DNA from: Lachnospiraceae bacterium | GTDB lineage: Bacteria > Bacillota > Clostridia > Lachnospirales > Lachnospiraceae | Direction: 5' to 3' | Length of the DNA: 64,000 nucleotides | NCBI GenBank assembly: GCA_016283575.1 | Contig: JAEEND010000007.1 | Span: 310,001 to 374,000 of the forward strand | Shown here: positions 1-64,000 of the stretch, one piece after another | Layout of the letters: each line of letters starts with the position of its first letter | Position numbering within the stretch: position 1 is the stretch's first letter | The notes under the pieces: model-generated | Told to the model about the DNA's origin: nothing | The model's input: the letters and a program-made list of their open reading frames with translations, nothing else | Database searches by the model: none | Position numbers and translations under genes: made by a program

Positions 1-459
1 AAATATTCGGACGGTAAGGACATAGGCTATGTAGGAAATATTATCGGAGTTGACCCGTCAATATTGCTTGATCTTCTTGAAAAGGATTTTCTTCCCATCG
101 TATCACCCATCGGTGTGGATGAAAACTTCACTACCTATAATATCAATGCGGATGATGCCGCATGTGCCATTGCAAAGGCGGTCAAAGCTGAAAAGCTTGC
201 TTTTCTTTCCGATGTTGAGGGCGTATACAAGGACTTTAATGATAAATCTTCTTTTATCTCCAATTTGACAACAAAAGAAGCGGAAGCTCTCATCGGCAGC
301 GGAGTTATCGGCGGCGGCATGCTTCCTAAGCTACAGAATTGTACAGATGCCGTAAAAGAAGGCGTTAACAGAGTCCATATCTTAGACGGACGTATTCCTC
401 ACTGCCTTTTACTTGAAATATTCACCAATAACGGTATCGGAACCTGTTTCCACGAATAG
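1..459 (+). CDS. argB: acetylglutamate kinase, C-terminal part (5' end outside window)
   Basis: Open frame from base 1; ...[31 protein letters not shown]... and [27 protein letters not shown] typical of ArgB; followed by argD. Confidence 0.93.
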
Positions 460-467
460 GAGCTAAT

Positions 468-1646
468 ATGAAAGAAATCATCAACGAAGCAGAATCAGTG
501 CTTCTTCATACTTATAATCGATATCAGATAGTATTCGATCATGGCGAAGGTCTGTATCTTTATGACAAAGAAGGAAAGAAATATCTTGATTTCATGGCAG
601 GTATTTCCGTTCATGCCTTCGGTCATTGCAATAAAGAATTAAAAGATGCCATGAAGGCTCAGATCGATAAGATGATCCATGTATCCAATTATTACTACAA
701 TGAGCCTGCGGTGGAAGCTGCCAAAAAGCTTGTACATGCCACCGGCCTTTCCAAAGTGTTCTTTACAAACAGCGGCGCAGAGGCTGTAGAAGGCGCAATC
801 AAGGCTGCAAGGAAATATCACTATCTTAAAACCGGTAAGGCGGATGGTGAGATCATTGCCATGGAACATTCTTTTCACGGACGTACCATGGGTTCCCTTT
901 CCGTTACCGGAAATCCCCACTACCGTGAGGCCTTTGAACCCGGCATCGGCAATGTGAAATTTGCTAAAATGAACGATCTTGAATCTGTAAAGGCTCTTGT
1001 TAATGAAAAGACCTGCGCGGTTATCTTCGAGACTCTTCAGGGAGAAGGCGGCATATATCCCGCAACCGACGAATTCATAAAGGGTGTCAGGGCTCTTTGC
1101 GATGAAAAAGATATCCTTCTTATTCTTGATGAGATTCAGTGCGGCATGGGAAGAACCGGCTACATGTTCTTTTATCAGAAGTTTGGCATAAAGCCCGATA
1201 TAGTGACGGTCGCCAAGGCTCTCGGCTGCGGTGTGCCCATCGGAGCTTTCGTATTAAATGAGAAGGTTTCGGAAAATTCCTTAAAGGCCGGGGACCACGG
1301 AACCACCTATGGCGGGAACCCCTTTGCGACGGCGGCTGCCAACAAAGTGCTTGAATTATTTGACCAAACTAATATAATTAAGAATGTTAAAGAAGTGGGA
1401 GATTATCTTTATGAGAAGCTTGAAGAATTAAAGAATCTCTCCGATAAAATCGTTGATCACAGGGGCATAGGACTGATACAGGGACTTGAATTTTCTGAGC
1501 CCGTCGGCCCCATTATCAATAAAGCTTTGGAGAATAATCTGGTACTTATCAATGCCGGCAGCAATATTATCCGTTTTGTGCCGCCGCTTATCATTTCAAA
1601 AGAAGACGTAGATACCATGATTAAGATCCTGAGCCGATGCATTTGA
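468..1646 (+). CDS. argD: acetylornithine aminotransferase
   Basis: Class III PLP aminotransferase motifs (FTNSGAEAVEGAIKAARKY, LILDEIQCGMGRTG, HGTTYGGNPFA); 8 bp after argB. Confidence 0.93.
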   Translation: MKEIINEAESVLLHTYNRYQIVFDHGEGLYLYDKEGKKYLDFMAGISVHAFGHCNKELKDAMKAQIDKMIHVSNYYYNEPAVEAAKKLVHATGLSKVFFTNSGAEAVEGAIKAARKYHYLKTGKADGEIIAMEHSFHGRTMGSLSVTGNPHYREAFEPGIGNVKFAKMNDLESVKALVNEKTCAVIFETLQGEGGIYPATDEFIKGVRALCDEKDILLILDEIQCGMGRTGYMFFYQKFGIKPDIVTVAKALGCGVPIGAFVLNEKVSENSLKAGDHGTTYGGNPFATAAANKVLELFDQTNIIKNVKEVGDYLYEKLEELKNLSDKIVDHRGIGLIQGLEFSEPVGPIINKALENNLVLINAGSNIIRFVPPLIISKEDVDTMIKILSRCI

Positions 1647-1661
1647 GTTTAGGTAGGGTTT

Positions 1662-3194
1662 ATGTCTATAAAGAAAAGAATTTTCATAGTTTTTCTAATT
1701 GCGGTCTTTATAATCGGTACTTTTTATGCAGGTACCATGAGTAATCGGGAGGCTGAAGAAAATAACAGCCTTTCCCGTTTTCAGACCGAGACCGTGAATC
1801 TCTGGTATGCCGACGATTCACTTACGGATCTTTTCACCAATGCCTCCGTGGCATTTCATGAAAAGAATCCTGATGTGCGAGTTATTCCGACTCTTATAAC
1901 CGGCGGCGAATTCCTTGAAGCGATCAATGAAGCCTCCATTGCCAATGAAGGTTTTCCCGATATATATGTATTGACCAATGATTCTCTGGAAAAAGCATAT
2001 TTGTCAGGTCTTGCATCGGTGGTGGACAGAAAAGGGCTGGTAATTAACAACGTAAATTTCCCTGACGGCGCCATTAATGCGGTAACCTATGACGGCGATA
2101 AGATCGCATATCCCTTATATTTTGAAACAAGTGTCTTGGTATATAACATCGATTATCTTAAGGACTGGGCCGAGAAGGTCAATGCCGGTGAATCCAACAT
2201 GGATGGCGAAATGTCCGAAGAAGAAATGGATATTATTGAAAATGAAGGCGCGGGCGTTGCGGTAAATGATGAAAATGCCGGTGCGGTGGTCCATGAAGGG
2301 GATGTAATGTATGAAGACGGTATCCCCAAGAATTTCCAGGATATTTTAAGTCTTGCTCAGGAATATGATACTCCCGAAGGCGTGGAAGGTATTATCAAAT
2401 GGGATGTATATGATATTTTCTATAATTATTTCTTTGTAGGTAATTATTTAAATGTCGGCGGTGAGACCGGAGATGATGTAAGCAATATCGACATTGCCAA
2501 CAATAACAGCGTGGCTTGCATGCAGATGTATCAGTCACTCCATGAATTCTTCTCGATTGATGCGGAAAGCGCCGACTACAACAGTGTAGTGCAGGATTTC
2601 ATAGACGGAAAATACGTATTCTCCATTGTAACAAGTGATGCCATCAAGACTCTGGCAGATGCCAAGGCAGAGATGGAAGAAGAAGCTAAAGCGAAGGCTG
2701 TTACACAGGCAGAAAATGCCGAAGGCGAAGAATCGGAAGAAGCAGAAGGATCTGAAGGGGAAACAGTTGAAGAACCTGTAAGAACATTAAATTACGGATT
2801 CGCCCTCATGCCCGATGTCAATGAAGAGCTTAAATCACGTTCTCTTTCCGTTACGGACTGTCTTGTAATAAACGGATATTCCGAAAAGAAAGAAGGAGCA
2901 AAAGCTTTTGCGGAATTTTTAAGTATAGATTACGCGGATCAGATCTATCCCAGAGCAGGAAAGCTCGCAGCATCTCTTGATGCGGGATATACCGATGATG
3001 CCTTCACTACTTTCCAGGGTGAATATGCAAAGTCCATACCTCTTTCAAAGATCGTGGAAGCAAGTAACCTCTGGGTTCAGATCGAACTGGTATTTAAAGA
3101 AGTATGGGACGGAGCCGATGTAAAAACGGAATTAAGTCACCTGCAGAACCAGCTGGATCTTCAGATCAACAGAGAAGCAAAAAGTACAGAATAA
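1662..3194 (+). CDS. extracellular solute-binding protein (ABC-type, sugar-binding-like)
   Basis: N-terminal hydrophobic segment, FHEKNPDVRVIPTLITGGEFLEAI..., YVLTNDSLEKAYLSGL; acidic linker. Confidence 0.75.
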   Translation: MSIKKRIFIVFLIAVFIIGTFYAGTMSNREAEENNSLSRFQTETVNLWYADDSLTDLFTNASVAFHEKNPDVRVIPTLITGGEFLEAINEASIANEGFPDIYVLTNDSLEKAYLSGLASVVDRKGLVINNVNFPDGAINAVTYDGDKIAYPLYFETSVLVYNIDYLKDWAEKVNAGESNMDGEMSEEEMDIIENEGAGVAVNDENAGAVVHEGDVMYEDGIPKNFQDILSLAQEYDTPEGVEGIIKWDVYDIFYNYFFVGNYLNVGGETGDDVSNIDIANNNSVACMQMYQSLHEFFSIDAESADYNSVVQDFIDGKYVFSIVTSDAIKTLADAKAEMEEEAKAKAVTQAENAEGEESEEAEGSEGETVEEPVRTLNYGFALMPDVNEELKSRSLSVTDCLVINGYSEKKEGAKAFAEFLSIDYADQIYPRAGKLAASLDAGYTDDAFTTFQGEYAKSIPLSKIVEASNLWVQIELVFKEVWDGADVKTELSHLQNQLDLQINREAKSTE

Positions 3195-3198
3195 TTTT

Positions 3199-3222
3199 AA
3201 CCCGGCATAGTCCGGGTTTTAT
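3199..3222 (+). terminator. intrinsic terminator
   Basis: AACCCGG-catagt-CCGGGTT followed by TTATTTTT. Confidence 0.8.
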
Positions 3223-3304
3223 TTTTAGAATTTCTTTAGTATTGAAAATCTTCAAGCCTTAAGCTACTATAGTTTTGTCAATGTAATCTCCGGAACGGAG
3301 ATCT

Positions 3305-3973
3305 ATGAATAATAATCTATCGAATCGGCATGAGAAAAAAGTCGGATATAAGGGAAAAACCGGATTTTTCTTTTATTGTGCCCTGATTTTTCTTTCCATG
3401 GCCTTATCGGCCTGCGATACCCAAAGCGAATTTTTATATGAAACAGATCCTCCCGTGGAAGAAGTCTTAACTTTAGATTCAGAAGATTCTTTTTCGGAAA
3501 AGACAGAAGATCCCCAAGAATATATATATGTTTATGTGGGAGGGCATGTAAGAGAAAAGGGCATTTATGTGCTTGAAAAGGGGAGCAGAGTATGCGATGC
3601 CATCAATGCGGCGGGAGGCACCGACAGGAACTTTGATATGCTTAATCTTAATCCGGCAGCAGAGCTTTATGACGGAGAGAAGCTTATGGTGATGGAAAAA
3701 GAAGAACTTTCGGATGAAATTCTGATAGGTCCGGCGGGGGAAGGTGTGGAAAATAATGAAACACTAGGTTTACATAACAATACCGTAAATATAAATACAG
3801 CTTCAATTGAAATACTTAAGACCATTCCGGGAATCGGCGATGTGAGAGCAAAAGCAATTATAGATCATCGGGAAAAGAAGGGACAGTTTAAAAGTATTGA
3901 TGATATCAAAAAAGTATCCGGCATAAAGGATGGCACCTTTGAAAAGATTAAAGACTATATTTCAGTGGATTAA
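3305..3973 (+). CDS. comEA: ComEA family DNA-binding competence protein (SLBB + helix-hairpin-helix)
   Basis: YVYVGGHVREKGIYVLEKGSRVCDAINAAGG and NINTASIEILKTIPGIGDVRAKAIIDHREKKGQFKSIDDIKKVSGI. Confidence 0.9.
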   Translation: MNNNLSNRHEKKVGYKGKTGFFFYCALIFLSMALSACDTQSEFLYETDPPVEEVLTLDSEDSFSEKTEDPQEYIYVYVGGHVREKGIYVLEKGSRVCDAINAAGGTDRNFDMLNLNPAAELYDGEKLMVMEKEELSDEILIGPAGEGVENNETLGLHNNTVNINTASIEILKTIPGIGDVRAKAIIDHREKKGQFKSIDDIKKVSGIKDGTFEKIKDYISVD

Positions 3974-6128
3974 AAGAAATGCCCACAGGCCCCTCTTGGG
4001 AGTTTTCCTAGTGACACTTTTTGTAAGTCTTATTTTTGCAGAAGCTTTTACTGAAAAGCTTAAAAACACTCCTTTGCCGGATTCATCTTTGGTTAATATA
4101 AGGGGCAGAATAAGGGATCTTCAATATGGTGAAGGCGACATGATCAAATATGTGGTCATAGGAGAATGGAAATGTTATGTAAACAATATTTCCATGGCCG
4201 ATGCTTTCAAAACAGGTGACATTGTTCTGATTAAAGGGACTGAAACGCCCATAGCTCCACCTGAAAATCCCGGTGATTTTGATTCTTTTAAATATGAATT
4301 GTCAAAAGGCATAAGGCATATTGTTTTTACTGAATCGGCGGAAGTATTAAAGCCTTCTACATTTAATATAGTAAGTCATTTTGAAATACTGAACCACAAG
4401 ATGTCGGAAGCCCTAATAAAGAAGGCTCCTGTATCGGGCAGTACCGTAAGCACGATCCTGCTGGGAGATAAAAGAAATCTTCCCGAAAACCGAAAGGATT
4501 TATTTTCCTATGTTTCACTTTCTTTTTTCCTGGTCATAAGCGGTTTGCATGTGTCTTTCCTGAGTGCTTTATTATTGAAGTTATTAAAAAGCATTACAGG
4601 TTCCTGCAAAGTGAGCCTTATCATGACGGTGGTCCTTATAATACTTTACGGACTTCTCACGGGCTTTACGGTTTCTGTTAAAAGAGCCGTTATTATGTAT
4701 TTGATAAGAGCACTTGCGGAGTTCTTAAATAAAAACTATGATACCATGTCAGCGCTTTCTTTTGCGGGGACACTGGAGCTTATTTCAAATCCCTTTTCGG
4801 TTTATTCGATATCTTTTATTTATTCTTACTCTGCCGTATTTATCATTGCTTTTTTTTATTCCTATGTGCAGCCCGATATTCCAAAAGAATATTTCCGTAA
4901 CAGGCTTTTTTTACTGTTACGATTGCCTCTGTTCATGATGTTATTTATGCCGGCTGTTTCATTGCTTTTGTCCTCAGAATTTTCTTTTGCGGGGATGCTT
5001 ATAAATATAATATTGTCATTTATTACCATGCCGCTTTTGATACTCGGCATTGTGTTACTTATATTAAGCAATCTGAATCTTACGGGGCTTACTTTATATT
5101 TTGATTTTATTGAGGGACTTCTTATTAAATTGATCGATGCAATGTGCCTCGCGGGAAGCAAATTAAATATTCTTCGCACAACGGGAATGCCCGGTATTAT
5201 TAATATTATTCTATATTCCTTCACCGCATTTATGGCAGTATTAATGCTTAAAAAGCGATTCCTGCGGCTCTCTTTACTCATTATGGCAGTGAGCCTTAAC
5301 CTGCTTACTCACAGGTTTTTTATGGGACCAGTCATCACGTTCTTAAGTGTCGGCCAGGGGGATTCCTGCGTGATACAAACGGGGAAGAGAAGTGCTTTGA
5401 TCATAGATACAGGATCGACTTCCAAGAAGAAACCGGGAGAGTATATTTTGATCCCATATTTAAAATATCGCGGAATCGATACAATAGAAAAAGTGTTTTT
5501 ATCCCACGGCGACATGGATCATGTGGGAGGAGTGCTTGAACTCATCGGTAAGGATTATTCAGGCATAGATATAAAAGAAATTATCTTTCCCGATGTGGGA
5601 TTTAATGAAGCTTTTAATGATATAAGCGAAGTCTCCAAAGAAAAAGGAATTAGAATCAGGAAAATACACAGGGGAGATAGTTTACATAACAATAGATTTA
5701 ATATAGAATGCCTGTGGCCTGAGAAAAGTAAAATAGAAACATGTAACGATAATTCTATGGTGCTGTTAGTTAACATAACAAAGGATACAAAAGTCCTGTT
5801 TACAGGGGATATAGGCGCTGAGGCGGAAGCAGGGCTTAAGCTATCATATATAAATGGCATCGACATATTGAAGGTAGCGCATCATGGTTCAAAGTATTCG
5901 ACATCGGAAGAATTTTTAGAGAGGATAAAGCCTGAGATCGCTGTTATTTCCTGCGGAGTAAATAATTACGGGCATCCTGCAAAAGAAACCCTGCAAAGGC
6001 TGCAGGGTTTCACGGAAGATATTTTTATTACCAAAGATAAAGGTGCTTTAGTTTTTCATATAAACGATCAGCGCTTTTTTACCGGTACACGGAAGCTTGG
6101 TACCACTTCCGAAGCGGGGGATGTGTGA
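3930..6128 (+). CDS. comEC: ComEC/Rec2 DNA internalization protein (start uncertain)
   Basis: Competence domain (LLGDKRNLP..LFSYVSLSFFLVISGLHVSF) plus C-terminal metallo-beta-lactamase (LSVGQGDSCVIQTG, HGDMDHVGG, LKVAHHGSKYST). Confidence 0.92.
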   Translation: MAPLKRLKTIFQWIKRNAHRPLLGVFLVTLFVSLIFAEAFTEKLKNTPLPDSSLVNIRGRIRDLQYGEGDMIKYVVIGEWKCYVNNISMADAFKTGDIVLIKGTETPIAPPENPGDFDSFKYELSKGIRHIVFTESAEVLKPSTFNIVSHFEILNHKMSEALIKKAPVSGSTVSTILLGDKRNLPENRKDLFSYVSLSFFLVISGLHVSFLSALLLKLLKSITGSCKVSLIMTVVLIILYGLLTGFTVSVKRAVIMYLIRALAEFLNKNYDTMSALSFAGTLELISNPFSVYSISFIYSYSAVFIIAFFYSYVQPDIPKEYFRNRLFLLLRLPLFMMLFMPAVSLLLSSEFSFAGMLINIILSFITMPLLILGIVLLILSNLNLTGLTLYFDFIEGLLIKLIDAMCLAGSKLNILRTTGMPGIINIILYSFTAFMAVLMLKKRFLRLSLLIMAVSLNLLTHRFFMGPVITFLSVGQGDSCVIQTGKRSALIIDTGSTSKKKPGEYILIPYLKYRGIDTIEKVFLSHGDMDHVGGVLELIGKDYSGIDIKEIIFPDVGFNEAFNDISEVSKEKGIRIRKIHRGDSLHNNRFNIECLWPEKSKIETCNDNSMVLLVNITKDTKVLFTGDIGAEAEAGLKLSYINGIDILKVAHHGSKYSTSEEFLERIKPEIAVISCGVNNYGHPAKETLQRLQGFTEDIFITKDKGALVFHINDQRFFTGTRKLGTTSEAGDV

Positions 6129-6973
6129 ATTGCCTGATCGTCAAAGAAAATATTGGCGCCAAAAGCTTCAAGAAAATCTTTCTTTTGCACACCGCCTAAA
6201 AAGAAGGCTTCGTCGATACGCACATTCCAGGCTCTCAGGGTTCTTATTACACGTTCGTGAGCGGGAGCGGAGCGGGCCGTGACCAAGGCTGTTCTTATGG
6301 GAGAATCCTCCTCGGGGAATTTCTCCTGGATATCCGAAATGGCCTTTAAAAAGTTGGCGAAGGGTCCCTTCGGAAGAGGATTATTTGCATTTATCCGCTC
6401 ATTTTCCTCAAAAGCTTCAAGGCCCTTTTCCTGATATATCAGCTCGGATTCGTCAGTGAAAAGTACTGCATCGCCGTCGAAGGCGATCCGTATCTTGTCT
6501 ATGTCATCGCAGGGACTGTAGGATTTATCGGAATCATTACAGATGATACCGGCTGCAATACCTGAATTAATGGCTTCCTGCACATCATCTTCGTAAGCGG
6601 AGAGAAAGAGATCCGTGTGAAAAGCATTCAGGTAGGGAGCAAGGCTTCCTCCGCTTGCAAGCACCGCTCTTGTGATATCAAGATTATAGTGTTTTATGGA
6701 ATTAAATACTCTTAAGGAAGTGTCGGCGCTGTTTCGCGACATTATTATGACTTCGATGGAATGTGAATCATTTAAGAGTTTATTAAGTGAAAGAAGAGCT
6801 TTTATAAGGGAAAAGCCGGGGCCGGGATTCAGTACATCGTTCTCATGCTGTATCTGATAATCCCTGTAGGCTTTGACTCCTTCTTTTTCAAAAATATCAT
6901 TTTCTTTTCTTAAATCAAAAAGAGCTCGTGAAGATACTCCTATAACAAGCTTGTTTACAAGATCATAAGCCAT
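6068..6973 (-). CDS. 5'-nucleotidase, cytosolic NT5C1-like
   Basis: IIMSRNSADTSLRVFNSI, IRIAFDGDAVLFTDESE, ALVTARSAPAHERVIRTLRAW. Confidence 0.85.
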   Translation of the reverse strand: MAYDLVNKLVIGVSSRALFDLRKENDIFEKEGVKAYRDYQIQHENDVLNPGPGFSLIKALLSLNKLLNDSHSIEVIIMSRNSADTSLRVFNSIKHYNLDITRAVLASGGSLAPYLNAFHTDLFLSAYEDDVQEAINSGIAAGIICNDSDKSYSPCDDIDKIRIAFDGDAVLFTDESELIYQEKGLEAFEENERINANNPLPKGPFANFLKAISDIQEKFPEEDSPIRTALVTARSAPAHERVIRTLRAWNVRIDEAFFLGGVQKKDFLEAFGANIFFDDQAIHTSPASEVVPSFRVPVKKR

Positions 6974-6992
6974 GATTGCCTCCTTCGGCAGG

Positions 6993-7445
6993 CTATCTTA
7001 AGCGATTTGTCTCGTATTTAGCCTGCAATGTGAGATAGTTCATAATGTCTTCGTAGCACTGATCCAAATCTGCCGAACGCATTTCGAAATCAAGGGCGAT
7101 GGAGATGGTCTTGATCATGTCGGAAGTAAGACGCATTCTCATGCCGGATAGGATCAGGGCCTTTTCACCAAAGGTCTCAGCATCAAGGAATTCCATCACT
7201 CCGGGGTCCACTGCATTTTCCGCAAGTTCAAAGCGATATTCCTGAGTGGCATTGGGATATTTACCCTTATCAACTGCACTTAAAAACATGCTTAAGGGAC
7301 GGGCATATACAAGGCCTTCACCGTAAAGCGCCTGGTATATCACCAGTGTTTCGCCGGTTTCAGAGTGTTCTGCAAGAGTGATTATTTTGTAGTAATTACC
7401 TTTGAAGTGTTTGTAGATTTCATTGGGTTTTGGATTTCTAAGCAT
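6993..7445 (-). CDS. DUF1653 domain protein
   Basis: YKHFKGNYYKIITLAEHSETGETLVIYQALYGEGLVYARPLSMF. Confidence 0.8.
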   Translation of the reverse strand: MLRNPKPNEIYKHFKGNYYKIITLAEHSETGETLVIYQALYGEGLVYARPLSMFLSAVDKGKYPNATQEYRFELAENAVDPGVMEFLDAETFGEKALILSGMRMRLTSDMIKTISIALDFEMRSADLDQCYEDIMNYLTLQAKYETNRLR

Positions 7446-7454
7446 TTTTCTCCT

Positions 7455-7868
7455 TTAGGAAAAAGAAACCTCTGCCGTAAAAAATTCCATATCCTCTGTG
7501 ATTTCCAGGAGATTTTCCCGGAGAGCTTCTTTTTCATTTTCATTTAGATTTGTATATGAGGGGAGATGTATCCTTATGATGGTATCTATGGAATCATCCC
7601 CGTAACAGCTTTTTGTAACAGTGATACCGCAGTTTTTAAGACCTTCGCTTTTAAGATAATCACTGAGCTCAGCTTTTAATAAACTTTCTTTTGCATCAAG
7701 GGATCTGAGATCGCCTTTATCCTTCCCATAGGCTCTTACGTTAAAAAGTAATACGATAGCCAGAATGATTATGAGTGAGAAGAGTATGTAAAACATTGCA
7801 TTCTTTTTAGTGTTCATGGGTGCCTCCTTAAGTTTTTGCTTCTTACAAGGATAATGTATCAGAGGCAT
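7455..7868 (-). CDS. hypothetical membrane-anchored protein (start probably about 7817, MNTKKN)
   Basis: Single N-terminal TM helix; same strand as the neighbouring genes. Confidence 0.55.
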   Translation of the reverse strand: MPLIHYPCKKQKLKEAPMNTKKNAMFYILFSLIIILAIVLLFNVRAYGKDKGDLRSLDAKESLLKAELSDYLKSEGLKNCGITVTKSCYGDDSIDTIIRIHLPSYTNLNENEKEALRENLLEITEDMEFFTAEVSFS

Positions 7869-7885
7869 TGTCCCATAAATGGGAC

Positions 7886-8917
7886 TTATGATGAACAGGA
7901 TACTATCAGCACTTCCACGCTCAATATATCCGTGAGATTTCCGGCTTTAATATCTTCGTCGGCCTGAGCACAGGCTTCTAAGCATTTCTTCAGGTCATCC
8001 ATTGTGAACTTACGGACGGAATCCTGCAGCCTTCGCACCACCCAGTCCTTAAGGCCTGTTTTTTCGGCGATGCGCTGAAGGGAATAGTTCTTTATCATGC
8101 AGTCTTTAACGGTAAGCATCTGAGTATACTGGCGTGATAAAAGAGCAAGTATGGCAAACGGGGATTCTCTAAGGGCAAGAAGATCGTAATAAAGCTTCAA
8201 TGCTTCTTTTTGCCTGTGATTACCGATGGCGGCAATCATATCAAAGATCTTTCCCGTTATCTGATGCGTGGAAAGGGCATCTATATCATTGACGGTGATC
8301 TCTTTTTTATCAAGAGCGTAGGATGCAAGCTTATCAAGCTCATTTTTAAGAAGCGTCATTTCATGGCCGACTTCCGACACAAAATACATGGCCGCATCCG
8401 GAGAAATCCTTGTATCGAGGGACTTTAAATAATTTATGCACCAGCGGGCGAGCTGGTTCTCGTCATCGATGATCTTGAATTCTTCCGTAAGTCCCGCCTT
8501 GGAAACAGCCTTAAAAAGCTTCGAGCGCTTATCGACCTTTTCTTCTGCGAAAATAAGAATGGAAGGAGTCTCCGACTGCGAATTGATGGTATCAATTAGA
8601 GTGCCGAATTTACCGGAAGCTTTTTCCGTATCTTCATCACCGTCGGATTCAGCACCGGCTTTCGCGAAAAAACCGGTGTTCTCAGCGATTATTACGCGGT
8701 ATTCAGCCATAAAGGGCATGGTATCAAGAAGTCCTGCAAGCTCGTTCGGATCCGTCAGGGAACCTTCAAAATATGAGAAGTTTAAATTGTCGCCGGGAGC
8801 GGTGAGAGCGGTTTTGAGAGCAGTTTTATAATAGTTACGAAGGTATGCTTCGTCGCCGTAGATCAAATAGATCCTTTTATAATCTTTTTCTTTTAAGCTG
8901 TCTGTAATCTGTCCCAT
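7886..8917 (-). CDS. holA: DNA polymerase III subunit delta
   Basis: IYLIYGDEAYLRNYYKTALK, LGTLIDTINS..., GKIFDMIAAIGNHRQKEALKLYYDLLALRESPFAILALLSRQY. Confidence 0.92.
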   Translation of the reverse strand: MGQITDSLKEKDYKRIYLIYGDEAYLRNYYKTALKTALTAPGDNLNFSYFEGSLTDPNELAGLLDTMPFMAEYRVIIAENTGFFAKAGAESDGDEDTEKASGKFGTLIDTINSQSETPSILIFAEEKVDKRSKLFKAVSKAGLTEEFKIIDDENQLARWCINYLKSLDTRISPDAAMYFVSEVGHEMTLLKNELDKLASYALDKKEITVNDIDALSTHQITGKIFDMIAAIGNHRQKEALKLYYDLLALRESPFAILALLSRQYTQMLTVKDCMIKNYSLQRIAEKTGLKDWVVRRLQDSVRKFTMDDLKKCLEACAQADEDIKAGNLTDILSVEVLIVSCSS

Positions 8918-9062
8918 TTAAAAATCCACTCCTGAATAAATTCATTTTAATGTATGCATCTAAAAGTCACAAGGGCATTTCTTGACTTATTTTTTTTAAA
9001 AGAATAACATGAACCATAGAGCTCATGGATCGGATGATCGCATGGCAATAAGGGAGGAATTT

Positions 9063-10091
9063 ATGAAGTTATTATCTGTTGCGATTCCCTGCTACAATTC
9101 GGCTTCTTATATGGAGCACTGCGTTGAGACGCTCCTTACCGGCGGTGACAGGGTTGAAATAATAATTGTTGATGACGGTTCCGTTAAGGATAATACCGCT
9201 GAGATCGGAGACAGACTGGCACGCCAACACGAAGGAATCGTAAAATGTGTGCATCAGGAAAACGGCGGTCACGGTGAAGCCGTAAATACAGGTCTTAAAA
9301 ATGCCACCGGACGTTATTTTAAGGTGGTGGATTCTGATGACTGGGTCAATGAAGAAGCATTTCAGAAGGTTTTGAATAAGCTTTCCGAATATGATTCCGA
9401 CGATCATGAGATCGATGCGCTTTTTTCCAACTACGTCTATGAGAAAGAAGGTGCCATTCACAAGCATATAGTGCAGTACAGGGACTGCCTTCCCGTAAAC
9501 CGCGAGTTTACATGGGATGAGATAGGGCATTTCAAAAAGGGACAGTATATATTAATGCATTCCGTAATATTCAGGACCCAAATGCTTCGTGATTGTAAGC
9601 TTGAACTTCCAAAGCATACCTTCTATGTGGACAATTTATATGTATTTGTGCCCCTTCCCTATGTAAAGAAAATGTACTATCTTGACGTGGATTTCTACCG
9701 CTATTTCATCGGTCGTGACGATCAGTCCGTCAATGAAAAGGTCATGATCGGAAGGATCGACCAGCAGACAAGAGTAAACAGGCTTATGTTTGACTATTTC
9801 AGCGATTACTTAAGATCCGGTAAGAGCAATAAGAAGCTTGATAAATATATGTATAACTATCTTGAGATCATTTCCGTTGTATCATCCATCCTCACTATCC
9901 TGGAAGGCTCAGATGAATACCTTGGTAAAAAGAAAGAACTTTGGGATTATTTTAAAGAAAAAGATCCTGTTCTTTTTAAGAAGTTAAGATTTTCGGCTCT
10001 CGGTATCTGCATGAATTTTAAGACAAAGTTTGGCTTTTTCATCGATAAAGCAGGCTATTCCATAGCGCGAAAGATTTTTAACTTCAACTAA
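9063..10091 (+). CDS. glycosyltransferase family 2
   Basis: LLSVAIPCYNSASYMEHCVETLL..VEIIIVDDGSVKDNT; preferred ATG at 9063 with GGGAGG upstream. Confidence 0.88.
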   Translation: MKLLSVAIPCYNSASYMEHCVETLLTGGDRVEIIIVDDGSVKDNTAEIGDRLARQHEGIVKCVHQENGGHGEAVNTGLKNATGRYFKVVDSDDWVNEEAFQKVLNKLSEYDSDDHEIDALFSNYVYEKEGAIHKHIVQYRDCLPVNREFTWDEIGHFKKGQYILMHSVIFRTQMLRDCKLELPKHTFYVDNLYVFVPLPYVKKMYYLDVDFYRYFIGRDDQSVNEKVMIGRIDQQTRVNRLMFDYFSDYLRSGKSNKKLDKYMYNYLEIISVVSSILTILEGSDEYLGKKKELWDYFKEKDPVLFKKLRFSALGICMNFKTKFGFFIDKAGYSIARKIFNFN

Positions 10092-10093
10092 GA

Positions 10094-10120
10094 AAAAAGA
10101 AAGCTACGCTTTCTTTTTTC
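10094..10120 (+). terminator. intrinsic terminator
   Basis: AAAAGAAAGC-tac-GCTTTCTTTTTT. Confidence 0.65.
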
Positions 10121-10170
10121 GCCCGATAATCGACTCGATCGATTATATTCCGCTATAATTTTTGTAAAAC

Positions 10171-10200
10171 AAAAGGTTGTCCCAATCGGACAACCTTTTT
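10171..10200 (-). terminator. intrinsic terminator (hairpin readable on both strands)
   Basis: AAAAGGTTGTCC-caatc-GGACAACCTTTTT. Confidence 0.75.
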
Positions 10201-10202
10201 CC

Positions 10203-10898
10203 TTATATATACCTTTGTGTTTTAGCAGATCTCTTTTCCATGTTGAAACCGAAAGCGGGATGCTCTTTAAAATATCCCTGCAATTCTTTGTTATAAACCA
10301 TAATCGCCATGAGCCCTGCCATTAAGAATGCGGTAAATACATCAAATGTGGAATGCTGCTTAATAAACATGGTACTGAGTATTATGGACACGGAGGTTAA
10401 AAGGGATACGTTCCTGACAAGACCTTTGTGCTTTAAATTCTTTGTGTTAAGGATGCACAGGTGACAACCGATGGAGTTGTACACGTGGATACTGGGCCAC
10501 AGATTTGTGGGGGTATCGGCTCTGTAAATTGCCTTAACAAGTCGGAGACACATATTGTCCTCGGTAAGGTTCCTGGGACGCAGATTGTGACCGTTGGGGA
10601 AGAAGGTTGATACAAGCAAAAATACGGTCATTCCCGTCATAAGGAATATGAGAGATTTGTCATATGCTTCTTTATCCTTTAAAAATGCAATCCCCACCGC
10701 CATGAATACGTATAAGAACCATATATAATACGGAATTACAAAATATTCACAGAAAGGAATCTTGTTATCAAGCTTGGTGTGAATAATGGTGTAAGACGAA
10801 GGCACTCTTGATTCCAGCAAAAAGAACCATGTGAGATAGACTGCCGTATAGATCAGTACAGGTAAACCATGCTTATACTTGTTCCAAAACTTTTTCAT
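10203..10898 (-). CDS. PAP2-like membrane phosphatase
   Basis: NLWPSIHVYNSIGCHLCI ... STMFIKQHSTFDVFTAFLMAGLMA (PAP2 signature). Confidence 0.8.
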   Translation of the reverse strand: MKKFWNKYKHGLPVLIYTAVYLTWFFLLESRVPSSYTIIHTKLDNKIPFCEYFVIPYYIWFLYVFMAVGIAFLKDKEAYDKSLIFLMTGMTVFLLVSTFFPNGHNLRPRNLTEDNMCLRLVKAIYRADTPTNLWPSIHVYNSIGCHLCILNTKNLKHKGLVRNVSLLTSVSIILSTMFIKQHSTFDVFTAFLMAGLMAIMVYNKELQGYFKEHPAFGFNMEKRSAKTQRYI

Positions 10899-10913
10899 GT
10901 TACTCCCTCTAAA

Positions 10914-11879
10914 CTAGTACAAAAACCTGAGCCTTTTAGGAAGAACCGCAACTTTTATGCGTCCGGACTTAGCATATACCTCCCCGTCCGTATGTACATA
11001 AAGGGGTTTTTCCGTCTCTACTTCAAAACTCTTTACTTTAAACATATGAACATGTTTATCTTTAGTATGGCGACCGTTCATTGCCTGGGGTAAAAGTCTT
11101 ATGACATCCCAGGGCTCGATATCGCCTACAGCTAAAACATCGATCAGACCGTCATCGCAGGATGCATCCGGTGCAAATTTAAATCCACCGCCTTCATATT
11201 TGGTATTCATGCCTACGATAAACCGGCTCTTTTTAAAGAAAACCTCTGCGCCGTCATCAAGCAGTAATCTTGTCTCATGTAAATCCTTGGAGAAGATGAG
11301 CCTGATACCGACAAATGTATAAATAAGCTTTCCGAGGCCAAATCTGTTAAGAAAATTCTTGGCTTTAGACTTCATGGCTCCCGCGCATACCGCCGCATCA
11401 TAACCGATGCCTGTGGAAACCGCAAAGAGGCGGGTCTTCGGAATTTCTTTTTTTGCTTCAAATATATTTTCGTATGTAAGTTCACCGATATCTATAAGTC
11501 TCGGTATCTTAACCGAAAGAATATGCTTAAGGGATACTATGGGATCGTCGGAATATTCAAAGCTTTTTGCAAAATCGTTGCCGGATCCGGTGGGTATATA
11601 TCCAACGTTGATCCTTGAAAAATCGACGATACCCTGAAGTGCTTCATCGAGAGTTCCGTCACCGCCCATGATGATGAGGTTAAGTGGAGCAGCCCCCTCT
11701 AAGTATTCTCCGCATATCTCTTTTACAAGTTCCTGTACATGTCCTTCTCTTTCGGAAAAAGAAACTCTGTAAGTGATCCTGTTTACTTTTAAATATTCTT
11801 CAACCTTTTTCCAGACCAAAAGACCCTTGCCGGATCTTGATGCCGGATTAACCAAAAAATAGTACATAACTCCCTCCAA
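10914..11879 (-). CDS. diacylglycerol kinase family lipid kinase
   Basis: YYFLVNPASRSGKG, IIMGGDGTLDEALQGI, GYIPTGSGNDFAKSF. Confidence 0.92.
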   Translation of the reverse strand: MEGVMYYFLVNPASRSGKGLLVWKKVEEYLKVNRITYRVSFSEREGHVQELVKEICGEYLEGAAPLNLIIMGGDGTLDEALQGIVDFSRINVGYIPTGSGNDFAKSFEYSDDPIVSLKHILSVKIPRLIDIGELTYENIFEAKKEIPKTRLFAVSTGIGYDAAVCAGAMKSKAKNFLNRFGLGKLIYTFVGIRLIFSKDLHETRLLLDDGAEVFFKKSRFIVGMNTKYEGGGFKFAPDASCDDGLIDVLAVGDIEPWDVIRLLPQAMNGRHTKDKHVHMFKVKSFEVETEKPLYVHTDGEVYAKSGRIKVAVLPKRLRFLY

Positions 11880-12015
11880 ATATCATTACCCTAGTCAAAA
11901 GTTTAACACAATTTATGCTTCCGTAAATTGTGAATTTTCACAACTTATTTGGCTTTTGGTTGGGAAAAAACCTAAATTTACCGAAGTTATGTTTAATAAT
12001 TATGCTTAAAACATG

Positions 12016-12043
12016 TTGCAATTATGCTTTCTTATGTTATAAT
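12016..12043 (+). promoter_or_regulatory. sigma-A type promoter for glyA
   Basis: TTGCAA - 16 bp - TATAAT. Confidence 0.7.
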
Positions 12044-12084
12044 CATAGCAATTTAGCACTCTAAAGAGATAAAGGAGAGGAAAC

Positions 12085-13323
12085 ATGTATTCATTTGACG
12101 AAATCAAGAACGTTGACCCTGAAATTGCTGAAGCCATTGTGAATGAACAGCAAAGACAGAACGACCACATCGAGCTTATCGCTTCCGAAAACTGGGTAAG
12201 TAAAGCTGTTATGGCAGCCATGGGAAGCCCCCTTACCAACAAGTATGCAGAAGGTTATCCCGGTAAGAGATACTACGGCGGATGCGAATGTGTGGATGTA
12301 GTAGAAAATCTTGCGATTGAGAGAGCTAAAAAGCTCTTCGGCTGTGAATATGCCAACGTACAGCCTCATTCAGGCGCTCAGGCCAATATGGCTGTTCAGT
12401 TCGCTATCTTAAATCCCGGCGATACTGTAATGGGTATGAACTTAGATCACGGCGGACATTTAACACACGGCAGCCCGGTAAATATGTCCGGTAAGTATTT
12501 CAATATCGTACCTTACGGTGTTAATGATGACGGTTTCCTCGATTATGATAAGATGTACGATCTTGCCATGGAGCACAAGCCCAAGCTTATTATTGCCGGT
12601 GCTTCCGCTTACGCAAGAGCGATCGACTTTAAGAAATTCAGAAAGGCAGCAGACGATTGCGGCGCAGTTCTCATGGTAGATATGGCACATATCGCAGGTC
12701 TTGTTGCTGCAGGACTTCACGAAAGCCCCATCGGTATTGCCGATGTAGTAACCACCACAACCCACAAGACCTTAAGAGGACCCCGTGGCGGTCTTATCCT
12801 TTGCAATAATGATGTTAATGAAAAATTCAACTTCAACAAGGCAATCTTCCCCGGTATTCAGGGCGGACCTCTTGAACATGTTATTGCAGGTAAGGCAGTC
12901 TGCTTTAAAGAAGCTCTCTCTCCTGAATTTAAGGTATATCAGCAGAATATCATTAACAATGCACAGGCTCTTTGCAAGGGTCTTATGTCCAGAGGCGTCA
13001 AGATCGTATCCGGCGGTACGGATAACCACTTAATGCTTGTAGATCTTACCAACTACGGTCTTACCGGTAAAGAGGTTGAGAAGTGGCTTGATGCTACTCA
13101 TATCACAGCCAACAAGAATACCATCCCCAACGATCCCAAGTCTCCCTTCGTTACCAGCGGTATCAGACTCGGAACTCCCGCAGTTACAACCCGTGGCATG
13201 AACGAAGCAGATATGGATGTTATCGCTGACTGCATCGCAAGCGTAATCAAGGGTGGCGAAGCTGCTATTGAAGCAACCAAGGCAAGAGTAATCGAACTTA
13301 CCAGGAAATATCCTTTGATCTAG
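12085..13323 (+). CDS. glyA: serine hydroxymethyltransferase
   Basis: [55 protein letters not shown]. Confidence 0.97.
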
Positions 13324-13333
13324 TTAAATTTTT

Positions 13334-13361
13334 AAGGGTCGGCCCAAAAGGCCGGCCCTTT
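13334..13361 (+). terminator. intrinsic terminator
   Basis: AAGGGTCGGCC-caaaa-GGCCGGCCCTT then TCTGTTTTTT. Confidence 0.85.
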
Positions 13362-13533
13362 CTGTTTTTTAACGAGAGACTTAAAACAGCGGATTTTTGA
13401 CAGCGTTGTAACATTTATACAAAAAGCAAAATACAGACTTATGGAAAATAGTGAAGAATTTAGTTGATTAAAGTGTAGAAGTCTGATACAATTTCTTTCA
13501 GTCACGGACAACCGTACGCGAGGGAAACACAAA

Positions 13534-13974
13534 ATGGAATCAACAAATTACTACGTTGTAAAGAAGAAAGCTGTTCCCGAAGTACTCTTAAATGTGGTTG
13601 AGGCAAAGAAGCTTCTTGAGACCAGCAAGGCGCTTACTATCCAGGAAGCCACCGACAGAGTTGGAATCAGCAGATCTTCTTTTTACAAATACAAAGACGA
13701 CATATTCGAATTTCACGATAATTCTCAGGGCACGACCATCACGCTGACTCTTCAGATCGATGATGAGCCCGGTCTTTTGTCGGACGTTCTAAAGATAATC
13801 GCAAAGGCGGATGCCAACATACTTACGATACATCAGAGTATCCCCATAAACGGCACCGCATCTTTGTCACTGAGCATTCAGATTCTTGAAAATACCCGGG
13901 ACATATCAGAAATGATCAATTCACTGGAAGAAAGTAACGGTGTGCATTCAGTCAAATTAATAGCAAAAGAATAA
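13534..13974 (+). CDS. ACT domain-containing protein (PheB/UPF0735-like)
   Basis: YYVVKKKAVPEVLLNVVEAKKLLETSKALTIQEATDRVGISRSSFYKYKD; C-terminal ACT domain. Confidence 0.9.
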   Translation: MESTNYYVVKKKAVPEVLLNVVEAKKLLETSKALTIQEATDRVGISRSSFYKYKDDIFEFHDNSQGTTITLTLQIDDEPGLLSDVLKIIAKADANILTIHQSIPINGTASLSLSIQILENTRDISEMINSLEESNGVHSVKLIAKE

Positions 13975-13991
13975 GCATTTAGGAGGTTTTT

Positions 13992-15197
13992 ATGATAAAC
14001 GTCGGAGTTTTTGGATACGGAACAGTAGGTTCAGGTGTTGTGGAGGTGTTGACAGAGAACGCTTCTTTGATCGAAAGAAAAGTAGGGGATAAGGTAAACG
14101 TTAAGTGGATCCTTGACTTAAGAGATTTCCCCGGCGATAAGCACGAAAAGAAGATCACACATGATGTTAAAGATATTTTAAACGATCCCGAAGTCAAGGT
14201 TATCTGCGAAACCATGGGCGGAACGGGCGCTGCTTTTGAATTCACCAAGGAAGCTTTAAAGAAGGGCATCAGCGTATGTACTTCCAATAAGGAGCTTGTG
14301 GCAAGTCACGGCCCCGAATTACTTCGTCTTGCAAAAGAAAATAACTGCAGCTACAAATTCGAAGCAAGCGTAGGCGGCGGTATCCCCATTATCAGACCTC
14401 TTCAGGACTGTGTTACTGCCGATGAGATCGAAGCGGTTATCGGTATTGTAAACGGAACAACCAACTACATGCTTACAAAGATGACCAATGAAGCAGCAGA
14501 ATTTGACGCAGTATTAAAGGAAGCACAGAAGAACGGCTTTGCGGAAGCAAATCCCGATGCCGACATCAAGGGTTATGATGCCTGCAGAAAGATTGCCATC
14601 CTTTCTTCACTTGTATACGGTAAGACCGTTAATTATGAAGATATTCACACAGAGGGAATTACCAATATTTCCGCTCGTGATATTAAATATGCCAAGGCTC
14701 TCGGCTTAAAGATAAAGCTTCTTGCCAAGTATGAAAAGCTTGATACAGGTGCATATGCTTTGGTGGCACCCCACCTCGTACCTGTTTCAAATCCCCTTTA
14801 TCATGTAAATGAAGTGTTCAATGCGATCCTTGTTCGCGGCAACATGTTAGGGGATGCAATGTTCTACGGACGCGGCGCAGGTAAATTACCTACAGCAAGT
14901 GCTGTTTGCTCCGACGTGGTTGAACTTGCAAAGAATGTAGGAAAGAACCTTCACTGTGATTGGGTTGATGAACCTGTTAAGCTTGACGGACTTAAGAATT
15001 CAAAGAAGGCTTTCTTTATCCGCGTAGGCGCAGAACTTAAGAAAGAAGCCAAGGAAAACTTCAAGGTCGTAAAAGAAGTTCATCTTAACTACTACGATGA
15101 ATATGCATTCGTAACGGATGTTATGACCGAAGAAGAATTTGAAGCTGCTACCGCTAAGGTGGGCAAGCTCATTAATTACATCAGAATAGAAAAGTAG
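13992..15197 (+). CDS. hom: homoserine dehydrogenase
   Basis: VGVFGYGTVGSGVVEVL, ETMGGTGAAFEFTKEALKKGISVCTSNKELVA, GIVNGTTNYML. Confidence 0.95.
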   Translation: MINVGVFGYGTVGSGVVEVLTENASLIERKVGDKVNVKWILDLRDFPGDKHEKKITHDVKDILNDPEVKVICETMGGTGAAFEFTKEALKKGISVCTSNKELVASHGPELLRLAKENNCSYKFEASVGGGIPIIRPLQDCVTADEIEAVIGIVNGTTNYMLTKMTNEAAEFDAVLKEAQKNGFAEANPDADIKGYDACRKIAILSSLVYGKTVNYEDIHTEGITNISARDIKYAKALGLKIKLLAKYEKLDTGAYALVAPHLVPVSNPLYHVNEVFNAILVRGNMLGDAMFYGRGAGKLPTASAVCSDVVELAKNVGKNLHCDWVDEPVKLDGLKNSKKAFFIRVGAELKKEAKENFKVVKEVHLNYYDEYAFVTDVMTEEEFEAATAKVGKLINYIRIEK

Positions 15198-15206
15198 GAT
15201 TTGAGA

Positions 15207-16409
15207 ATGAAGTACGTTGTAGTATTGTGCGACGGCATGGCTGATGAACCCATCGAAGCACTTAATAACAAGACACCTTTGGAATATGCCGATACTCCCA
15301 ATATGGATGAGTTAAGCAAAAACTCCGAGATTGGTATCGCAAACACCATTCCCGAGGGCATGAACCCCGGATCTGATACAGCTAATCTTGCAGTTTTAGG
15401 ATACGATCCTAAAAAATATTATTCCGGCAGATCCCCACTCGAGGCTTTAAGCATCGGAGTTCCCATGGAGGATACGGATATTGCGATAAGATGCAATGTG
15501 GTCACCATTTCCGAAGAAGACAAACCCTTTGAAGACCAGACAATAATCGACCACAGCTCCGATGAGATTTCCACCGAAGATGCAGCCGTATTACTTGAAG
15601 CCGTAAAAGAAAAGCTGGGATCCGACCGCTTCAACTTCTATGTAGGCACAAGCTACAGACACTGTCTTATCGATAAAAAGGGAAGCGTTTATGAATTAAC
15701 ACCTCCCCATGACATTCTTACAAAAAGAATAGGTGACTATCTTCCAAAAGATGCAACACTTAAAAAGATGATGGAAGAAAGCTATGAGATACTTAAAAAT
15801 CATCCCTTGAATGCGGAACGTAAGAAAAAGGGTCTTAACCCGGCAAACTGCTGTTGGTTCTGGGGCGCAGGCACAAAGCCCATGCTCGATCCCTTTTATG
15901 ACAAGACCGGGTTAAAGGGCGCCATGATCTCCGCGGTGGATCTTCTTAAAGGTATCGCTGTAGGCGCGGACATGAAGGTATTGTCCGTGGAAGGCGCAAA
16001 CGGTGGCCTCAATACCAATTATGAAGGAAAATGTGAAGCAGCTTACAAGGCTTTGACGAGTGAGAACTGCGATTTTGTATATATTCACATTGAAGCCCCG
16101 GATGAAATGGGTCATCAGGGAAGCTTCGAACGCAAGGTAAAGGCCATTGAAAATATTGATAAAAAGATAATAGGCCCCCTTGTAAAGAAGCTTAAATGCG
16201 ATAAAATTGACTTTAGGCTTTTGGTCCTTCCGGACCATCCCACACCCGTGAGATTAAGAACTCACACTTCCGACGGAATACCTTATATGTTATATGACAG
16301 TCGCAATACATTAAGATCCGATTCTTTATACAATGAAGAAAGCGGACGTGCATCAGGTATTCTTGAAGAAAACGGATATAAGCTTATTAATAAATTATTG
16401 GAGAAATAG
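15207..16409 (+). CDS. apgM: 2,3-bisphosphoglycerate-independent phosphoglycerate mutase-like (ApgM/archaeal type); candidate homoserine kinase
   Basis: MKYVVVLCDGMADEPIEALNNKTPLEYADTPNMDEL, NPGSDTANLAVLGYDPKKYYSGRSPLEA, LPDHPTPVRLRTHTSDGIPYMLYD. Confidence 0.88.
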   Translation: MKYVVVLCDGMADEPIEALNNKTPLEYADTPNMDELSKNSEIGIANTIPEGMNPGSDTANLAVLGYDPKKYYSGRSPLEALSIGVPMEDTDIAIRCNVVTISEEDKPFEDQTIIDHSSDEISTEDAAVLLEAVKEKLGSDRFNFYVGTSYRHCLIDKKGSVYELTPPHDILTKRIGDYLPKDATLKKMMEESYEILKNHPLNAERKKKGLNPANCCWFWGAGTKPMLDPFYDKTGLKGAMISAVDLLKGIAVGADMKVLSVEGANGGLNTNYEGKCEAAYKALTSENCDFVYIHIEAPDEMGHQGSFERKVKAIENIDKKIIGPLVKKLKCDKIDFRLLVLPDHPTPVRLRTHTSDGIPYMLYDSRNTLRSDSLYNEESGRASGILEENGYKLINKLLEK

Positions 16410-16412
16410 AGA

Positions 16413-17741
16413 ATGAGTAAGGTTGTTAAATTCGGTGGCAGCTCTCTTGCCAGCGCTGAGCAGTTTAAAAAGGTCGGACAGATTATCTCTGCCGATAAAG
16501 AAAGACGTTTTGTGGTGCCTTCAGCTCCCGGCAAGCGTTTTTCCAAGGATAAAAAAGTAACTGATATGCTTTATTCCTGTTACAGAACCGCTGTAGGTAA
16601 AAACGGCGAAGAGAAGATGCAGGAAGAATTCGAAGCAATCAAAGCCCGTTATACGGAGATCATTGAAGGCCTTAATCTTAAGCTTTCTTTGGAGGATGAA
16701 TTCAAGACCATCAAAGAGAAGTTCTTGCAGAAGGCCGGTGAAGATTATGCAGCATCAAGAGGCGAATACCTTAACGGTATCGTAATGGCCAACTATCTTG
16801 GATTTGAATTCATTGATTCCGCTGAATTCATTAAATTCAAGGAAAACGGAGAGTTCGATGCGGAAACCACCAACAATCTTTTAAAGCCCAAGCTTCAGCA
16901 GGTTGTATATGCCGTAATACCCGGATTCTACGGATCGCTTCCCGATGGCACCGTTAAGACCTTCTCAAGAGGCGGTTCCGATATTACAGGTTCCATCGTT
17001 GCAAGAGCCTGCAAAGCAGATGTTTATGAAAACTGGACAGATGTATCAGGATTCCTGATCGCAGACCCCAGGATCATCGAAAATCCGGAAGTAATTGAAA
17101 CCATTACATATAAAGAACTCCGCGAGCTTTCATACATGGGTGCCGGCGTGCTTCATGAAGATGCCATCTTCCCTGTAAGAAGCGAGGGTATTCCCATTAA
17201 TATCCGTAATACCAACTCACCCAAAGATCCCGGAACATGGATCGTTGAAAGCACATGTCAGAAGCCTAAATATACCATCACAGGTATTGCGGGACGTAAG
17301 GGATTCTGCTCCATCAATATTGAAAAAGATATGATGAACGCAGAAATCGGTTTTGGCAGAAAAGTTCTTCAGGCCTTTGAAGATAACGATATTTCTTTTG
17401 AACATATGCCTTCAGGTATCGATACCATGACGATCTTCGTGCATCAGGATGAATTCATGCACAAGGAACAGCAGGTTGTATCCGCGATCCACAGACTTGC
17501 AGATCCCGATACCATTGAAATCGAATCGGATCTGTCACTTATCGCCGTTGTGGGACGTGGCATGAAATCCACAAGAGGTACCGCAGGAAGAATATTCTCG
17601 GCTCTTGCTCATGCCAATGTAAACGTAAAAATGATCGACCAGGGTTCCAGTGAGTTAAATATCATCATCGGCGTTGACGATGCAGATTTCAATACAGCCA
17701 TTAAAGCAATCTACAATATTTTCGTGGTTGCGAGACTGTAG
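16413..17741 (+). CDS. aspartate kinase
   Basis: VVKFGGSSLASAEQFKKVGQII, FSRGGSDITGSIVARACKADVYENWTDVSGFLIADPRII, two ACT domains. Confidence 0.94.
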   Translation: MSKVVKFGGSSLASAEQFKKVGQIISADKERRFVVPSAPGKRFSKDKKVTDMLYSCYRTAVGKNGEEKMQEEFEAIKARYTEIIEGLNLKLSLEDEFKTIKEKFLQKAGEDYAASRGEYLNGIVMANYLGFEFIDSAEFIKFKENGEFDAETTNNLLKPKLQQVVYAVIPGFYGSLPDGTVKTFSRGGSDITGSIVARACKADVYENWTDVSGFLIADPRIIENPEVIETITYKELRELSYMGAGVLHEDAIFPVRSEGIPINIRNTNSPKDPGTWIVESTCQKPKYTITGIAGRKGFCSINIEKDMMNAEIGFGRKVLQAFEDNDISFEHMPSGIDTMTIFVHQDEFMHKEQQVVSAIHRLADPDTIEIESDLSLIAVVGRGMKSTRGTAGRIFSALAHANVNVKMIDQGSSELNIIIGVDDADFNTAIKAIYNIFVVARL

Positions 17742-17861
17742 GATTCGGTAAAACTTCTTTCGCTCGGATTGTCAAAACATTGTGAATAGACGGAAATAAT
17801 CAGACAATTTAAGGACAAAAGAAACAATTTCAAATAATTATTAATATTTTATAAAGATGTA

Positions 17862-17890
17862 TTGACATTTCATAATTCATGAGATATACT
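17862..17890 (+). promoter_or_regulatory. strong sigma-A type promoter
   Basis: TTGACA (17862-17867) - 17 bp - TATACT (17885-17890). Confidence 0.8.
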
Positions 17891-17896
17891 CCTTAT

Positions 17897-18026
17897 ATAG
17901 AAAACAAAGAGAGGAGAAATCAAAACTTCATATAAGAATTATGAAATGGAGGTACGGTCCCTTGGACGTAGAAGTGTTTTAAAGGGAGGCTGACGAACAG
18001 AAATGTCGGTGGCCTCCTTTTCTTCT
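17897..18026 (+). ncRNA. candidate small structured RNA (about 130 nt)
   Basis: Begins after the promoter above; hairpins TTCATA/TATGAA, TAC-g-GTCC/GGAC-GTA and GGAGGC..GCCTCC, the last followed by TTTTCTTCT; no convincing ORF. Confidence 0.55.
17985..18026 (+). terminator. intrinsic terminator of the candidate sRNA
   Basis: GGAGGCTGAC-loop-GTCGgtgGCCTCC followed by TTTTCTTCT. Confidence 0.65.
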
Positions 18027-18124
18027 GCCCAAAATCTTTGTACACACTAAAATACATAAATTTTATGGAAAAGACGCCTTCTTTAGTGTATGATAAATAG
18101 GAATTCAGTTACTGAAGAGGGTTT

Positions 18125-19441
18125 ATGGAAGATAATAAATACTACGTTGATATAGATGAACTTATAGATCCCGAAGAAGAAGAAAGGCGCTTACAAAGAC
18201 GAATGCGCAGGAAAAAAGCCCGCAAACGTTCTATTATGGCGCTTATTTTTGTGCTTCTTTTTATTACTCTTACAGGATTTACTCTTGTTTCAATGCTGAC
18301 AGGTAAGTTCAGTCTTGCATCCATCAGGAATGCTGCAGATTTTAATTTCGAGGATCTCATCCCGGGACATACCGAGGAACCGGAGGCTTCGGAAGAATTG
18401 GAGGATGCGCTAGAAGACCTTCTTTCTCAGGAAGAAGAAGTTATCGTATCCGATGAGACTCCTGCACTTGTGATCGCTGAAGCTGAAAAAGAATATGAAG
18501 AAGCTTTGGAGAATTTCGTGTCAGCCATGACTCTTGAAGATAAGGTTTCAGGGCTCTTTATAGTATCTCCCGAGACCATAATAGGCCAGAAAAATATTAC
18601 TCTTGCCGGAGACGGCACCAGGAAGGCTCTCGGTCTTTATGCTGTGGGCGGCATCATGTACGGAAAGAATAATTACAAGAATGATGCGCAATTTAAAGAA
18701 ATGGTCGAAAAGACCCGTTCTTTTGAAAGATATCCATTACTCATCGGTGTTACGGGAGAGGTTAACATAACTCGGGATAAATATGCTGAGTTGGGCATCA
18801 ACATGATCATGAATTATCGCGCCGATGATTTAGATAACGAAACCGAAAACAGCGAAGGGTCGAAGGATGAGTTTTACAGAGTATCGGGAGAGTTTTATCT
18901 TCCGGCAGAAATAAAAAGCGATGATGCGGATGATACAGCCGTTCAGGATGCTTCCGATGCATCGGTTGACCTTTCGCATTTAGAAAAGGCTCGTAACGAG
19001 CTTAATGATCTGATCGCTGCCGGCGTCGATATTATTGAGATCACCCATCATAGCGAAGAACTTCTCACCCAGGACAGTCTTCCTGCGTCACGATCAAAGG
19101 CATTTATGACAGATCTTATCCGCAACGAATGGGATTATAAAGATATTATCCTGCTTACAGCACCCATGAATGTTCCGGGCGTTACGGATTATTATGATTC
19201 TGCCGAAAGCTCCGTAGCAGCCATAAAAGCGGGAGCGGATATGATACTTTTGCCGGAAAACTTTCTTGAAGCAAGAGACGGTGTGGTAAGCGCCGTACAG
19301 CGAGGGGTGATCGATGAAGATCGTATAAATCATGCATTGAAGCGCATTTACAGAAGAAGACTGAGGGGACTTTCCACTGAGGAGATAAATGCTCTCACTG
19401 AAAAGTATAAGAATGATAATGGAAACGAAGAAAATAACTGA
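18125..19441 (+). CDS. membrane-anchored GH3 N-terminal-domain-like protein, probably degenerate
   Basis: TM helix; FVSAMTLEDKVSGLFIVSPETI..GVGGIMYG-like fold and AIKAGADMILLPENFLEA; canonical GH3 catalytic motifs not seen. Confidence 0.75.
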   Translation: MEDNKYYVDIDELIDPEEEERRLQRRMRRKKARKRSIMALIFVLLFITLTGFTLVSMLTGKFSLASIRNAADFNFEDLIPGHTEEPEASEELEDALEDLLSQEEEVIVSDETPALVIAEAEKEYEEALENFVSAMTLEDKVSGLFIVSPETIIGQKNITLAGDGTRKALGLYAVGGIMYGKNNYKNDAQFKEMVEKTRSFERYPLLIGVTGEVNITRDKYAELGINMIMNYRADDLDNETENSEGSKDEFYRVSGEFYLPAEIKSDDADDTAVQDASDASVDLSHLEKARNELNDLIAAGVDIIEITHHSEELLTQDSLPASRSKAFMTDLIRNEWDYKDIILLTAPMNVPGVTDYYDSAESSVAAIKAGADMILLPENFLEARDGVVSAVQRGVIDEDRINHALKRIYRRRLRGLSTEEINALTEKYKNDNGNEENN

Positions 19442-20027
19442 CAGAATAAGCTTTATACCTGAAATACGAGAACCTCTCTCCGCAGAGGTTTTCCTGATTC
19501 AGGGAGATGAATATTTATATATATTTGATGTTGGATTCAGCGATGAAGTGACTGAATATCTTAACAGCCTCAATGTGAAAAAGAAGGTTATCATCTCTCA
19601 TTTTCACAGAGACCATCTCGGAAACTTCCCAAAGACGGATTACGAAGAAATATACATCGGTAATTTTGTAAAAAAATATGTCCCTGACGGAACAATAGTA
19701 ACAGAGCCTGTATATATTCATGACGGTGTGGATATTACCATATATCCGATACCTTCGTCCCATGCCAAAGGTTCTCTTTGCGCAGTATGTGAAGGGATAG
19801 TTTTTCTTGGAGATTCGGCTTATCCCGAAGAAAAGGATGACGGAGCCTGTTACAATGTGACTCTTTTAAAGGATCAGTACGACTTCCTTGAAAGTCTTGA
19901 TGCAAGCCATGTTCTTAACAGTCACGAAGGCGGTAAGTTAAGAAAGATTCAGATAGTAAAAAGAATGCTTTTAATGCATTATTCAAAGCGTGAACAGGGG
20001 ATTCCGTACATTACGGTAAAGGATTAA
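19419..20027 (+). CDS. MBL-fold metallo-hydrolase
   Basis: IISHFHRDHLGNFP motif; HAKGSLCAVCEGIVFLGDSAYP. Confidence 0.85.
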   Translation: METKKITDRISFIPEIREPLSAEVFLIQGDEYLYIFDVGFSDEVTEYLNSLNVKKKVIISHFHRDHLGNFPKTDYEEIYIGNFVKKYVPDGTIVTEPVYIHDGVDITIYPIPSSHAKGSLCAVCEGIVFLGDSAYPEEKDDGACYNVTLLKDQYDFLESLDASHVLNSHEGGKLRKIQIVKRMLLMHYSKREQGIPYITVKD

Positions 20028-20056
20028 ATACGAAATACTAAAAACAGGAGATCTTA

Positions 20057-21565
20057 ATGGGAAAATTATTTGATGACTTAAAAAAAGAAATGCAGGAGGA
20101 AAAGTATCTTTCGCAGGCTTACGGAACTCTTTACTGGGATCTTGAAACATCGATGCCCAAGGGAGGGCTTGAAGACCGCTCGGATACTCTTGCATATATA
20201 GCTACGGAGATCCTTAAAAAGCAGACATCCGACGAACGTATGAAGCTTCTTAAGGATTTGACGGAATCGGAAGAATTTAAGGCTCTTTCAAAGCCCTGGC
20301 AGAAAACCGTTAAATTCATGCTTGATGAAGCTTTGAGAGATAAAAATATACCTCCGGAATTCATGAATGAATTTATAAAGGCTCAGGCCATCTGCGGTAG
20401 CGCATGGCAGGATGCAAAGCAGGCTTCCGACTTTTCAATCTATGCGCCCCATCTTGAAAAGATGATCGAGTATACTAAGAAAAAGGCCAAATATAAGTAT
20501 CCGGAAAGAGATGCCTATGAGACTCTTTTGGATATGCATGAAGAAGGCATGGATTCAGCCACCATCGATAGATTGTTTAATGATCTTAAAAAGGATTTAG
20601 TGCCCTTTATCGAAAAGATCGTGGCATGCGAAAAGCCTGAGAATCCCAAGTTCAAGAATTTAAAGATCGAGAAAGCTCATCAGGAAGCAGTGCAGAAGTA
20701 TTTGCTTGACTATATAGGCTTTTCTTTTGACAAGGGTTCCGTGGGAGAGACGGAGCATCCCTTCACTCTCAATATTTCCTGTAATGATGTGCGTATTTCC
20801 AATCATTTCAGAGAAGAAGATGCTTTTGATTTTATGTTTTCCGCAATTCATGAGGGCGGACATGCCATTTTCGAACAGAATGTAGATCCGGAATATGACG
20901 GAACACCTGCAGGCAGCTGTCGATTCATGGGAATTCATGAAAGCCAGTCAAGATTTTATGAAAACGTACTTGGAAGAAATATTAACTTCTGGAAACCGAT
21001 CTATTCAGACATTCAGAAACTTATGCCTGAAATCGCGGATATTACTCTTGATGAATTTTATCATGAAATAAATCATGTAAAGAATTCTTTCATCCGTACC
21101 ATGGCTGATGAAGTGACTTACGGTCTTCATATCATACTTAGATATGAAGTGGAGAAAGAAATCTTTATGAAGGGTGCATCCGTCAAGGATCTTCCCGCTC
21201 TCTGGAATAAGAAAATGGAGGACTATCTTCACTTAACACCCAAGAATGATGCTGAAGGTATTTTACAGGATATGCATTGGAGTGACGGTTCTTTCGGCTA
21301 TTTTCCTTCATATTTGCTGGGAAGCATATATGACGGCATGTATCTTGACGCATTGACAAGGGAGCTTGGAGATGTGGATACCATATTAAAAGAAGGCCGT
21401 ATCAAAGAGATCACCCGTTGGCTTAATGAGAAGATACATCAGCATGGAAGTACCAAAAGTCCCAAGGAAGTGATTGAAAATGTATGCGGCAAAGAGGTAT
21501 CTGCTGAGCCTCTTATGAGATATTTTAAAAACAAGTACACCGGCTTATATAAAATGGAGATGTAA
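20057..21565 (+). CDS. carboxypeptidase M32 family metallopeptidase
   Basis: HEGGHAIFEQ (HExxH-type) with GIHESQSRFYENVLGRNINFW. Confidence 0.93.
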   Translation: MGKLFDDLKKEMQEEKYLSQAYGTLYWDLETSMPKGGLEDRSDTLAYIATEILKKQTSDERMKLLKDLTESEEFKALSKPWQKTVKFMLDEALRDKNIPPEFMNEFIKAQAICGSAWQDAKQASDFSIYAPHLEKMIEYTKKKAKYKYPERDAYETLLDMHEEGMDSATIDRLFNDLKKDLVPFIEKIVACEKPENPKFKNLKIEKAHQEAVQKYLLDYIGFSFDKGSVGETEHPFTLNISCNDVRISNHFREEDAFDFMFSAIHEGGHAIFEQNVDPEYDGTPAGSCRFMGIHESQSRFYENVLGRNINFWKPIYSDIQKLMPEIADITLDEFYHEINHVKNSFIRTMADEVTYGLHIILRYEVEKEIFMKGASVKDLPALWNKKMEDYLHLTPKNDAEGILQDMHWSDGSFGYFPSYLLGSIYDGMYLDALTRELGDVDTILKEGRIKEITRWLNEKIHQHGSTKSPKEVIENVCGKEVSAEPLMRYFKNKYTGLYKMEM

Positions 21566-21567
21566 AA

Positions 21568-22866
21568 ATGGCAGAGGTTTACATAACTGGTCACAGAAAT
21601 CCGGATCTTGACAGTGTATGCAGTGCTTACGCTTACGGAGTTCTAAAAAACAAACTGGACCCCGACAATACATATATTCCCATCCGTTGTGGTCACTTAA
21701 GCGGCAGTACCAAGAAGATCCTTAAGGCTCTTAATATCATAGCCCCTCCCTATAAGGGCGATGTGTTCCCCAAGGTTTCGGATGTAATGCTTAAGTCTGA
21801 CAGCGTGGTTGACATAACAGAACCGTTAACCAGCCTTGCAAAGAATTATGACGATGCCAATCCTTCGGTTATTCCCGTCTATGATAATAAAGAATTTGCA
21901 GGGCTTGTCAGCGTGGATGATATTACAGCCTGGTTTATGAAGGAATTATCGGATCATGAGAAGGTTAATTCAGTGCCTCTCATTAAGGATGTGATGCGAG
22001 ATCAGGAAGATCCCATACAGGCAGAAGATCTTTTTGAAGAAGCCAAGATTTCTTTATCCACATCAAAAAAGCGTGGACTTTCAGTATTTGACGGGGAAAA
22101 ATTTGTGGGCTTTGTAACAAGAAGATGCTTCTTAAAGGCGCCCAAATATAATGTGATCTTAGTGGATCATAATGAACCGAAGCAAAGCGTTAAGGGAATT
22201 GAATCCGCCAATATTCTGGAGATCATAGATCATCATCGCCTTGATTCCGTAAAGACAACATTACCCATATTCATTGATGCAGAGCCCCTTGGAAGCACCT
22301 GCACCATTGTGTATGAATTATTTAAGCGTAACGGTCTTGTTCCCGATAAAGAAACAGCCAAGGTATTATTGGTCGGTATCTGTGCTGATACGCTGGTACT
22401 TAAATCTCCCACCACCACACCTACGGATGTGAGAGTGGCGGGAGAACTTGCAGATATATGTAACGTTAATGTAAAGACCTTCGGACATGACATGTTCAGC
22501 TACATGGAAAGCCTTTCCAATGTGGATCCCGAAAAAGCGATCCTTTCAGACTTTAAGCGATACAGTGAAAAAGGCAGCAATATCGGTATCGGTCAGTGCG
22601 AAGCTACAACCTTGCATGATATTGATACCTATAAAGATAAGTTCTTACAGGCTCTCGAAGATGTGCGCGATAAGAACGGTCTTGACTGGGCGGTAGTAAT
22701 GATTACCGATGTAATGAGTGAACACAGTATATTACTCAGCACCAAAAACCGCGCTGCAAAATATCTTCCCTATACGGAACTTGAGGAAGGAGTCATGGAC
22801 ATGCCCGGTGTACTAAGCCGTAAAAAACAGCTCCTCCCCGAAATCATTTTCGCCCTTGGCATGTAG
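21568..22866 (+). CDS. CBS-domain manganese-dependent inorganic pyrophosphatase (DHH family)
   Basis: VYITGHRNPDLDSVCSAYAYGVLK, two CBS segments, EIIDHHRLDSVKTTLPIFIDAEPLGSTCTIVYEL. Confidence 0.93.
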   Translation: MAEVYITGHRNPDLDSVCSAYAYGVLKNKLDPDNTYIPIRCGHLSGSTKKILKALNIIAPPYKGDVFPKVSDVMLKSDSVVDITEPLTSLAKNYDDANPSVIPVYDNKEFAGLVSVDDITAWFMKELSDHEKVNSVPLIKDVMRDQEDPIQAEDLFEEAKISLSTSKKRGLSVFDGEKFVGFVTRRCFLKAPKYNVILVDHNEPKQSVKGIESANILEIIDHHRLDSVKTTLPIFIDAEPLGSTCTIVYELFKRNGLVPDKETAKVLLVGICADTLVLKSPTTTPTDVRVAGELADICNVNVKTFGHDMFSYMESLSNVDPEKAILSDFKRYSEKGSNIGIGQCEATTLHDIDTYKDKFLQALEDVRDKNGLDWAVVMITDVMSEHSILLSTKNRAAKYLPYTELEEGVMDMPGVLSRKKQLLPEIIFALGM

Positions 22867-22902
22867 TCTCTATTTGACAGATATTTAATACCTTCGTGAT
22901 AG

Positions 22903-22925
22903 TCTTAATCTACACTAGATTAAGA
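22903..22925. promoter_or_regulatory. perfect 10-bp inverted repeat in the promoter/leader of the 22943 gene
   Basis: TCTTAATCTA-cac-TAGATTAAGA. Confidence 0.5.
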
Positions 22926-22942
22926 TTATCAGGGAGGCTTGC

Positions 22943-24844
22943 ATGAAGGTTAAATATGCTCATTCATATCTCGTAATATTTCTTCTTATCTTTGCATCAC
23001 TTTTCACATCCTGCGGAAAAAAGGATAAAGACTCGGATACCGGAAAAGCGGAGAAGTCCGTAGTGACAACGGACAAAAAGGGCAGTTCCGTGAACTCTGA
23101 AAATGCGCCCGTAATTGATGAAAACGACCCTAACCGCTTTAAGTTTAATCGTAATGATTATAACGTGGGTGACCATGTGTGGTTCGGTTCTTTCGAGCAG
23201 GACAGACGGGAAAATAACGGGACCGAACCCATCGAATGGGAAGTCATTGCTAAAGAAGATGACAGAATGCTTCTTTACAGTACATATATTTTAGCTAACA
23301 GAAACTTTAATACCAGCGACAGAAAGGATGTTAACTGGTCCGAGTGTGACCTTCGCATATGGCTTAATGATAAGTTTTTATATGAAGCCTTCTCGGAAGA
23401 AGAAAGAGAATCAATTCTTTTATCTAAGTTAAGTAATAAAGAATATGATTCCCGGACTGAATGGTATGTCAGTGCTGAAACGCCCGATACGGAAGATTAT
23501 ATATTCTTACCCAGCATAGAAGAGCTTGAAACCTATTTAACCTTTGATGCATCCTGTGACGGCTACTCAAAGGTTAACGGAGAAATGGTGAAGACATCAA
23601 CATCATATGCAAGCGCACAGCTTTTTGCTCCCGTGTCGCCACAGGCTGCCCTTGATGGAGCTATGGAAACTAAATGGACCAATACAGCTGCTTTCGTACA
23701 TGATGCCAAATATGAGGGCAACTACTATTCCGGAGGATATTGGATACGCTCCAATGTTGTTAAAGGGGGGCTACGCTCCAATGAAGTGGGATATATTAGC
23801 TGCGACCATATACAAAGCTACAGTAATGTGACTTATGAGTGGGGAGTGCGACCTTGTATGTGGGTTTCTTTACATGACGTAGGTAGTGCGGGAAAGAATC
23901 CTAATCCTGAGACCGAGAAAGTTGTCGATGACGGAACCGAAGATCGTGGAGGTGTTAAGGTTAAGCCAACTGCCAATGCCAACATCGAATGGGTGGATTA
24001 TACCTCCGATGATGGCTATGTATCCATGAAGATCCCCAAGGGATGGGATGTGCACTGTGTCAATGAAGATGTAATCATATACACCGTTAACGTACTAAGC
24101 TCCGATAACAGCAGCATAAGATTTATATATACAACAACTGATACATCTTATGAATCTCAGGATGCAATCGATATGCTGATGGCCTACGGCGGACGTGACA
24201 GGGCACCGATTTCTACAGAAGCTACTACGGAATCCTTGTTTACTAACAGTACCAAGTACTATAAATACAGTGATTTCGAGATTATAGACGATTTGGGTGA
24301 TAATGGATATGGAGGCAGGATCCTCCAGGCAAAAGCCATTAACAGATATGGAGAAAACATAGAGGGTATCTTTAGTGCCGCTGTAATCGACATGGGAACT
24401 AATTATGTCCTTGGCACCAACGTAATGTTTGACCTTGATGAAGGTGTCGTAATGATGATTGCTCCGGAAGAAGAATTTGTAGACTGGCAGCCTGTTCTTT
24501 CAAAGATATATGAGTCCATGTATTTTTCGGATTCATATTGGCGTGACAGAAACGCCGAGTGGGCTAAAATCAGTAATAATGCTTCAAAGATTTCTCAAAG
24601 CACCAGAGCCATGAGTGATAGTGTCATGAGCAGCTGGAAAGCGAGAAATAATTCCTATGATATCCGTTCTCAGGCATATTCCGATACAACTCTCGGTCGC
24701 GAACGTATTTATGATAAAGAAACCGGAGAAATCTATTATGCTAAAAACGGATGGTACGATTCCTACAGCGGAAACCGTTACGAACGCATAGAAAATGGTT
24801 CCGCGCTTTATAACCAAGCCGTAACAGGAACCATAAGTGAATAA
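22943..24844 (+). CDS. DUF6273-like lipoprotein
   Basis: Lipobox FTSCGKK; VWFGSFEQDRRENNGTEPIEWEVIAKEDDRMLLYSTYIL...GYWIRS. Confidence 0.75.
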   Translation: MKVKYAHSYLVIFLLIFASLFTSCGKKDKDSDTGKAEKSVVTTDKKGSSVNSENAPVIDENDPNRFKFNRNDYNVGDHVWFGSFEQDRRENNGTEPIEWEVIAKEDDRMLLYSTYILANRNFNTSDRKDVNWSECDLRIWLNDKFLYEAFSEEERESILLSKLSNKEYDSRTEWYVSAETPDTEDYIFLPSIEELETYLTFDASCDGYSKVNGEMVKTSTSYASAQLFAPVSPQAALDGAMETKWTNTAAFVHDAKYEGNYYSGGYWIRSNVVKGGLRSNEVGYISCDHIQSYSNVTYEWGVRPCMWVSLHDVGSAGKNPNPETEKVVDDGTEDRGGVKVKPTANANIEWVDYTSDDGYVSMKIPKGWDVHCVNEDVIIYTVNVLSSDNSSIRFIYTTTDTSYESQDAIDMLMAYGGRDRAPISTEATTESLFTNSTKYYKYSDFEIIDDLGDNGYGGRILQAKAINRYGENIEGIFSAAVIDMGTNYVLGTNVMFDLDEGVVMMIAPEEEFVDWQPVLSKIYESMYFSDSYWRDRNAEWAKISNNASKISQSTRAMSDSVMSSWKARNNSYDIRSQAYSDTTLGRERIYDKETGEIYYAKNGWYDSYSGNRYERIENGSALYNQAVTGTISE

Positions 24845-24850
24845 AAAAAT

Positions 24851-24888
24851 GCTCCCTCATCTATGTAGGTGAGGGAGCTTCTTTTTTC
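24851..24888. terminator. bidirectional intrinsic terminator
   Basis: AAAAAAATGCTCCCTCA...TGAGGGAGCTTCTTTTTT. Confidence 0.85.
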
Positions 24889-24904
24889 TAAAACAGATTT
24901 AGCT

Positions 24905-25405
24905 TTATGCCATATCGTCGTTTCTGAAGATGTGCTTTCTTACGGGCCAGAGACCTGCTTTCAAAATCATACCCAGTACGCATACGCAGATGACTTCTCC
25001 GATGGCAACGGTTACGATTAAGAACCAGAATGCATCGGTGAGACCGTAAGCATATTTAAGTACGAAGGGAATGATCAAGCCGTTTGCGATAACGGGAGGA
25101 AGAGTGAATAAAAACTTGGTCTTTCTCAAGTAGTAGGTTCCGACAGCACCGATTAAAGTAGCAAGGCTTCCGAAGAGGATGTCCCAGATCGGATTTCCCA
25201 TGAAAATATTAGATAAAAAGCAACCTAAGAATAAGCCGGGAATTGCCGCGGGGGTAAAAATAGGAAGGATGCAAAGAGCCTCTGAAATTCTAACCTGAAT
25301 GGCCCCGTTTGCAAGATTAAATGCGTTGATAAATAAGGTCAACACAACATAGATAGCAGCGATCACAGCTGCCTGAGTGATGAATAAAATTCTTTTTCTG
25401 TTCAT
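24905..25405 (-). CDS. queT: QueT family queuosine precursor transporter
   Basis: AAIYVVLTLFINAFNLANGAIQVRISEALCILPIFTPAAIPGLFLGCFLSNI. Confidence 0.93.
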   Translation of the reverse strand: MNRKRILFITQAAVIAAIYVVLTLFINAFNLANGAIQVRISEALCILPIFTPAAIPGLFLGCFLSNIFMGNPIWDILFGSLATLIGAVGTYYLRKTKFLFTLPPVIANGLIIPFVLKYAYGLTDAFWFLIVTVAIGEVICVCVLGMILKAGLWPVRKHIFRNDDMA

Positions 25406-25411
25406 TTGTTT

Positions 25412-25461
25412 CTCCTTTGGTTTTTTGTTTTACAAGCAGGATTTCGGACCCGAACTGCTTG
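25412..25461 (-). ncRNA. preQ1-I-like riboswitch leader of queT
   Basis: On the minus strand AAGCAG-UUCGGGUCCGAAAUC-CUGCUU then an A-rich tail GUAAAACAAAAAACCAAAGGAG overlapping the SD; loop GGU can pair with tail ACC (H-type pseudoknot). Confidence 0.7.
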
Positions 25462-25556
25462 GCAATAAGCACTGCCTATTATATCTGCTTTTACGAAAAA
25501 AGCAACTGCAATTAATAAAAATGTCCATTTCACCCGTTTCATGGTATTATTTTTAC

Positions 25557-26339
25557 ATGAGTTTAGAAAAAGAACAGGTTATAAGATCAGAGATATTAAA
25601 AAATAAACATGGCTTTTCAACCCGTTTGGGAGGCGTGAGCGAAGGCATATTCGAATCCCTCAATCTTGGCATAAACAGAGGGGATGCAAAAGAAAATGTT
25701 ATTAAAAACTATGACATTTTCTTTGATGCATGCGATATTTTAAACCATGAGTTTATGTGCGGAAATCAGGTCCATGGAGCATATGTACACGTGGCGGATA
25801 TCAGTGAAGCCCGCCCTGCATACGGTGAAGGCAATGTGGTGGAAGCTGACGGGTTTGTGACTAAGTGCAAAAACCTTCCCCTGGTCATTTTTACAGCCGA
25901 CTGCGTGCCGGTTTTACTTGAGGATAGGGAAGCCGGGGTAATCGGTGCAATTCATTGTGGCTGGCGCTCTACCGCGGCGGACATACAAAAAGAAGCCGTA
26001 AACAAAATGCAGTCTCTTGGAGCTTGTGTAAAAAATATCCACGCAGCCATAGGCCCCGCCATAGACGTATGTTGCTTTGAAGTAGGAGCTGAAGTTACTG
26101 AAGCCATGGATAAGTTAATAGGCGACGCATCTTCTTTTTATCATGAAAAAGAAAATAAGAAATATATGCTTGATTTACGCGGAGTAGTAAGAGAACGTTT
26201 CCTGCAGTTGGGCCTTAAAGATGAAAATATTGAGATTACAGGCCCTTGCACCATGTGCCATCCTGAACTTTTCTGGTCACATCGATACACAGGGGGACAG
26301 AGGGGCAGTCAGGCTTCCGTTATATGCATGGAGGAGTAA
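25557..26339 (+). CDS. YfiH/laccase-domain family protein (purine nucleoside phosphorylase/polyphenol oxidase-like)
   Basis: HGFSTRLGGVSEGIFESLNLG, TADCVPVLL, AIHCGWRSTAADIQ; start MSLEKEQ at 25557 preferred over the 25377 ORF start. Confidence 0.9.
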   Translation: MSLEKEQVIRSEILKNKHGFSTRLGGVSEGIFESLNLGINRGDAKENVIKNYDIFFDACDILNHEFMCGNQVHGAYVHVADISEARPAYGEGNVVEADGFVTKCKNLPLVIFTADCVPVLLEDREAGVIGAIHCGWRSTAADIQKEAVNKMQSLGACVKNIHAAIGPAIDVCCFEVGAEVTEAMDKLIGDASSFYHEKENKKYMLDLRGVVRERFLQLGLKDENIEITGPCTMCHPELFWSHRYTGGQRGSQASVICMEE

Positions 26340-26818
26340 TGGAACTTAAAATAAGAGAGATTGAAGCTCGCGATAATAAAGCCGTTGAAAATGTAATAAG
26401 AACCTGCCTCATTGAATTTGGGGCTAACCACGAGGGAACAGCCTGGGCAGATCCGAACCTGCACAGGTTTTCGGAAATCTATAATACTCCCGGCAATAGA
26501 TACTGGGTAGTGGTTGATGAAAAAGACAGGGTATTGGGCGGTACGGGTATAGGCGCTCTGGATGGGGCACCGGAAGTGTGTGAACTTCAAAAAATGTATT
26601 GCCTTAAAGAGGTAAGAGGCACAGGGATTTCCCATAAGTTAATGGATATTGCCCTTAGATATGCTCGAGACTTTTACAAAGAATGCTATATAGAGACTCT
26701 TGAAAACATGGTGGCAGCGCAGAAATTCTATGAGTCCTACGGATTCAAAAGAATATATGAGCCCGTCGTGAAAACAGATCATTTTTTATGTGACGTGCGA
26801 TACATTAAAAGCCTTTAA
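26339..26818 (+). CDS. GNAT family N-acetyltransferase
   Basis: MELKIREIEARDNKAVENVIR...LQKMYCLKEVRGTGISHKLMDIAL. Confidence 0.9.
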   Translation: MELKIREIEARDNKAVENVIRTCLIEFGANHEGTAWADPNLHRFSEIYNTPGNRYWVVVDEKDRVLGGTGIGALDGAPEVCELQKMYCLKEVRGTGISHKLMDIALRYARDFYKECYIETLENMVAAQKFYESYGFKRIYEPVVKTDHFLCDVRYIKSL

Positions 26819-26822
26819 AAAT

Positions 26823-26853
26823 TAAAAGGGACTGCATATGCAGTCCCTTTTTT
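26823..26853. terminator. intrinsic terminator
   Basis: AAAAGGGACTGCATATGCAGTCCCTTTTTT. Confidence 0.8.
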
Positions 26854-26861
26854 ATGTGTTC

Positions 26862-27107
26862 TTATTTCCATTTAAGAAGCTTTTTAGCTGCGAAAAGTAA
26901 GATGCAGGTTCCAACAACGCCGGTGAGGATACTGAATAATAATCCGCCTCCGCCGAGACCTAAAATGCTGAAAAGCAATCCGCCGATAAGACCTCCAAGT
27001 AAACCTACGATAATGTTACGAAGAAGACCTCCGTTCATTCCCATGATCATACCGCCAAGCCAGCCTGATACGGCACCGATCAATAAAGTGATAAGAAAAT
27101 TAACCAT
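26862..27107 (-). CDS. GlsB/YeaQ/YmgE family membrane protein
   Basis: Short glycine-rich TM protein; LRNIIVGLLGGLIGGLLFSILGLGGGGLLFSILTGVVGTCILL. Confidence 0.8.
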   Translation of the reverse strand: MVNFLITLLIGAVSGWLGGMIMGMNGGLLRNIIVGLLGGLIGGLLFSILGLGGGGLLFSILTGVVGTCILLFAAKKLLKWK

Positions 27108-27237
27108 GGTATTATACCCCTTTCTTGAGTTTGATCATTATAAGTTGATTTTAGATTTAAAATAAAAAACTGTCAATTTGCAATCTTACGAGGCTTAACT
27201 TCTGCCTTAAAAGAAAAGCATAAATTGAAAGTGATCA

Positions 27238-28650
27238 TTATTCTTTTCCATCCCAGCAGTAGGTACATAATTTGCATTTATCGATACCTACGGCATCAAG
27301 CATATCATCAAGACGGTTGAAGGCAAGAGATGTGAAGTTAAGTTCTTTCCTTATTTCCTCAACCATGGTCGCATAGCGCTCTGAATCGGGATCCGCATAT
27401 TCATCGAGGATCTCCTGGGATACATCGGGAGTGCCCTCAAGACGAGCGATGACACGTCTTGTGATAAGATCCATTTCCGATGATGAACGTGAGAAGTTTA
27501 AGTACTTACATCCATATAAAAGGGGAGGACAGGCAGGACGGATATGTACTTCCTTGGCACCGCTCTTATATAAGAATTCAGTGGTTTCTCTAAGCTGTGT
27601 TCCACGTACGATGGAGTCGTCGATCAAAAGAAGCTTTTTATCTTTAATTAAGTCTCCAACGGCAAGAAGCTTCATCTTGGCAATGAGATTACGCTGGGAC
27701 TGCATTGTAGGCATAAAGGAACGAGGCCATGTAGGTGTGTATTTAATGAAAGGACGGGAGAATGGGATCTTTGATTCATTGGCATAACCTATGGCATGGG
27801 CAAGGCCTGAATCAGGCACACCTGCCACAACATCGGGCTTTGCCGAATCACGTTTAGCCATCTTCTCACCGCAGATATAACGCATTCTTTCTACGCTGAT
27901 ACCTTCATAGGAACTTGAAGGGTAGCCATAATAAATCCAGAGGAAAGTACACATCTTCATCTTATCCCCGGGCTTTACAAGAGTAGTGCAGGAGGTGGGG
28001 GTGATAACACATACTTCACCGGGACCAAGCTCCTTGTAGTCACTGTAACCTAAGTTCTTATAAGAAAAATCTTCAAAGGCAACGCAGAACGCATCGTCCT
28101 TGTGACCGATCACCACAGGGGTACGGCCAAGCTTGTCTCTTCCGCAGTAAATACCCTTGGGAGTAAGCAAAAGAAGGGAAAGTGACCCGTCTATTTTTTC
28201 CAGGGCATAGTTGATACCGTCAATGAGATTTTCTTTTTCATTGATAAGAGCCGCTACCAGCTCTGTTGAGTTTATTTCGCCGCCACTCATTTCAAGGAAG
28301 TGAGAGTGACCGTTATTGAATACTTCTTCCGCAAGAGCTTCTACATTATTGATCTTGCTGACAGTTGTAAGGGAATATGTTCCATGATGGGAACGCACGA
28401 TAAGAGGCTGGGGCTCGTAATCGGATATACAGCCGATTCCCAGATTTCCTTTCATTAACTGAACTTCTTTGTCAAATTTGGTTCTGAAGGGAGAGTTCTC
28501 GATGCTGTGAATGGCACGATTATACCCCGACTCCTTGTGATATACGCACATACCTCCGCGGCGTGTGCCAAGGTGAGAATGATAATCCGTTCCGAAAAAC
28601 AGATCGAATACGCAGTCATCTTTAGCTGCAACTCCAAAAAATCCGCCCAT
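27238..28650 (-). CDS. purF: amidophosphoribosyltransferase-like protein
   Basis: MGGFFGVAAKDDCVFDLFFGTDYHSHLGTRRGG; PRTase motif LLLIDDSIVRGTQLRE. Confidence 0.85.
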   Translation of the reverse strand: MGGFFGVAAKDDCVFDLFFGTDYHSHLGTRRGGMCVYHKESGYNRAIHSIENSPFRTKFDKEVQLMKGNLGIGCISDYEPQPLIVRSHHGTYSLTTVSKINNVEALAEEVFNNGHSHFLEMSGGEINSTELVAALINEKENLIDGINYALEKIDGSLSLLLLTPKGIYCGRDKLGRTPVVIGHKDDAFCVAFEDFSYKNLGYSDYKELGPGEVCVITPTSCTTLVKPGDKMKMCTFLWIYYGYPSSSYEGISVERMRYICGEKMAKRDSAKPDVVAGVPDSGLAHAIGYANESKIPFSRPFIKYTPTWPRSFMPTMQSQRNLIAKMKLLAVGDLIKDKKLLLIDDSIVRGTQLRETTEFLYKSGAKEVHIRPACPPLLYGCKYLNFSRSSSEMDLITRRVIARLEGTPDVSQEILDEYADPDSERYATMVEEIRKELNFTSLAFNRLDDMLDAVGIDKCKLCTYCWDGKE

Positions 28651-28756
28651 GTTGCTCCTCTTTTCTTCTATTTATTTGAAATGTATTCTTTGAAAAATAA
28701 AAATACATAAAAAAAATATCACACTTATTTTTTCCGAGTCAATAAGAAACAATAAA

Positions 28757-28786
28757 AACGCCGGAATCTTTAGAAATCCGGCGTTT
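28757..28786 (-). terminator. intrinsic terminator-like hairpin
   Basis: AACGCCGGA-atctttagaaa-TCCGGCGTT; A-rich on the + side gives a T-tract on the minus strand. Confidence 0.6.
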
Positions 28787-28792
28787 AATGAA

Positions 28793-29548
28793 TCAGATTT
28801 TAATAACTTCATTTTTTACTATATTTAAGAGCTTCTCATCACATACTTCTTCGGTATCAACGCACCGGGGAATAAAGGTGCATTTTTCTATGGGAGCATT
28901 TAATAAGCTTTTCGCCCATGTGCAGGAAAGAGCATATCTTCCATATAAGTAGTGCATGTGGAAGCCGTCTCTGCAGATGGATCTGCCTCCTTCAGCTACA
29001 TTAAATTCAGGATTCTTTCTTATATTCTGGATCACATCACCGCAGGGAATAAGGGGAATACCGTATTTATCGGCAACGGTGTGGTAGTTGGCACGGGATC
29101 TTATGTACATTTCCGTCTGATCTTTATTGTATCTTATAAAGCATCCGTGATCGCTGTCGATTTCATAGGCCCATGTCTGCTGCATGCATATTTTGGCATC
29201 AGGAACTTCTTTTTTAAGATAATCAAACAAAAGTCCGGCGAAGGGTTCATAGGTATCAAGCCAGCCGCTGTCATGACTTGACTGCTGGGTCACTATAAAA
29301 TCCCAGGGCTTTAAGTGAAGCATATCCTGAATGGATACGTATCTGTCGGTGGTCACGCCATTTTCCTGATACTGGTAGCTTCGCTCCCCGGTCACCACGT
29401 TGTTCCAGTGTCTCTCAAGGGGACATCCTCCTATATAGAGATTCACTACATGTACCGGAATTCCCATATTTTCACATACATCATGTAAATATGCCGTGGC
29501 ATCCCTTGAAAAACTGTTTCCTATAGCAAGTATATAAGTTGTCTTCAT
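28793..29548 (-). CDS. DUF4886-like SGNH-type protein
   Basis: TTYILAIGNSFSRDATAYLHDVCENMGIPVHVVNLYIGGCPLERHW; start at MKTTY preferred over the ORF start. Confidence 0.8.
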   Translation of the reverse strand: MKTTYILAIGNSFSRDATAYLHDVCENMGIPVHVVNLYIGGCPLERHWNNVVTGERSYQYQENGVTTDRYVSIQDMLHLKPWDFIVTQQSSHDSGWLDTYEPFAGLLFDYLKKEVPDAKICMQQTWAYEIDSDHGCFIRYNKDQTEMYIRSRANYHTVADKYGIPLIPCGDVIQNIRKNPEFNVAEGGRSICRDGFHMHYLYGRYALSCTWAKSLLNAPIEKCTFIPRCVDTEEVCDEKLLNIVKNEVIKI

Positions 29549-29621
29549 TTCAGTAACTCCCTCTGTTTTTTTAAAGTATAGCATAGTTTTCAGAAGGCAG
29601 AAGTGGTTAAATATGTTAACC

Positions 29622-31298
29622 TTAATATCCTTCCACATAATAATAATCATAGAGTAAACCTGCATTTCTTCCCCAGGGCCTGTAAGAGACAACCGGCGCA
29701 ACATCCTTAAAGATGATCCATTCATTATGATCAAACCAGTTTGCATAAACAGGGCTGAAATAACAATAAACGGTTTCGTCGTCATTCATTTTTGAAAAAG
29801 CCTCATCCCGGGATGAGATAAGCTTTATGTTGCGGTTATCTTTAAGAGAGAGGGTCCAAAGAGCATTTTCCAACACACTTATATGATATTTTGGAGCGTA
29901 AATATAAATATCTCCCGTATCCTTACATGTTTTATCAAGTCTTGTAAGAATTTCTTTTCCCGTGACGCCGTAATAATCCATTTCATATCTTGTCGGAACG
30001 CTTCTTCCGGCAAAAAGATTAAAATACATGCTGCCGCCGACACCAAAGGTAAGATTTCCGATGTAATAAAAGAGAGTACACAGAAAAAGTATGGATAAGC
30101 ATGTTTTATTTAATATGGAATGTTCTTTAATATAAGGATAAAAATAATCAAGCCCGATGATGCATACAGTAATTAAGAATCCGTGTATAAAATAAAAATG
30201 CCGCCAGCCGTTATATAAAACAGAGTGACCAAGCATCACCGAAAGCATGGGAATGAGCACGCATATAAGATAGAAAATGCCGTAATTAAGCTTAAGGCTG
30301 TTTCTTTTTATTTTAAAAAGCATAAGGGCGAGAGAAACCATTCCGGACAAAAAAAGAAAAATGGTAACGGGAGGAGTGGTTATTAATATGTACTTAGGAA
30401 GGTAATACCAGGGTAAGCTTTCGATTTTCCAGTCATATATATGACCTGAAAAAAGCTGGGGCGCCCACCATCCGTCGAAATGAGCGCTTCGTAATAAGCT
30501 ATAGGAAATCTGATCCACAAGATGGAGCTTCCTGTCATAGAAACAGGCGGGTGTAATAAGAACATATATAAAAAGGGTTCCCAGTGCGGCTGTGAGCCCC
30601 CGCAGGAAATTAATAAGATTAAGGCGCTTTAATACTGCTTTTCTGTAAATATAAAATGCTCCAAAGAGGGCAAGAAACAGGAAACCTATCGATCTTGTAT
30701 TACATAAGAAACCGCCTGATACGGCAAATAAAATAACGGAGATAAAATCTTCGTCTTCATTCATCCTAAGCCCAAAATACATAAGCGCCGCAAGGATGGT
30801 GAGGAAAACTATGTCCTTACTGTTATGAAGACCGTCCGCAAAGAATCTTGGAGAGAGAAAATACAAAGTAACTCCGATAATGGATATGAGATTACTATCG
30901 GTAAGCTTTCGTAATAAAAGATAAATAAAGACTGTACCTATAAAAAAGAGGAAATAAATATAACCATGCCATATAAGCCCGTAAGCATAGGGCGAGATAT
31001 TATTTTCGTTTATTAAAACAGGTAAAAAAGGATACATCACCGAAACACCATGATCCCTGTCAGGTGAAAGATGTATTGATGTAAAAAAATTTCCCTGAAA
31101 AATATGATCGTCGGAAGAAAGAGATCCCGGATTTAAGATCTCACGGTATTCAAGATAATTCATAAAAAGAATCGCCTGCTCACTCTTAGTATCAAAATTC
31201 TCCGGATAAAGAGGAAGGTGTAATGATCCTGAAAGAAACAAAACCGTAAACAGTAATATGGTAAAATAATTAGTGTGCTTTTTAAAGAAACTCAGCAT
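29622..31298 (-). CDS. membrane glycosyltransferase (GT39/ArnT-like, PMT superfamily)
   Basis: Multiple TM helices; LRKLTDSNLISIIGVTLYFLSPRFFADGLHNSKDIVFLTI. Confidence 0.7.
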   Translation of the reverse strand: MLSFFKKHTNYFTILLFTVLFLSGSLHLPLYPENFDTKSEQAILFMNYLEYREILNPGSLSSDDHIFQGNFFTSIHLSPDRDHGVSVMYPFLPVLINENNISPYAYGLIWHGYIYFLFFIGTVFIYLLLRKLTDSNLISIIGVTLYFLSPRFFADGLHNSKDIVFLTILAALMYFGLRMNEDEDFISVILFAVSGGFLCNTRSIGFLFLALFGAFYIYRKAVLKRLNLINFLRGLTAALGTLFIYVLITPACFYDRKLHLVDQISYSLLRSAHFDGWWAPQLFSGHIYDWKIESLPWYYLPKYILITTPPVTIFLFLSGMVSLALMLFKIKRNSLKLNYGIFYLICVLIPMLSVMLGHSVLYNGWRHFYFIHGFLITVCIIGLDYFYPYIKEHSILNKTCLSILFLCTLFYYIGNLTFGVGGSMYFNLFAGRSVPTRYEMDYYGVTGKEILTRLDKTCKDTGDIYIYAPKYHISVLENALWTLSLKDNRNIKLISSRDEAFSKMNDDETVYCYFSPVYANWFDHNEWIIFKDVAPVVSYRPWGRNAGLLYDYYYVEGY

Positions 31299-31413
31299 GG
31301 CGATTTCCCCTGATAATATTGGCTTTTCATAATAAAAGGTAATGCATATAGATTATTTTTCCCTTAATTTAAAGTCTATCAGCCGTGAATACCTTCTGCA
31401 AGATAAAACACAA

Positions 31414-31428
31414 TGTGACATAGTCACA
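31414..31428. promoter_or_regulatory. Crp/Fnr-type palindrome upstream of the CoA-disulfide reductase gene
   Basis: TGTGACATAGTCACA, perfect 6-bp arms. Confidence 0.5.
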
Positions 31429-31507
31429 TACAAAAGAAGAATCAGCTGATAGAATTTCGGCGATAACGAAAAACAGAAACTGCTGGATCAGATAAGAAAG
31501 GATTTAT

Positions 31508-33211
31508 ATGAGTAAAACAGTGATTATTGGCGGAGTGGCAGGTGGTGCTTCCGCAGCGGCAAGATTAAGACGTCTTGACGAAACAATGGAAATCATAATC
31601 TTAGAGCGTGGTGATTATATTTCCTATGCTAATTGCGGGCTTCCTTATTATATAGGAGATGTAATAAAGGATAGAAGCGATCTGCTTCTTCAGTCACCTA
31701 AGATGATGAAGAACCGCTTTAATATTGAAGTGCGTGTAAATAATGAGGTTACGGGAATAAATCCTTCAGAGCATAAAGTTACGGTTAAAGATAAAGAAGG
31801 AAAAGTCTATGAAGAAAGCTATGACGATCTGATAATAGCTACAGGTTCTTCACCCATTGTGCCTCCCATACCGGGAATCAACAGTGAAAGGATCCATACT
31901 CTTTGGACTGTTAATGATACAGATAAGATCAGAGGCCTGGTGGATGATGAAAAGCCTGAAAGCGCTGCAGTTGTAGGCGGTGGCTTCATCGGTCTTGAAA
32001 TGGCTGAAAATCTTGCGGAGCGAGGAATCAAGGTAACACTTATAGAAGGTCAGAACCAGGTAATGGCACCTCTTGATCCTGAAATGGCATCCATCCTTCA
32101 TGACAGCATCAAAAAGAACGGCGTCGAATTAAGGCTCGGTGAGGCAGTAAGCAGCTTCGAGGATACCGAAAAGGGTGTCAGGGTTACTCTCGCAGACGGA
32201 AGTCATGTCGAAGCAGAAATGGTGATCCTTTCAATCGGAGTTCGCCCCAACAGTGCCATTGCAAAAGAAGCCGGAATTGAAATAAATAAGCGTGGCGGAA
32301 TTGTTACGGATGAAAAGCTCCATACATCAGAAAAAGATATCTGGGCTGTAGGTGATGTAATAGAAGTAAATCACTTTGTTTCAGGCGTAAAGACAATGAT
32401 CCCTCTTGCAGGTCCTGCCAACAAACAGGGCAGAATGGTTGCCGATAATATCGTTGCTGAAAGAACAGGTTCTTTTGTAAAAGAATATAAAGGTACCATG
32501 GGAACGTCCGTTGCCAAGGTATTTAACTGCGCGGCAGCAGCCGTCGGCCTTAACGAAAAAGCATTGATCGCAGAAGGTAAGGTTAAGAATAAAGACTACT
32601 ACGCATTTTCAATCCTTCAGAAGGATCATGCAGGATATTATCCCGGCGCAACATTCCTGTTCTTAAAACTCATTTTTGCAATTGACGGAACTATTCTCGG
32701 AGCTCAGGTTGTAGGAACCAAAGGCGCCGACAAGAGAATCGACATAATCGCAACTGCCATCAGATTCGGAGCCAAGGCCTGGGACTTAAAGGATCTGGAG
32801 CTTGCTTATGCGCCTCCCTTTGCATCCGCAAAGGACCCTGTAAACATGCTGGGCTTTGTGGCTGAAAATATAAGGGACGGCCTTGTAACATTCAGAAATG
32901 TAAGTGAGATCGAAGCTTCCTCCGGGGATTCCGTTATAGTACTTGATGTGCGTGAACAGTCGGAGCGTGATGTATGGGCTCCCGAAGGATCCATGCATAT
33001 CCCCTTTGGACAGGTAAGAGACAGACTTTCAGAGCTTCCTAAGGATAAAGAGATCTGCGTATCCTGCGCCATCGGCGTAAGAGCATATAATGTAGCAAGA
33101 ATATTAAAGCAGCACGGCTTTGAAAAGGTATCGGTTCTTGAAGGCGGCGCAACATTCTTACGCACCTATCTTGGAAGCGGAAGTAAGGAAAAGCCCTGTA
33201 AGTTCGAATAG
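31508..33211 (+). CDS. CoA-disulfide reductase/NADH oxidase-like FAD enzyme with C-terminal rhodanese domain
   Basis: VIIGGVAGGASAAARLRRLDE, YISYANCGLPYYIGDVI; C-terminal rhodanese CVSCAIGVRAYNVARIL. Confidence 0.93.
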   Translation: MSKTVIIGGVAGGASAAARLRRLDETMEIIILERGDYISYANCGLPYYIGDVIKDRSDLLLQSPKMMKNRFNIEVRVNNEVTGINPSEHKVTVKDKEGKVYEESYDDLIIATGSSPIVPPIPGINSERIHTLWTVNDTDKIRGLVDDEKPESAAVVGGGFIGLEMAENLAERGIKVTLIEGQNQVMAPLDPEMASILHDSIKKNGVELRLGEAVSSFEDTEKGVRVTLADGSHVEAEMVILSIGVRPNSAIAKEAGIEINKRGGIVTDEKLHTSEKDIWAVGDVIEVNHFVSGVKTMIPLAGPANKQGRMVADNIVAERTGSFVKEYKGTMGTSVAKVFNCAAAAVGLNEKALIAEGKVKNKDYYAFSILQKDHAGYYPGATFLFLKLIFAIDGTILGAQVVGTKGADKRIDIIATAIRFGAKAWDLKDLELAYAPPFASAKDPVNMLGFVAENIRDGLVTFRNVSEIEASSGDSVIVLDVREQSERDVWAPEGSMHIPFGQVRDRLSELPKDKEICVSCAIGVRAYNVARILKQHGFEKVSVLEGGATFLRTYLGSGSKEKPCKFE

Positions 33212-33212
33212 A

Positions 33213-33287
33213 CCTAGGGGACGGGGTTCCTGGTCCAAAAAGCCCCAATTGGCCCTAGGGGACGGGGTTCCTGGTCCAAAAAGCCCC
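33213..33287. repeat. two copies of a REP-like element
   Basis: CCTAGGGGACGGGGTTCCTGGTCCAAAAAGCCCC at 33213-33246 and 33254-33287. Confidence 0.9.
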
Positions 33288-33333
33288 ACCCCCCCAAAAA
33301 GCCCAAGGGACAGAATTAACAAACCGAAATGGA

Positions 33334-33990
33334 GTGGCTATGGTTGTTTCCGATTTTTTCCCCATGTGGGATACGTTAACAAAAGAAGAACAGGATCAGC
33401 TTACCGCCAATACACTTCTTAAAAAGAAGGAAGCGGGAAGGCTTATTCATGACAGCGGTGAAGACTGTGAGGGGCTTATCCTGGTAATTTCAGGGCAGCT
33501 CCGGGCCTATGTTACTTCACCGGAAGGAAAAGAAGTAACACTTTACCGTGTACTTCCGGGAGAGATCTGCCTTTTCAGCGCTTCGTGCATTCTCAAAAAT
33601 GTGAAAATGGATATTACGGTCCGCGCGGAAAAAGAAACTGTATATTATCTTATCCCCGCACATCATTATAAGAATCTCACGGAGCATTCCGCCAAAATAG
33701 CCCGGTACACAAATGAGATCCTTTCTACGAGATTTTCGGATGTCATGTGGCTTTTGGAACAGATTATGTGGCAGAGCATGGATAAAAGGATAGCCGCCTT
33801 TCTTTTGGAAGAAATAAAGTTAGAAGGAACAAACGAACTTACCATAACCCATGAAAAGATCGCATCGCATCTTGGTACTGCGAGGGAAGTGGTAACAAGG
33901 ATCTTAAAATACTTCCAGGAAGAAGGCCTGGTAGAACTAAACCGAGGCATGGTCACCGTAAAATCCCCCTCCGCCCTCCCCCGGCCCTAG
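33334..33990 (+). CDS. Crp/Fnr family transcriptional regulator
   Basis: cNMP-binding fold plus ELTITHEKIASHLGTAREVVTRILKYFQEEGLVELNRG HTH. Confidence 0.92.
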   Translation: MAMVVSDFFPMWDTLTKEEQDQLTANTLLKKKEAGRLIHDSGEDCEGLILVISGQLRAYVTSPEGKEVTLYRVLPGEICLFSASCILKNVKMDITVRAEKETVYYLIPAHHYKNLTEHSAKIARYTNEILSTRFSDVMWLLEQIMWQSMDKRIAAFLLEEIKLEGTNELTITHEKIASHLGTAREVVTRILKYFQEEGLVELNRGMVTVKSPSALPRP

Positions 33991-34060
33991 GGGACGGGGT
34001 TCCTGGTCCAAAAACATCCGACTGGCCCTAGGGGACGGGGTTCCTGGTCCAAAAAGCCCC
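33986..34060. repeat. two further copies of the same REP-like element
   Basis: CCTAGGGGACGGGGTTCCTGGTCCAAAAA at 33986-34014 and the full copy at 34027-34060; the first overlaps the stop codon of the crp/fnr gene. Confidence 0.9.
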
Positions 34061-34107
34061 AACCAAGCTCCCAACCAAACACCCCACAACCAAACAAGGA
34101 GATAGAT

Positions 34108-34428
34108 ATGAGTATTTTTGATTTTTTCAGAGGCCCCGATATCAATCAGGGCGTCAATATGTATAAAGACACAGAGAATGCGGTTTTGATCGATGTACGT
34201 GAGAAGGATGAATATGCAGAAGGTCACATCCCGGGGAGCATCAACATTCCCCTTTCACAGATCAATTTAATTAAAAATCGCGTGCCGAACTTAGACACAC
34301 CCCTTTTCATATATTGCCTAAGCGGCGGAAGAAGCGCCAACGCTACTTCCATAATTACCGGAATGGGTTATAATGCAGTAAATAACATCGGCGGTATTTC
34401 ATCATACGGAGGAATGCTTGAGAGATAA
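34108..34428 (+). CDS. single-domain rhodanese
   Basis: ENAVLIDVREKDEYAEGHIPGSINIPLSQI, IYCLSGGRSANATSII. Confidence 0.92.
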   Translation: MSIFDFFRGPDINQGVNMYKDTENAVLIDVREKDEYAEGHIPGSINIPLSQINLIKNRVPNLDTPLFIYCLSGGRSANATSIITGMGYNAVNNIGGISSYGGMLER

Positions 34429-34461
34429 ATACAGCTTAAGTAATCATTGGTGGAAACAGAT

Positions 34462-34489
34462 AAGAGCCTTTTATAAGGCTCTTTTTTGT
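34462..34489 (+). terminator. intrinsic terminator
   Basis: AAGAGCCTTttatAAGGCTCTTTTTT. Confidence 0.85.
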
Positions 34490-34514
34490 GCAAAAAATTT
34501 TTTACAAGAGAGTG

Positions 34515-34593
34515 TTGACATCCTACGACAGACGTAGTATATTTACTTCAACAGATGAAGTACTCCATCTATCGTAGTATGACAGTCGAAGTA
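34515..34593 (+). promoter_or_regulatory. promoter with three-repeat operator upstream of padR
   Basis: TTGACA - 17 bp - TATATT; repeats CGACAGACGTAGTA, CAACAGATGAAGTA, TGACAGTCGAAGTA at 34526, 34549, 34580. Confidence 0.65.
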
Positions 34594-34654
34594 ATTCATC
34601 GCGCAACCGGTACCCGCCGCGGAAGGGTACCAAAAAAAGCATAAAGGAGGCTAT

Positions 34655-34996
34655 ATGGTTGAGATCAGCAGTGATGTAATCAGAGGCTACAACGATACCA
34701 TGATTCTAAGCATTCTTTTGAAGGAACCGTCCTATGGATATGAAATCTCGAAGCAGATTAAGACCATCACGGATGAAAAATACATTATAAAAGAAACAAC
34801 ACTGTATTCAGCTTTCACCAGAATGGAGAAAAACGGATTCATAGAATCATTTGTGGCCGAACAGGATCCGGAAGGAAACAGCAAGAAGCGTACCTATTAT
34901 CGCATTACCGATAAGGGACGTGAGTATTACGAAAGCAAGTGTGAAGAATGGGAATTAACCAAAGATGTGGTTGAGAAGTTTATTCAACTGAGATAA
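34655..34996 (+). CDS. PadR family transcriptional regulator
   Basis: MILSILLKEPSYGYEISKQI...ETTLYSAFTRMEKNGFIES. Confidence 0.93.
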   Translation: MVEISSDVIRGYNDTMILSILLKEPSYGYEISKQIKTITDEKYIIKETTLYSAFTRMEKNGFIESFVAEQDPEGNSKKRTYYRITDKGREYYESKCEEWELTKDVVEKFIQLR

Positions 34997-35014
34997 CTTT
35001 GTGAGGAGAAAAGA

Positions 35015-35977
35015 ATGGAAACTATAAAAAATTATTTGGAAGCAATGTTTGCAAATCTTCCCAATACCGCAGAAGTTAAAAAGGCAAAAGCAGAGCTTTT
35101 AAACATGATGGAAGATAAATACAACGAGCTTATTTCTGAAGGACAGAGCGAAAACAGTGCAGTCGGCACCGTTATTTCCGAATTCGGAAACCTTGATGAG
35201 CTTGCGGAAGATCTGGGACTTACCAAGGAAGTTGAAGAGACAAGAGAAAGAGAAGCAAAAGTAAGCCGCAGATTCCTTCGTAACGAAGAAGTACTTGACT
35301 ATTTAAATGACAAAAGAAACTCCGGTATGATGATCGGTATCGGCGTAATGCTCTGCATCATAAGCGTGTGCTTCCCGATACTCGGATCCTTAGTTTTCCA
35401 CGAAGGCGCTGAAATTTACAGCGTTGCAGGAATGTTTATATGTATAGGCGTTGCCATTGCATTGTTCGTATTTAACGGGATCAGGCTCTCCGAGTGGAGC
35501 TTTCTTGAAAAAGAACCCTGCCAGGTGGATATGCAGACCGCTCAGCAGGTCAGAGAAAAAAGAAAGACCTTTAAGACGACATACGCATTAATGATAGCCT
35601 TAGGCGTAATGCTCTGCGCAATGTGCTGGCTGCCCATAGCCGTAATGCAGACGGAAATATATGTGAGTTCCATTTTTGTAATGGTAGGTATCGGTGTGTT
35701 TCTTTTTATCTACAGCAATTCCGTAATGGATAGCTATGACACGATACTGAAATTGAATGATTCTGAAACCATAAGCGGTAATTACGGAAAGGAGAATGAA
35801 ATGGAATACATCAATAAGCCTGCTCAGGCGATGATGGAAGTATATTGGCCCACGATCGTGTGCCTGTATTTAATAATCAGTTTTATTACCTTTGAATGGG
35901 GGATCACATGGATTATCTGGCCCATAGCGGGTATCTTAAATAAGATTTTAAGAATCGCACTTACAAAGGAGGCATAA
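35015..35977 (+). CDS. HAAS/permease-prefix-domain membrane protein
   Basis: IKNYLEAMFANLPNTAEVKKAKAELLNMMEDKYNELISEGQSENSAVGTVISEFGNLDEL; TM helices; next to padR. Confidence 0.85.
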   Translation: METIKNYLEAMFANLPNTAEVKKAKAELLNMMEDKYNELISEGQSENSAVGTVISEFGNLDELAEDLGLTKEVEETREREAKVSRRFLRNEEVLDYLNDKRNSGMMIGIGVMLCIISVCFPILGSLVFHEGAEIYSVAGMFICIGVAIALFVFNGIRLSEWSFLEKEPCQVDMQTAQQVREKRKTFKTTYALMIALGVMLCAMCWLPIAVMQTEIYVSSIFVMVGIGVFLFIYSNSVMDSYDTILKLNDSETISGNYGKENEMEYINKPAQAMMEVYWPTIVCLYLIISFITFEWGITWIIWPIAGILNKILRIALTKEA

Positions 35978-35980
35978 AAC

Positions 35981-36775
35981 ATGGGAAAGAATTTCAGCAA
36001 AATATACCAGCTTATCCTTTGGACCATAACATTAATTGTAATGGTGGTCGGACTTTTCTATCATGTAGCCCACTTTAACTTAGGATTCATTCATATAGGA
36101 AAGATCAATGCAAGAGGGAACATGCAGGAAATTAATTATAATGCCGATGTGATCGATACATTGGATGTTGAGATGGAAGCCGCAGACTTCCGTGTGGAAT
36201 ACGGTTCCGTGCTTAGGATTCAGCATAACTTCCCCGATGAGTATGCACCGGACATTAAGGTAAAAGGCGGAAGACTAACCATTACCCAGCATTTTGACGG
36301 AGTGAAGGTTAATAATCTTAATGACCTGTGCAGCTTGATAGTGACAGTTCCCAGGGGCACCGAACTTAATTTATTAAAGCTCAGGATGAATGCCGGAGAT
36401 ATCGATATTGAGGATATTGAGGGGGACAAGCTTGATATCAAAGCCAATGCCGGTGACATTGATATTACCGGTACAAAGTTTAATGATACGGTTATTAAAG
36501 CAGATGCCGGCGATATTGATGTAAAAGAATGCAAATTTTCTTCTTTAACGATTGATGCCGAATTAGGGGATATTCTTGTTAAGGATACGGATTTTGATAA
36601 AGCAGATATCAATGTGGAAGCAGGTGACATTGATGTGGAGGGTGATTTTAATTCACTCACCGCTAAATGTGAGCTTGGAGATATTAATATCAAAACAGAC
36701 AATCCCGATTCCAAGAATATCGAAGCTAAGTGTTCTCTCGGCCGTGTAAAAGTAAACGGGAAGAAGATTAATTAA
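35981..36775 (+). CDS. DUF4097 beta-strand repeat protein
   Basis: TM anchor then repeats NAGDIDIEDIEGDKLDIKANAGDIDITGT..ADAGDIDVKECKF. Confidence 0.9.
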   Translation: MGKNFSKIYQLILWTITLIVMVVGLFYHVAHFNLGFIHIGKINARGNMQEINYNADVIDTLDVEMEAADFRVEYGSVLRIQHNFPDEYAPDIKVKGGRLTITQHFDGVKVNNLNDLCSLIVTVPRGTELNLLKLRMNAGDIDIEDIEGDKLDIKANAGDIDITGTKFNDTVIKADAGDIDVKECKFSSLTIDAELGDILVKDTDFDKADINVEAGDIDVEGDFNSLTAKCELGDINIKTDNPDSKNIEAKCSLGRVKVNGKKIN

Positions 36776-36798
36776 TATCGTTATTTTCATAATATAGC

Positions 36799-36834
36799 AA
36801 GAGTTCGAAGGGAATTCCTTCGGACTCTTTTTTT
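36799..36834 (+). terminator. intrinsic terminator
   Basis: AAGAGTTCGAAGG-gaatt-CCTTCGGACTCTTTTTTT. Confidence 0.85.
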
Positions 36835-36986
36835 GTCTGTAATTACGTATTAATTCAAAATATGTCCTCTATTTTGAAGAATAGTGCACCAAAAATCCAT
36901 TGAATTAAAACGTTTTTATTTCTAAAATTAAAGTGTACAATCTCACGGCTTTATTGCCGGTAACAAAAAAGAGAGAGGAGCTATAT

Positions 36987-39900
36987 ATGAAAGGTTGGTT
37001 ACGAAGAATCGGAGCGGCACTACTTGTTTTGATGTTGATCTTCCCCAATATGAAGATTACAGCCAAGGCAGCCCCTGTCGTATCCGGAAGCGATTATACC
37101 ATCGAGTATAATTCTTCTAAAATGCAGCTGAATTGGAATGCGGTATCAGGCGCCAATTCATATTCAATTTACCGCGCACAGTCAAGATATGGAACTTATA
37201 CATATCTTGGGGATGTAAACGGTACATCTTATGTGGATAACAATCCCAACGGACAGAAGTATTCCAACTACTACAGAGTAGTTGCCAAGAATAACGGAGC
37301 CGAGATTTCCACAAAATATATGTCACTTGAAAATTATATCTTTGGTGACAACATGATTTTCTTTGCAAATACCGATAACAGGGCGGATATCAACAATAAG
37401 GTTGCGGATATCTATTCCGAGCAGGAAACTGCCCAGTTCGGAACAGGAAGATATGCCCTTATGTTTAAGCCCGGCGATTATACCAACACCGATGACTTTA
37501 ACGTAGGTTTCTATACACAGATCGCAGGTCTTGGCAAACTTCCCACGGATGTTTCCCTTGCCAATGCCAGCACACCTGCTTTTCTTGAAAACAACAATGC
37601 AACATGTAATTTCTGGAGAGCTATCGAAAATGTAGCCATCAGAGATTTAGATAATAACGCAGACGTTTATTTTGCATTCCAGTGGGCAGTTTCTCAGGCA
37701 GCCCCCGCAAGACGTCTTTATGTAGAAAGAAACGCTGTTTTTGATTGGTGGTATGGATGGGCCAGCGGCGGATATGCAGCAGACTGTATGTTCTTAAAGG
37801 ACGCAGGTTCTTATTCTCAGCAGCAGTATTACATGAGAAATTCCTCCATCGGCGGCAATGCTTACGGCGTTAACTGGAACTTTGTGTTACAGGGCGTTAC
37901 GGGCGGTAATTTAAATACCACTCAGGCGCTTTTAGGCGGAAATGGTACATCCGACTGGGCTTCCGGCGGAAAGACGACTCAGCTTAATAATTCCCCTGTT
38001 ATTAAAGAGAAGCCTTTCCTTTACCTTGATGGGGACGAATACAAGGTATTTGTGCCCGAGCTTCGAAGAAATGCTCGTGGCACAAGCTGGAGCGCAAACA
38101 ACATGGGTCAGGGTACAAGCCTTTCCCTCGATACCTTCTATATTGCAAAAGAAGGTGACAGCGCAGCAACCATCAATGCTCAGTTAGATAGCGGAAAGAA
38201 CGTATTATTTACCCCCGGTATTTATTATGCCGAGGAACCCATCAGAGTTACCAATCCCAACACGGTTGTATTGGGATACGGACTTGCTACCATTATTCCC
38301 AGCAATAATCAGGCAGCAATGTGGGTAGAAGATGAAGACGGAATTGAAGTCGCAGGACTTATTTTCGATGCATCTTCACACTCAACCGTTCTTTTGCAGG
38401 TTGGTAATGAAAATGCAAGCAAGGATCATTCCAACAATCCTATTTTGCTTTCAGACCTTTTCTTCAGAGTTGGCGGCGTATACAGTGGCGTTGCTTCTGC
38501 AGACATGTGTCTTGTAATTAACAGTGATGACGTAATCGGCGATCACTTCTGGATCTGGAGAGCAGACCACGGTGACGGTGTAGGCTGGGATGAGAACGTT
38601 GCTTTAAACGGTCTTGTCGTTAACGGTGACGATGTTACCGTATATGGTCTCTTTAATGAACATTTTGAAGAATATTCAACACTTTGGCTCGGTAACGGCG
38701 GTAAGTGTTACTTCTATCAGTACGAAACACCTTATGACTGTGTAGATCAGAATAAGTGGAAGAGCCATAACGGCACCAAGAACGGTTACGCAGGATACAA
38801 GGTTGGTAATAATGTAAACAGCCACTATGCAGTAGGCTTGGATCTTTACGAAGTATTTATTAATACAAGCGGAGAATGCAGGCTTGATACAGCTGTTGAA
38901 ATACCCAATAAGCCCAACGTAATTGTTGAAAATGCAATGATCAACACCTTCAGTAACACATCTGTTACCGGCGGTATTTTATCAATAGTAAACGGTACGG
39001 GAAGCGGAGAATTACCCGGCGTTATGACTACACCCGGTATCGTAAGTGCCGTAAACGGAGTTACAACAATAAGACCTAACGCTTCAAACGGTGATACTTA
39101 CAGACAGGTTAATTCCATACAGCCCGGAGATGAAAGCTTTAATGGAAAAACCGGTATTGTCTATACCTATGACAAACAGCCCGTTATTCCGGATCCCGAT
39201 CCCGAACTTCCTGTGATTAAACTTACGGGAACGGCTTCTGCTTCATCAAATCTCATGCCTGCAGGAAATGCAGTTGACGGAAACACAGGCACCAGATGGG
39301 AATCAACCCAGGGTGTTGACAATCAGTGGATCATGGTGGATTTAGGCTCTGTTAAAAGCGTAAGCCGTGTATATATTGACTGGGAAACCGCGGCAGGTAA
39401 GGACTATAAGATTCAGACTTCAACAAACGGTACTACATTCACAGATGTAGCTCACATTACAAACGGCACAAGCGGAGAAGACAGAACCATCGACTTTAAT
39501 GCTGTTGATGCCCGTTACGTAAGAGTATACGGAAATACCAGAACCACACAGTACGGTTATTCGATCTTTGAATTGGAAATATACGGAAGCAATAATGCAT
39601 CGGGAAATCCTGAACCCGAACCCGATCCTTCTTTACCGGATCCCGGAATCATCGAAGGAAGCTTCCCCATCACAGCTCCGGCTCACATGAGCGTAAAGGC
39701 GGCAGGTCTTATTGATATAAGCTGGAATGCTCCCGCAGGAGTGGATGTAGCTGACTACACCGTATTTATCAACGGACAGGCAGTTGGCACTACTACAGAT
39801 ACAACCTATGAATACTACACCACCAAGGTACAGTATTTCTCAGTTACGGTAAGAGCTAATCTTACAAACGGATATACCCTTGATTCCGATACCACCAAGT

Positions 39901-41588
39901 TCGGTATCACTAAAAAGGGTCTCGGCCTTGCAACAGATATGGGTGAAAACCTTGATCTTGAAGCTTTGGGACTCGGCTGGTATTACAACTGGAGCGAATT
40001 TGAAAGCCCTGCAGCCAACTATGCAAATACTGAATTCGTTCCCATGATGTGGAAAGAAACAGACAGAAATGCAGCTGAAAATCGTATCAGTGCTCTTGTA
40101 GACAGAGGCTTTAAATATGTGCTTACCTTCAACGAGCCTGAATATCCCGACCAGTGTAACATGTCTGTTGACGATGTATTCGAAGTATATAAGGGATGCC
40201 AGAACGACAATATTTTGATCAGTGCTCCCACAACAGCACTTTGGCCTCAGGTATCTACTGACTGGTTCCAGCCCTTTATTGCGCGCGTTGACCAGACACC
40301 CAACATGGACTATGACTTTATAGCAATACATTGCTATCCCGAAGATTACGGCGGAGTTGGAATGGCTGAATGGTTCATTGAAAACGTAATCGATTATACC
40401 TGGGAACATTATCATAAGCCCATCTGGATAACAGAGTTCTCAACTCACGGCCAGTGGGTAACGGCTACAGGTGAAAACGGCACCAAAGAATTCTGGGAAG
40501 CAGTAATGCCCATGCTTGATGAACGTGAATATGTAGTAAGATATGCAGGATTCGACTTCGATGATGATGCAGTAGGTCTCTGGAGATATGCTACAGGTGC
40601 ACTTACACCTGCGGGAGAAGTCTATAAGAGATTAGGTAATCCTGTTAATACCAATGCAACTTACACATTGCCTGCAGGAAATCCTCTTCCTGAAGGTGGA
40701 GGTTCCGGAAGCGGCGGCTCAGGATCCGGAAGCGGAGATGCAGTTAAACTTAATGCTACAGCTACAGCTTCCACTGAAATGCAGTCAGCATCCAACGCAG
40801 TTGACGGAAATGAAGGTTCCAGATGGGAATCAACTCACGGCCTCGACAATCAGTGGCTCACTCTTGACTTAGGTTCAGTTAAGAACGTAAGCCGTGTAAA
40901 GATCAAATGGGAAACCGCAGCAGGAAAAGAATACAGAATAGAGACATCCGTAAATGGCAGCAACTGGGATAATGCCATTACCGTTACCAACGGAACCAAT
41001 GGAGCTACTTTAGATGAAAGCTTTGCTGCAAGAGATGCCCGCTACGTAAGAATGTACGGTGTTTCCCGTACAACAGGTTATGGTTATTCCATTTTTGAGA
41101 TGGAAGTTTACGGTACTGATTCCGCTAACGGCGGAAGCACCGGCGGTGGCAACGAAGGCGGTAATGGTGGCGGAAACGAAGGTGGTAACACCGGAAGTGA
41201 AGTTACTGAAATTACACCTGTAAGTGCATCAGCTTCCACTGAATATCAGTCCGCTTCTTTGGCTATTGATAAGAATGCAGGTTCCAGATGGGAATCAACC
41301 CATGGCCTTGACAATCAGTGGTTGTCACTTGACCTTGGAAGCCTTAAGTCAGTCAGCAAAGTAGTAATTGATTGGGAAACTGCAGCAGGTAAGAATTATG
41401 TGATCCAGGTATCCGCAGACGGAAATGAATGGACTCCCGTATATACCGTAACAAACGGCGGTAACGGAGAAACAAAGACCTGTGAATTTGATGCTGTCAA
41501 TGCAAGATATGTAAGAATGTACGGTACTGAGAGAACAACTCAATACGGTTATTCGATATACGAAATGTCAGTTTACGGCGCAAACTGA
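36987..41588 (+). CDS. large secreted multidomain glycan-active protein: Fn3-like, right-handed beta-helix module, three F5/8 type C (discoidin) modules, GH128-like catalytic module
   Basis: Signal peptide MKGWLRRIGAALLVLMLIFPNMKITAKA; QFGTGRYALMFKPGDY..GFYTQIAGLG; repeated SRWESTHGLDNQWLTLDLGSVKNVSRVKIKWETAAGKEYRI; YVLTFNEPEYPDQCNM..IAIHCYPEDYG..PIWITEFSTHG. Confidence 0.82.
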   Translation: MKGWLRRIGAALLVLMLIFPNMKITAKAAPVVSGSDYTIEYNSSKMQLNWNAVSGANSYSIYRAQSRYGTYTYLGDVNGTSYVDNNPNGQKYSNYYRVVAKNNGAEISTKYMSLENYIFGDNMIFFANTDNRADINNKVADIYSEQETAQFGTGRYALMFKPGDYTNTDDFNVGFYTQIAGLGKLPTDVSLANASTPAFLENNNATCNFWRAIENVAIRDLDNNADVYFAFQWAVSQAAPARRLYVERNAVFDWWYGWASGGYAADCMFLKDAGSYSQQQYYMRNSSIGGNAYGVNWNFVLQGVTGGNLNTTQALLGGNGTSDWASGGKTTQLNNSPVIKEKPFLYLDGDEYKVFVPELRRNARGTSWSANNMGQGTSLSLDTFYIAKEGDSAATINAQLDSGKNVLFTPGIYYAEEPIRVTNPNTVVLGYGLATIIPSNNQAAMWVEDEDGIEVAGLIFDASSHSTVLLQVGNENASKDHSNNPILLSDLFFRVGGVYSGVASADMCLVINSDDVIGDHFWIWRADHGDGVGWDENVALNGLVVNGDDVTVYGLFNEHFEEYSTLWLGNGGKCYFYQYETPYDCVDQNKWKSHNGTKNGYAGYKVGNNVNSHYAVGLDLYEVFINTSGECRLDTAVEIPNKPNVIVENAMINTFSNTSVTGGILSIVNGTGSGELPGVMTTPGIVSAVNGVTTIRPNASNGDTYRQVNSIQPGDESFNGKTGIVYTYDKQPVIPDPDPELPVIKLTGTASASSNLMPAGNAVDGNTGTRWESTQGVDNQWIMVDLGSVKSVSRVYIDWETAAGKDYKIQTSTNGTTFTDVAHITNGTSGEDRTIDFNAVDARYVRVYGNTRTTQYGYSIFELEIYGSNNASGNPEPEPDPSLPDPGIIEGSFPITAPAHMSVKAAGLIDISWNAPAGVDVADYTVFINGQAVGTTTDTTYEYYTTKVQYFSVTVRANLTNGYTLDSDTTKFGITKKGLGLATDMGENLDLEALGLGWYYNWSEFESPAANYANTEFVPMMWKETDRNAAENRISALVDRGFKYVLTFNEPEYPDQCNMSVDDVFEVYKGCQNDNILISAPTTALWPQVSTDWFQPFIARVDQTPNMDYDFIAIHCYPEDYGGVGMAEWFIENVIDYTWEHYHKPIWITEFSTHGQWVTATGENGTKEFWEAVMPMLDEREYVVRYAGFDFDDDAVGLWRYATGALTPAGEVYKRLGNPVNTNATYTLPAGNPLPEGGGSGSGGSGSGSGDAVKLNATATASTEMQSASNAVDGNEGSRWESTHGLDNQWLTLDLGSVKNVSRVKIKWETAAGKEYRIETSVNGSNWDNAITVTNGTNGATLDESFAARDARYVRMYGVSRTTGYGYSIFEMEVYGTDSANGGSTGGGNEGGNGGGNEGGNTGSEVTEITPVSASASTEYQSASLAIDKNAGSRWESTHGLDNQWLSLDLGSLKSVSKVVIDWETAAGKNYVIQVSADGNEWTPVYTVTNGGNGETKTCEFDAVNARYVRMYGTERTTQYGYSIYEMSVYGAN

Positions 41589-41607
41589 TTTACATCGCAC
41601 CTTTTAT

Positions 41608-41649
41608 AAAAGCGGTGCCCACCTACTTAACCGGGTGGGCACTGCTTTT
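41608..41649. terminator. bidirectional intrinsic terminator
   Basis: AAAAGCGGTGCCCACC...GGGTGGGCACTGCTTTT. Confidence 0.8.
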
Positions 41650-41682
41650 GTTATATGAAATTACGCGGCATTTCCGATAAGA

Positions 41683-42408
41683 TCAGTTCTGCTTCTTATA
41701 TTCCATGGGGGAAACACCCTTCACCTTTTTAAATACCCGCGAAAAGTATTTTTCATCGTTAAATCCCACTTTATAAGCTATCTCGTAGGTTTTAAGGCTG
41801 TTCTGAGTGAGATATGAGCATGCTTTTTCGATACGTACTGTATTTAGAAAATCCACGAACCTTGTATTCAGGCTCTGCTTAAACAAAGTTGAAATGTATC
41901 CCGTTGATATACCAAGCTTTTCGGCCACGGTTTCCTGAGATATGGGCTCGTTATAATGTTCTTTAATAAAAGAAATCGCATCATCCACATAGCTGTTGGT
42001 ATTTTTGGGTGCCGGACTTACTTTTTCCATGGGCTTAAGGAACTTTTCATCGCATATCTGATTAATGGAAGCGAGCAGTTCCGTAGCTCTTATGGGTTTA
42101 AGCATGTATTCGCTGGCGCCAAGATGAAGGGCCTGCCGGGCGTAAGAAAAGTCCTCGTGACAGCTGAGTATTATGGTCACGGGCATGAGTCCTGCCTTTT
42201 TAGCTTCCTTCATAACTTCCAGCCCGTTTTTCTTAGGGATCTGAATATCGAGTAACATTACTTCCGGATGGTACTTTATGATATTATCAAGAGCTTCTTC
42301 GCCGTTTGCCGCAGTGAGAACCTCATCGAATCTGTCCGTGTGAAGGCGGATATACTTGCTCATGCCTTCTCTTATATTGCTTTCATCATCTACTACCAGT
42401 ATTTTCAT
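41683..42408 (-). CDS. YesN-type response regulator (REC + AraC HTH)
   Basis: ILVVDDESNIREGMSKYI..; KAGFNDEKYFSRVFKKVKGVSPMEYKK-type AraC signature. Confidence 0.95.
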   Translation of the reverse strand: MKILVVDDESNIREGMSKYIRLHTDRFDEVLTAANGEEALDNIIKYHPEVMLLDIQIPKKNGLEVMKEAKKAGLMPVTIILSCHEDFSYARQALHLGASEYMLKPIRATELLASINQICDEKFLKPMEKVSPAPKNTNSYVDDAISFIKEHYNEPISQETVAEKLGISTGYISTLFKQSLNTRFVDFLNTVRIEKACSYLTQNSLKTYEIAYKVGFNDEKYFSRVFKKVKGVSPMEYKKQN

Positions 42409-42424
42409 AGCTTTAACCTCTGAA

Positions 42425-44194
42425 TCAGTCTGCCGGGTCGGTTATGGGAATGGTAAGTCTGACTGTGGTGCCTCTGTGTATCTCGCTTAAGATCTTTAAG
42501 TCGTATTCATCCTTATAAAGGATCTCGAGTCTTTCTTTAATATTCTTTATTGCAAAGTGTCCTACACGCTCTGCGCGATATGATTTGGAATCTTCGATAA
42601 ATAGTGAGTTAAGTTCTTCTTCCGTAATGCCGCGTCCGTTGTCCGTTATTTCAAAAGAAGCTTTGCCGGAAATTATTTTAGCGCTGACTTCGAGCTTAAA
42701 ATCCCCCTGCTCCTTTTCAAAGCCGTGAACAATGGCATTTTCCACAAAGGGCTGTAGTATAAGCCTGGGAATAGTAACACTTTCAGCTTCTTTTTCGATA
42801 TTAAATTCGTAATGCAGATTCTCGCCGAATCGCATTTTCTGAATGTGAAGGTAATGCTTAAGCATGTCACATTCTCCGGAAACGGTGACGAAACGCTCGC
42901 CGTGCCCCAGCACAAGCCTGAAGAGGTCGGATAAAGCCATGATATCTTCGGCAATTTCTTCATTACCCGCATCTAAAACACGCCAGTATAGGGAATCCAG
43001 GGTGTTATAAAGAAAGTGCGGGTTGATCTGAGCTGACAGAGCGGCGATCTCACTTTCTTTTTCCTTGAGTGTAAGGATATAGTTCTTATTTATCAGGTCC
43101 TTCATGCCCTGCACCATGCCGTTAAAGGTTTCGGTGAGAGAGCCGATTTCATCCTTATCCTTAATTGGAAGGGTCAGGTCGAGATTACCTTCTTTGAATT
43201 CATCCATGCCGTCGGACAGGTCCTTAATAGGCTTCAGAATGCTGTTGGTTATTATCAGAAGCACCGGAATGAGACCTATTATTATGCCTAAAAGAAGGGT
43301 TAAGGGGGCTGCCACAACCTTGCCGGGAGAATCGTAGAAATCAGCCTTGCTTACCACTTTGGCGACTATCAGATCCTCCGTTACATCTGAAAAAAGAAGC
43401 TTATCATTAAGATCCGTTACGGGACTTGGTATTGTTCCGCTTTCCAGGCTTGGCTTTATATATTCATCATATGATTCCGTATTACCTTCCAGGGACAGAA
43501 GCTTTTTTTCTTTTATCCCGTATACGCAGATCGCATCCTCTTCCGATACCACAAGCCCTTTACACATATCATCAAGAACATCGGCATTGGAACCTATACA
43601 CAGGTAGCCTAAGGGCTTTTTCCTTGACATATCATATATTTCTCTGAAAAGAACCAGTTTCGGAGTCCTTATGGATTCGTAAAAACTGTTTTGGCTTACG
43701 TCGGCTCTTGTGAAAGCATATGCGCCTTTCTTGGTGAGAGCCGAAATATATTCAACCGTGGATATTATCTTTTCTTTTGATAAATAAGATGATTCATCGA
43801 AGCATCTTAAATAGGGCTTTATCTTATTCTCAGGGTAGATTGCCATGGTTTTTATGGAACTGTCCAGGGCTATCATATCTTCAAGCACCTTCATGGGAGC
43901 TTCGGAATACCATAGAGTAGAGCTTTTGTTAAGAGAATCGGTATTGTCGGCATCGAGGATATTCTGTATCTCTTCATTGATCGTTATGTAGGTGCCATAG
44001 GTCTTCATGTTATTTTTTATATCTTCCACGGAAGAAGAAAGATCACTTAAATCCCTTAAGCATTCTTCGGTGGTTTTCTGCTTCGAACTGTTATAGTCCT
44101 TCACGAATATAAAGGCGCTTACAAGGGTGATAATGGGCACCACGAAGAGATATGTATATAAGATCAATTTGAATTTGAGGCTTCGTCTGATCAT
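42425..44194 (-). CDS. YesM-type sensor histidine kinase
   Basis: HAMP; LSAQINPHFLYNTLDSLYW; LQPFVENAIVHGFEK. Confidence 0.95.
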   Translation of the reverse strand: MIRRSLKFKLILYTYLFVVPIITLVSAFIFVKDYNSSKQKTTEECLRDLSDLSSSVEDIKNNMKTYGTYITINEEIQNILDADNTDSLNKSSTLWYSEAPMKVLEDMIALDSSIKTMAIYPENKIKPYLRCFDESSYLSKEKIISTVEYISALTKKGAYAFTRADVSQNSFYESIRTPKLVLFREIYDMSRKKPLGYLCIGSNADVLDDMCKGLVVSEEDAICVYGIKEKKLLSLEGNTESYDEYIKPSLESGTIPSPVTDLNDKLLFSDVTEDLIVAKVVSKADFYDSPGKVVAAPLTLLLGIIIGLIPVLLIITNSILKPIKDLSDGMDEFKEGNLDLTLPIKDKDEIGSLTETFNGMVQGMKDLINKNYILTLKEKESEIAALSAQINPHFLYNTLDSLYWRVLDAGNEEIAEDIMALSDLFRLVLGHGERFVTVSGECDMLKHYLHIQKMRFGENLHYEFNIEKEAESVTIPRLILQPFVENAIVHGFEKEQGDFKLEVSAKIISGKASFEITDNGRGITEEELNSLFIEDSKSYRAERVGHFAIKNIKERLEILYKDEYDLKILSEIHRGTTVRLTIPITDPAD

Positions 44195-45525
44195 CGGCAG
44201 GCCTCCTCAAGGATCTTGAAAAAAGCATCGGATGAGATTTCACCGGTGGCGGCCCTTGCGATATTTGATTCTATTGCATACTTAAAACCGGAGCTTCCGA
44301 GATCGTTAATGGGAGTTCCGCTTATGATGTCAGCTTCGTCGAGGATACTCAGCCATTCTTTTTGAAGAGTTGTTTCGTTCCCCAGCATAAATGCCGTCTG
44401 GTCCTGGGCGGACATGCCGATGCCGTTTTCCCAGCCATATTTGGATAAATGCTCCGGAAGAAACATGTAATCAATAAATTCTTTTGCTTCGGCATAGTGC
44501 TTACTGTTGGCGGAGATGGAATATCCGCCGCCAAACCATACCATGGCATTCTTTACATTTGGATTGAATCCGGGCATCGTAAAGACACCGATGTTATCAC
44601 GGATCTTTGGTGGGATGGCTTCATTTACGGCCATCGAAGCTTCCCAGGAGCCCATATAGTACATGGCGGTTTCTTCCGCTGTAAAAAGAGCCATGGCAGT
44701 ACCGTAATCGCAGTAAGCAAAGTCTTCCTGGAAGATACCCTTCTTAACATCGCTTTTAAGCATTCGAAGAGCCTTATCAAAGTCCTCGTGGGAAAAGTCC
44801 GCGTACATAATGGCATTGGTGAGTAATTCAGTCCTCTTTTCGCCGGAAACGGTCAATAAGCAGTTATCAAAGTACTCAACCAAAGGCCAGCCATCAAGGC
44901 CGTCCATTGCTACGGGAGTTATCCCGGCATCCGAGAGCTTTTTACAAAGCGCCACATATTCATTGCGATTGGTGGGAAGGGTGAGATTCTCCTCACGAAA
45001 GATTCTTTTATTATAGTAAATAGCGATCATATCGGTGTTTCTTGGAAGACCGTAGAGCTTATTGTTTTTCATAAAGCCGGTGAGAGAATTCTGCTCAAAG
45101 CCATAATCTTCATAGTCCGATATGGGGAGCTCTGCGAGCATGCCCGCATCGATAATATCGTCAAGGAAAGCAGGCTGGCCCCAGACACTTACAATATCAG
45201 GCATTCCGTCCATGGCATAGGCACGGAATTTGGTCTTATATGCCTCTTCATCAAGGCACTCGATCTCAATTTTTATATCAGGGTGAGTTTCTTCGAATTC
45301 ATCCACGATCATCTGCTCAATGAGGCCCTGGCCGTTCTTTCGGTCGGGAAGATTGGAAAAAAGCCTGAGCGTAACAATCTCGGGACTTTCTTTTTGAGAA
45401 ACATCTGATTTACATCCAGCAAAAAGAAACGTTACCGGAAGTAGCGTAAGAATTAACGATATAGCGAGAATTAAAGCGGACATTGGAAATTTTCTTTTTG
45501 CCCCAATAAAGAAGTAACGATACAT
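44191..45525 (-). CDS. extracellular solute-binding lipoprotein (sugar-type)
   Basis: Lipobox LFAGCKSD; PDIKIEIECLDEEAYKTKFRAYAMDGMPDIVSVWGQ. Confidence 0.92.
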   Translation of the reverse strand: MYRYFFIGAKRKFPMSALILAISLILTLLPVTFLFAGCKSDVSQKESPEIVTLRLFSNLPDRKNGQGLIEQMIVDEFEETHPDIKIEIECLDEEAYKTKFRAYAMDGMPDIVSVWGQPAFLDDIIDAGMLAELPISDYEDYGFEQNSLTGFMKNNKLYGLPRNTDMIAIYYNKRIFREENLTLPTNRNEYVALCKKLSDAGITPVAMDGLDGWPLVEYFDNCLLTVSGEKRTELLTNAIMYADFSHEDFDKALRMLKSDVKKGIFQEDFAYCDYGTAMALFTAEETAMYYMGSWEASMAVNEAIPPKIRDNIGVFTMPGFNPNVKNAMVWFGGGYSISANSKHYAEAKEFIDYMFLPEHLSKYGWENGIGMSAQDQTAFMLGNETTLQKEWLSILDEADIISGTPINDLGSSGFKYAIESNIARAATGEISSDAFFKILEEACR

Positions 45526-45612
45526 ATACCTTCTCCATATCCAAATGCCCTTTACACGAAGATTATTTTAACATATTAGAGCATTAAATATAAAGAGGGA
45601 GAAAAAGAAAAA

Positions 45613-45632
45613 CCCCTCGGTTAAGAGGGGCT
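45613..45632 (-). terminator. intrinsic terminator
   Basis: Minus strand CCCCTC-ttaacc-GAGGGG followed by TTTTTCTTTTTC. Confidence 0.8.
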
Positions 45633-45650
45633 TAGGGTGGAAAATATGAG

Positions 45651-46442
45651 TTAAATCAATGTTATCTTGATTTCGCCAAAAGAAACGGATCCATCGATCA
45701 CACACTGCACAGCATCGGGGGACTGGTTACTCTGACCGCTCAGATCGTCCATATCACCCATAACTGTGTAAATTTTGTTGATCACATGCCATTCCTTGGG
45801 GATGAAAAGATTCATCTCTCCGAAAGAAGAGTGGCAGATAATGCTGACCTTGCCGCTTGGAACTTCGGCACCGTCAAAGAATACGCTCATTTCACCGAAC
45901 TGGTTTTTGAGTTCTGCTACGGAAAGATTCTTGGTGCGAATATACTTGGTGGTGCTTCCGAATTTCATGCTGTAATATACATATCCGTTAGGGTCGTCTT
46001 TAGATTCAAATTCAATATTTGAGCTGTTGTCGGAGTCATTTACAATAACTTCATCGTCGTCGCTGCTACTTTCAAAAGAAGAACTCATATAGCGCTTGCG
46101 CCATTTTCTCCACTTTTTGTTGTCGGGAAAGATTCTGTCAAAGGCAACGGTTAAGAGTAATGCCACCAGAAGTACTGTCCATGGTGTGAGAGCGGTAATG
46201 CCAAGGGGTTCATCAAATATAATGCAAAGAACCGCGATGGAAAAGAAAATTCCGCCGAAACTCAAATCCATAATGCTGTAGAAAAGTGCCATCACTGCAC
46301 ATACCGCTACGATAAGTCCCCAGGTGCTTACTCCTGCAAGACTGAAGGGTAAGTTAAAAATATTTAATTTCCAAAGAATTATGGCTGCCGACAAAACTAT
46401 TAAAAGCAGTGCGGATAAAATGCTTCTTGTGCGATTGTTCAT
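45651..46442 (-). CDS. LiaF-like transmembrane/cell wall-active antibiotics response protein
   Basis: Four TM segments then LSVAELKNQFGEMSVFFDGAEVPSGKVSIICHSSFGEMNLFIPKEWHV. Confidence 0.82.
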   Translation of the reverse strand: MNNRTRSILSALLLIVLSAAIILWKLNIFNLPFSLAGVSTWGLIVAVCAVMALFYSIMDLSFGGIFFSIAVLCIIFDEPLGITALTPWTVLLVALLLTVAFDRIFPDNKKWRKWRKRYMSSSFESSSDDDEVIVNDSDNSSNIEFESKDDPNGYVYYSMKFGSTTKYIRTKNLSVAELKNQFGEMSVFFDGAEVPSGKVSIICHSSFGEMNLFIPKEWHVINKIYTVMGDMDDLSGQSNQSPDAVQCVIDGSVSFGEIKITLI

Positions 46443-46515
46443 ATTGTGTCTCCTTTATCTTAAAAAAATGTATATATTACGAAAAATTGAAAAAAACATA
46501 TGAGCCCTCCTTATT

Positions 46516-46986
46516 TTACGGAGTCAGGCTCTCTTTCAAAGATTTGTAATAGCTTCGCGAGCAATACACAATCTTGTAGGTCCCCTGAAACTCCACTTTG
46601 CTTGCGCCGGTCAGGTTTTTCGTGATGGAATAGACCTGATGGGTGTTAAGGATGGTGGACTTGGAAACTCTGGTAAAATAAGAAGGAAGCTTTTCTTCCA
46701 GTTCGTACAGCTTGTATTTTGCTTCGAATTCATCACTCGCGGTATGGGCCCTTATTATACCGCCGTCGGTTTCGAAGAAAAGAACGCTGTTAATGGGAAG
46801 AAAGTATTCGGCCTCATCTTTGAAAAAGCTTATCTGCCCGATAGGGGCATTACTTTCCAAAAGGAGTTTCTGAAGCTCAACTACCTTACTGTCCACTTCG
46901 GCACATTTAATTGTCACTTCGCATCCCTCAATATCGGGATCGATTTCGATTTTGACTTTCATGTTGTTCATGATTGTATTATACAT
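46516..46986 (-). CDS. LytTR family DNA-binding protein (true start possibly 46971 or 46962)
   Basis: LPINSVLFFETDGGIIRAHTASDEFEAKYKLYELEEKLPSYFTRVSKSTILNTHQV. Confidence 0.9.
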   Translation of the reverse strand: MYNTIMNNMKVKIEIDPDIEGCEVTIKCAEVDSKVVELQKLLLESNAPIGQISFFKDEAEYFLPINSVLFFETDGGIIRAHTASDEFEAKYKLYELEEKLPSYFTRVSKSTILNTHQVYSITKNLTGASKVEFQGTYKIVYCSRSYYKSLKESLTP

Positions 46987-47016
46987 TGTATGTCCGGGAA
47001 AAAAAGGGCTTTTGCC

Positions 47017-47050
47017 TAAGAGGTAAGAATGTTAAGGTAAGAGGTAAGAA
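47017..47050. promoter_or_regulatory. paired 13-bp direct repeats upstream of the lytTR gene
   Basis: TAAGAGGTAAGAA at 47017-47029 and 47038-47050, exactly 21 bp apart. Confidence 0.65.
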
Positions 47051-47141
47051 AACATGGGTTTAAGGAGATGAATCTTTATAATGAACGTATTTTCTTCTGA
47101 AAAACTGATGCCGGGAATTACACAGATCCTGTGCCCCGGAT

Positions 47142-47308
47142 ATTACGAAAATGAAATTTCCGCTGTCCATATCAAAGCGGGAACGTATCAATAAACAGCG
47201 GAATTTACAAAAATGAAATTTCCGCTGTTCATATTAGAGTGGAAACTTATCTTTAAACAGCGGAATTCGAGAAATTGATAATTCCGCTGTATGTTTTGGA
47301 AGTACTTT
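47142..47308. repeat. hairpin array A, left part (62-bp period)
   Basis: Units at 47142, 47204 and 47266; hairpins CAGCGGAA..TTCCGCTG including ACAGCGGAATT/AATTCCGCTGT 47257-47290. Confidence 0.85.
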
Positions 47309-48697
47309 GGTCAAGTCCTTTTTGTGGTGTAAATTCACCTTTAGGTTTTTTGCTTTTATGCAGCTAGTAATTGTTGTTGCTTTTTCGCAATGACAATCAG
47401 TTTGTTTTTGCATGATTTTAGTTTTGCTTTGTCACTTGCGCCTATATTTAGCTTTTGCTCTAGTACATATACTTGATTTAATTCTACTAGAACACTCCCC
47501 ATTATTCGTAGCAAAGATGCTTCATTAGGAAATATGCCTATTACTTTCGAGCGCCTTTTTAATTCCTTATTAAGACGCTCAAGGTGGTTAGATGTGCGCA
47601 TAAATCTTCTGTAGCTTTTTGGCAAAGTAAGAACTGTCATTGCGTCTTCAAATCCTAAATCTAAGCACTCTAACGCCTTATCTGCGACATCTTTATATTC
47701 TTCAAATATTGCATCTCTAATCTTTCGTGCTTCCTCTATTGTTTCGCTATTATACATATCCTGAAGCTGAGCATGAATAGCCTTCTGATATTTTTTAGGC
47801 GCATGCTCCAGGATATTTCTTGAAAAATGTGTCTGGCAACGTTGCCAAGGAACATCAGGGAAAACTTTGCTAATAGCATATATTATTCCTTGGTGGGCAT
47901 CAGATGTTATCATATTTAACCCTGATAGGCCACGATTGGCCAATGATTCAAGAAATAGTTTCCATGTTTCTTTCGATTCGTTCTCATAGACTTCAAACCC
48001 AACAATCTCTCGATGACCAGCTTCATCATAAGCAAGCGCAACCATTAATGCGCGAGGTTCAATGTGAAGTTCTCCCCTTACCTTAAAGTATGTTGCATCA
48101 ACATACATAAACGGATATTCACCAGACAGTGGTCGATTTTTAAACTTAATAACTGAAGCATCCAATTCTTTACACACTTCCGAAACTGTAGATTTAGAAA
48201 AAGATGTCCCGCAAAGCGTTTCCATTACAGTAGACACTTTCCTTGTGGAAACACCATTAACAACCATTTCTGCCATAGTGGTAACCAGCGCAGCTTCGCT
48301 GCGTGAATAGTTGTCAAAAATAAGGCTTTTAAAAGGAACATTACGATGTCTAGGAACGCAAAGATCTATTGTACCAATTCTGGTTTTAAGTTCTCGATTT
48401 CTAGAACCATTTCTGCTATCGGATCTTTCGAGAGAACGTTCATATCTTTCTGCGCCGAGTTGTGCGGAAGATTCTGCCTGAAGAATGCTATTCAAGCTTT
48501 CTTGGAGTAATGTTTTGAACGCTTCATTACGATCAGCTGATAATAATTGTAGAATTTCGTCCTGATTTAAAGTAATATTGAGTTGAGCCATAGTGTTCTA
48601 CCTCCGGTATCGTTTGATTGTGGTGATTTAATTATACCTAAAGGAGAGCCTTTGGCTCTTTCAATTTTTTAATTTACACCATTATATGGACATTACT
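47309..48697 (-). mobile_element. IS256-family insertion sequence, 1389 bp, 8-bp TSD AGTACTTT
   Basis: 27-bp terminal inverted repeats (20/27 match) ending ...GGTGTAAATT; AGTACTTT at 47301-47308 and 48698-48705; empty site present at 56720-56727. Confidence 0.9.
47356..48591 (-). CDS. IS256 family transposase
   Basis: EYPFMYVDATYFKVR, LNMITSDAHQGIIYAISKVFPDVPWQRCQTHFSRN, MRTSNHLERLNKELKRRSKVIGIFPNEASLLRI. Confidence 0.95.
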   Translation of the reverse strand: MAQLNITLNQDEILQLLSADRNEAFKTLLQESLNSILQAESSAQLGAERYERSLERSDSRNGSRNRELKTRIGTIDLCVPRHRNVPFKSLIFDNYSRSEAALVTTMAEMVVNGVSTRKVSTVMETLCGTSFSKSTVSEVCKELDASVIKFKNRPLSGEYPFMYVDATYFKVRGELHIEPRALMVALAYDEAGHREIVGFEVYENESKETWKLFLESLANRGLSGLNMITSDAHQGIIYAISKVFPDVPWQRCQTHFSRNILEHAPKKYQKAIHAQLQDMYNSETIEEARKIRDAIFEEYKDVADKALECLDLGFEDAMTVLTLPKSYRRFMRTSNHLERLNKELKRRSKVIGIFPNEASLLRIMGSVLVELNQVYVLEQKLNIGASDKAKLKSCKNKLIVIAKKQQQLLAA

Positions 48698-48810
48698 AGT
48701 ACTTTTCAATTTTCGACAGCGGAAATTAAAAAAATAAGAATCTCGCTGCTAGGAACAACAACAAAGCTTGATTTCATACAGCGGGATTGCAAAAATCGGC
48801 AATCCCGCTG
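48698..48810. repeat. hairpin array A, right part
   Basis: CAGCGGAAATT..AATCTCGCTG 48717-48748 and CAGCGGGATTGC-aaaaatcg-GCAATCCCGCTG 48779-48810. Confidence 0.85.
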
Positions 48811-48937
48811 CTTCGCAGTGTTAATCATGAATTCAAGGGGAAAGCACTCTATCCATGGGCTGTCCCCATATTTGTCCCCATTGTTATAAAAAGAAAAGCC
48901 GCACGCAGCTCCAGGACGGAACAACGCACGACTAATA

Positions 48938-49420
48938 TCACGAAATATAATCTTTACAAGCTTTTTCTAAAACTTTGAAATTATTAGTTCTCTTTGCAAG
49001 CGGAGAATTCTCTCCGTTTCTTTCCTTATGTTTGTAAACGATACTTGCATTCTTCAATATTCTGTTCTTTTGGCGGTTAATTTCTCTGCTTTCTGCCTGA
49101 AGAAGAAAACGGTAATGAGGATCTTTGGTGCCGTTAACATCAACTAACGCATACTCGCCTTCCGGAACGGGAATCATATTGTTAATGTTTATTACGGCAT
49201 AATCTTTAATCTTAATGAAATCTACGCCTTCATCCATCTTTTTGTGCTTGGATTTAAAGGAAGAAAGTGGTGCGAAATACTTGAATTCGTTAATCTCTAA
49301 AACAATACCGATGTACTTTCTTCCTGCTTTGTCACCATCCGCAAAAAATAAGTGGTCTTGAAAACCTGTCAAATACTTAATGTAATGAGGATTAACCTCA
49401 TAAATCTTTAGTCCCCGCAT
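48938..49420 (-). CDS. toxN: type III toxin-antitoxin endoribonuclease, ToxN/AbiQ family
   Basis: LKIYEVNPHYIKYLTGFQDHLFF...GRKYIGIVLEINEFKYFAPLSSFKSKHKKMDEGVDFIKI...AVININNMIPVPEGEY; ATG 49420 with GGGAGG RBS. Confidence 0.88.
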   Translation of the reverse strand: MRGLKIYEVNPHYIKYLTGFQDHLFFADGDKAGRKYIGIVLEINEFKYFAPLSSFKSKHKKMDEGVDFIKIKDYAVININNMIPVPEGEYALVDVNGTKDPHYRFLLQAESREINRQKNRILKNASIVYKHKERNGENSPLAKRTNNFKVLEKACKDYIS

Positions 49421-49441
49421 ATACCTCCCGTAGATAAGAAA

Positions 49442-49465
49442 CAGGGACAAGAAAACTTGTCCCTG
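49442..49465 (-). terminator. intrinsic terminator between ToxI and toxN
   Basis: CAGGGACAAG-aaaa-CTTGTCCCTG perfect 10-bp stem. Confidence 0.85.
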
Positions 49466-49545
49466 CTGTTAACTCGCTCATTTAAGGGCTGTGCATCACC
49501 CACTATTAACTTGCTCATTTATAAGGCTGTGCATCACCTACTAAC
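49442..49545 (-). ncRNA. toxI: ToxI-type antitoxin RNA: two tandem repeats plus terminator
   Basis: Minus strand GTTAGTAGGTGATGCACAGCCTTATAAATGAGCAA then GTTAATAGTGGGTGATGCACAGCCCTTAAATGAGCGA, partial GTTAACAG, then CAGGGACAAG-tttt-CTTGTCCCTG; promoter TTGAAA-16-TATAAT upstream. Confidence 0.82.
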
Positions 49546-49579
49546 TATATTATACTTATTCTCCACAATTTTTCAAGCA

Positions 49580-49741
49580 TTATTGTTTTTGCTCATGGTC
49601 TTTTTCGTGTTGCTTTATCGCCTGCCTTATAAGATAAAGCACTTCTCCATTGATGGAGCGGCCATCATATTCAGCAAGATCCTTTAATTTCTCATGTGTT
49701 TCCGAATCTATCCTTAATCCCAAATGTTTGTCCTTCTCCAT
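49580..49741 (-). CDS. ribbon-helix-helix (Arc/CopG-like) protein, 53 aa, not in the supplied ORF track
   Basis: Manual translation MEKDKHLGLRIDSETHEKLKDLAEYDGRSINGEVLYLIRQAIKQHEKDHEQKQ*. Confidence 0.82.
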   Translation of the reverse strand: MEKDKHLGLRIDSETHEKLKDLAEYDGRSINGEVLYLIRQAIKQHEKDHEQKQ

Positions 49742-49761
49742 CACAAGCCTCCCATACTTCT

Positions 49762-49823
49762 TTTAAGTACAGTTTAAGTACATGGTGTGATATAATGTGA
49801 AAAGTGAACTTATTTTAAGTACA
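49762..49823. promoter_or_regulatory. three TTTAAGTACA repeats in the divergent rhh/resolvase intergenic region
   Basis: TTTAAGTACA at 49762-49771, 49773-49782 and 49814-49823; TATAAT at 49791-49796. Confidence 0.7.
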
Positions 49824-49915
49824 CAATAATTGCATATTAAGCTTGTTTTATTGTATTGCCTACTTTGTTTTGAGATGCCTAATAAGGCAGAAAGCAGAAT
49901 AAAGGAGGCGATAAC

Positions 49916-50128
49916 ATGACAAAATACGGTTACATTCGAGTTTCATCAAAAGATCAGAAACCGGAACGACAAGTGGAAGCTCTGCTTAACTACGGTATCG
50001 AAAAGGAAAACATCTTTACTGACTATATGTCTGGCAAGGACTTCAACAGACCTCGGTACAGAGCTCTTATGAGAAAACTAAAACGTGGTATAATTAAATT
50101 AGCTAAGGAAAGGAGCTTTAAGACATGA
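49916..50128 (+). pseudogene. truncated serine recombinase (resolvase N-terminal segment)
   Basis: MTKYGYIRVSSKDQKPERQVEALLNYGIEKENIFTDYMSGKDFNRPRYRALMRKLKRG then loses the rest of the catalytic domain and the HTH. Confidence 0.8.
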
Positions 50129-50706
50129 AAAAGAATATCGGAAAAATCATCACTGGAGTAATCGCTGTCGTACTTCTGGCAGTTTCGGTAACAGAGTTTG
50201 TTCTGTGGAATAATGATAAGACCTATTACGAAGCACAGCTTAATGAATATCAGACGGCGGTTCAGTCATTAACAGAATCGGTTACTGGTAAATCAGCAGA
50301 TGTTGCTGATGCCAACAAGTCTATCGTAGACTTTAAAAACCAGATTGTTCAGATGCAGTCAGACCTTGAAGCCTATAAAAAGGTTGTTGATGAAATCAAT
50401 GCTGAACGCGAAGAAAAGAATAAAGCTTTGGAAGAAAAGAAGAAAGCAGAGGAAGACGAATGGAACGCTCTTTCTGAAAATCAGCAGAAGGCTATTTTGG
50501 AAGGAAAGGAACGTTCAAAGATTACTTCTTACCTTCTTAAGAATAACGAGGAATACGCTAACCTTTATCTCTACATGAGAGAACTTGCTGATAAAGGACT
50601 TGTGGAACTTAAATCTTCCGAGTACAAGACATATAAGGCTAACAAAGCTCGAATGAATGAGATTGAAGCAGAGTATAAGGCTTCTCTTGATAGCGAAAAT
50701 GAATAG
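50125..50706 (+). CDS. membrane-anchored coiled-coil protein
   Basis: N-terminal TM helix then a long charged coiled coil. Confidence 0.65.
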   Translation: MKKNIGKIITGVIAVVLLAVSVTEFVLWNNDKTYYEAQLNEYQTAVQSLTESVTGKSADVADANKSIVDFKNQIVQMQSDLEAYKKVVDEINAEREEKNKALEEKKKAEEDEWNALSENQQKAILEGKERSKITSYLLKNNEEYANLYLYMRELADKGLVELKSSEYKTYKANKARMNEIEAEYKASLDSENE

Positions 50707-50723
50707 TTTATAATGATAACAAT

Positions 50724-51395
50724 ATGAACATTCAAGAGCGAGAAGTTAAAATAGCAGAAAAGCTAAGTAATGAACTGGAAGCCGTAGAAAAGTCGGTAGA
50801 TTATGTCGCTAATAAAATGAACGAAGCAGACGCGACGACTTTTAAGGTATATTGGGCTAAAACACTCTCAAAATATAATAACTACAGGTTCTTAACAGAG
50901 CTTACCGACAAATCTCAAATGTACCGCCTTAAATGGAACGATATTAAGGACGCGGAAGTAGTATCCAATATCGAATATATTGCAAGGATAGTCTCCAACG
51001 ATAGAAAGAACGGGTTAAATCTAATGTCAGCTCCTTGCAAAATAGAAGAAGTGGAGAATGGGCTTTCTTGTAAGGGACTACCTCTTATGGTGGCAGGAGT
51101 TAGCGAACTTCCTCAGCACACATCAGACGATAAGTATCCCGTACTGATAACTTTAATGCCAGATGACACTTACATAGTGATAGACGGAAACCATAGGGTA
51201 AGAAGCGGCGATAGAGAAGCAATAATTGTATCCACAGCTACATTTATCCAGTCACTGATATCCATGTATGAGATACTTTTATTCTTATTGGATATAAACA
51301 GATGCGATTATATCAAAGGAAAGTCAATGGATAAGATTATTGACTATAACGAGAGAGTTATTTCGAGGATCTGCAAATTGAGAAACATAAAATAG
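50724..51395 (+). CDS. hypothetical protein with ParB/sulfiredoxin-like DGNHR motif
   Basis: MPDDTYIVIDGNHRVRSGDREAIIVSTAT. Confidence 0.5.
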   Translation: MNIQEREVKIAEKLSNELEAVEKSVDYVANKMNEADATTFKVYWAKTLSKYNNYRFLTELTDKSQMYRLKWNDIKDAEVVSNIEYIARIVSNDRKNGLNLMSAPCKIEEVENGLSCKGLPLMVAGVSELPQHTSDDKYPVLITLMPDDTYIVIDGNHRVRSGDREAIIVSTATFIQSLISMYEILLFLLDINRCDYIKGKSMDKIIDYNERVISRICKLRNIK

Positions 51396-51419
51396 AGACG
51401 GCAAAGGCCGTCTTTATTT
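51396..51419 (+). terminator. intrinsic terminator
   Basis: AGACGGC-aaag-GCCGTCTTTATTTT. Confidence 0.8.
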
Positions 51420-51522
51420 TGTTGGAGATTAATAGAATACCTTTATATTTAAAATTACTTGACATTCTACACTTAAAAGGTATAATTATTCTATAAGACA
51501 TAAACCGCTTTAGGAGGAACGT

Positions 51523-52275
51523 ATGAGTATAAAACAACAACCTAACTATATTTTTGCGTCTAGATTTTCTGCGTTGAGAAAGGAAAAAGGACTTAATCAG
51601 CAGGAATTTGCTTATGATTTTTCGAAATATATAAATAGAGGTACCGCGTATTCTTTTACAACTATATCAGCGTGGGAACTTGGAAGGAAAACTCCGCCAA
51701 TGAAATTGATCAATTCTCTCTCAAGCTATTTTGGTGTGTCAGCAGATTATCTGTTGGGAATGACGACTAATCGCCAGGGAAGACGTGATGAATTTGCTCT
51801 CGGAAGCAAATCGAGAGAAGAACGCGATATATTGTTAGAGGAAAGTAAACTGGAACTTGCTCCCGAAGAGTATAAAAAATATGACACACTTCCGGTTTTT
51901 GCATCTTTCAAAAATCTTGAATTAAAAAACACATGGGGGATTTTGGACCTAAAAAACCAGCGAATAGTGACAATTAACGGTCATATCGCATTGGGTCAAT
52001 ATGATATTAAGCTATATGCATATCCTCTTCCCGGTGAAATGTATTATAACTTTTGGAGAATTCATGCTTATTCATTACAAACATTGCTACAGACGAACGT
52101 GTTCTGGATTGAAGTTTATTCTAATGACGGAGAGATTCGCCAAAAATACAGCGGGTGGTACGAGCATCTTCCGGACAAAACCGGAATTATTAATTGTAAC
52201 AATGGGCTAATCTTACCATATACAGGGCTTAATGTAAGCTACTGCGCTTATGGGATGCCTGTCGCCAACAGTTAG
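51523..52275 (+). CDS. XRE-family helix-turn-helix regulator
   Basis: FASRFSALRKEKGLNQQEFAYDFSKYINRGTAYSFTTISAWELGRKTPPMKLINSLSSYFGVSADYLLGMT. Confidence 0.9.
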   Translation: MSIKQQPNYIFASRFSALRKEKGLNQQEFAYDFSKYINRGTAYSFTTISAWELGRKTPPMKLINSLSSYFGVSADYLLGMTTNRQGRRDEFALGSKSREERDILLEESKLELAPEEYKKYDTLPVFASFKNLELKNTWGILDLKNQRIVTINGHIALGQYDIKLYAYPLPGEMYYNFWRIHAYSLQTLLQTNVFWIEVYSNDGEIRQKYSGWYEHLPDKTGIINCNNGLILPYTGLNVSYCAYGMPVANS

Positions 52276-52356
52276 GATGTCAATTTGTTCATAATGAACA
52301 TAGATTTAATGTAATCACAAAAGCTTTTGAGAATATCATGATTAGAGGATAACAAT

Positions 52357-53349
52357 ATGAACAAACCAAAAGGTGAAAGAAAGAAAAAACGAATAGAGAG
52401 TGTAAATCTTGATTTGATTGATTTGTGTGAAGATAATGAAAAAATCTTTGATTGTGGCAATTTGGACAGTCTTGTAGAATCAATAAAAAGAAATGGTTTT
52501 CAGGGAACCGTTGAGGTATATGAAAAGAATGATGGCAGATATGAACTTCTTTCTGGCCATAGACGTTATCTTTCGGCTAAAACTATTGGTATGAAAACAA
52601 TACCCTGTGAGATAGTAATGGAACCATCCGAATCTCAAAAGGCTGAAATACTTATAATGTCGAACATAGCAACAAGAGAGCTGACTCCCATTGAAAAGGG
52701 TAAGGCTCTGGCATATTACGAAGAAAAAGTGCTTAAAAAAGATAAGTCGGTTAAAGGGGATCGCAGAGCTGAATTGGCTAAACGTTTTGGGATAGCCAGC
52801 TCTCAGGTCTATAAGTACAAGGCACTTCTTAATTTAATTCCTGAAATCCAGAAACTAATAGTTGATGAAAAAGTAGCATATGTAAATATATATGCATGCG
52901 CGGTGCTGCCTATTGAAACTCAAAAAAATATATATGATGAAATCTGTAACTATCTATCGGAAAGAGAGAGTATTTCGGGGCGGGAAGTCGTACAAATAGT
53001 TGATGCATACTTGAAACCAAAGCGAAAAGAAGGCTCATCTGCAAAAGAACCAAAGCCAGACACATTTACAAATATTCCCGAAGAAGCAGGTATGGTAGAG
53101 CCTATTTCGTTCTCCCAGATGAATAGGTATCACACCGGTAATAATGGCATATCGCAGCTGGTTGAAGTAGAAAAAAACAAAACGAAAAAACCTATGCTTT
53201 ATAATGAACAGAGAGTCTTTATTACATCGCAGAATCTCAGATCCTTACTTATACAAATGACAAAAAAAGAGAAGCCAAAGCTATCAAGTCGCGAAGTAAT
53301 TGATGAATTACTTTCTCTGAGAGAATTGTTGAATAGCATTTTTGAATAA
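52357..53349 (+). CDS. ParB/RepB/Spo0J family partition protein
   Basis: VNLDLIDLCEDNEKIFDCGNLDSLVESIKRNGF; LLSGHRRYLSAKTIG; NIATRELTPIEKGKALAYYEE; AELAKRFGIASSQVYKYKALLNLIPEIQ. Confidence 0.93.
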   Translation: MNKPKGERKKKRIESVNLDLIDLCEDNEKIFDCGNLDSLVESIKRNGFQGTVEVYEKNDGRYELLSGHRRYLSAKTIGMKTIPCEIVMEPSESQKAEILIMSNIATRELTPIEKGKALAYYEEKVLKKDKSVKGDRRAELAKRFGIASSQVYKYKALLNLIPEIQKLIVDEKVAYVNIYACAVLPIETQKNIYDEICNYLSERESISGREVVQIVDAYLKPKRKEGSSAKEPKPDTFTNIPEEAGMVEPISFSQMNRYHTGNNGISQLVEVEKNKTKKPMLYNEQRVFITSQNLRSLLIQMTKKEKPKLSSREVIDELLSLRELLNSIFE

Positions 53350-53364
53350 TTGATGCTACACTAA

Positions 53365-53425
53365 CCGCCAACAGTCGGAAGAAAATACCGCCAATCGTCG
53401 GATAAAAACGACTCCAAACGTCGGA
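53365..53425. repeat. three 23-bp iterons downstream of parB
   Basis: CCGCCAACAGTCGGA, CCGCCAATCGTCGGA, ACTCCAAACGTCGGA starting at 53365, 53388, 53411. Confidence 0.8.
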
Positions 53426-53472
53426 ATTTTATTGACCCACCTTATTATCTTATTTATTATATGAGATAATTA

Positions 53473-53901
53473 GTGAAGGAGAGGATGCCGTATATGAGAA
53501 GAACAACATTACTTACAGCAACCTTAATATCAGTTCTCTCTTTGTCAGCTTGCGCACAGAGAGAAGTAACAAAGATAGACCCTTTGGACTTTCCTATTGA
53601 GGAAACCCAAGAACCCGTAAAACCTGCTGAACCTATCCTTATTACGGTAGTACCCGAAGCAGAGGTTGAAGACGAAGATAACAACATCGAAATAAGTGCT
53701 GACATAGATTACTACGGAAAAGAGGAAGCTTCACAGCCTGCACCCAGTACACCTAATTCGGGATTTCCTGCAACTAATCCCTCTCAAGATGCTAACGCAT
53801 CTCAGTCTAATGCTTCAACAGAAGTTTGGCAAGGCGGTGGAAATGGTATTCCTACTGAAAGGCGTTCTTGGGGAACACCGTATACTGGCGGTACATGGTA
53901 A
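53473..53901 (+). CDS. small lipoprotein, paralog 1
   Basis: Lipobox LSACAQ; EVTKIDPLDFPIEETQEPVKPAEPI..NNIEISADIDYYGKEEASQPAPSTPNSGF. Confidence 0.75.
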   Translation: MKERMPYMRRTTLLTATLISVLSLSACAQREVTKIDPLDFPIEETQEPVKPAEPILITVVPEAEVEDEDNNIEISADIDYYGKEEASQPAPSTPNSGFPATNPSQDANASQSNASTEVWQGGGNGIPTERRSWGTPYTGGTW

Positions 53902-53950
53902 GGTATACCTTGACACGCAGGATAGAAAATCTGGAACATTTATAGAAGCC

Positions 53951-53981
53951 AACCCATTCCTTAAAGGAATGGGTTTTTTTA
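53951..53981 (+). terminator. intrinsic terminator
   Basis: AACCCATTCCTTAAAGGAATGGGTTTTTTT. Confidence 0.85.
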
Positions 53982-54174
53982 TTGCAACATATTTTTATGA
54001 AAAGACCGTTCAGATTTATGGTGATTTTAAAAGGCTTTTTCTGAGGAACGAATCCTTACCACGGCTTCCCTTTTCAGAAAAATCTTTTCAATGATTTTAA
54101 TTAAAATCCTCGGAATTTTGTAGACTTATTATTTCAGTATGAGATAATTATTATAGAGAAAGGAATTACATACT

Positions 54175-54558
54175 ATGAGAAGAAAAGCATTATTAACATT
54201 AGCCCTTGCAAGCGTATTAGCTCTTGCAGGTTGCACACAGAAAGAAGTAACAAAGGTAGACCCTTTGAATATCCCTATCGAGGAAACCGAACCCGTAAAG
54301 CCTGCTGAACCGATAGTAATTAACGTCGTTCCAGAGCTTGAAGCAGAAGAAAACGACAACAACATTGAAATAAGTGCAGACATAGATTACTACGGAAAAG
54401 AGGAAGCTACACAGCCTGCACCGAGTTCACCCAATTCGGGATTTGAAGCAAGCACACCTTCTACATGGAATCCTAACGAGGAGTGGAAAGGCGGGGGAAA
54501 TGGTATGCCGACCACGAGGCGTTCTGGTGGTGACTGGTCAGCGGGTGGTACATGGTAG
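54175..54558 (+). CDS. small lipoprotein, paralog 2
   Basis: Lipobox LAGCTQ; EVTKVDPLNIPIEETEPVKPAEPI..NNIEISADIDYYGKEEATQPAPSSPNSGF. Confidence 0.75.
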   Translation: MRRKALLTLALASVLALAGCTQKEVTKVDPLNIPIEETEPVKPAEPIVINVVPELEAEENDNNIEISADIDYYGKEEATQPAPSSPNSGFEASTPSTWNPNEEWKGGGNGMPTTRRSGGDWSAGGTW

Positions 54559-54576
54559 CACAAGAGCCAATCCTAA

Positions 54577-54615
54577 ATAGTCCCAACTTCATCAGAAGGA
54601 GGGACTATTTTTATT
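54577..54615 (+). terminator. intrinsic terminator
   Basis: AATAGTCCC...GGGACTATTTTTATT. Confidence 0.7.
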
Positions 54616-54674
54616 GCAATAAATACACCTAAATGCTATAATTACACCAACGAATTAATAGAAAGGAATTAATT

Positions 54675-56510
54675 ATGAAAAGATACTTTAAAAGAATTTT
54701 GCTTTTATTGTGTGCTGTGACGGTGTTTCTTCAACCATTATCAGTTTACGCATGGACTTCTGCGGAAGGCGAGAGTGGCAACTTAGCGTCTTTTAAAAGC
54801 GAGTATTCTATTAACCCAAATCTTCAAGGTTGGTTAATGTACTGGGTTGACGATAATGAAAACGTCATAAGCGATGTTGCTATCGTTTTAAGTGCTTCTG
54901 TTGCAAATCAGTTTAATACAGCGGATTATAAGGCGGTGACAACGAGATTTCAAAATTGGTCTTACAGTAGAGTAATTGATATAAACACAATCGGAATCCC
55001 TTTACCATACTACAACGACCACCTAACCAATGCTCCTTCGGTAAAACAATGGATAACCGAGCATAAGAACGCATTGGTAAGTAATCTTCACGCACCCTCA
55101 GAAATTGACACTTGCACAGAGGAAGATAAATACTTCTTCATAGCCGAACCCGTTTATATGTTTCCTCTTTTCTCAAACGTAGAGGGTGTACCGAAAAGAA
55201 CAATAGTGGGTACTACTTACCAGTATGCTAACTACATAAAAAACAATCTTCTGGGAACGGCTGAGTATCCAAGTTCAGCTACTTTGTTTGGCTCAGAAAC
55301 TTCAAGAGGATTAACGGAACATGGTTGGTGGGGAACGTGCCGTTATACAAACGGAATGTTTGGAACATTCGAATGTGTAGGTAACGACTACATTCCGAGA
55401 ACAGCCAAAATCGGTATTACCCGCTCTGGCGAGGATTACTTTAACATTGATTTTAATAATCACCCGTTGTCGTTTTCGACTTTAGCCGATAAATCCATCG
55501 GATTAGGAATAGTTGTAATGTCTAATTCCGATAAAGGCGATGAAGGAACACCCACTCCCGACCTTGAAACCCACCCCTATGTCGGTAGTGCTAAACCCGA
55601 TACATGGACTTATAATTACGCAACCCAATTTAATCTTGATAAAAACAACGACCCTGCGGGACGTATTCCAAGCGGAGAAATGCTTACTAATGGAATCAAC
55701 GTAGATAAGTGGTATTGCGATTATTCACTTATTAAGCACGAACCGAGTAAGACGGGCGACAGTAACTTAAGAAAGAGAGTATCAGTTCAATATAACATTC
55801 ATTGGACGGTAATCAATAGTTATAAGAGTACGGATACAGATTTATCAGAGAGCGAAGCCGATGCTCTAATGAGCAGAAGCGATGTGCATAATCCGTCAAA
55901 GTCTCAGACTCATACGAAAGACCCGTTAGACCCGACGGATTATGATAAATATTCCGTATCGTATTACGGTGAATCTGAAAGAGTGCAGGGCTATACAACC
56001 TATGTAACGAGAGAGACCTATTATTACGAGCTTGAGAACTTTAATATTTACACGTTCAATAAAGCCGTAATCACTTGTGAAAACACAAGCGGTGTCACTG
56101 CTTATACTGGTAATCAGATAATCTATAACGGTGACTACAACGTATCTTACGCGAACAGAAAGACTGCTAAAGTAGTTCATACACCGACCAACAGATACAA
56201 CGTAGATTTGTACGCAGATAACTATGATGACGGTAAGCAGAAAGCGGAAGCTCGTAAGAGTTCGGACGCAGATGATTTCATCGTTCAGAATGACTACTTT
56301 GAAGCGGGCGGTAAAGTATTCTTACCTAACTCACAAGGTCAGCACGGAGCTGATTATACAAGAGTAAATAGTTATAACTTCCCCGATACTGGAGTAGGAA
56401 ATTATGAAACTGCCGTAACCATTCCATTTACTTCCTTTGCATCTTCAAGTGTCTCAAAAACTTCATCAGGCATAAATCTTCGTATATCTTCATCCAGAGA
56501 ATTCTTATGA
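54675..56510 (+). CDS. secreted protein of unknown function, probably truncated at its 3' end
   Basis: Signal peptide MKRYFKRILLLLCAVTVFLQPLSVYA; last ~25 codons are antisense to a GNAT fragment. Confidence 0.65.
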   Translation: MKRYFKRILLLLCAVTVFLQPLSVYAWTSAEGESGNLASFKSEYSINPNLQGWLMYWVDDNENVISDVAIVLSASVANQFNTADYKAVTTRFQNWSYSRVIDINTIGIPLPYYNDHLTNAPSVKQWITEHKNALVSNLHAPSEIDTCTEEDKYFFIAEPVYMFPLFSNVEGVPKRTIVGTTYQYANYIKNNLLGTAEYPSSATLFGSETSRGLTEHGWWGTCRYTNGMFGTFECVGNDYIPRTAKIGITRSGEDYFNIDFNNHPLSFSTLADKSIGLGIVVMSNSDKGDEGTPTPDLETHPYVGSAKPDTWTYNYATQFNLDKNNDPAGRIPSGEMLTNGINVDKWYCDYSLIKHEPSKTGDSNLRKRVSVQYNIHWTVINSYKSTDTDLSESEADALMSRSDVHNPSKSQTHTKDPLDPTDYDKYSVSYYGESERVQGYTTYVTRETYYYELENFNIYTFNKAVITCENTSGVTAYTGNQIIYNGDYNVSYANRKTAKVVHTPTNRYNVDLYADNYDDGKQKAEARKSSDADDFIVQNDYFEAGGKVFLPNSQGQHGADYTRVNSYNFPDTGVGNYETAVTIPFTSFASSSVSKTSSGINLRISSSREFL

Positions 56511-56578
56511 ACGTCCTCAACCATATCAATTGTCATTTCAGCTATAAATAATCTTTAGGTTTCAACAAGTATTTTCAT
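56429..56578 (-). pseudogene. GNAT acetyltransferase N-terminal fragment with an in-frame stop
   Basis: Minus strand reads MKILVET*RLFIAEMTIDMVEDVHKNSLDEDIRRFMPDEVFETLEDAKEV then loses similarity. Confidence 0.7.
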
Positions 56579-56614
56579 AGACATCTCTTCATAAGACGGA
56601 AACTTATTTATTTA

Positions 56615-56833
56615 CAGCGGGAATAGTAAAAATGAAGTTTCCGCTGTTCATATTAGAGTGGAAACTTATCTTTAAACAGCGGGATTTACGAAAAAAATAA
56701 TTCCGCTGTATGTTTTGGAAGTACTTTTCATTTTTCGACAGCGGAAATTAAAAAAAATAAGAATCTCGCTGTTAGGAACAACAACAAAGCTTGATTTCAT
56801 ACAGCGGGATTGCAAAAATCGGCAATCCCGCTG
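56615..56833. repeat. hairpin array B (uninterrupted paralog of array A)
   Basis: Hairpins at 56615-56646, 56676-56709, 56739-56771 and 56802-56833; near-identical to 47.2-47.3 joined to 48.7-48.8 kb. Confidence 0.9.
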
Positions 56834-56935
56834 CTTTTCTAGAATCATGCCATAAATTTCCGCATCGCGCAGGGTGGAAGAGTGAGCGCCAGCCCGGCTA
56901 TTCGGCCTTGTGCATGCAGGAGCGCGAGCGGGCTC

Positions 56936-57129
56936 ATATTTTGCTATGCAAAATATTCGTGTCGCGCTGTCGCGCTATCGTCTGCTCGCAAATCGAACAC
57001 ACTTGTGAGCAAGCTCCCGTGTGTTCTTTTGCTCTCATCCGGCACCGCTCGTAGAAACGCGCAGTCGCACCGGCGAGGAAGGCGCGGAAAGTGATTGGAT
57101 AGCGGAAGACAGTTAAGCGCCTTCCTCGC
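56936..57129. repeat. GC-rich chain of perfect inverted repeats
   Basis: ATATTTTGC-tat-GCAAAATAT; GAACACAC..GTGTGTTC; GCGAGGAAGGCGC..GCGCCTTCCTCGC. Confidence 0.8.
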
Positions 57130-57144
57130 GTCTCCACCTACTCC

Positions 57145-57210
57145 GTCTCGCGTTCGCATAACAAAAAAGGACATCAGTTTTGATGTCCTTTTGTTATGCG
57201 AGCGCGAGAC
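57145..57210. repeat. ~30-bp inverted repeat including the tRNA-Gly 3' end
   Basis: GTCTCGCGTTCGCATAACAAAAAAGGACATCA / TGATGTCCTTTTGTTATGCGAGCGCGAGAC. Confidence 0.85.
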
Positions 57211-57272
57211 GGGGATCGAACCCGCGGCCTTCTCCTTGGCAAGGAGACGCTCCACCGCTGAGCCACTCGCGC
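57201..57272 (-). tRNA. tRNA-Gly (anticodon GCC)
   Basis: GCGCGAGTGGCTCAGCGGTGGAGCGTCTCCTTGCCAAGGAGAAGGCCGCGGGTTCGATCCCCGTCTCGCGCT; full cloverleaf arms. Confidence 0.95.
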
Positions 57273-57548
57273 ATTTATTTGTCCGTGTCGTTCACACGCA
57301 AGAAGTATAATAACTTACGGTGGGGTGTTTGTCAACAATAAAAATCAATTTTTTTTAAAAAAATTTTGGATGTGTATTTTGCATTAAAAACTGGTACTTT
57401 TGGGCTGGTAACAGGGTGTTTTTTTGGTGCCCTTTACTGAAAATATTGCGATAAATAATAAATAGTTGCACAATTCATTTTCTTTTGTTAAAATTATATC
57501 GTGGCGGTTATATGGGCTAATATAAATTAGTACGAAGAGGGATATGCT

Positions 57549-60356
57549 ATGAAAAAAAGCACTCTGGAAGATGTTCTTTCTTCCCGCGAAAGCGAACTAT
57601 TCCATCTTCTTGCCAGTATTAGTTACGATTTTCTGATCATTTTTGATGTTAACGAGAACCGAGCCAAAATCGTACAATGTGTGGAAGGGAATGAAAGGGG
57701 ATCGGTATTCAGGGAGCATCTCACTGAACACTTAAGTGAAAAGGTGCACCCGGATGATCTTTCTCTTTTGGAAAAGGAATTAAAGAACCTGACTTTGAAG
57801 GTTGACCATGTTGGCTTTGAAATCAGGTTGCGTGAATCAGGGGGCCGAAGATATCGTTGGCACTCTGTTAAAATGCGTCTTATACCAACTGATGATGGTA
57901 TTTTCTATGTGGGCGCCAGCACTTACATCGACAACAGCAAGCGCGATGTCAATGAGCTGACCATCAAAGCGCGTCAGGATCCTCTGACGGGACTTCTTAA
58001 TAAAGTAGTTACCACTGAACAGATTACAGGTTATATAGCTGAAAATCCCGAAAAGAAGGGTGCCCTCTTAATTGTGGACATCGACTTTTTCAAGTCCTTC
58101 AATGATACCATGGGTCATCTTTTCGGCGATGAAGTCATCAAAGAAGTTGCTATCCGCATAAGAAGGATCTTCTCCTGCGATTCTTTTGTGGGCCGTGTTG
58201 GTGGTGACGAATTCCTGGTTTATGTTAAGAATCTTGCGGATGTGAGTGATCTTGTTTCAAGGCTTGGACGCCTTCGTGATTCTCTTTACAGTATCACCCT
58301 TGGACAGAGATCGAGCCTCCGGGTCACAGCCAGCATCGGAATTTCTCTTTTCCCTGAAATGGGGGACAACTTCACCAAGCTTTTTGATGCAGCGGACATG
58401 GCGCTTTATTTTGTTAAGAATAACGGTCGAAACAACTTCGCTATTTATACGGAGCTTCTTTATGATGAAAGCAAGCGCCGGGCAGAAAAGTGCGAAGAGG
58501 AAGAGACCAGGCAGACGGAAGCCTATACGATTACCAATTTTGCTTTCCATTTGCTCAATGAATCTGAAGATGTTGACAGCGCATTAAACCTCCTTCTTTA
58601 TAAGATCCAAAATGAATATAACCTGGAAGCCATCTACGTTAATGAGGTATCCAATAACAAGTCCTCCTCCGAATGTATCTACGAGATCAAGAAGGATAAA
58701 TACGAATCCCGCCTTGGCACCACAGAGACATTTTCATTTAAGGCATTGGAAAATAAGAGCGATGCCTTCAAAAGAAACGGCGGACATCTCATTTATGAAC
58801 TTAAGGGCGAGAATGCCATGGAACCGGGTAATGCTCTTATCGGAGTGGAAGGCATGGGATCGGTGCTTCAGATAGATATGAGGCTTTTTTCCGAATCCCG
58901 CGGCTTTGTTAATTATGTTTCCGAATATGGAAAAGTTATCTGGACCAGGCAGAAGATCAAGGATCTGATAGCCATAACGAATCTTATTACGGTATGCCTG
59001 TACTACTCAAAGCGCGTATTAAAGGCTGAAGCGGAAGTGGTGCGCATGAGTGACTATGACCTTCTTACCGGCCTTATGAAAGAAGATACCTTTATCGAAG
59101 CCTGCAAGAAAGTCATTGTGTCACGTAAAAAGAATATGCGTCTCGCAATCCTCTACTGTGATATCAGTAATTTTAAATATATCAATGATACCTACGGCTA
59201 TTTAAAGGGCGACAGTATCCTGGCGGAAACCTCCAAATTCATGAAGGAAAAGATCCCCAATGTGCTTACAATGGGCAGATTCTATTCCGACAATATCGTG
59301 TGCCTTACGGAGTTTCCTGATACCATGTCGGAAGAAAGACTGGCAGAGATCCTTGATGTTATCAATAAAGACCTGACCAAGAGCCTTGAAGAAAGATTCA
59401 GTATCAACAATATCTTTATAAGTGCGGGCATTTATGTCCTTGATTCGCCGGATGTGGATATCTATCAGGCAGTTTCCAATGCAAATCTCGCACGCAAGAT
59501 ATCAAAGAATCAGAACAGCATGAACTGTGTGATCTTCAATCAGGAAATGTTTGAAAAGAAACGCCGTCAGATCCAGCTGATGCAGCAGTTAGACAGCGCT
59601 CTTAAAAATGAAGAATTCTACATCGTTATGCAGCCCAAGGTTTCGGGAGCGGAAAACAGGCTGGTGGGAGCAGAAGCTCTTGTTCGCTGGCAGAGGCCCG
59701 ACGGTACCGTTATTTTTCCTGATGAATTTATCAGTACCTTTGAAAAGGACGGAAGCATAATCAAGCTTGATTTTTATGTATACGATAAGGTCATGAAATA
59801 TCTTCATGACAGACTGAAGGCCAATAAAAAAGTGGTGCCGGTTTCCGTGAACGTTTCCCGCGCCCATTTATTGGAAGATGATTTTGTAAAGAGATTCAGA
59901 GAGCTCATCGATAAGTATGAGATACCCACTCAGTATCTCGAGCTTGAACTTACGGAATCCATTTATCTTGAAAACCTTGATTTCTTTAATAAGACCATGG
60001 AGGAATTCAGGAATATGGGTATTCGTGTGTCCATGGACGACTTTGGCTCCGGCTACTCATCTCTTAATGCATTAAATGACATTAAGATCGATCTTCTTAA
60101 GATCGACCGTATTTTCATGAAGGATCCCAATCTTCGTGAAAGCGATAAGACCATCATTAAATTCATAATCGACATGGCTAAGAATCTGTGTATACAGGTC
60201 ATGTGTGAAGGCGTTGAGACCAAAACTCAGCGTGAATTCTTAAACAAGGCCGGCTGTACACTCCAGCAGGGCTACCTGTATTCAAAGCCTGTTGAAATAG
60301 ATACTTTTAACGTTTTCTTGGATAACGAGGACATTCTTTTTGCAAGAGTGGGGTAA
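57549..60356 (+). CDS. PAS-like/GGDEF/degenerate GGDEF/EAL protein
   Basis: FVGRVGGDEFLVYVK; second domain RFYSDNIVCL lacks GGDEF; GAEALVRWQRPDG, ELTESIYLEN, MCEGVETKTQREFLNKAGCTLQQGYLYSKP. Confidence 0.93.
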   Translation: MKKSTLEDVLSSRESELFHLLASISYDFLIIFDVNENRAKIVQCVEGNERGSVFREHLTEHLSEKVHPDDLSLLEKELKNLTLKVDHVGFEIRLRESGGRRYRWHSVKMRLIPTDDGIFYVGASTYIDNSKRDVNELTIKARQDPLTGLLNKVVTTEQITGYIAENPEKKGALLIVDIDFFKSFNDTMGHLFGDEVIKEVAIRIRRIFSCDSFVGRVGGDEFLVYVKNLADVSDLVSRLGRLRDSLYSITLGQRSSLRVTASIGISLFPEMGDNFTKLFDAADMALYFVKNNGRNNFAIYTELLYDESKRRAEKCEEEETRQTEAYTITNFAFHLLNESEDVDSALNLLLYKIQNEYNLEAIYVNEVSNNKSSSECIYEIKKDKYESRLGTTETFSFKALENKSDAFKRNGGHLIYELKGENAMEPGNALIGVEGMGSVLQIDMRLFSESRGFVNYVSEYGKVIWTRQKIKDLIAITNLITVCLYYSKRVLKAEAEVVRMSDYDLLTGLMKEDTFIEACKKVIVSRKKNMRLAILYCDISNFKYINDTYGYLKGDSILAETSKFMKEKIPNVLTMGRFYSDNIVCLTEFPDTMSEERLAEILDVINKDLTKSLEERFSINNIFISAGIYVLDSPDVDIYQAVSNANLARKISKNQNSMNCVIFNQEMFEKKRRQIQLMQQLDSALKNEEFYIVMQPKVSGAENRLVGAEALVRWQRPDGTVIFPDEFISTFEKDGSIIKLDFYVYDKVMKYLHDRLKANKKVVPVSVNVSRAHLLEDDFVKRFRELIDKYEIPTQYLELELTESIYLENLDFFNKTMEEFRNMGIRVSMDDFGSGYSSLNALNDIKIDLLKIDRIFMKDPNLRESDKTIIKFIIDMAKNLCIQVMCEGVETKTQREFLNKAGCTLQQGYLYSKPVEIDTFNVFLDNEDILFARVG

Positions 60357-60361
60357 AACAC

Positions 60362-60404
60362 ATCTCCTGAATGATAAAAATTGTCATTTAGGAGATTTTT
60401 TTGT
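60362..60404 (+). terminator. intrinsic terminator
   Basis: ATCTCCTgAATGA..TCATTtAGGAGATTTTTTT. Confidence 0.75.
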
Positions 60405-60500
60405 CCTATATATGCCTCAATATCTTGTATCTGTCCGTGTTTTCGGTTAAAATTAATCATGGATTGGTGCACGAAACTCTCATAAGAAAAGGGGACAATT

Positions 60501-60896
60501 ATGGAAGTTAGTAAGCGCGTTCTTTTAGTAGAAGACAACGAGATCAATGCAGAGATCGCGAAACAGCAGTTGCTGGATATGGGCTTTGAAGTTGAATGGG
60601 TGTCAAACGGCGCACGCGCCGTGGAAGTATTCGGCGAATCGGAGCTTGATTATTACGATCTTGTCATTATGGATCTTATGATGCCTGTAATGGATGGAAT
60701 TGAAGCAACCAAGATAATCAGACGCTTGGAACGGGAAGATGCGGCATCAATACCTATCATAGCCGTAACTGCCAATTCATATTCCGAGGACGAACAGACC
60801 TCGGTATCCAGCGGGATAACGCGTTTTATAACCAAGCCTTACAACAGAGATATACTTTACGATACTATAAAGGGGCTTTCGGAAACCGGAGTTTAG
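60501..60896 (+). CDS. stand-alone response regulator receiver protein
   Basis: RVLLVEDNEINAEIAKQQLLDMGFEVEWVSNGARAVE..DLVIMDLMMPVMDGIEATK. Confidence 0.93.
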   Translation: MEVSKRVLLVEDNEINAEIAKQQLLDMGFEVEWVSNGARAVEVFGESELDYYDLVIMDLMMPVMDGIEATKIIRRLEREDAASIPIIAVTANSYSEDEQTSVSSGITRFITKPYNRDILYDTIKGLSETGV

Positions 60897-60909
60897 GTTT
60901 CTACTTGCG

Positions 60910-61641
60910 ATGTACAGATTCGGTAAAAAAGAAGAATTAATAGATGGAATAAAAAAAGGGATACCGATTGGAGTAGGTTACTTGGCGGTATCCTTTACAT
61001 TTGGTATTTGGGCGACGGAAGGGGGTATTCCCCTCTGGATGGCGGTACTGATATCATTTTCAAACCTTACCAGCGCAGGTCAGTTTGCGGGGGTGGGGCT
61101 CATTATGCAGACAGCTTCCCTGTTTGAGATCGGACTGTCTGTTTTTGTTATCAACATCCGCTATTCCCTCATGAGTCTTTCCCTCACCCAGAAACTCGAG
61201 AAGAACGTGAAAACTTCCCAGAAATATATTTTCGGATTCGGCATCACCGACGAGGTATTCGCCATAGCCGCAGTGAGAGAGCGCCCCATTACCGCTTATT
61301 ACATGTATGGCCTCATGAGCACTCCCATAATCGGCTGGACTCTCGGTACCTTCTTAGGGGGGCTTGTGGGAAATGTACTTCCTCCTAGACTGTCCGATGC
61401 TATGGGAATAGCACTTTATGCCATGTTCATAGCCATAATAGTGCCTCCTGCCAAAAAGAACCGTGCCGTGCTTTTTACCATAATAATCGCAGTCATTGTC
61501 TCCTGCATACTTAAATATGTTCCTGTATTTTCATTTATTACCGATGGTTTTTCCATGATAATTGCAACCTTTATAGGCGCCGGCATAATGGCATATCTTG
61601 CTCCTGTAGCAGAGACTGAAGGTAAGGAGGAGACATCATGA
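60910..61641 (+). CDS. azlC: AzlC family branched-chain amino acid exporter subunit
   Basis: GIPIGVGYLAVSFTFGIWATEGGIPLWMAVLISFSNLTSAGQFAGV. Confidence 0.93.
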   Translation: MYRFGKKEELIDGIKKGIPIGVGYLAVSFTFGIWATEGGIPLWMAVLISFSNLTSAGQFAGVGLIMQTASLFEIGLSVFVINIRYSLMSLSLTQKLEKNVKTSQKYIFGFGITDEVFAIAAVRERPITAYYMYGLMSTPIIGWTLGTFLGGLVGNVLPPRLSDAMGIALYAMFIAIIVPPAKKNRAVLFTIIIAVIVSCILKYVPVFSFITDGFSMIIATFIGAGIMAYLAPVAETEGKEETS

Positions 61642-61952
61642 ATATAGATTTAAAATATATGTGTCTTGCGGTATTCATAATGGCCCTTGTTACTTATATT
61701 CCGCGAGCCGTACCAATTGTATTTTTTAAAAAAGAAATAAAATCGAGATTTATAAAATCATTTCTCTATTATGTGCCCTATGCGGTACTTGCAAGTCTTA
61801 CCTTTCCGGCTATTTTTACGACCGGAGGTAATCTTTATGCAGCTATAGCAGGAACGGCGGTTGCTCTTATTTTAGCTTATTTTGAGAAAAGCCTTGTGGT
61901 AGTTGCGGTTTTTTCCGTGGCAGCTGTATTTGTTACGAATCTGTTTTTATAA
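61638..61952 (+). CDS. azlD: AzlD family protein
   Basis: MALVTYIPRAVPIVFFKKEIKSRFIKSFLYYVPYAVLASLTFPAIF. Confidence 0.92.
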   Translation: MNIDLKYMCLAVFIMALVTYIPRAVPIVFFKKEIKSRFIKSFLYYVPYAVLASLTFPAIFTTGGNLYAAIAGTAVALILAYFEKSLVVVAVFSVAAVFVTNLFL

Positions 61953-61965
61953 GTAGGGAGAATAA

Positions 61966-63744
61966 ATGAGTAATAACAACGGACAATCCAAATACGACTA
62001 TCCTGTTTCGGAACTCCTAAAGCGCTTTTCCGGTTATCTTTTTAAACATAAAAAGGTCATGATATTTGACCTCATCTGCGCTTCTTTTACAACGGTCTGC
62101 GATCTGACCCTCCCCATGATCATGCGTTTTATCACCAATGAGGGAATTTCCGGTGAAGGTGTTCTTTCAATTCAATTGGTGCTGAAACTTGGGGCATTAT
62201 ATTTTGTATTGAGGCTGGTGGATGTGCTTGCGGGTTTTTATATGGCATATAACGGTCATGTCATGGGAACTCACATTGAAACCGACATGCGTTCCGATGC
62301 CTATAAGCATTTGCAGAAACTTTCTTTTACCTACTACAACAATACAAAGATCGGACAGATCATGGGCCGTATCACCAATGACTTATTTGATGTAACGGAA
62401 TTTGCCCATCATTGTCCCGAAGAATTTTTAATAGCGATCATAAAGACTGTAATTTCCTTTGTGATCCTCGTGCGCATTGATTTAAAACTTACCCTCATTG
62501 TTTTTGCGGTGATTCCCGTAATGCTTTTTGTATGCATAAATATCAACCTGAAATTCCGCGTGATACAGAGAGCGCAGCGCGTTCAGGTCGGTGAGCTTAA
62601 TGCTAATATCGAAGAGTCGTTGCTTGGTCAGAAAGTCGTTAAGGCATTCACCAATGAAGATCTTGAAGAGGCTAAATTTGAAAAGAACAATCTCATTTTC
62701 TTAAAAATAAAAAAAGATTATTATAAAGTCATGGCCTGGTTTCATACGGGCAACAAGATCTTTGAAGCATTGCTTTACCTGCTGGTGCTTGTGTTTGGCA
62801 GCCTTTTCCTGGTGAGCGGACGGATCAACGCAGGTGACCTGGTGGCTTATTTACTATATATTTCCACACTTATTACCACCATAAAAAGGATCATTGAATT
62901 CTCCGAGCAGTTCCAGCGAGGCATCACCGGCATCGACAGATTTTTGCAGATCATGGATGCCGACATTGAGATCTTTGATTCCGAAAATGCGCGGGAACTT
63001 AAGGATGTACACGGCGATATAGAGTTTAAGGATGTAACTTTTGAATATCCCGACGATCACAATGAAGTATTCAAGAATCTCAATCTGAAGATAAAAGCAG
63101 GGGAAAAGGTAGCAATAGTAGGTCCCTCCGGCGGCGGAAAGACCACCCTCTTAAATCTTATCCCGAGATTCTACGATATAATATCAGGAGAGATTATTCT
63201 TGACGGTGACAGTATAAAGAACTATACCTTGAAGAGCTTAAGAAAGAATATCGGTATGGTTCAGCAGGATGTATATCTTTTCAGCGGAACCGTCTATGAC
63301 AATATTTCCTATGGACGCCCCGATGCCACCGAAGAAGAGGTAAAAGAAGCAGCCCGTCGTGCGGGAGCATTGGAGTTTGTGGAAGAACTTAAGGACGGCT
63401 TTAACACATACATCGGCGAGCGAGGAGTCAAGCTTTCCGGTGGGCAGAAGCAGCGAATCAGCATTGCGAGAGTGTTCTTAAAGAACCCGCCCATAATCAT
63501 TCTTGATGAAGCTACCAGCGCTCTTGATAATGAAAGCGAATATAAGGTAGCGGAAGCTCTTCAGGAATTATCCAAGGGCCGCACCACCATTACGGTGGCC
63601 CACAGATTATCAACGATTCAAAATTCCGACAGGATCCTTGTACTGACAGAAGAAGGTATTACCGAAGAGGGAACTCACGAGGAATTGCTTGAAAAGAATG
63701 GCATGTATCGCAAATTCTACGATATGGCCAATAAATTATCTTAA
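61966..63744 (+). CDS. ABC transporter, fused permease/ATP-binding protein
   Basis: VAIVGPSGGGKTTLLNLIPRFYD, LSGGQKQRISIARVFLKNPPIIILDEATSALD. Confidence 0.95.
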   Translation: MSNNNGQSKYDYPVSELLKRFSGYLFKHKKVMIFDLICASFTTVCDLTLPMIMRFITNEGISGEGVLSIQLVLKLGALYFVLRLVDVLAGFYMAYNGHVMGTHIETDMRSDAYKHLQKLSFTYYNNTKIGQIMGRITNDLFDVTEFAHHCPEEFLIAIIKTVISFVILVRIDLKLTLIVFAVIPVMLFVCININLKFRVIQRAQRVQVGELNANIEESLLGQKVVKAFTNEDLEEAKFEKNNLIFLKIKKDYYKVMAWFHTGNKIFEALLYLLVLVFGSLFLVSGRINAGDLVAYLLYISTLITTIKRIIEFSEQFQRGITGIDRFLQIMDADIEIFDSENARELKDVHGDIEFKDVTFEYPDDHNEVFKNLNLKIKAGEKVAIVGPSGGGKTTLLNLIPRFYDIISGEIILDGDSIKNYTLKSLRKNIGMVQQDVYLFSGTVYDNISYGRPDATEEEVKEAARRAGALEFVEELKDGFNTYIGERGVKLSGGQKQRISIARVFLKNPPIIILDEATSALDNESEYKVAEALQELSKGRTTITVAHRLSTIQNSDRILVLTEEGITEEGTHEELLEKNGMYRKFYDMANKLS

Positions 63745-63753
63745 CGGAGGTAA

Positions 63754-64000
63754 ATGCTTTTGATACTTCAGTTTGTAGGTGCCGACCATCAGGTTACGGG
63801 GAGCTGTCATTACCTTGAGGCCTGCGGCAAGAGATTTCTGGTTGACTACGGTATGGAGCAGGGTAATAACCCCTATGAAAGCAAGGGACTTCCCTGCAAT
63901 GAAGCAGACATCGATTTTGTTCTTTTGACTCATGCGCATGTGGATCACTCAGGCATGCTTCCATACCTGTATGCAAAAGGCTTCAGAGGCCCCATTTATG
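63754..64000 (+). CDS. MBL-fold RNA-processing-type exonuclease, N-terminal part (runs off window)
   Basis: LQFVGADHQVTGSCHYLEACGKRFLVDYGMEQG...IDFVLLTHAHVDHSGMLPYLYAKGFRGPIY. Confidence 0.88.
   Translation, partial: MLLILQFVGADHQVTGSCHYLEACGKRFLVDYGMEQGNNPYESKGLPCNEADIDFVLLTHAHVDHSGMLPYLYAKGFRGPIY

Follow-up and report, generated by a model that had tools for sequence, protein, structure and literature searches.

Most work on ToxIN systems concerns Proteobacteria, Bacillus and Lactococcus. In the P. atrosepticum and E. coli systems (PDB 2xd0 and 7d8o), the antitoxin RNA ToxI is encoded ahead of the toxin ToxN, with a terminator between them, and consists of 5.5 or 4.6 tandem units of 36-38 nt, each an H-type pseudoknot with a 4-bp first stem (S1), a G5-A6 first loop (L1) and an A-rich second loop (L2). 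The Lactococcus AbiQ/antiQ system (4glk) belongs to the ToxN family and has a short array of 2.8 units of 35 nt, of which at least 1.8 are needed (PMC5086642). Eubacterium rectale CptIN (4rmo) is a two-unit member of the type III superfamily, with a toxin of another subfamily, 45-nt units, other pseudoknot loops and a 2:2 complex. The toxIN loci of Marvinbryantia formatexigens, Eubacterium rectale DSM 17629 and Clostridium nexile are listed among gut loci that have a 38-nt repeat unit present about 2.1 times (PMC6315513 Table 3).

The window, a 64-kb stretch of a Lachnospiraceae genome, very probably carries a complete ToxIN locus, a type III toxin-antitoxin system encoded on the chromosome. 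The locus shares with the P. atrosepticum and E. coli systems the gene order, the intervening terminator, the ToxN fold (TM 0.79-0.81) and the pseudoknot described above, but differs in having two units, present as two forms in a fixed order, with linkers that lack AAAU, and its second stem (S2) spans six positions with an A.A mismatch, whereas that of E. coli ToxI has four pairs including U-U. Like AbiQ/antiQ (TM ~0.8), it has a ToxN-family toxin and a short array; in contrast to the antiQ minimum, two of its relatives have one complete unit. It resembles the three gut loci named above in repeat length, copy number and bacterial group, a likeness drawn from table values and not from repeat sequences. 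Because two-repeat 38-nt arrays were already listed there, the array is not unusually short, contrary to the initial annotation, which had singled out its two repeats. The locus is new as a ToxIN member and ordinary in kind.

Anatomy of the locus

The features of the locus, read from the minus strand, are as follows.

49549..49576, minus strand: toxI promoter, TTGAAA-16-TATAAT, sigma-70-type, from direct reading and the spacing in relatives
49506..49543, minus strand: ToxI unit 1, 38 nt, A-U form, 6-nt L2; ends placed by analogy with E. coli ToxI numbering
49469..49505, minus strand: ToxI unit 2, 37 nt, G-C form, 5-nt L2; ends placed by the same analogy
49442..49465, minus strand: Rho-independent terminator stem-loop, perfect 10-bp stem, between toxI and toxN
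49424..49429, minus strand: ribosome-binding site GGGAGG, from direct reading
48938..49420, minus strand: toxN, 160 aa, ToxN/AbiQ endoribonuclease toxin; ATG at 49420, stop ending at 48938

The promoter boxes lie at 49576-49571 (TTGAAA) and 49554-49549 (TATAAT), separated by a 16-nt spacer; another 9 nt separate the end of the -10 box from position 1 of unit 1. This second distance is 9-11 nt in 21/21 loci. The terminator is formed by an inverted repeat (49442-49451/49456-49465) with a TTTT loop and a T-rich tail, and its fold has a z-score of -5.65; the stem is retained in relatives, though its sequence differs. The order promoter-ToxI-terminator-toxN is common to 20 related intact loci, whose ToxN proteins are 62-84% identical to that of the window and which bear the same ToxI unit family. 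The locus anatomy and promoter spacing were established by computation, as were the family and fold of ToxN and the pseudoknot covariation described below.

These results bear out the initial annotation in most respects. The locus coordinates, the promoter, the 10-bp terminator stem, and toxN with its ribosome-binding site were all recovered as first described, and the proposal of a complete type III ToxIN/AbiQ architecture passed every computable test, with the order, terminator and units recurring in the 20 relatives. Of the two tandem repeats described there, the number held, but the lengths given, 37 and 35 nt, had to be corrected to 38 and 37 nt. What had been taken for the start of a third repeat (GTTAACAG) is the single-stranded stretch at the 3′ end of unit 2: its counterpart GTTAATAG stands behind unit 1, and arrays of relatives close with the same tail. 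The array therefore consists of two complete ToxI units, with no third.

The locus is flanked by an IS256-type transposase (47356-48591, minus strand) and a truncated serine-recombinase N-terminus (49916-50128, plus strand), which is consistent with a variable region.

Pseudoknot units and their two forms

The core GGTGATGCACAGCC occurs twice in the 64-kb window, at 49525-49538 and 49487-49500, against 0.00 occurrences expected in shuffles, even with one mismatch allowed. In E. coli numbering, with position 1 at 49539 (unit 1) and 49501 (unit 2) on the minus strand, S1 of the predicted fold pairs positions 1-4 with 13-16, L1 is G5-A6, and S2 pairs positions 7-12 with the six bases that follow the A-rich L2. 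G5, A6 and the A-rich L2 end are ToxI positions reported to be conserved (PMC8860590). Structure prediction for each repeat, which had been proposed as a check, gave both window units a closer fit to an H-type pseudoknot than approximately 98-99% of shuffles. Covariation supports this fold. Among 28 distinct units, 19 have A-U and 9 have G-C as the end pair of S1, and none has this pair broken; no shuffle out of 500 attained the observed covariation score, and shifting the pairing partner by 1-3 columns lowered the share of paired cells from 90% to 20-49%. Stem 2 contains a near-constant A.A mismatch, which is replaced by a G-C pair, through a change on each side, in unit 1 of locus L019. The covariation across these aligned units is good, not overwhelming, because the sequences are related and few of the changes are independent.

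Nested minimum-energy folding of the two-unit RNA was not significant (z -0.53), as expected, since pseudoknots are beyond what such programs model. A search of Rfam at a permissive threshold returned no ToxI family, and one sub-threshold match over the terminator region was taken as chance. The linker GUUAAUAGU, a putative cut site, contains no exact match to the known ToxN cleavage motifs AA|AU, GAA|AU and AAA|AA (PMC8860590).

The difference in unit length was initially regarded as unusual. It resides in L2, which is UAUAAA (6 nt) in unit 1 and UUAAA (5 nt) in unit 2, and is a conserved feature of the relatives rather than an oddity of the window locus. Among 43 units from 21 loci, the 30 A-U units have an L2 of 6 nt in 28 cases and 5 nt in 2, and the 13 G-C units an L2 of 5 nt in 12 cases and 4 nt in 1. 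The expanded pseudo-ToxI repeats of phage PhiTE also vary by one base in a T run (2T/3T; PMC3475682), and, taken together with the L2 pattern, this indicates that unequal length need not bar equivalent folding. Unit 1 is of the A-U form in 21/21 loci, and all 13 units of the G-C, short-loop form are second units. The fixed order of the two forms is a real regularity. One reading, which we consider improbable, is that the two units are not interchangeable copies but long-maintained forms in a fixed order with different roles. If this were the case, the weaker A-U, long-loop unit would come first and the stronger G-C, short-loop unit second, and their differing affinity or decay rate might, for example, set the trigger point of the toxin; single-unit relatives would then show that tandem repetition itself is dispensable.

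The toxin, its relatives and alternative readings

The 160-aa ORF matches the Pfam ToxN_toxin profile (PF13958) with 170.6 bits (cut-off 25) over positions 1-159 of 159, and the PADLOC AbiQ model at 9.8e-35, both far above cut-off. Searches with phmmer matched it to the PDB sequences of four solved ToxN/AbiQ structures. An AlphaFold model built from a 22-sequence alignment (mean pLDDT 90.8) superimposes on 7d8o (E. coli), 4ato (B. thuringiensis), 2xd0 (P. atrosepticum) and 4glk (AbiQ) with the TM scores of 0.79-0.81 quoted above. The E. coli catalytic set K33/T52/S53/K55 (PMC8860590) corresponds to R34/S53/S54/K56, each residue kept or conservatively replaced; S54 and K56 are invariant across the 22-sequence alignment, and Arg in place of K33 is also present in E. 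coli clusters 4 and 5 (PMC8860590). Three residues with which E. coli ToxN contacts RNA, W57, Y115 and Q117, correspond to K58, Q108 and E110 in the window protein, as expected with a different cognate RNA. By profile, sequence and modelled fold, the identification of the ORF as ToxN is secure.

No second ToxN was found in the 2.2-Mb genome, and ToxN genes were present in 44/299 sampled genomes of the same family. Several of the loci collected depart from the standard form. In L026 (DEFA01000044.1, 4001-5557, plus strand), a single 518-aa ORF downstream of a four-unit ToxI array fuses ToxN, residues 1-170, with a Fic/DOC domain at residues 293-384 that contains the motif QPFQDGNKRIG; the papers searched included none on a ToxN-Fic fusion. 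Another Lachnospiraceae ToxN branch (L066, L068, L070, L075, L076, L077) has one recognisable pseudoknot-like unit upstream of toxN, GGTGAGTCCTACC or similar, and a separate hairpin between the unit and the terminator, which covaries with double changes in 6/10 pairs (5 sequences). L046 (genome G212) is a relic with one good ToxI unit, one decayed unit, a terminator and approximately the first 14 codons of toxN. L049/L052 (genome G370, contig C31:75296-76745) are two solo ToxI units with terminators and no toxN left; they share 97% identity over 66 bp, lie 1425 bp from each other and flank a small ORF and a P-loop ORF judged zeta-toxin-like by the look of its sequence. The Clostridioides phage record pCD1602_4 (132 kb) encodes, unannotated, a ToxN 40% identical to that of the window (CP069348.1:5209-5682). 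A pattern scan of viral contigs for a phage-borne ToxI decoy gave one match, judged to be chance because the contig has neither a second unit nor ToxN.

Membership in CptIN or TenpIN, with a two-unit antitoxin and a 2:2 complex, was weighed because CptI likewise has two units (PMC4627078) and the CptIN of Eubacterium rectale comes from the same bacterial group as the window genome. This reading is very unlikely, and CptIN membership was rejected: the TM score to CptN (4rmo) is only 0.42, as against 0.79-0.81 to ToxN/AbiQ, CptN was absent from the matches in the sequence search of solved structures, and the units, at 37-38 nt versus ~45 nt, have a ToxI-like two-base L1 (GA) and an L2 of 5-6 nt, whereas CptI has a one-base L1 and a long L2. 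Also very unlikely is a three-component module in which an upstream Arc-like gene regulates toxIN transcription. A ribbon-helix-helix gene (49580-49744; Arc match 7.4e-08) does end 3 nt before the toxI -35 box on the same strand; however, tblastn placed it in the window's own genome and in no related locus, and the sequences upstream of toxI differ among relatives, so that a role as third component was discarded. The existence of relics (L046, cut to 14 toxN codons, and the toxN-less L049/L052), together with the transposase and truncated resolvase nearby, would fit a decaying remnant with an inactive toxin and leftover repeats, yet toxN is intact over the full profile, its catalytic positions are kept, and the promoter, both ToxI units and the terminator are intact, leaving decay just as remote as a third component.

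As a functional ToxIN locus, it would be transcribed from one promoter into a short RNA with two pseudoknot units; the intervening terminator would stop most transcripts, with some reading through into toxN. ToxN, a Kid/MazF-fold endoribonuclease, would trim the ToxI units, which would hold it inactive in a closed ring, by analogy probably of three toxins and three RNAs. Upon transcription shut-off, such as in phage infection, the short-lived ToxI RNA would be lost first, and the freed ToxN would cut RNA, leading to growth arrest and abortive infection. It is from studied relatives that RNase activity, RNA processing, ring assembly and phage defence are ascribed to the window locus.

Copy number and single-unit loci

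Among 21 loci, 16 have two ToxI units, 3 have three, and 2 (L004 and L047) have one. L004 and L047 fall on separate parts of the ToxN tree, which means that the single-unit state arose at least twice; both toxN ORFs look intact. Both were judged from assemblies, not reads, L004 being a short metagenome contig and L047 lying near a contig end; an assembler working with the usual word sizes is unlikely to collapse a 38-nt repeat. The toxN frame of L047 (genome G200) runs into the C-terminus of a tyrosine integrase, which suggests insertion at an integrase gene.

Reported minimum arrays are 1.8 units for antiQ and 2.5 for P. atrosepticum ToxI (PMC5086642), and a single repeat was tested for rescue in CptIN (PMC4627078). 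Because each of the 21 loci has its -10 box 9-11 nt ahead of position 1, transcription initiation probably creates the 5′ end of unit 1, and a single unit could then work without an inter-unit cut. One ToxI unit may be enough as an antitoxin. Published type III discovery criteria demand a tandem array (PMC5086642), so single-unit loci would be missed.

The window locus and its relatives add to the type III systems a coherent Lachnospiraceae ToxI family with a covariation-supported structure. Of greater importance than the window locus are the natural single-unit loci, in which it could be tested cleanly whether one pseudoknot per transcript can control ToxN.
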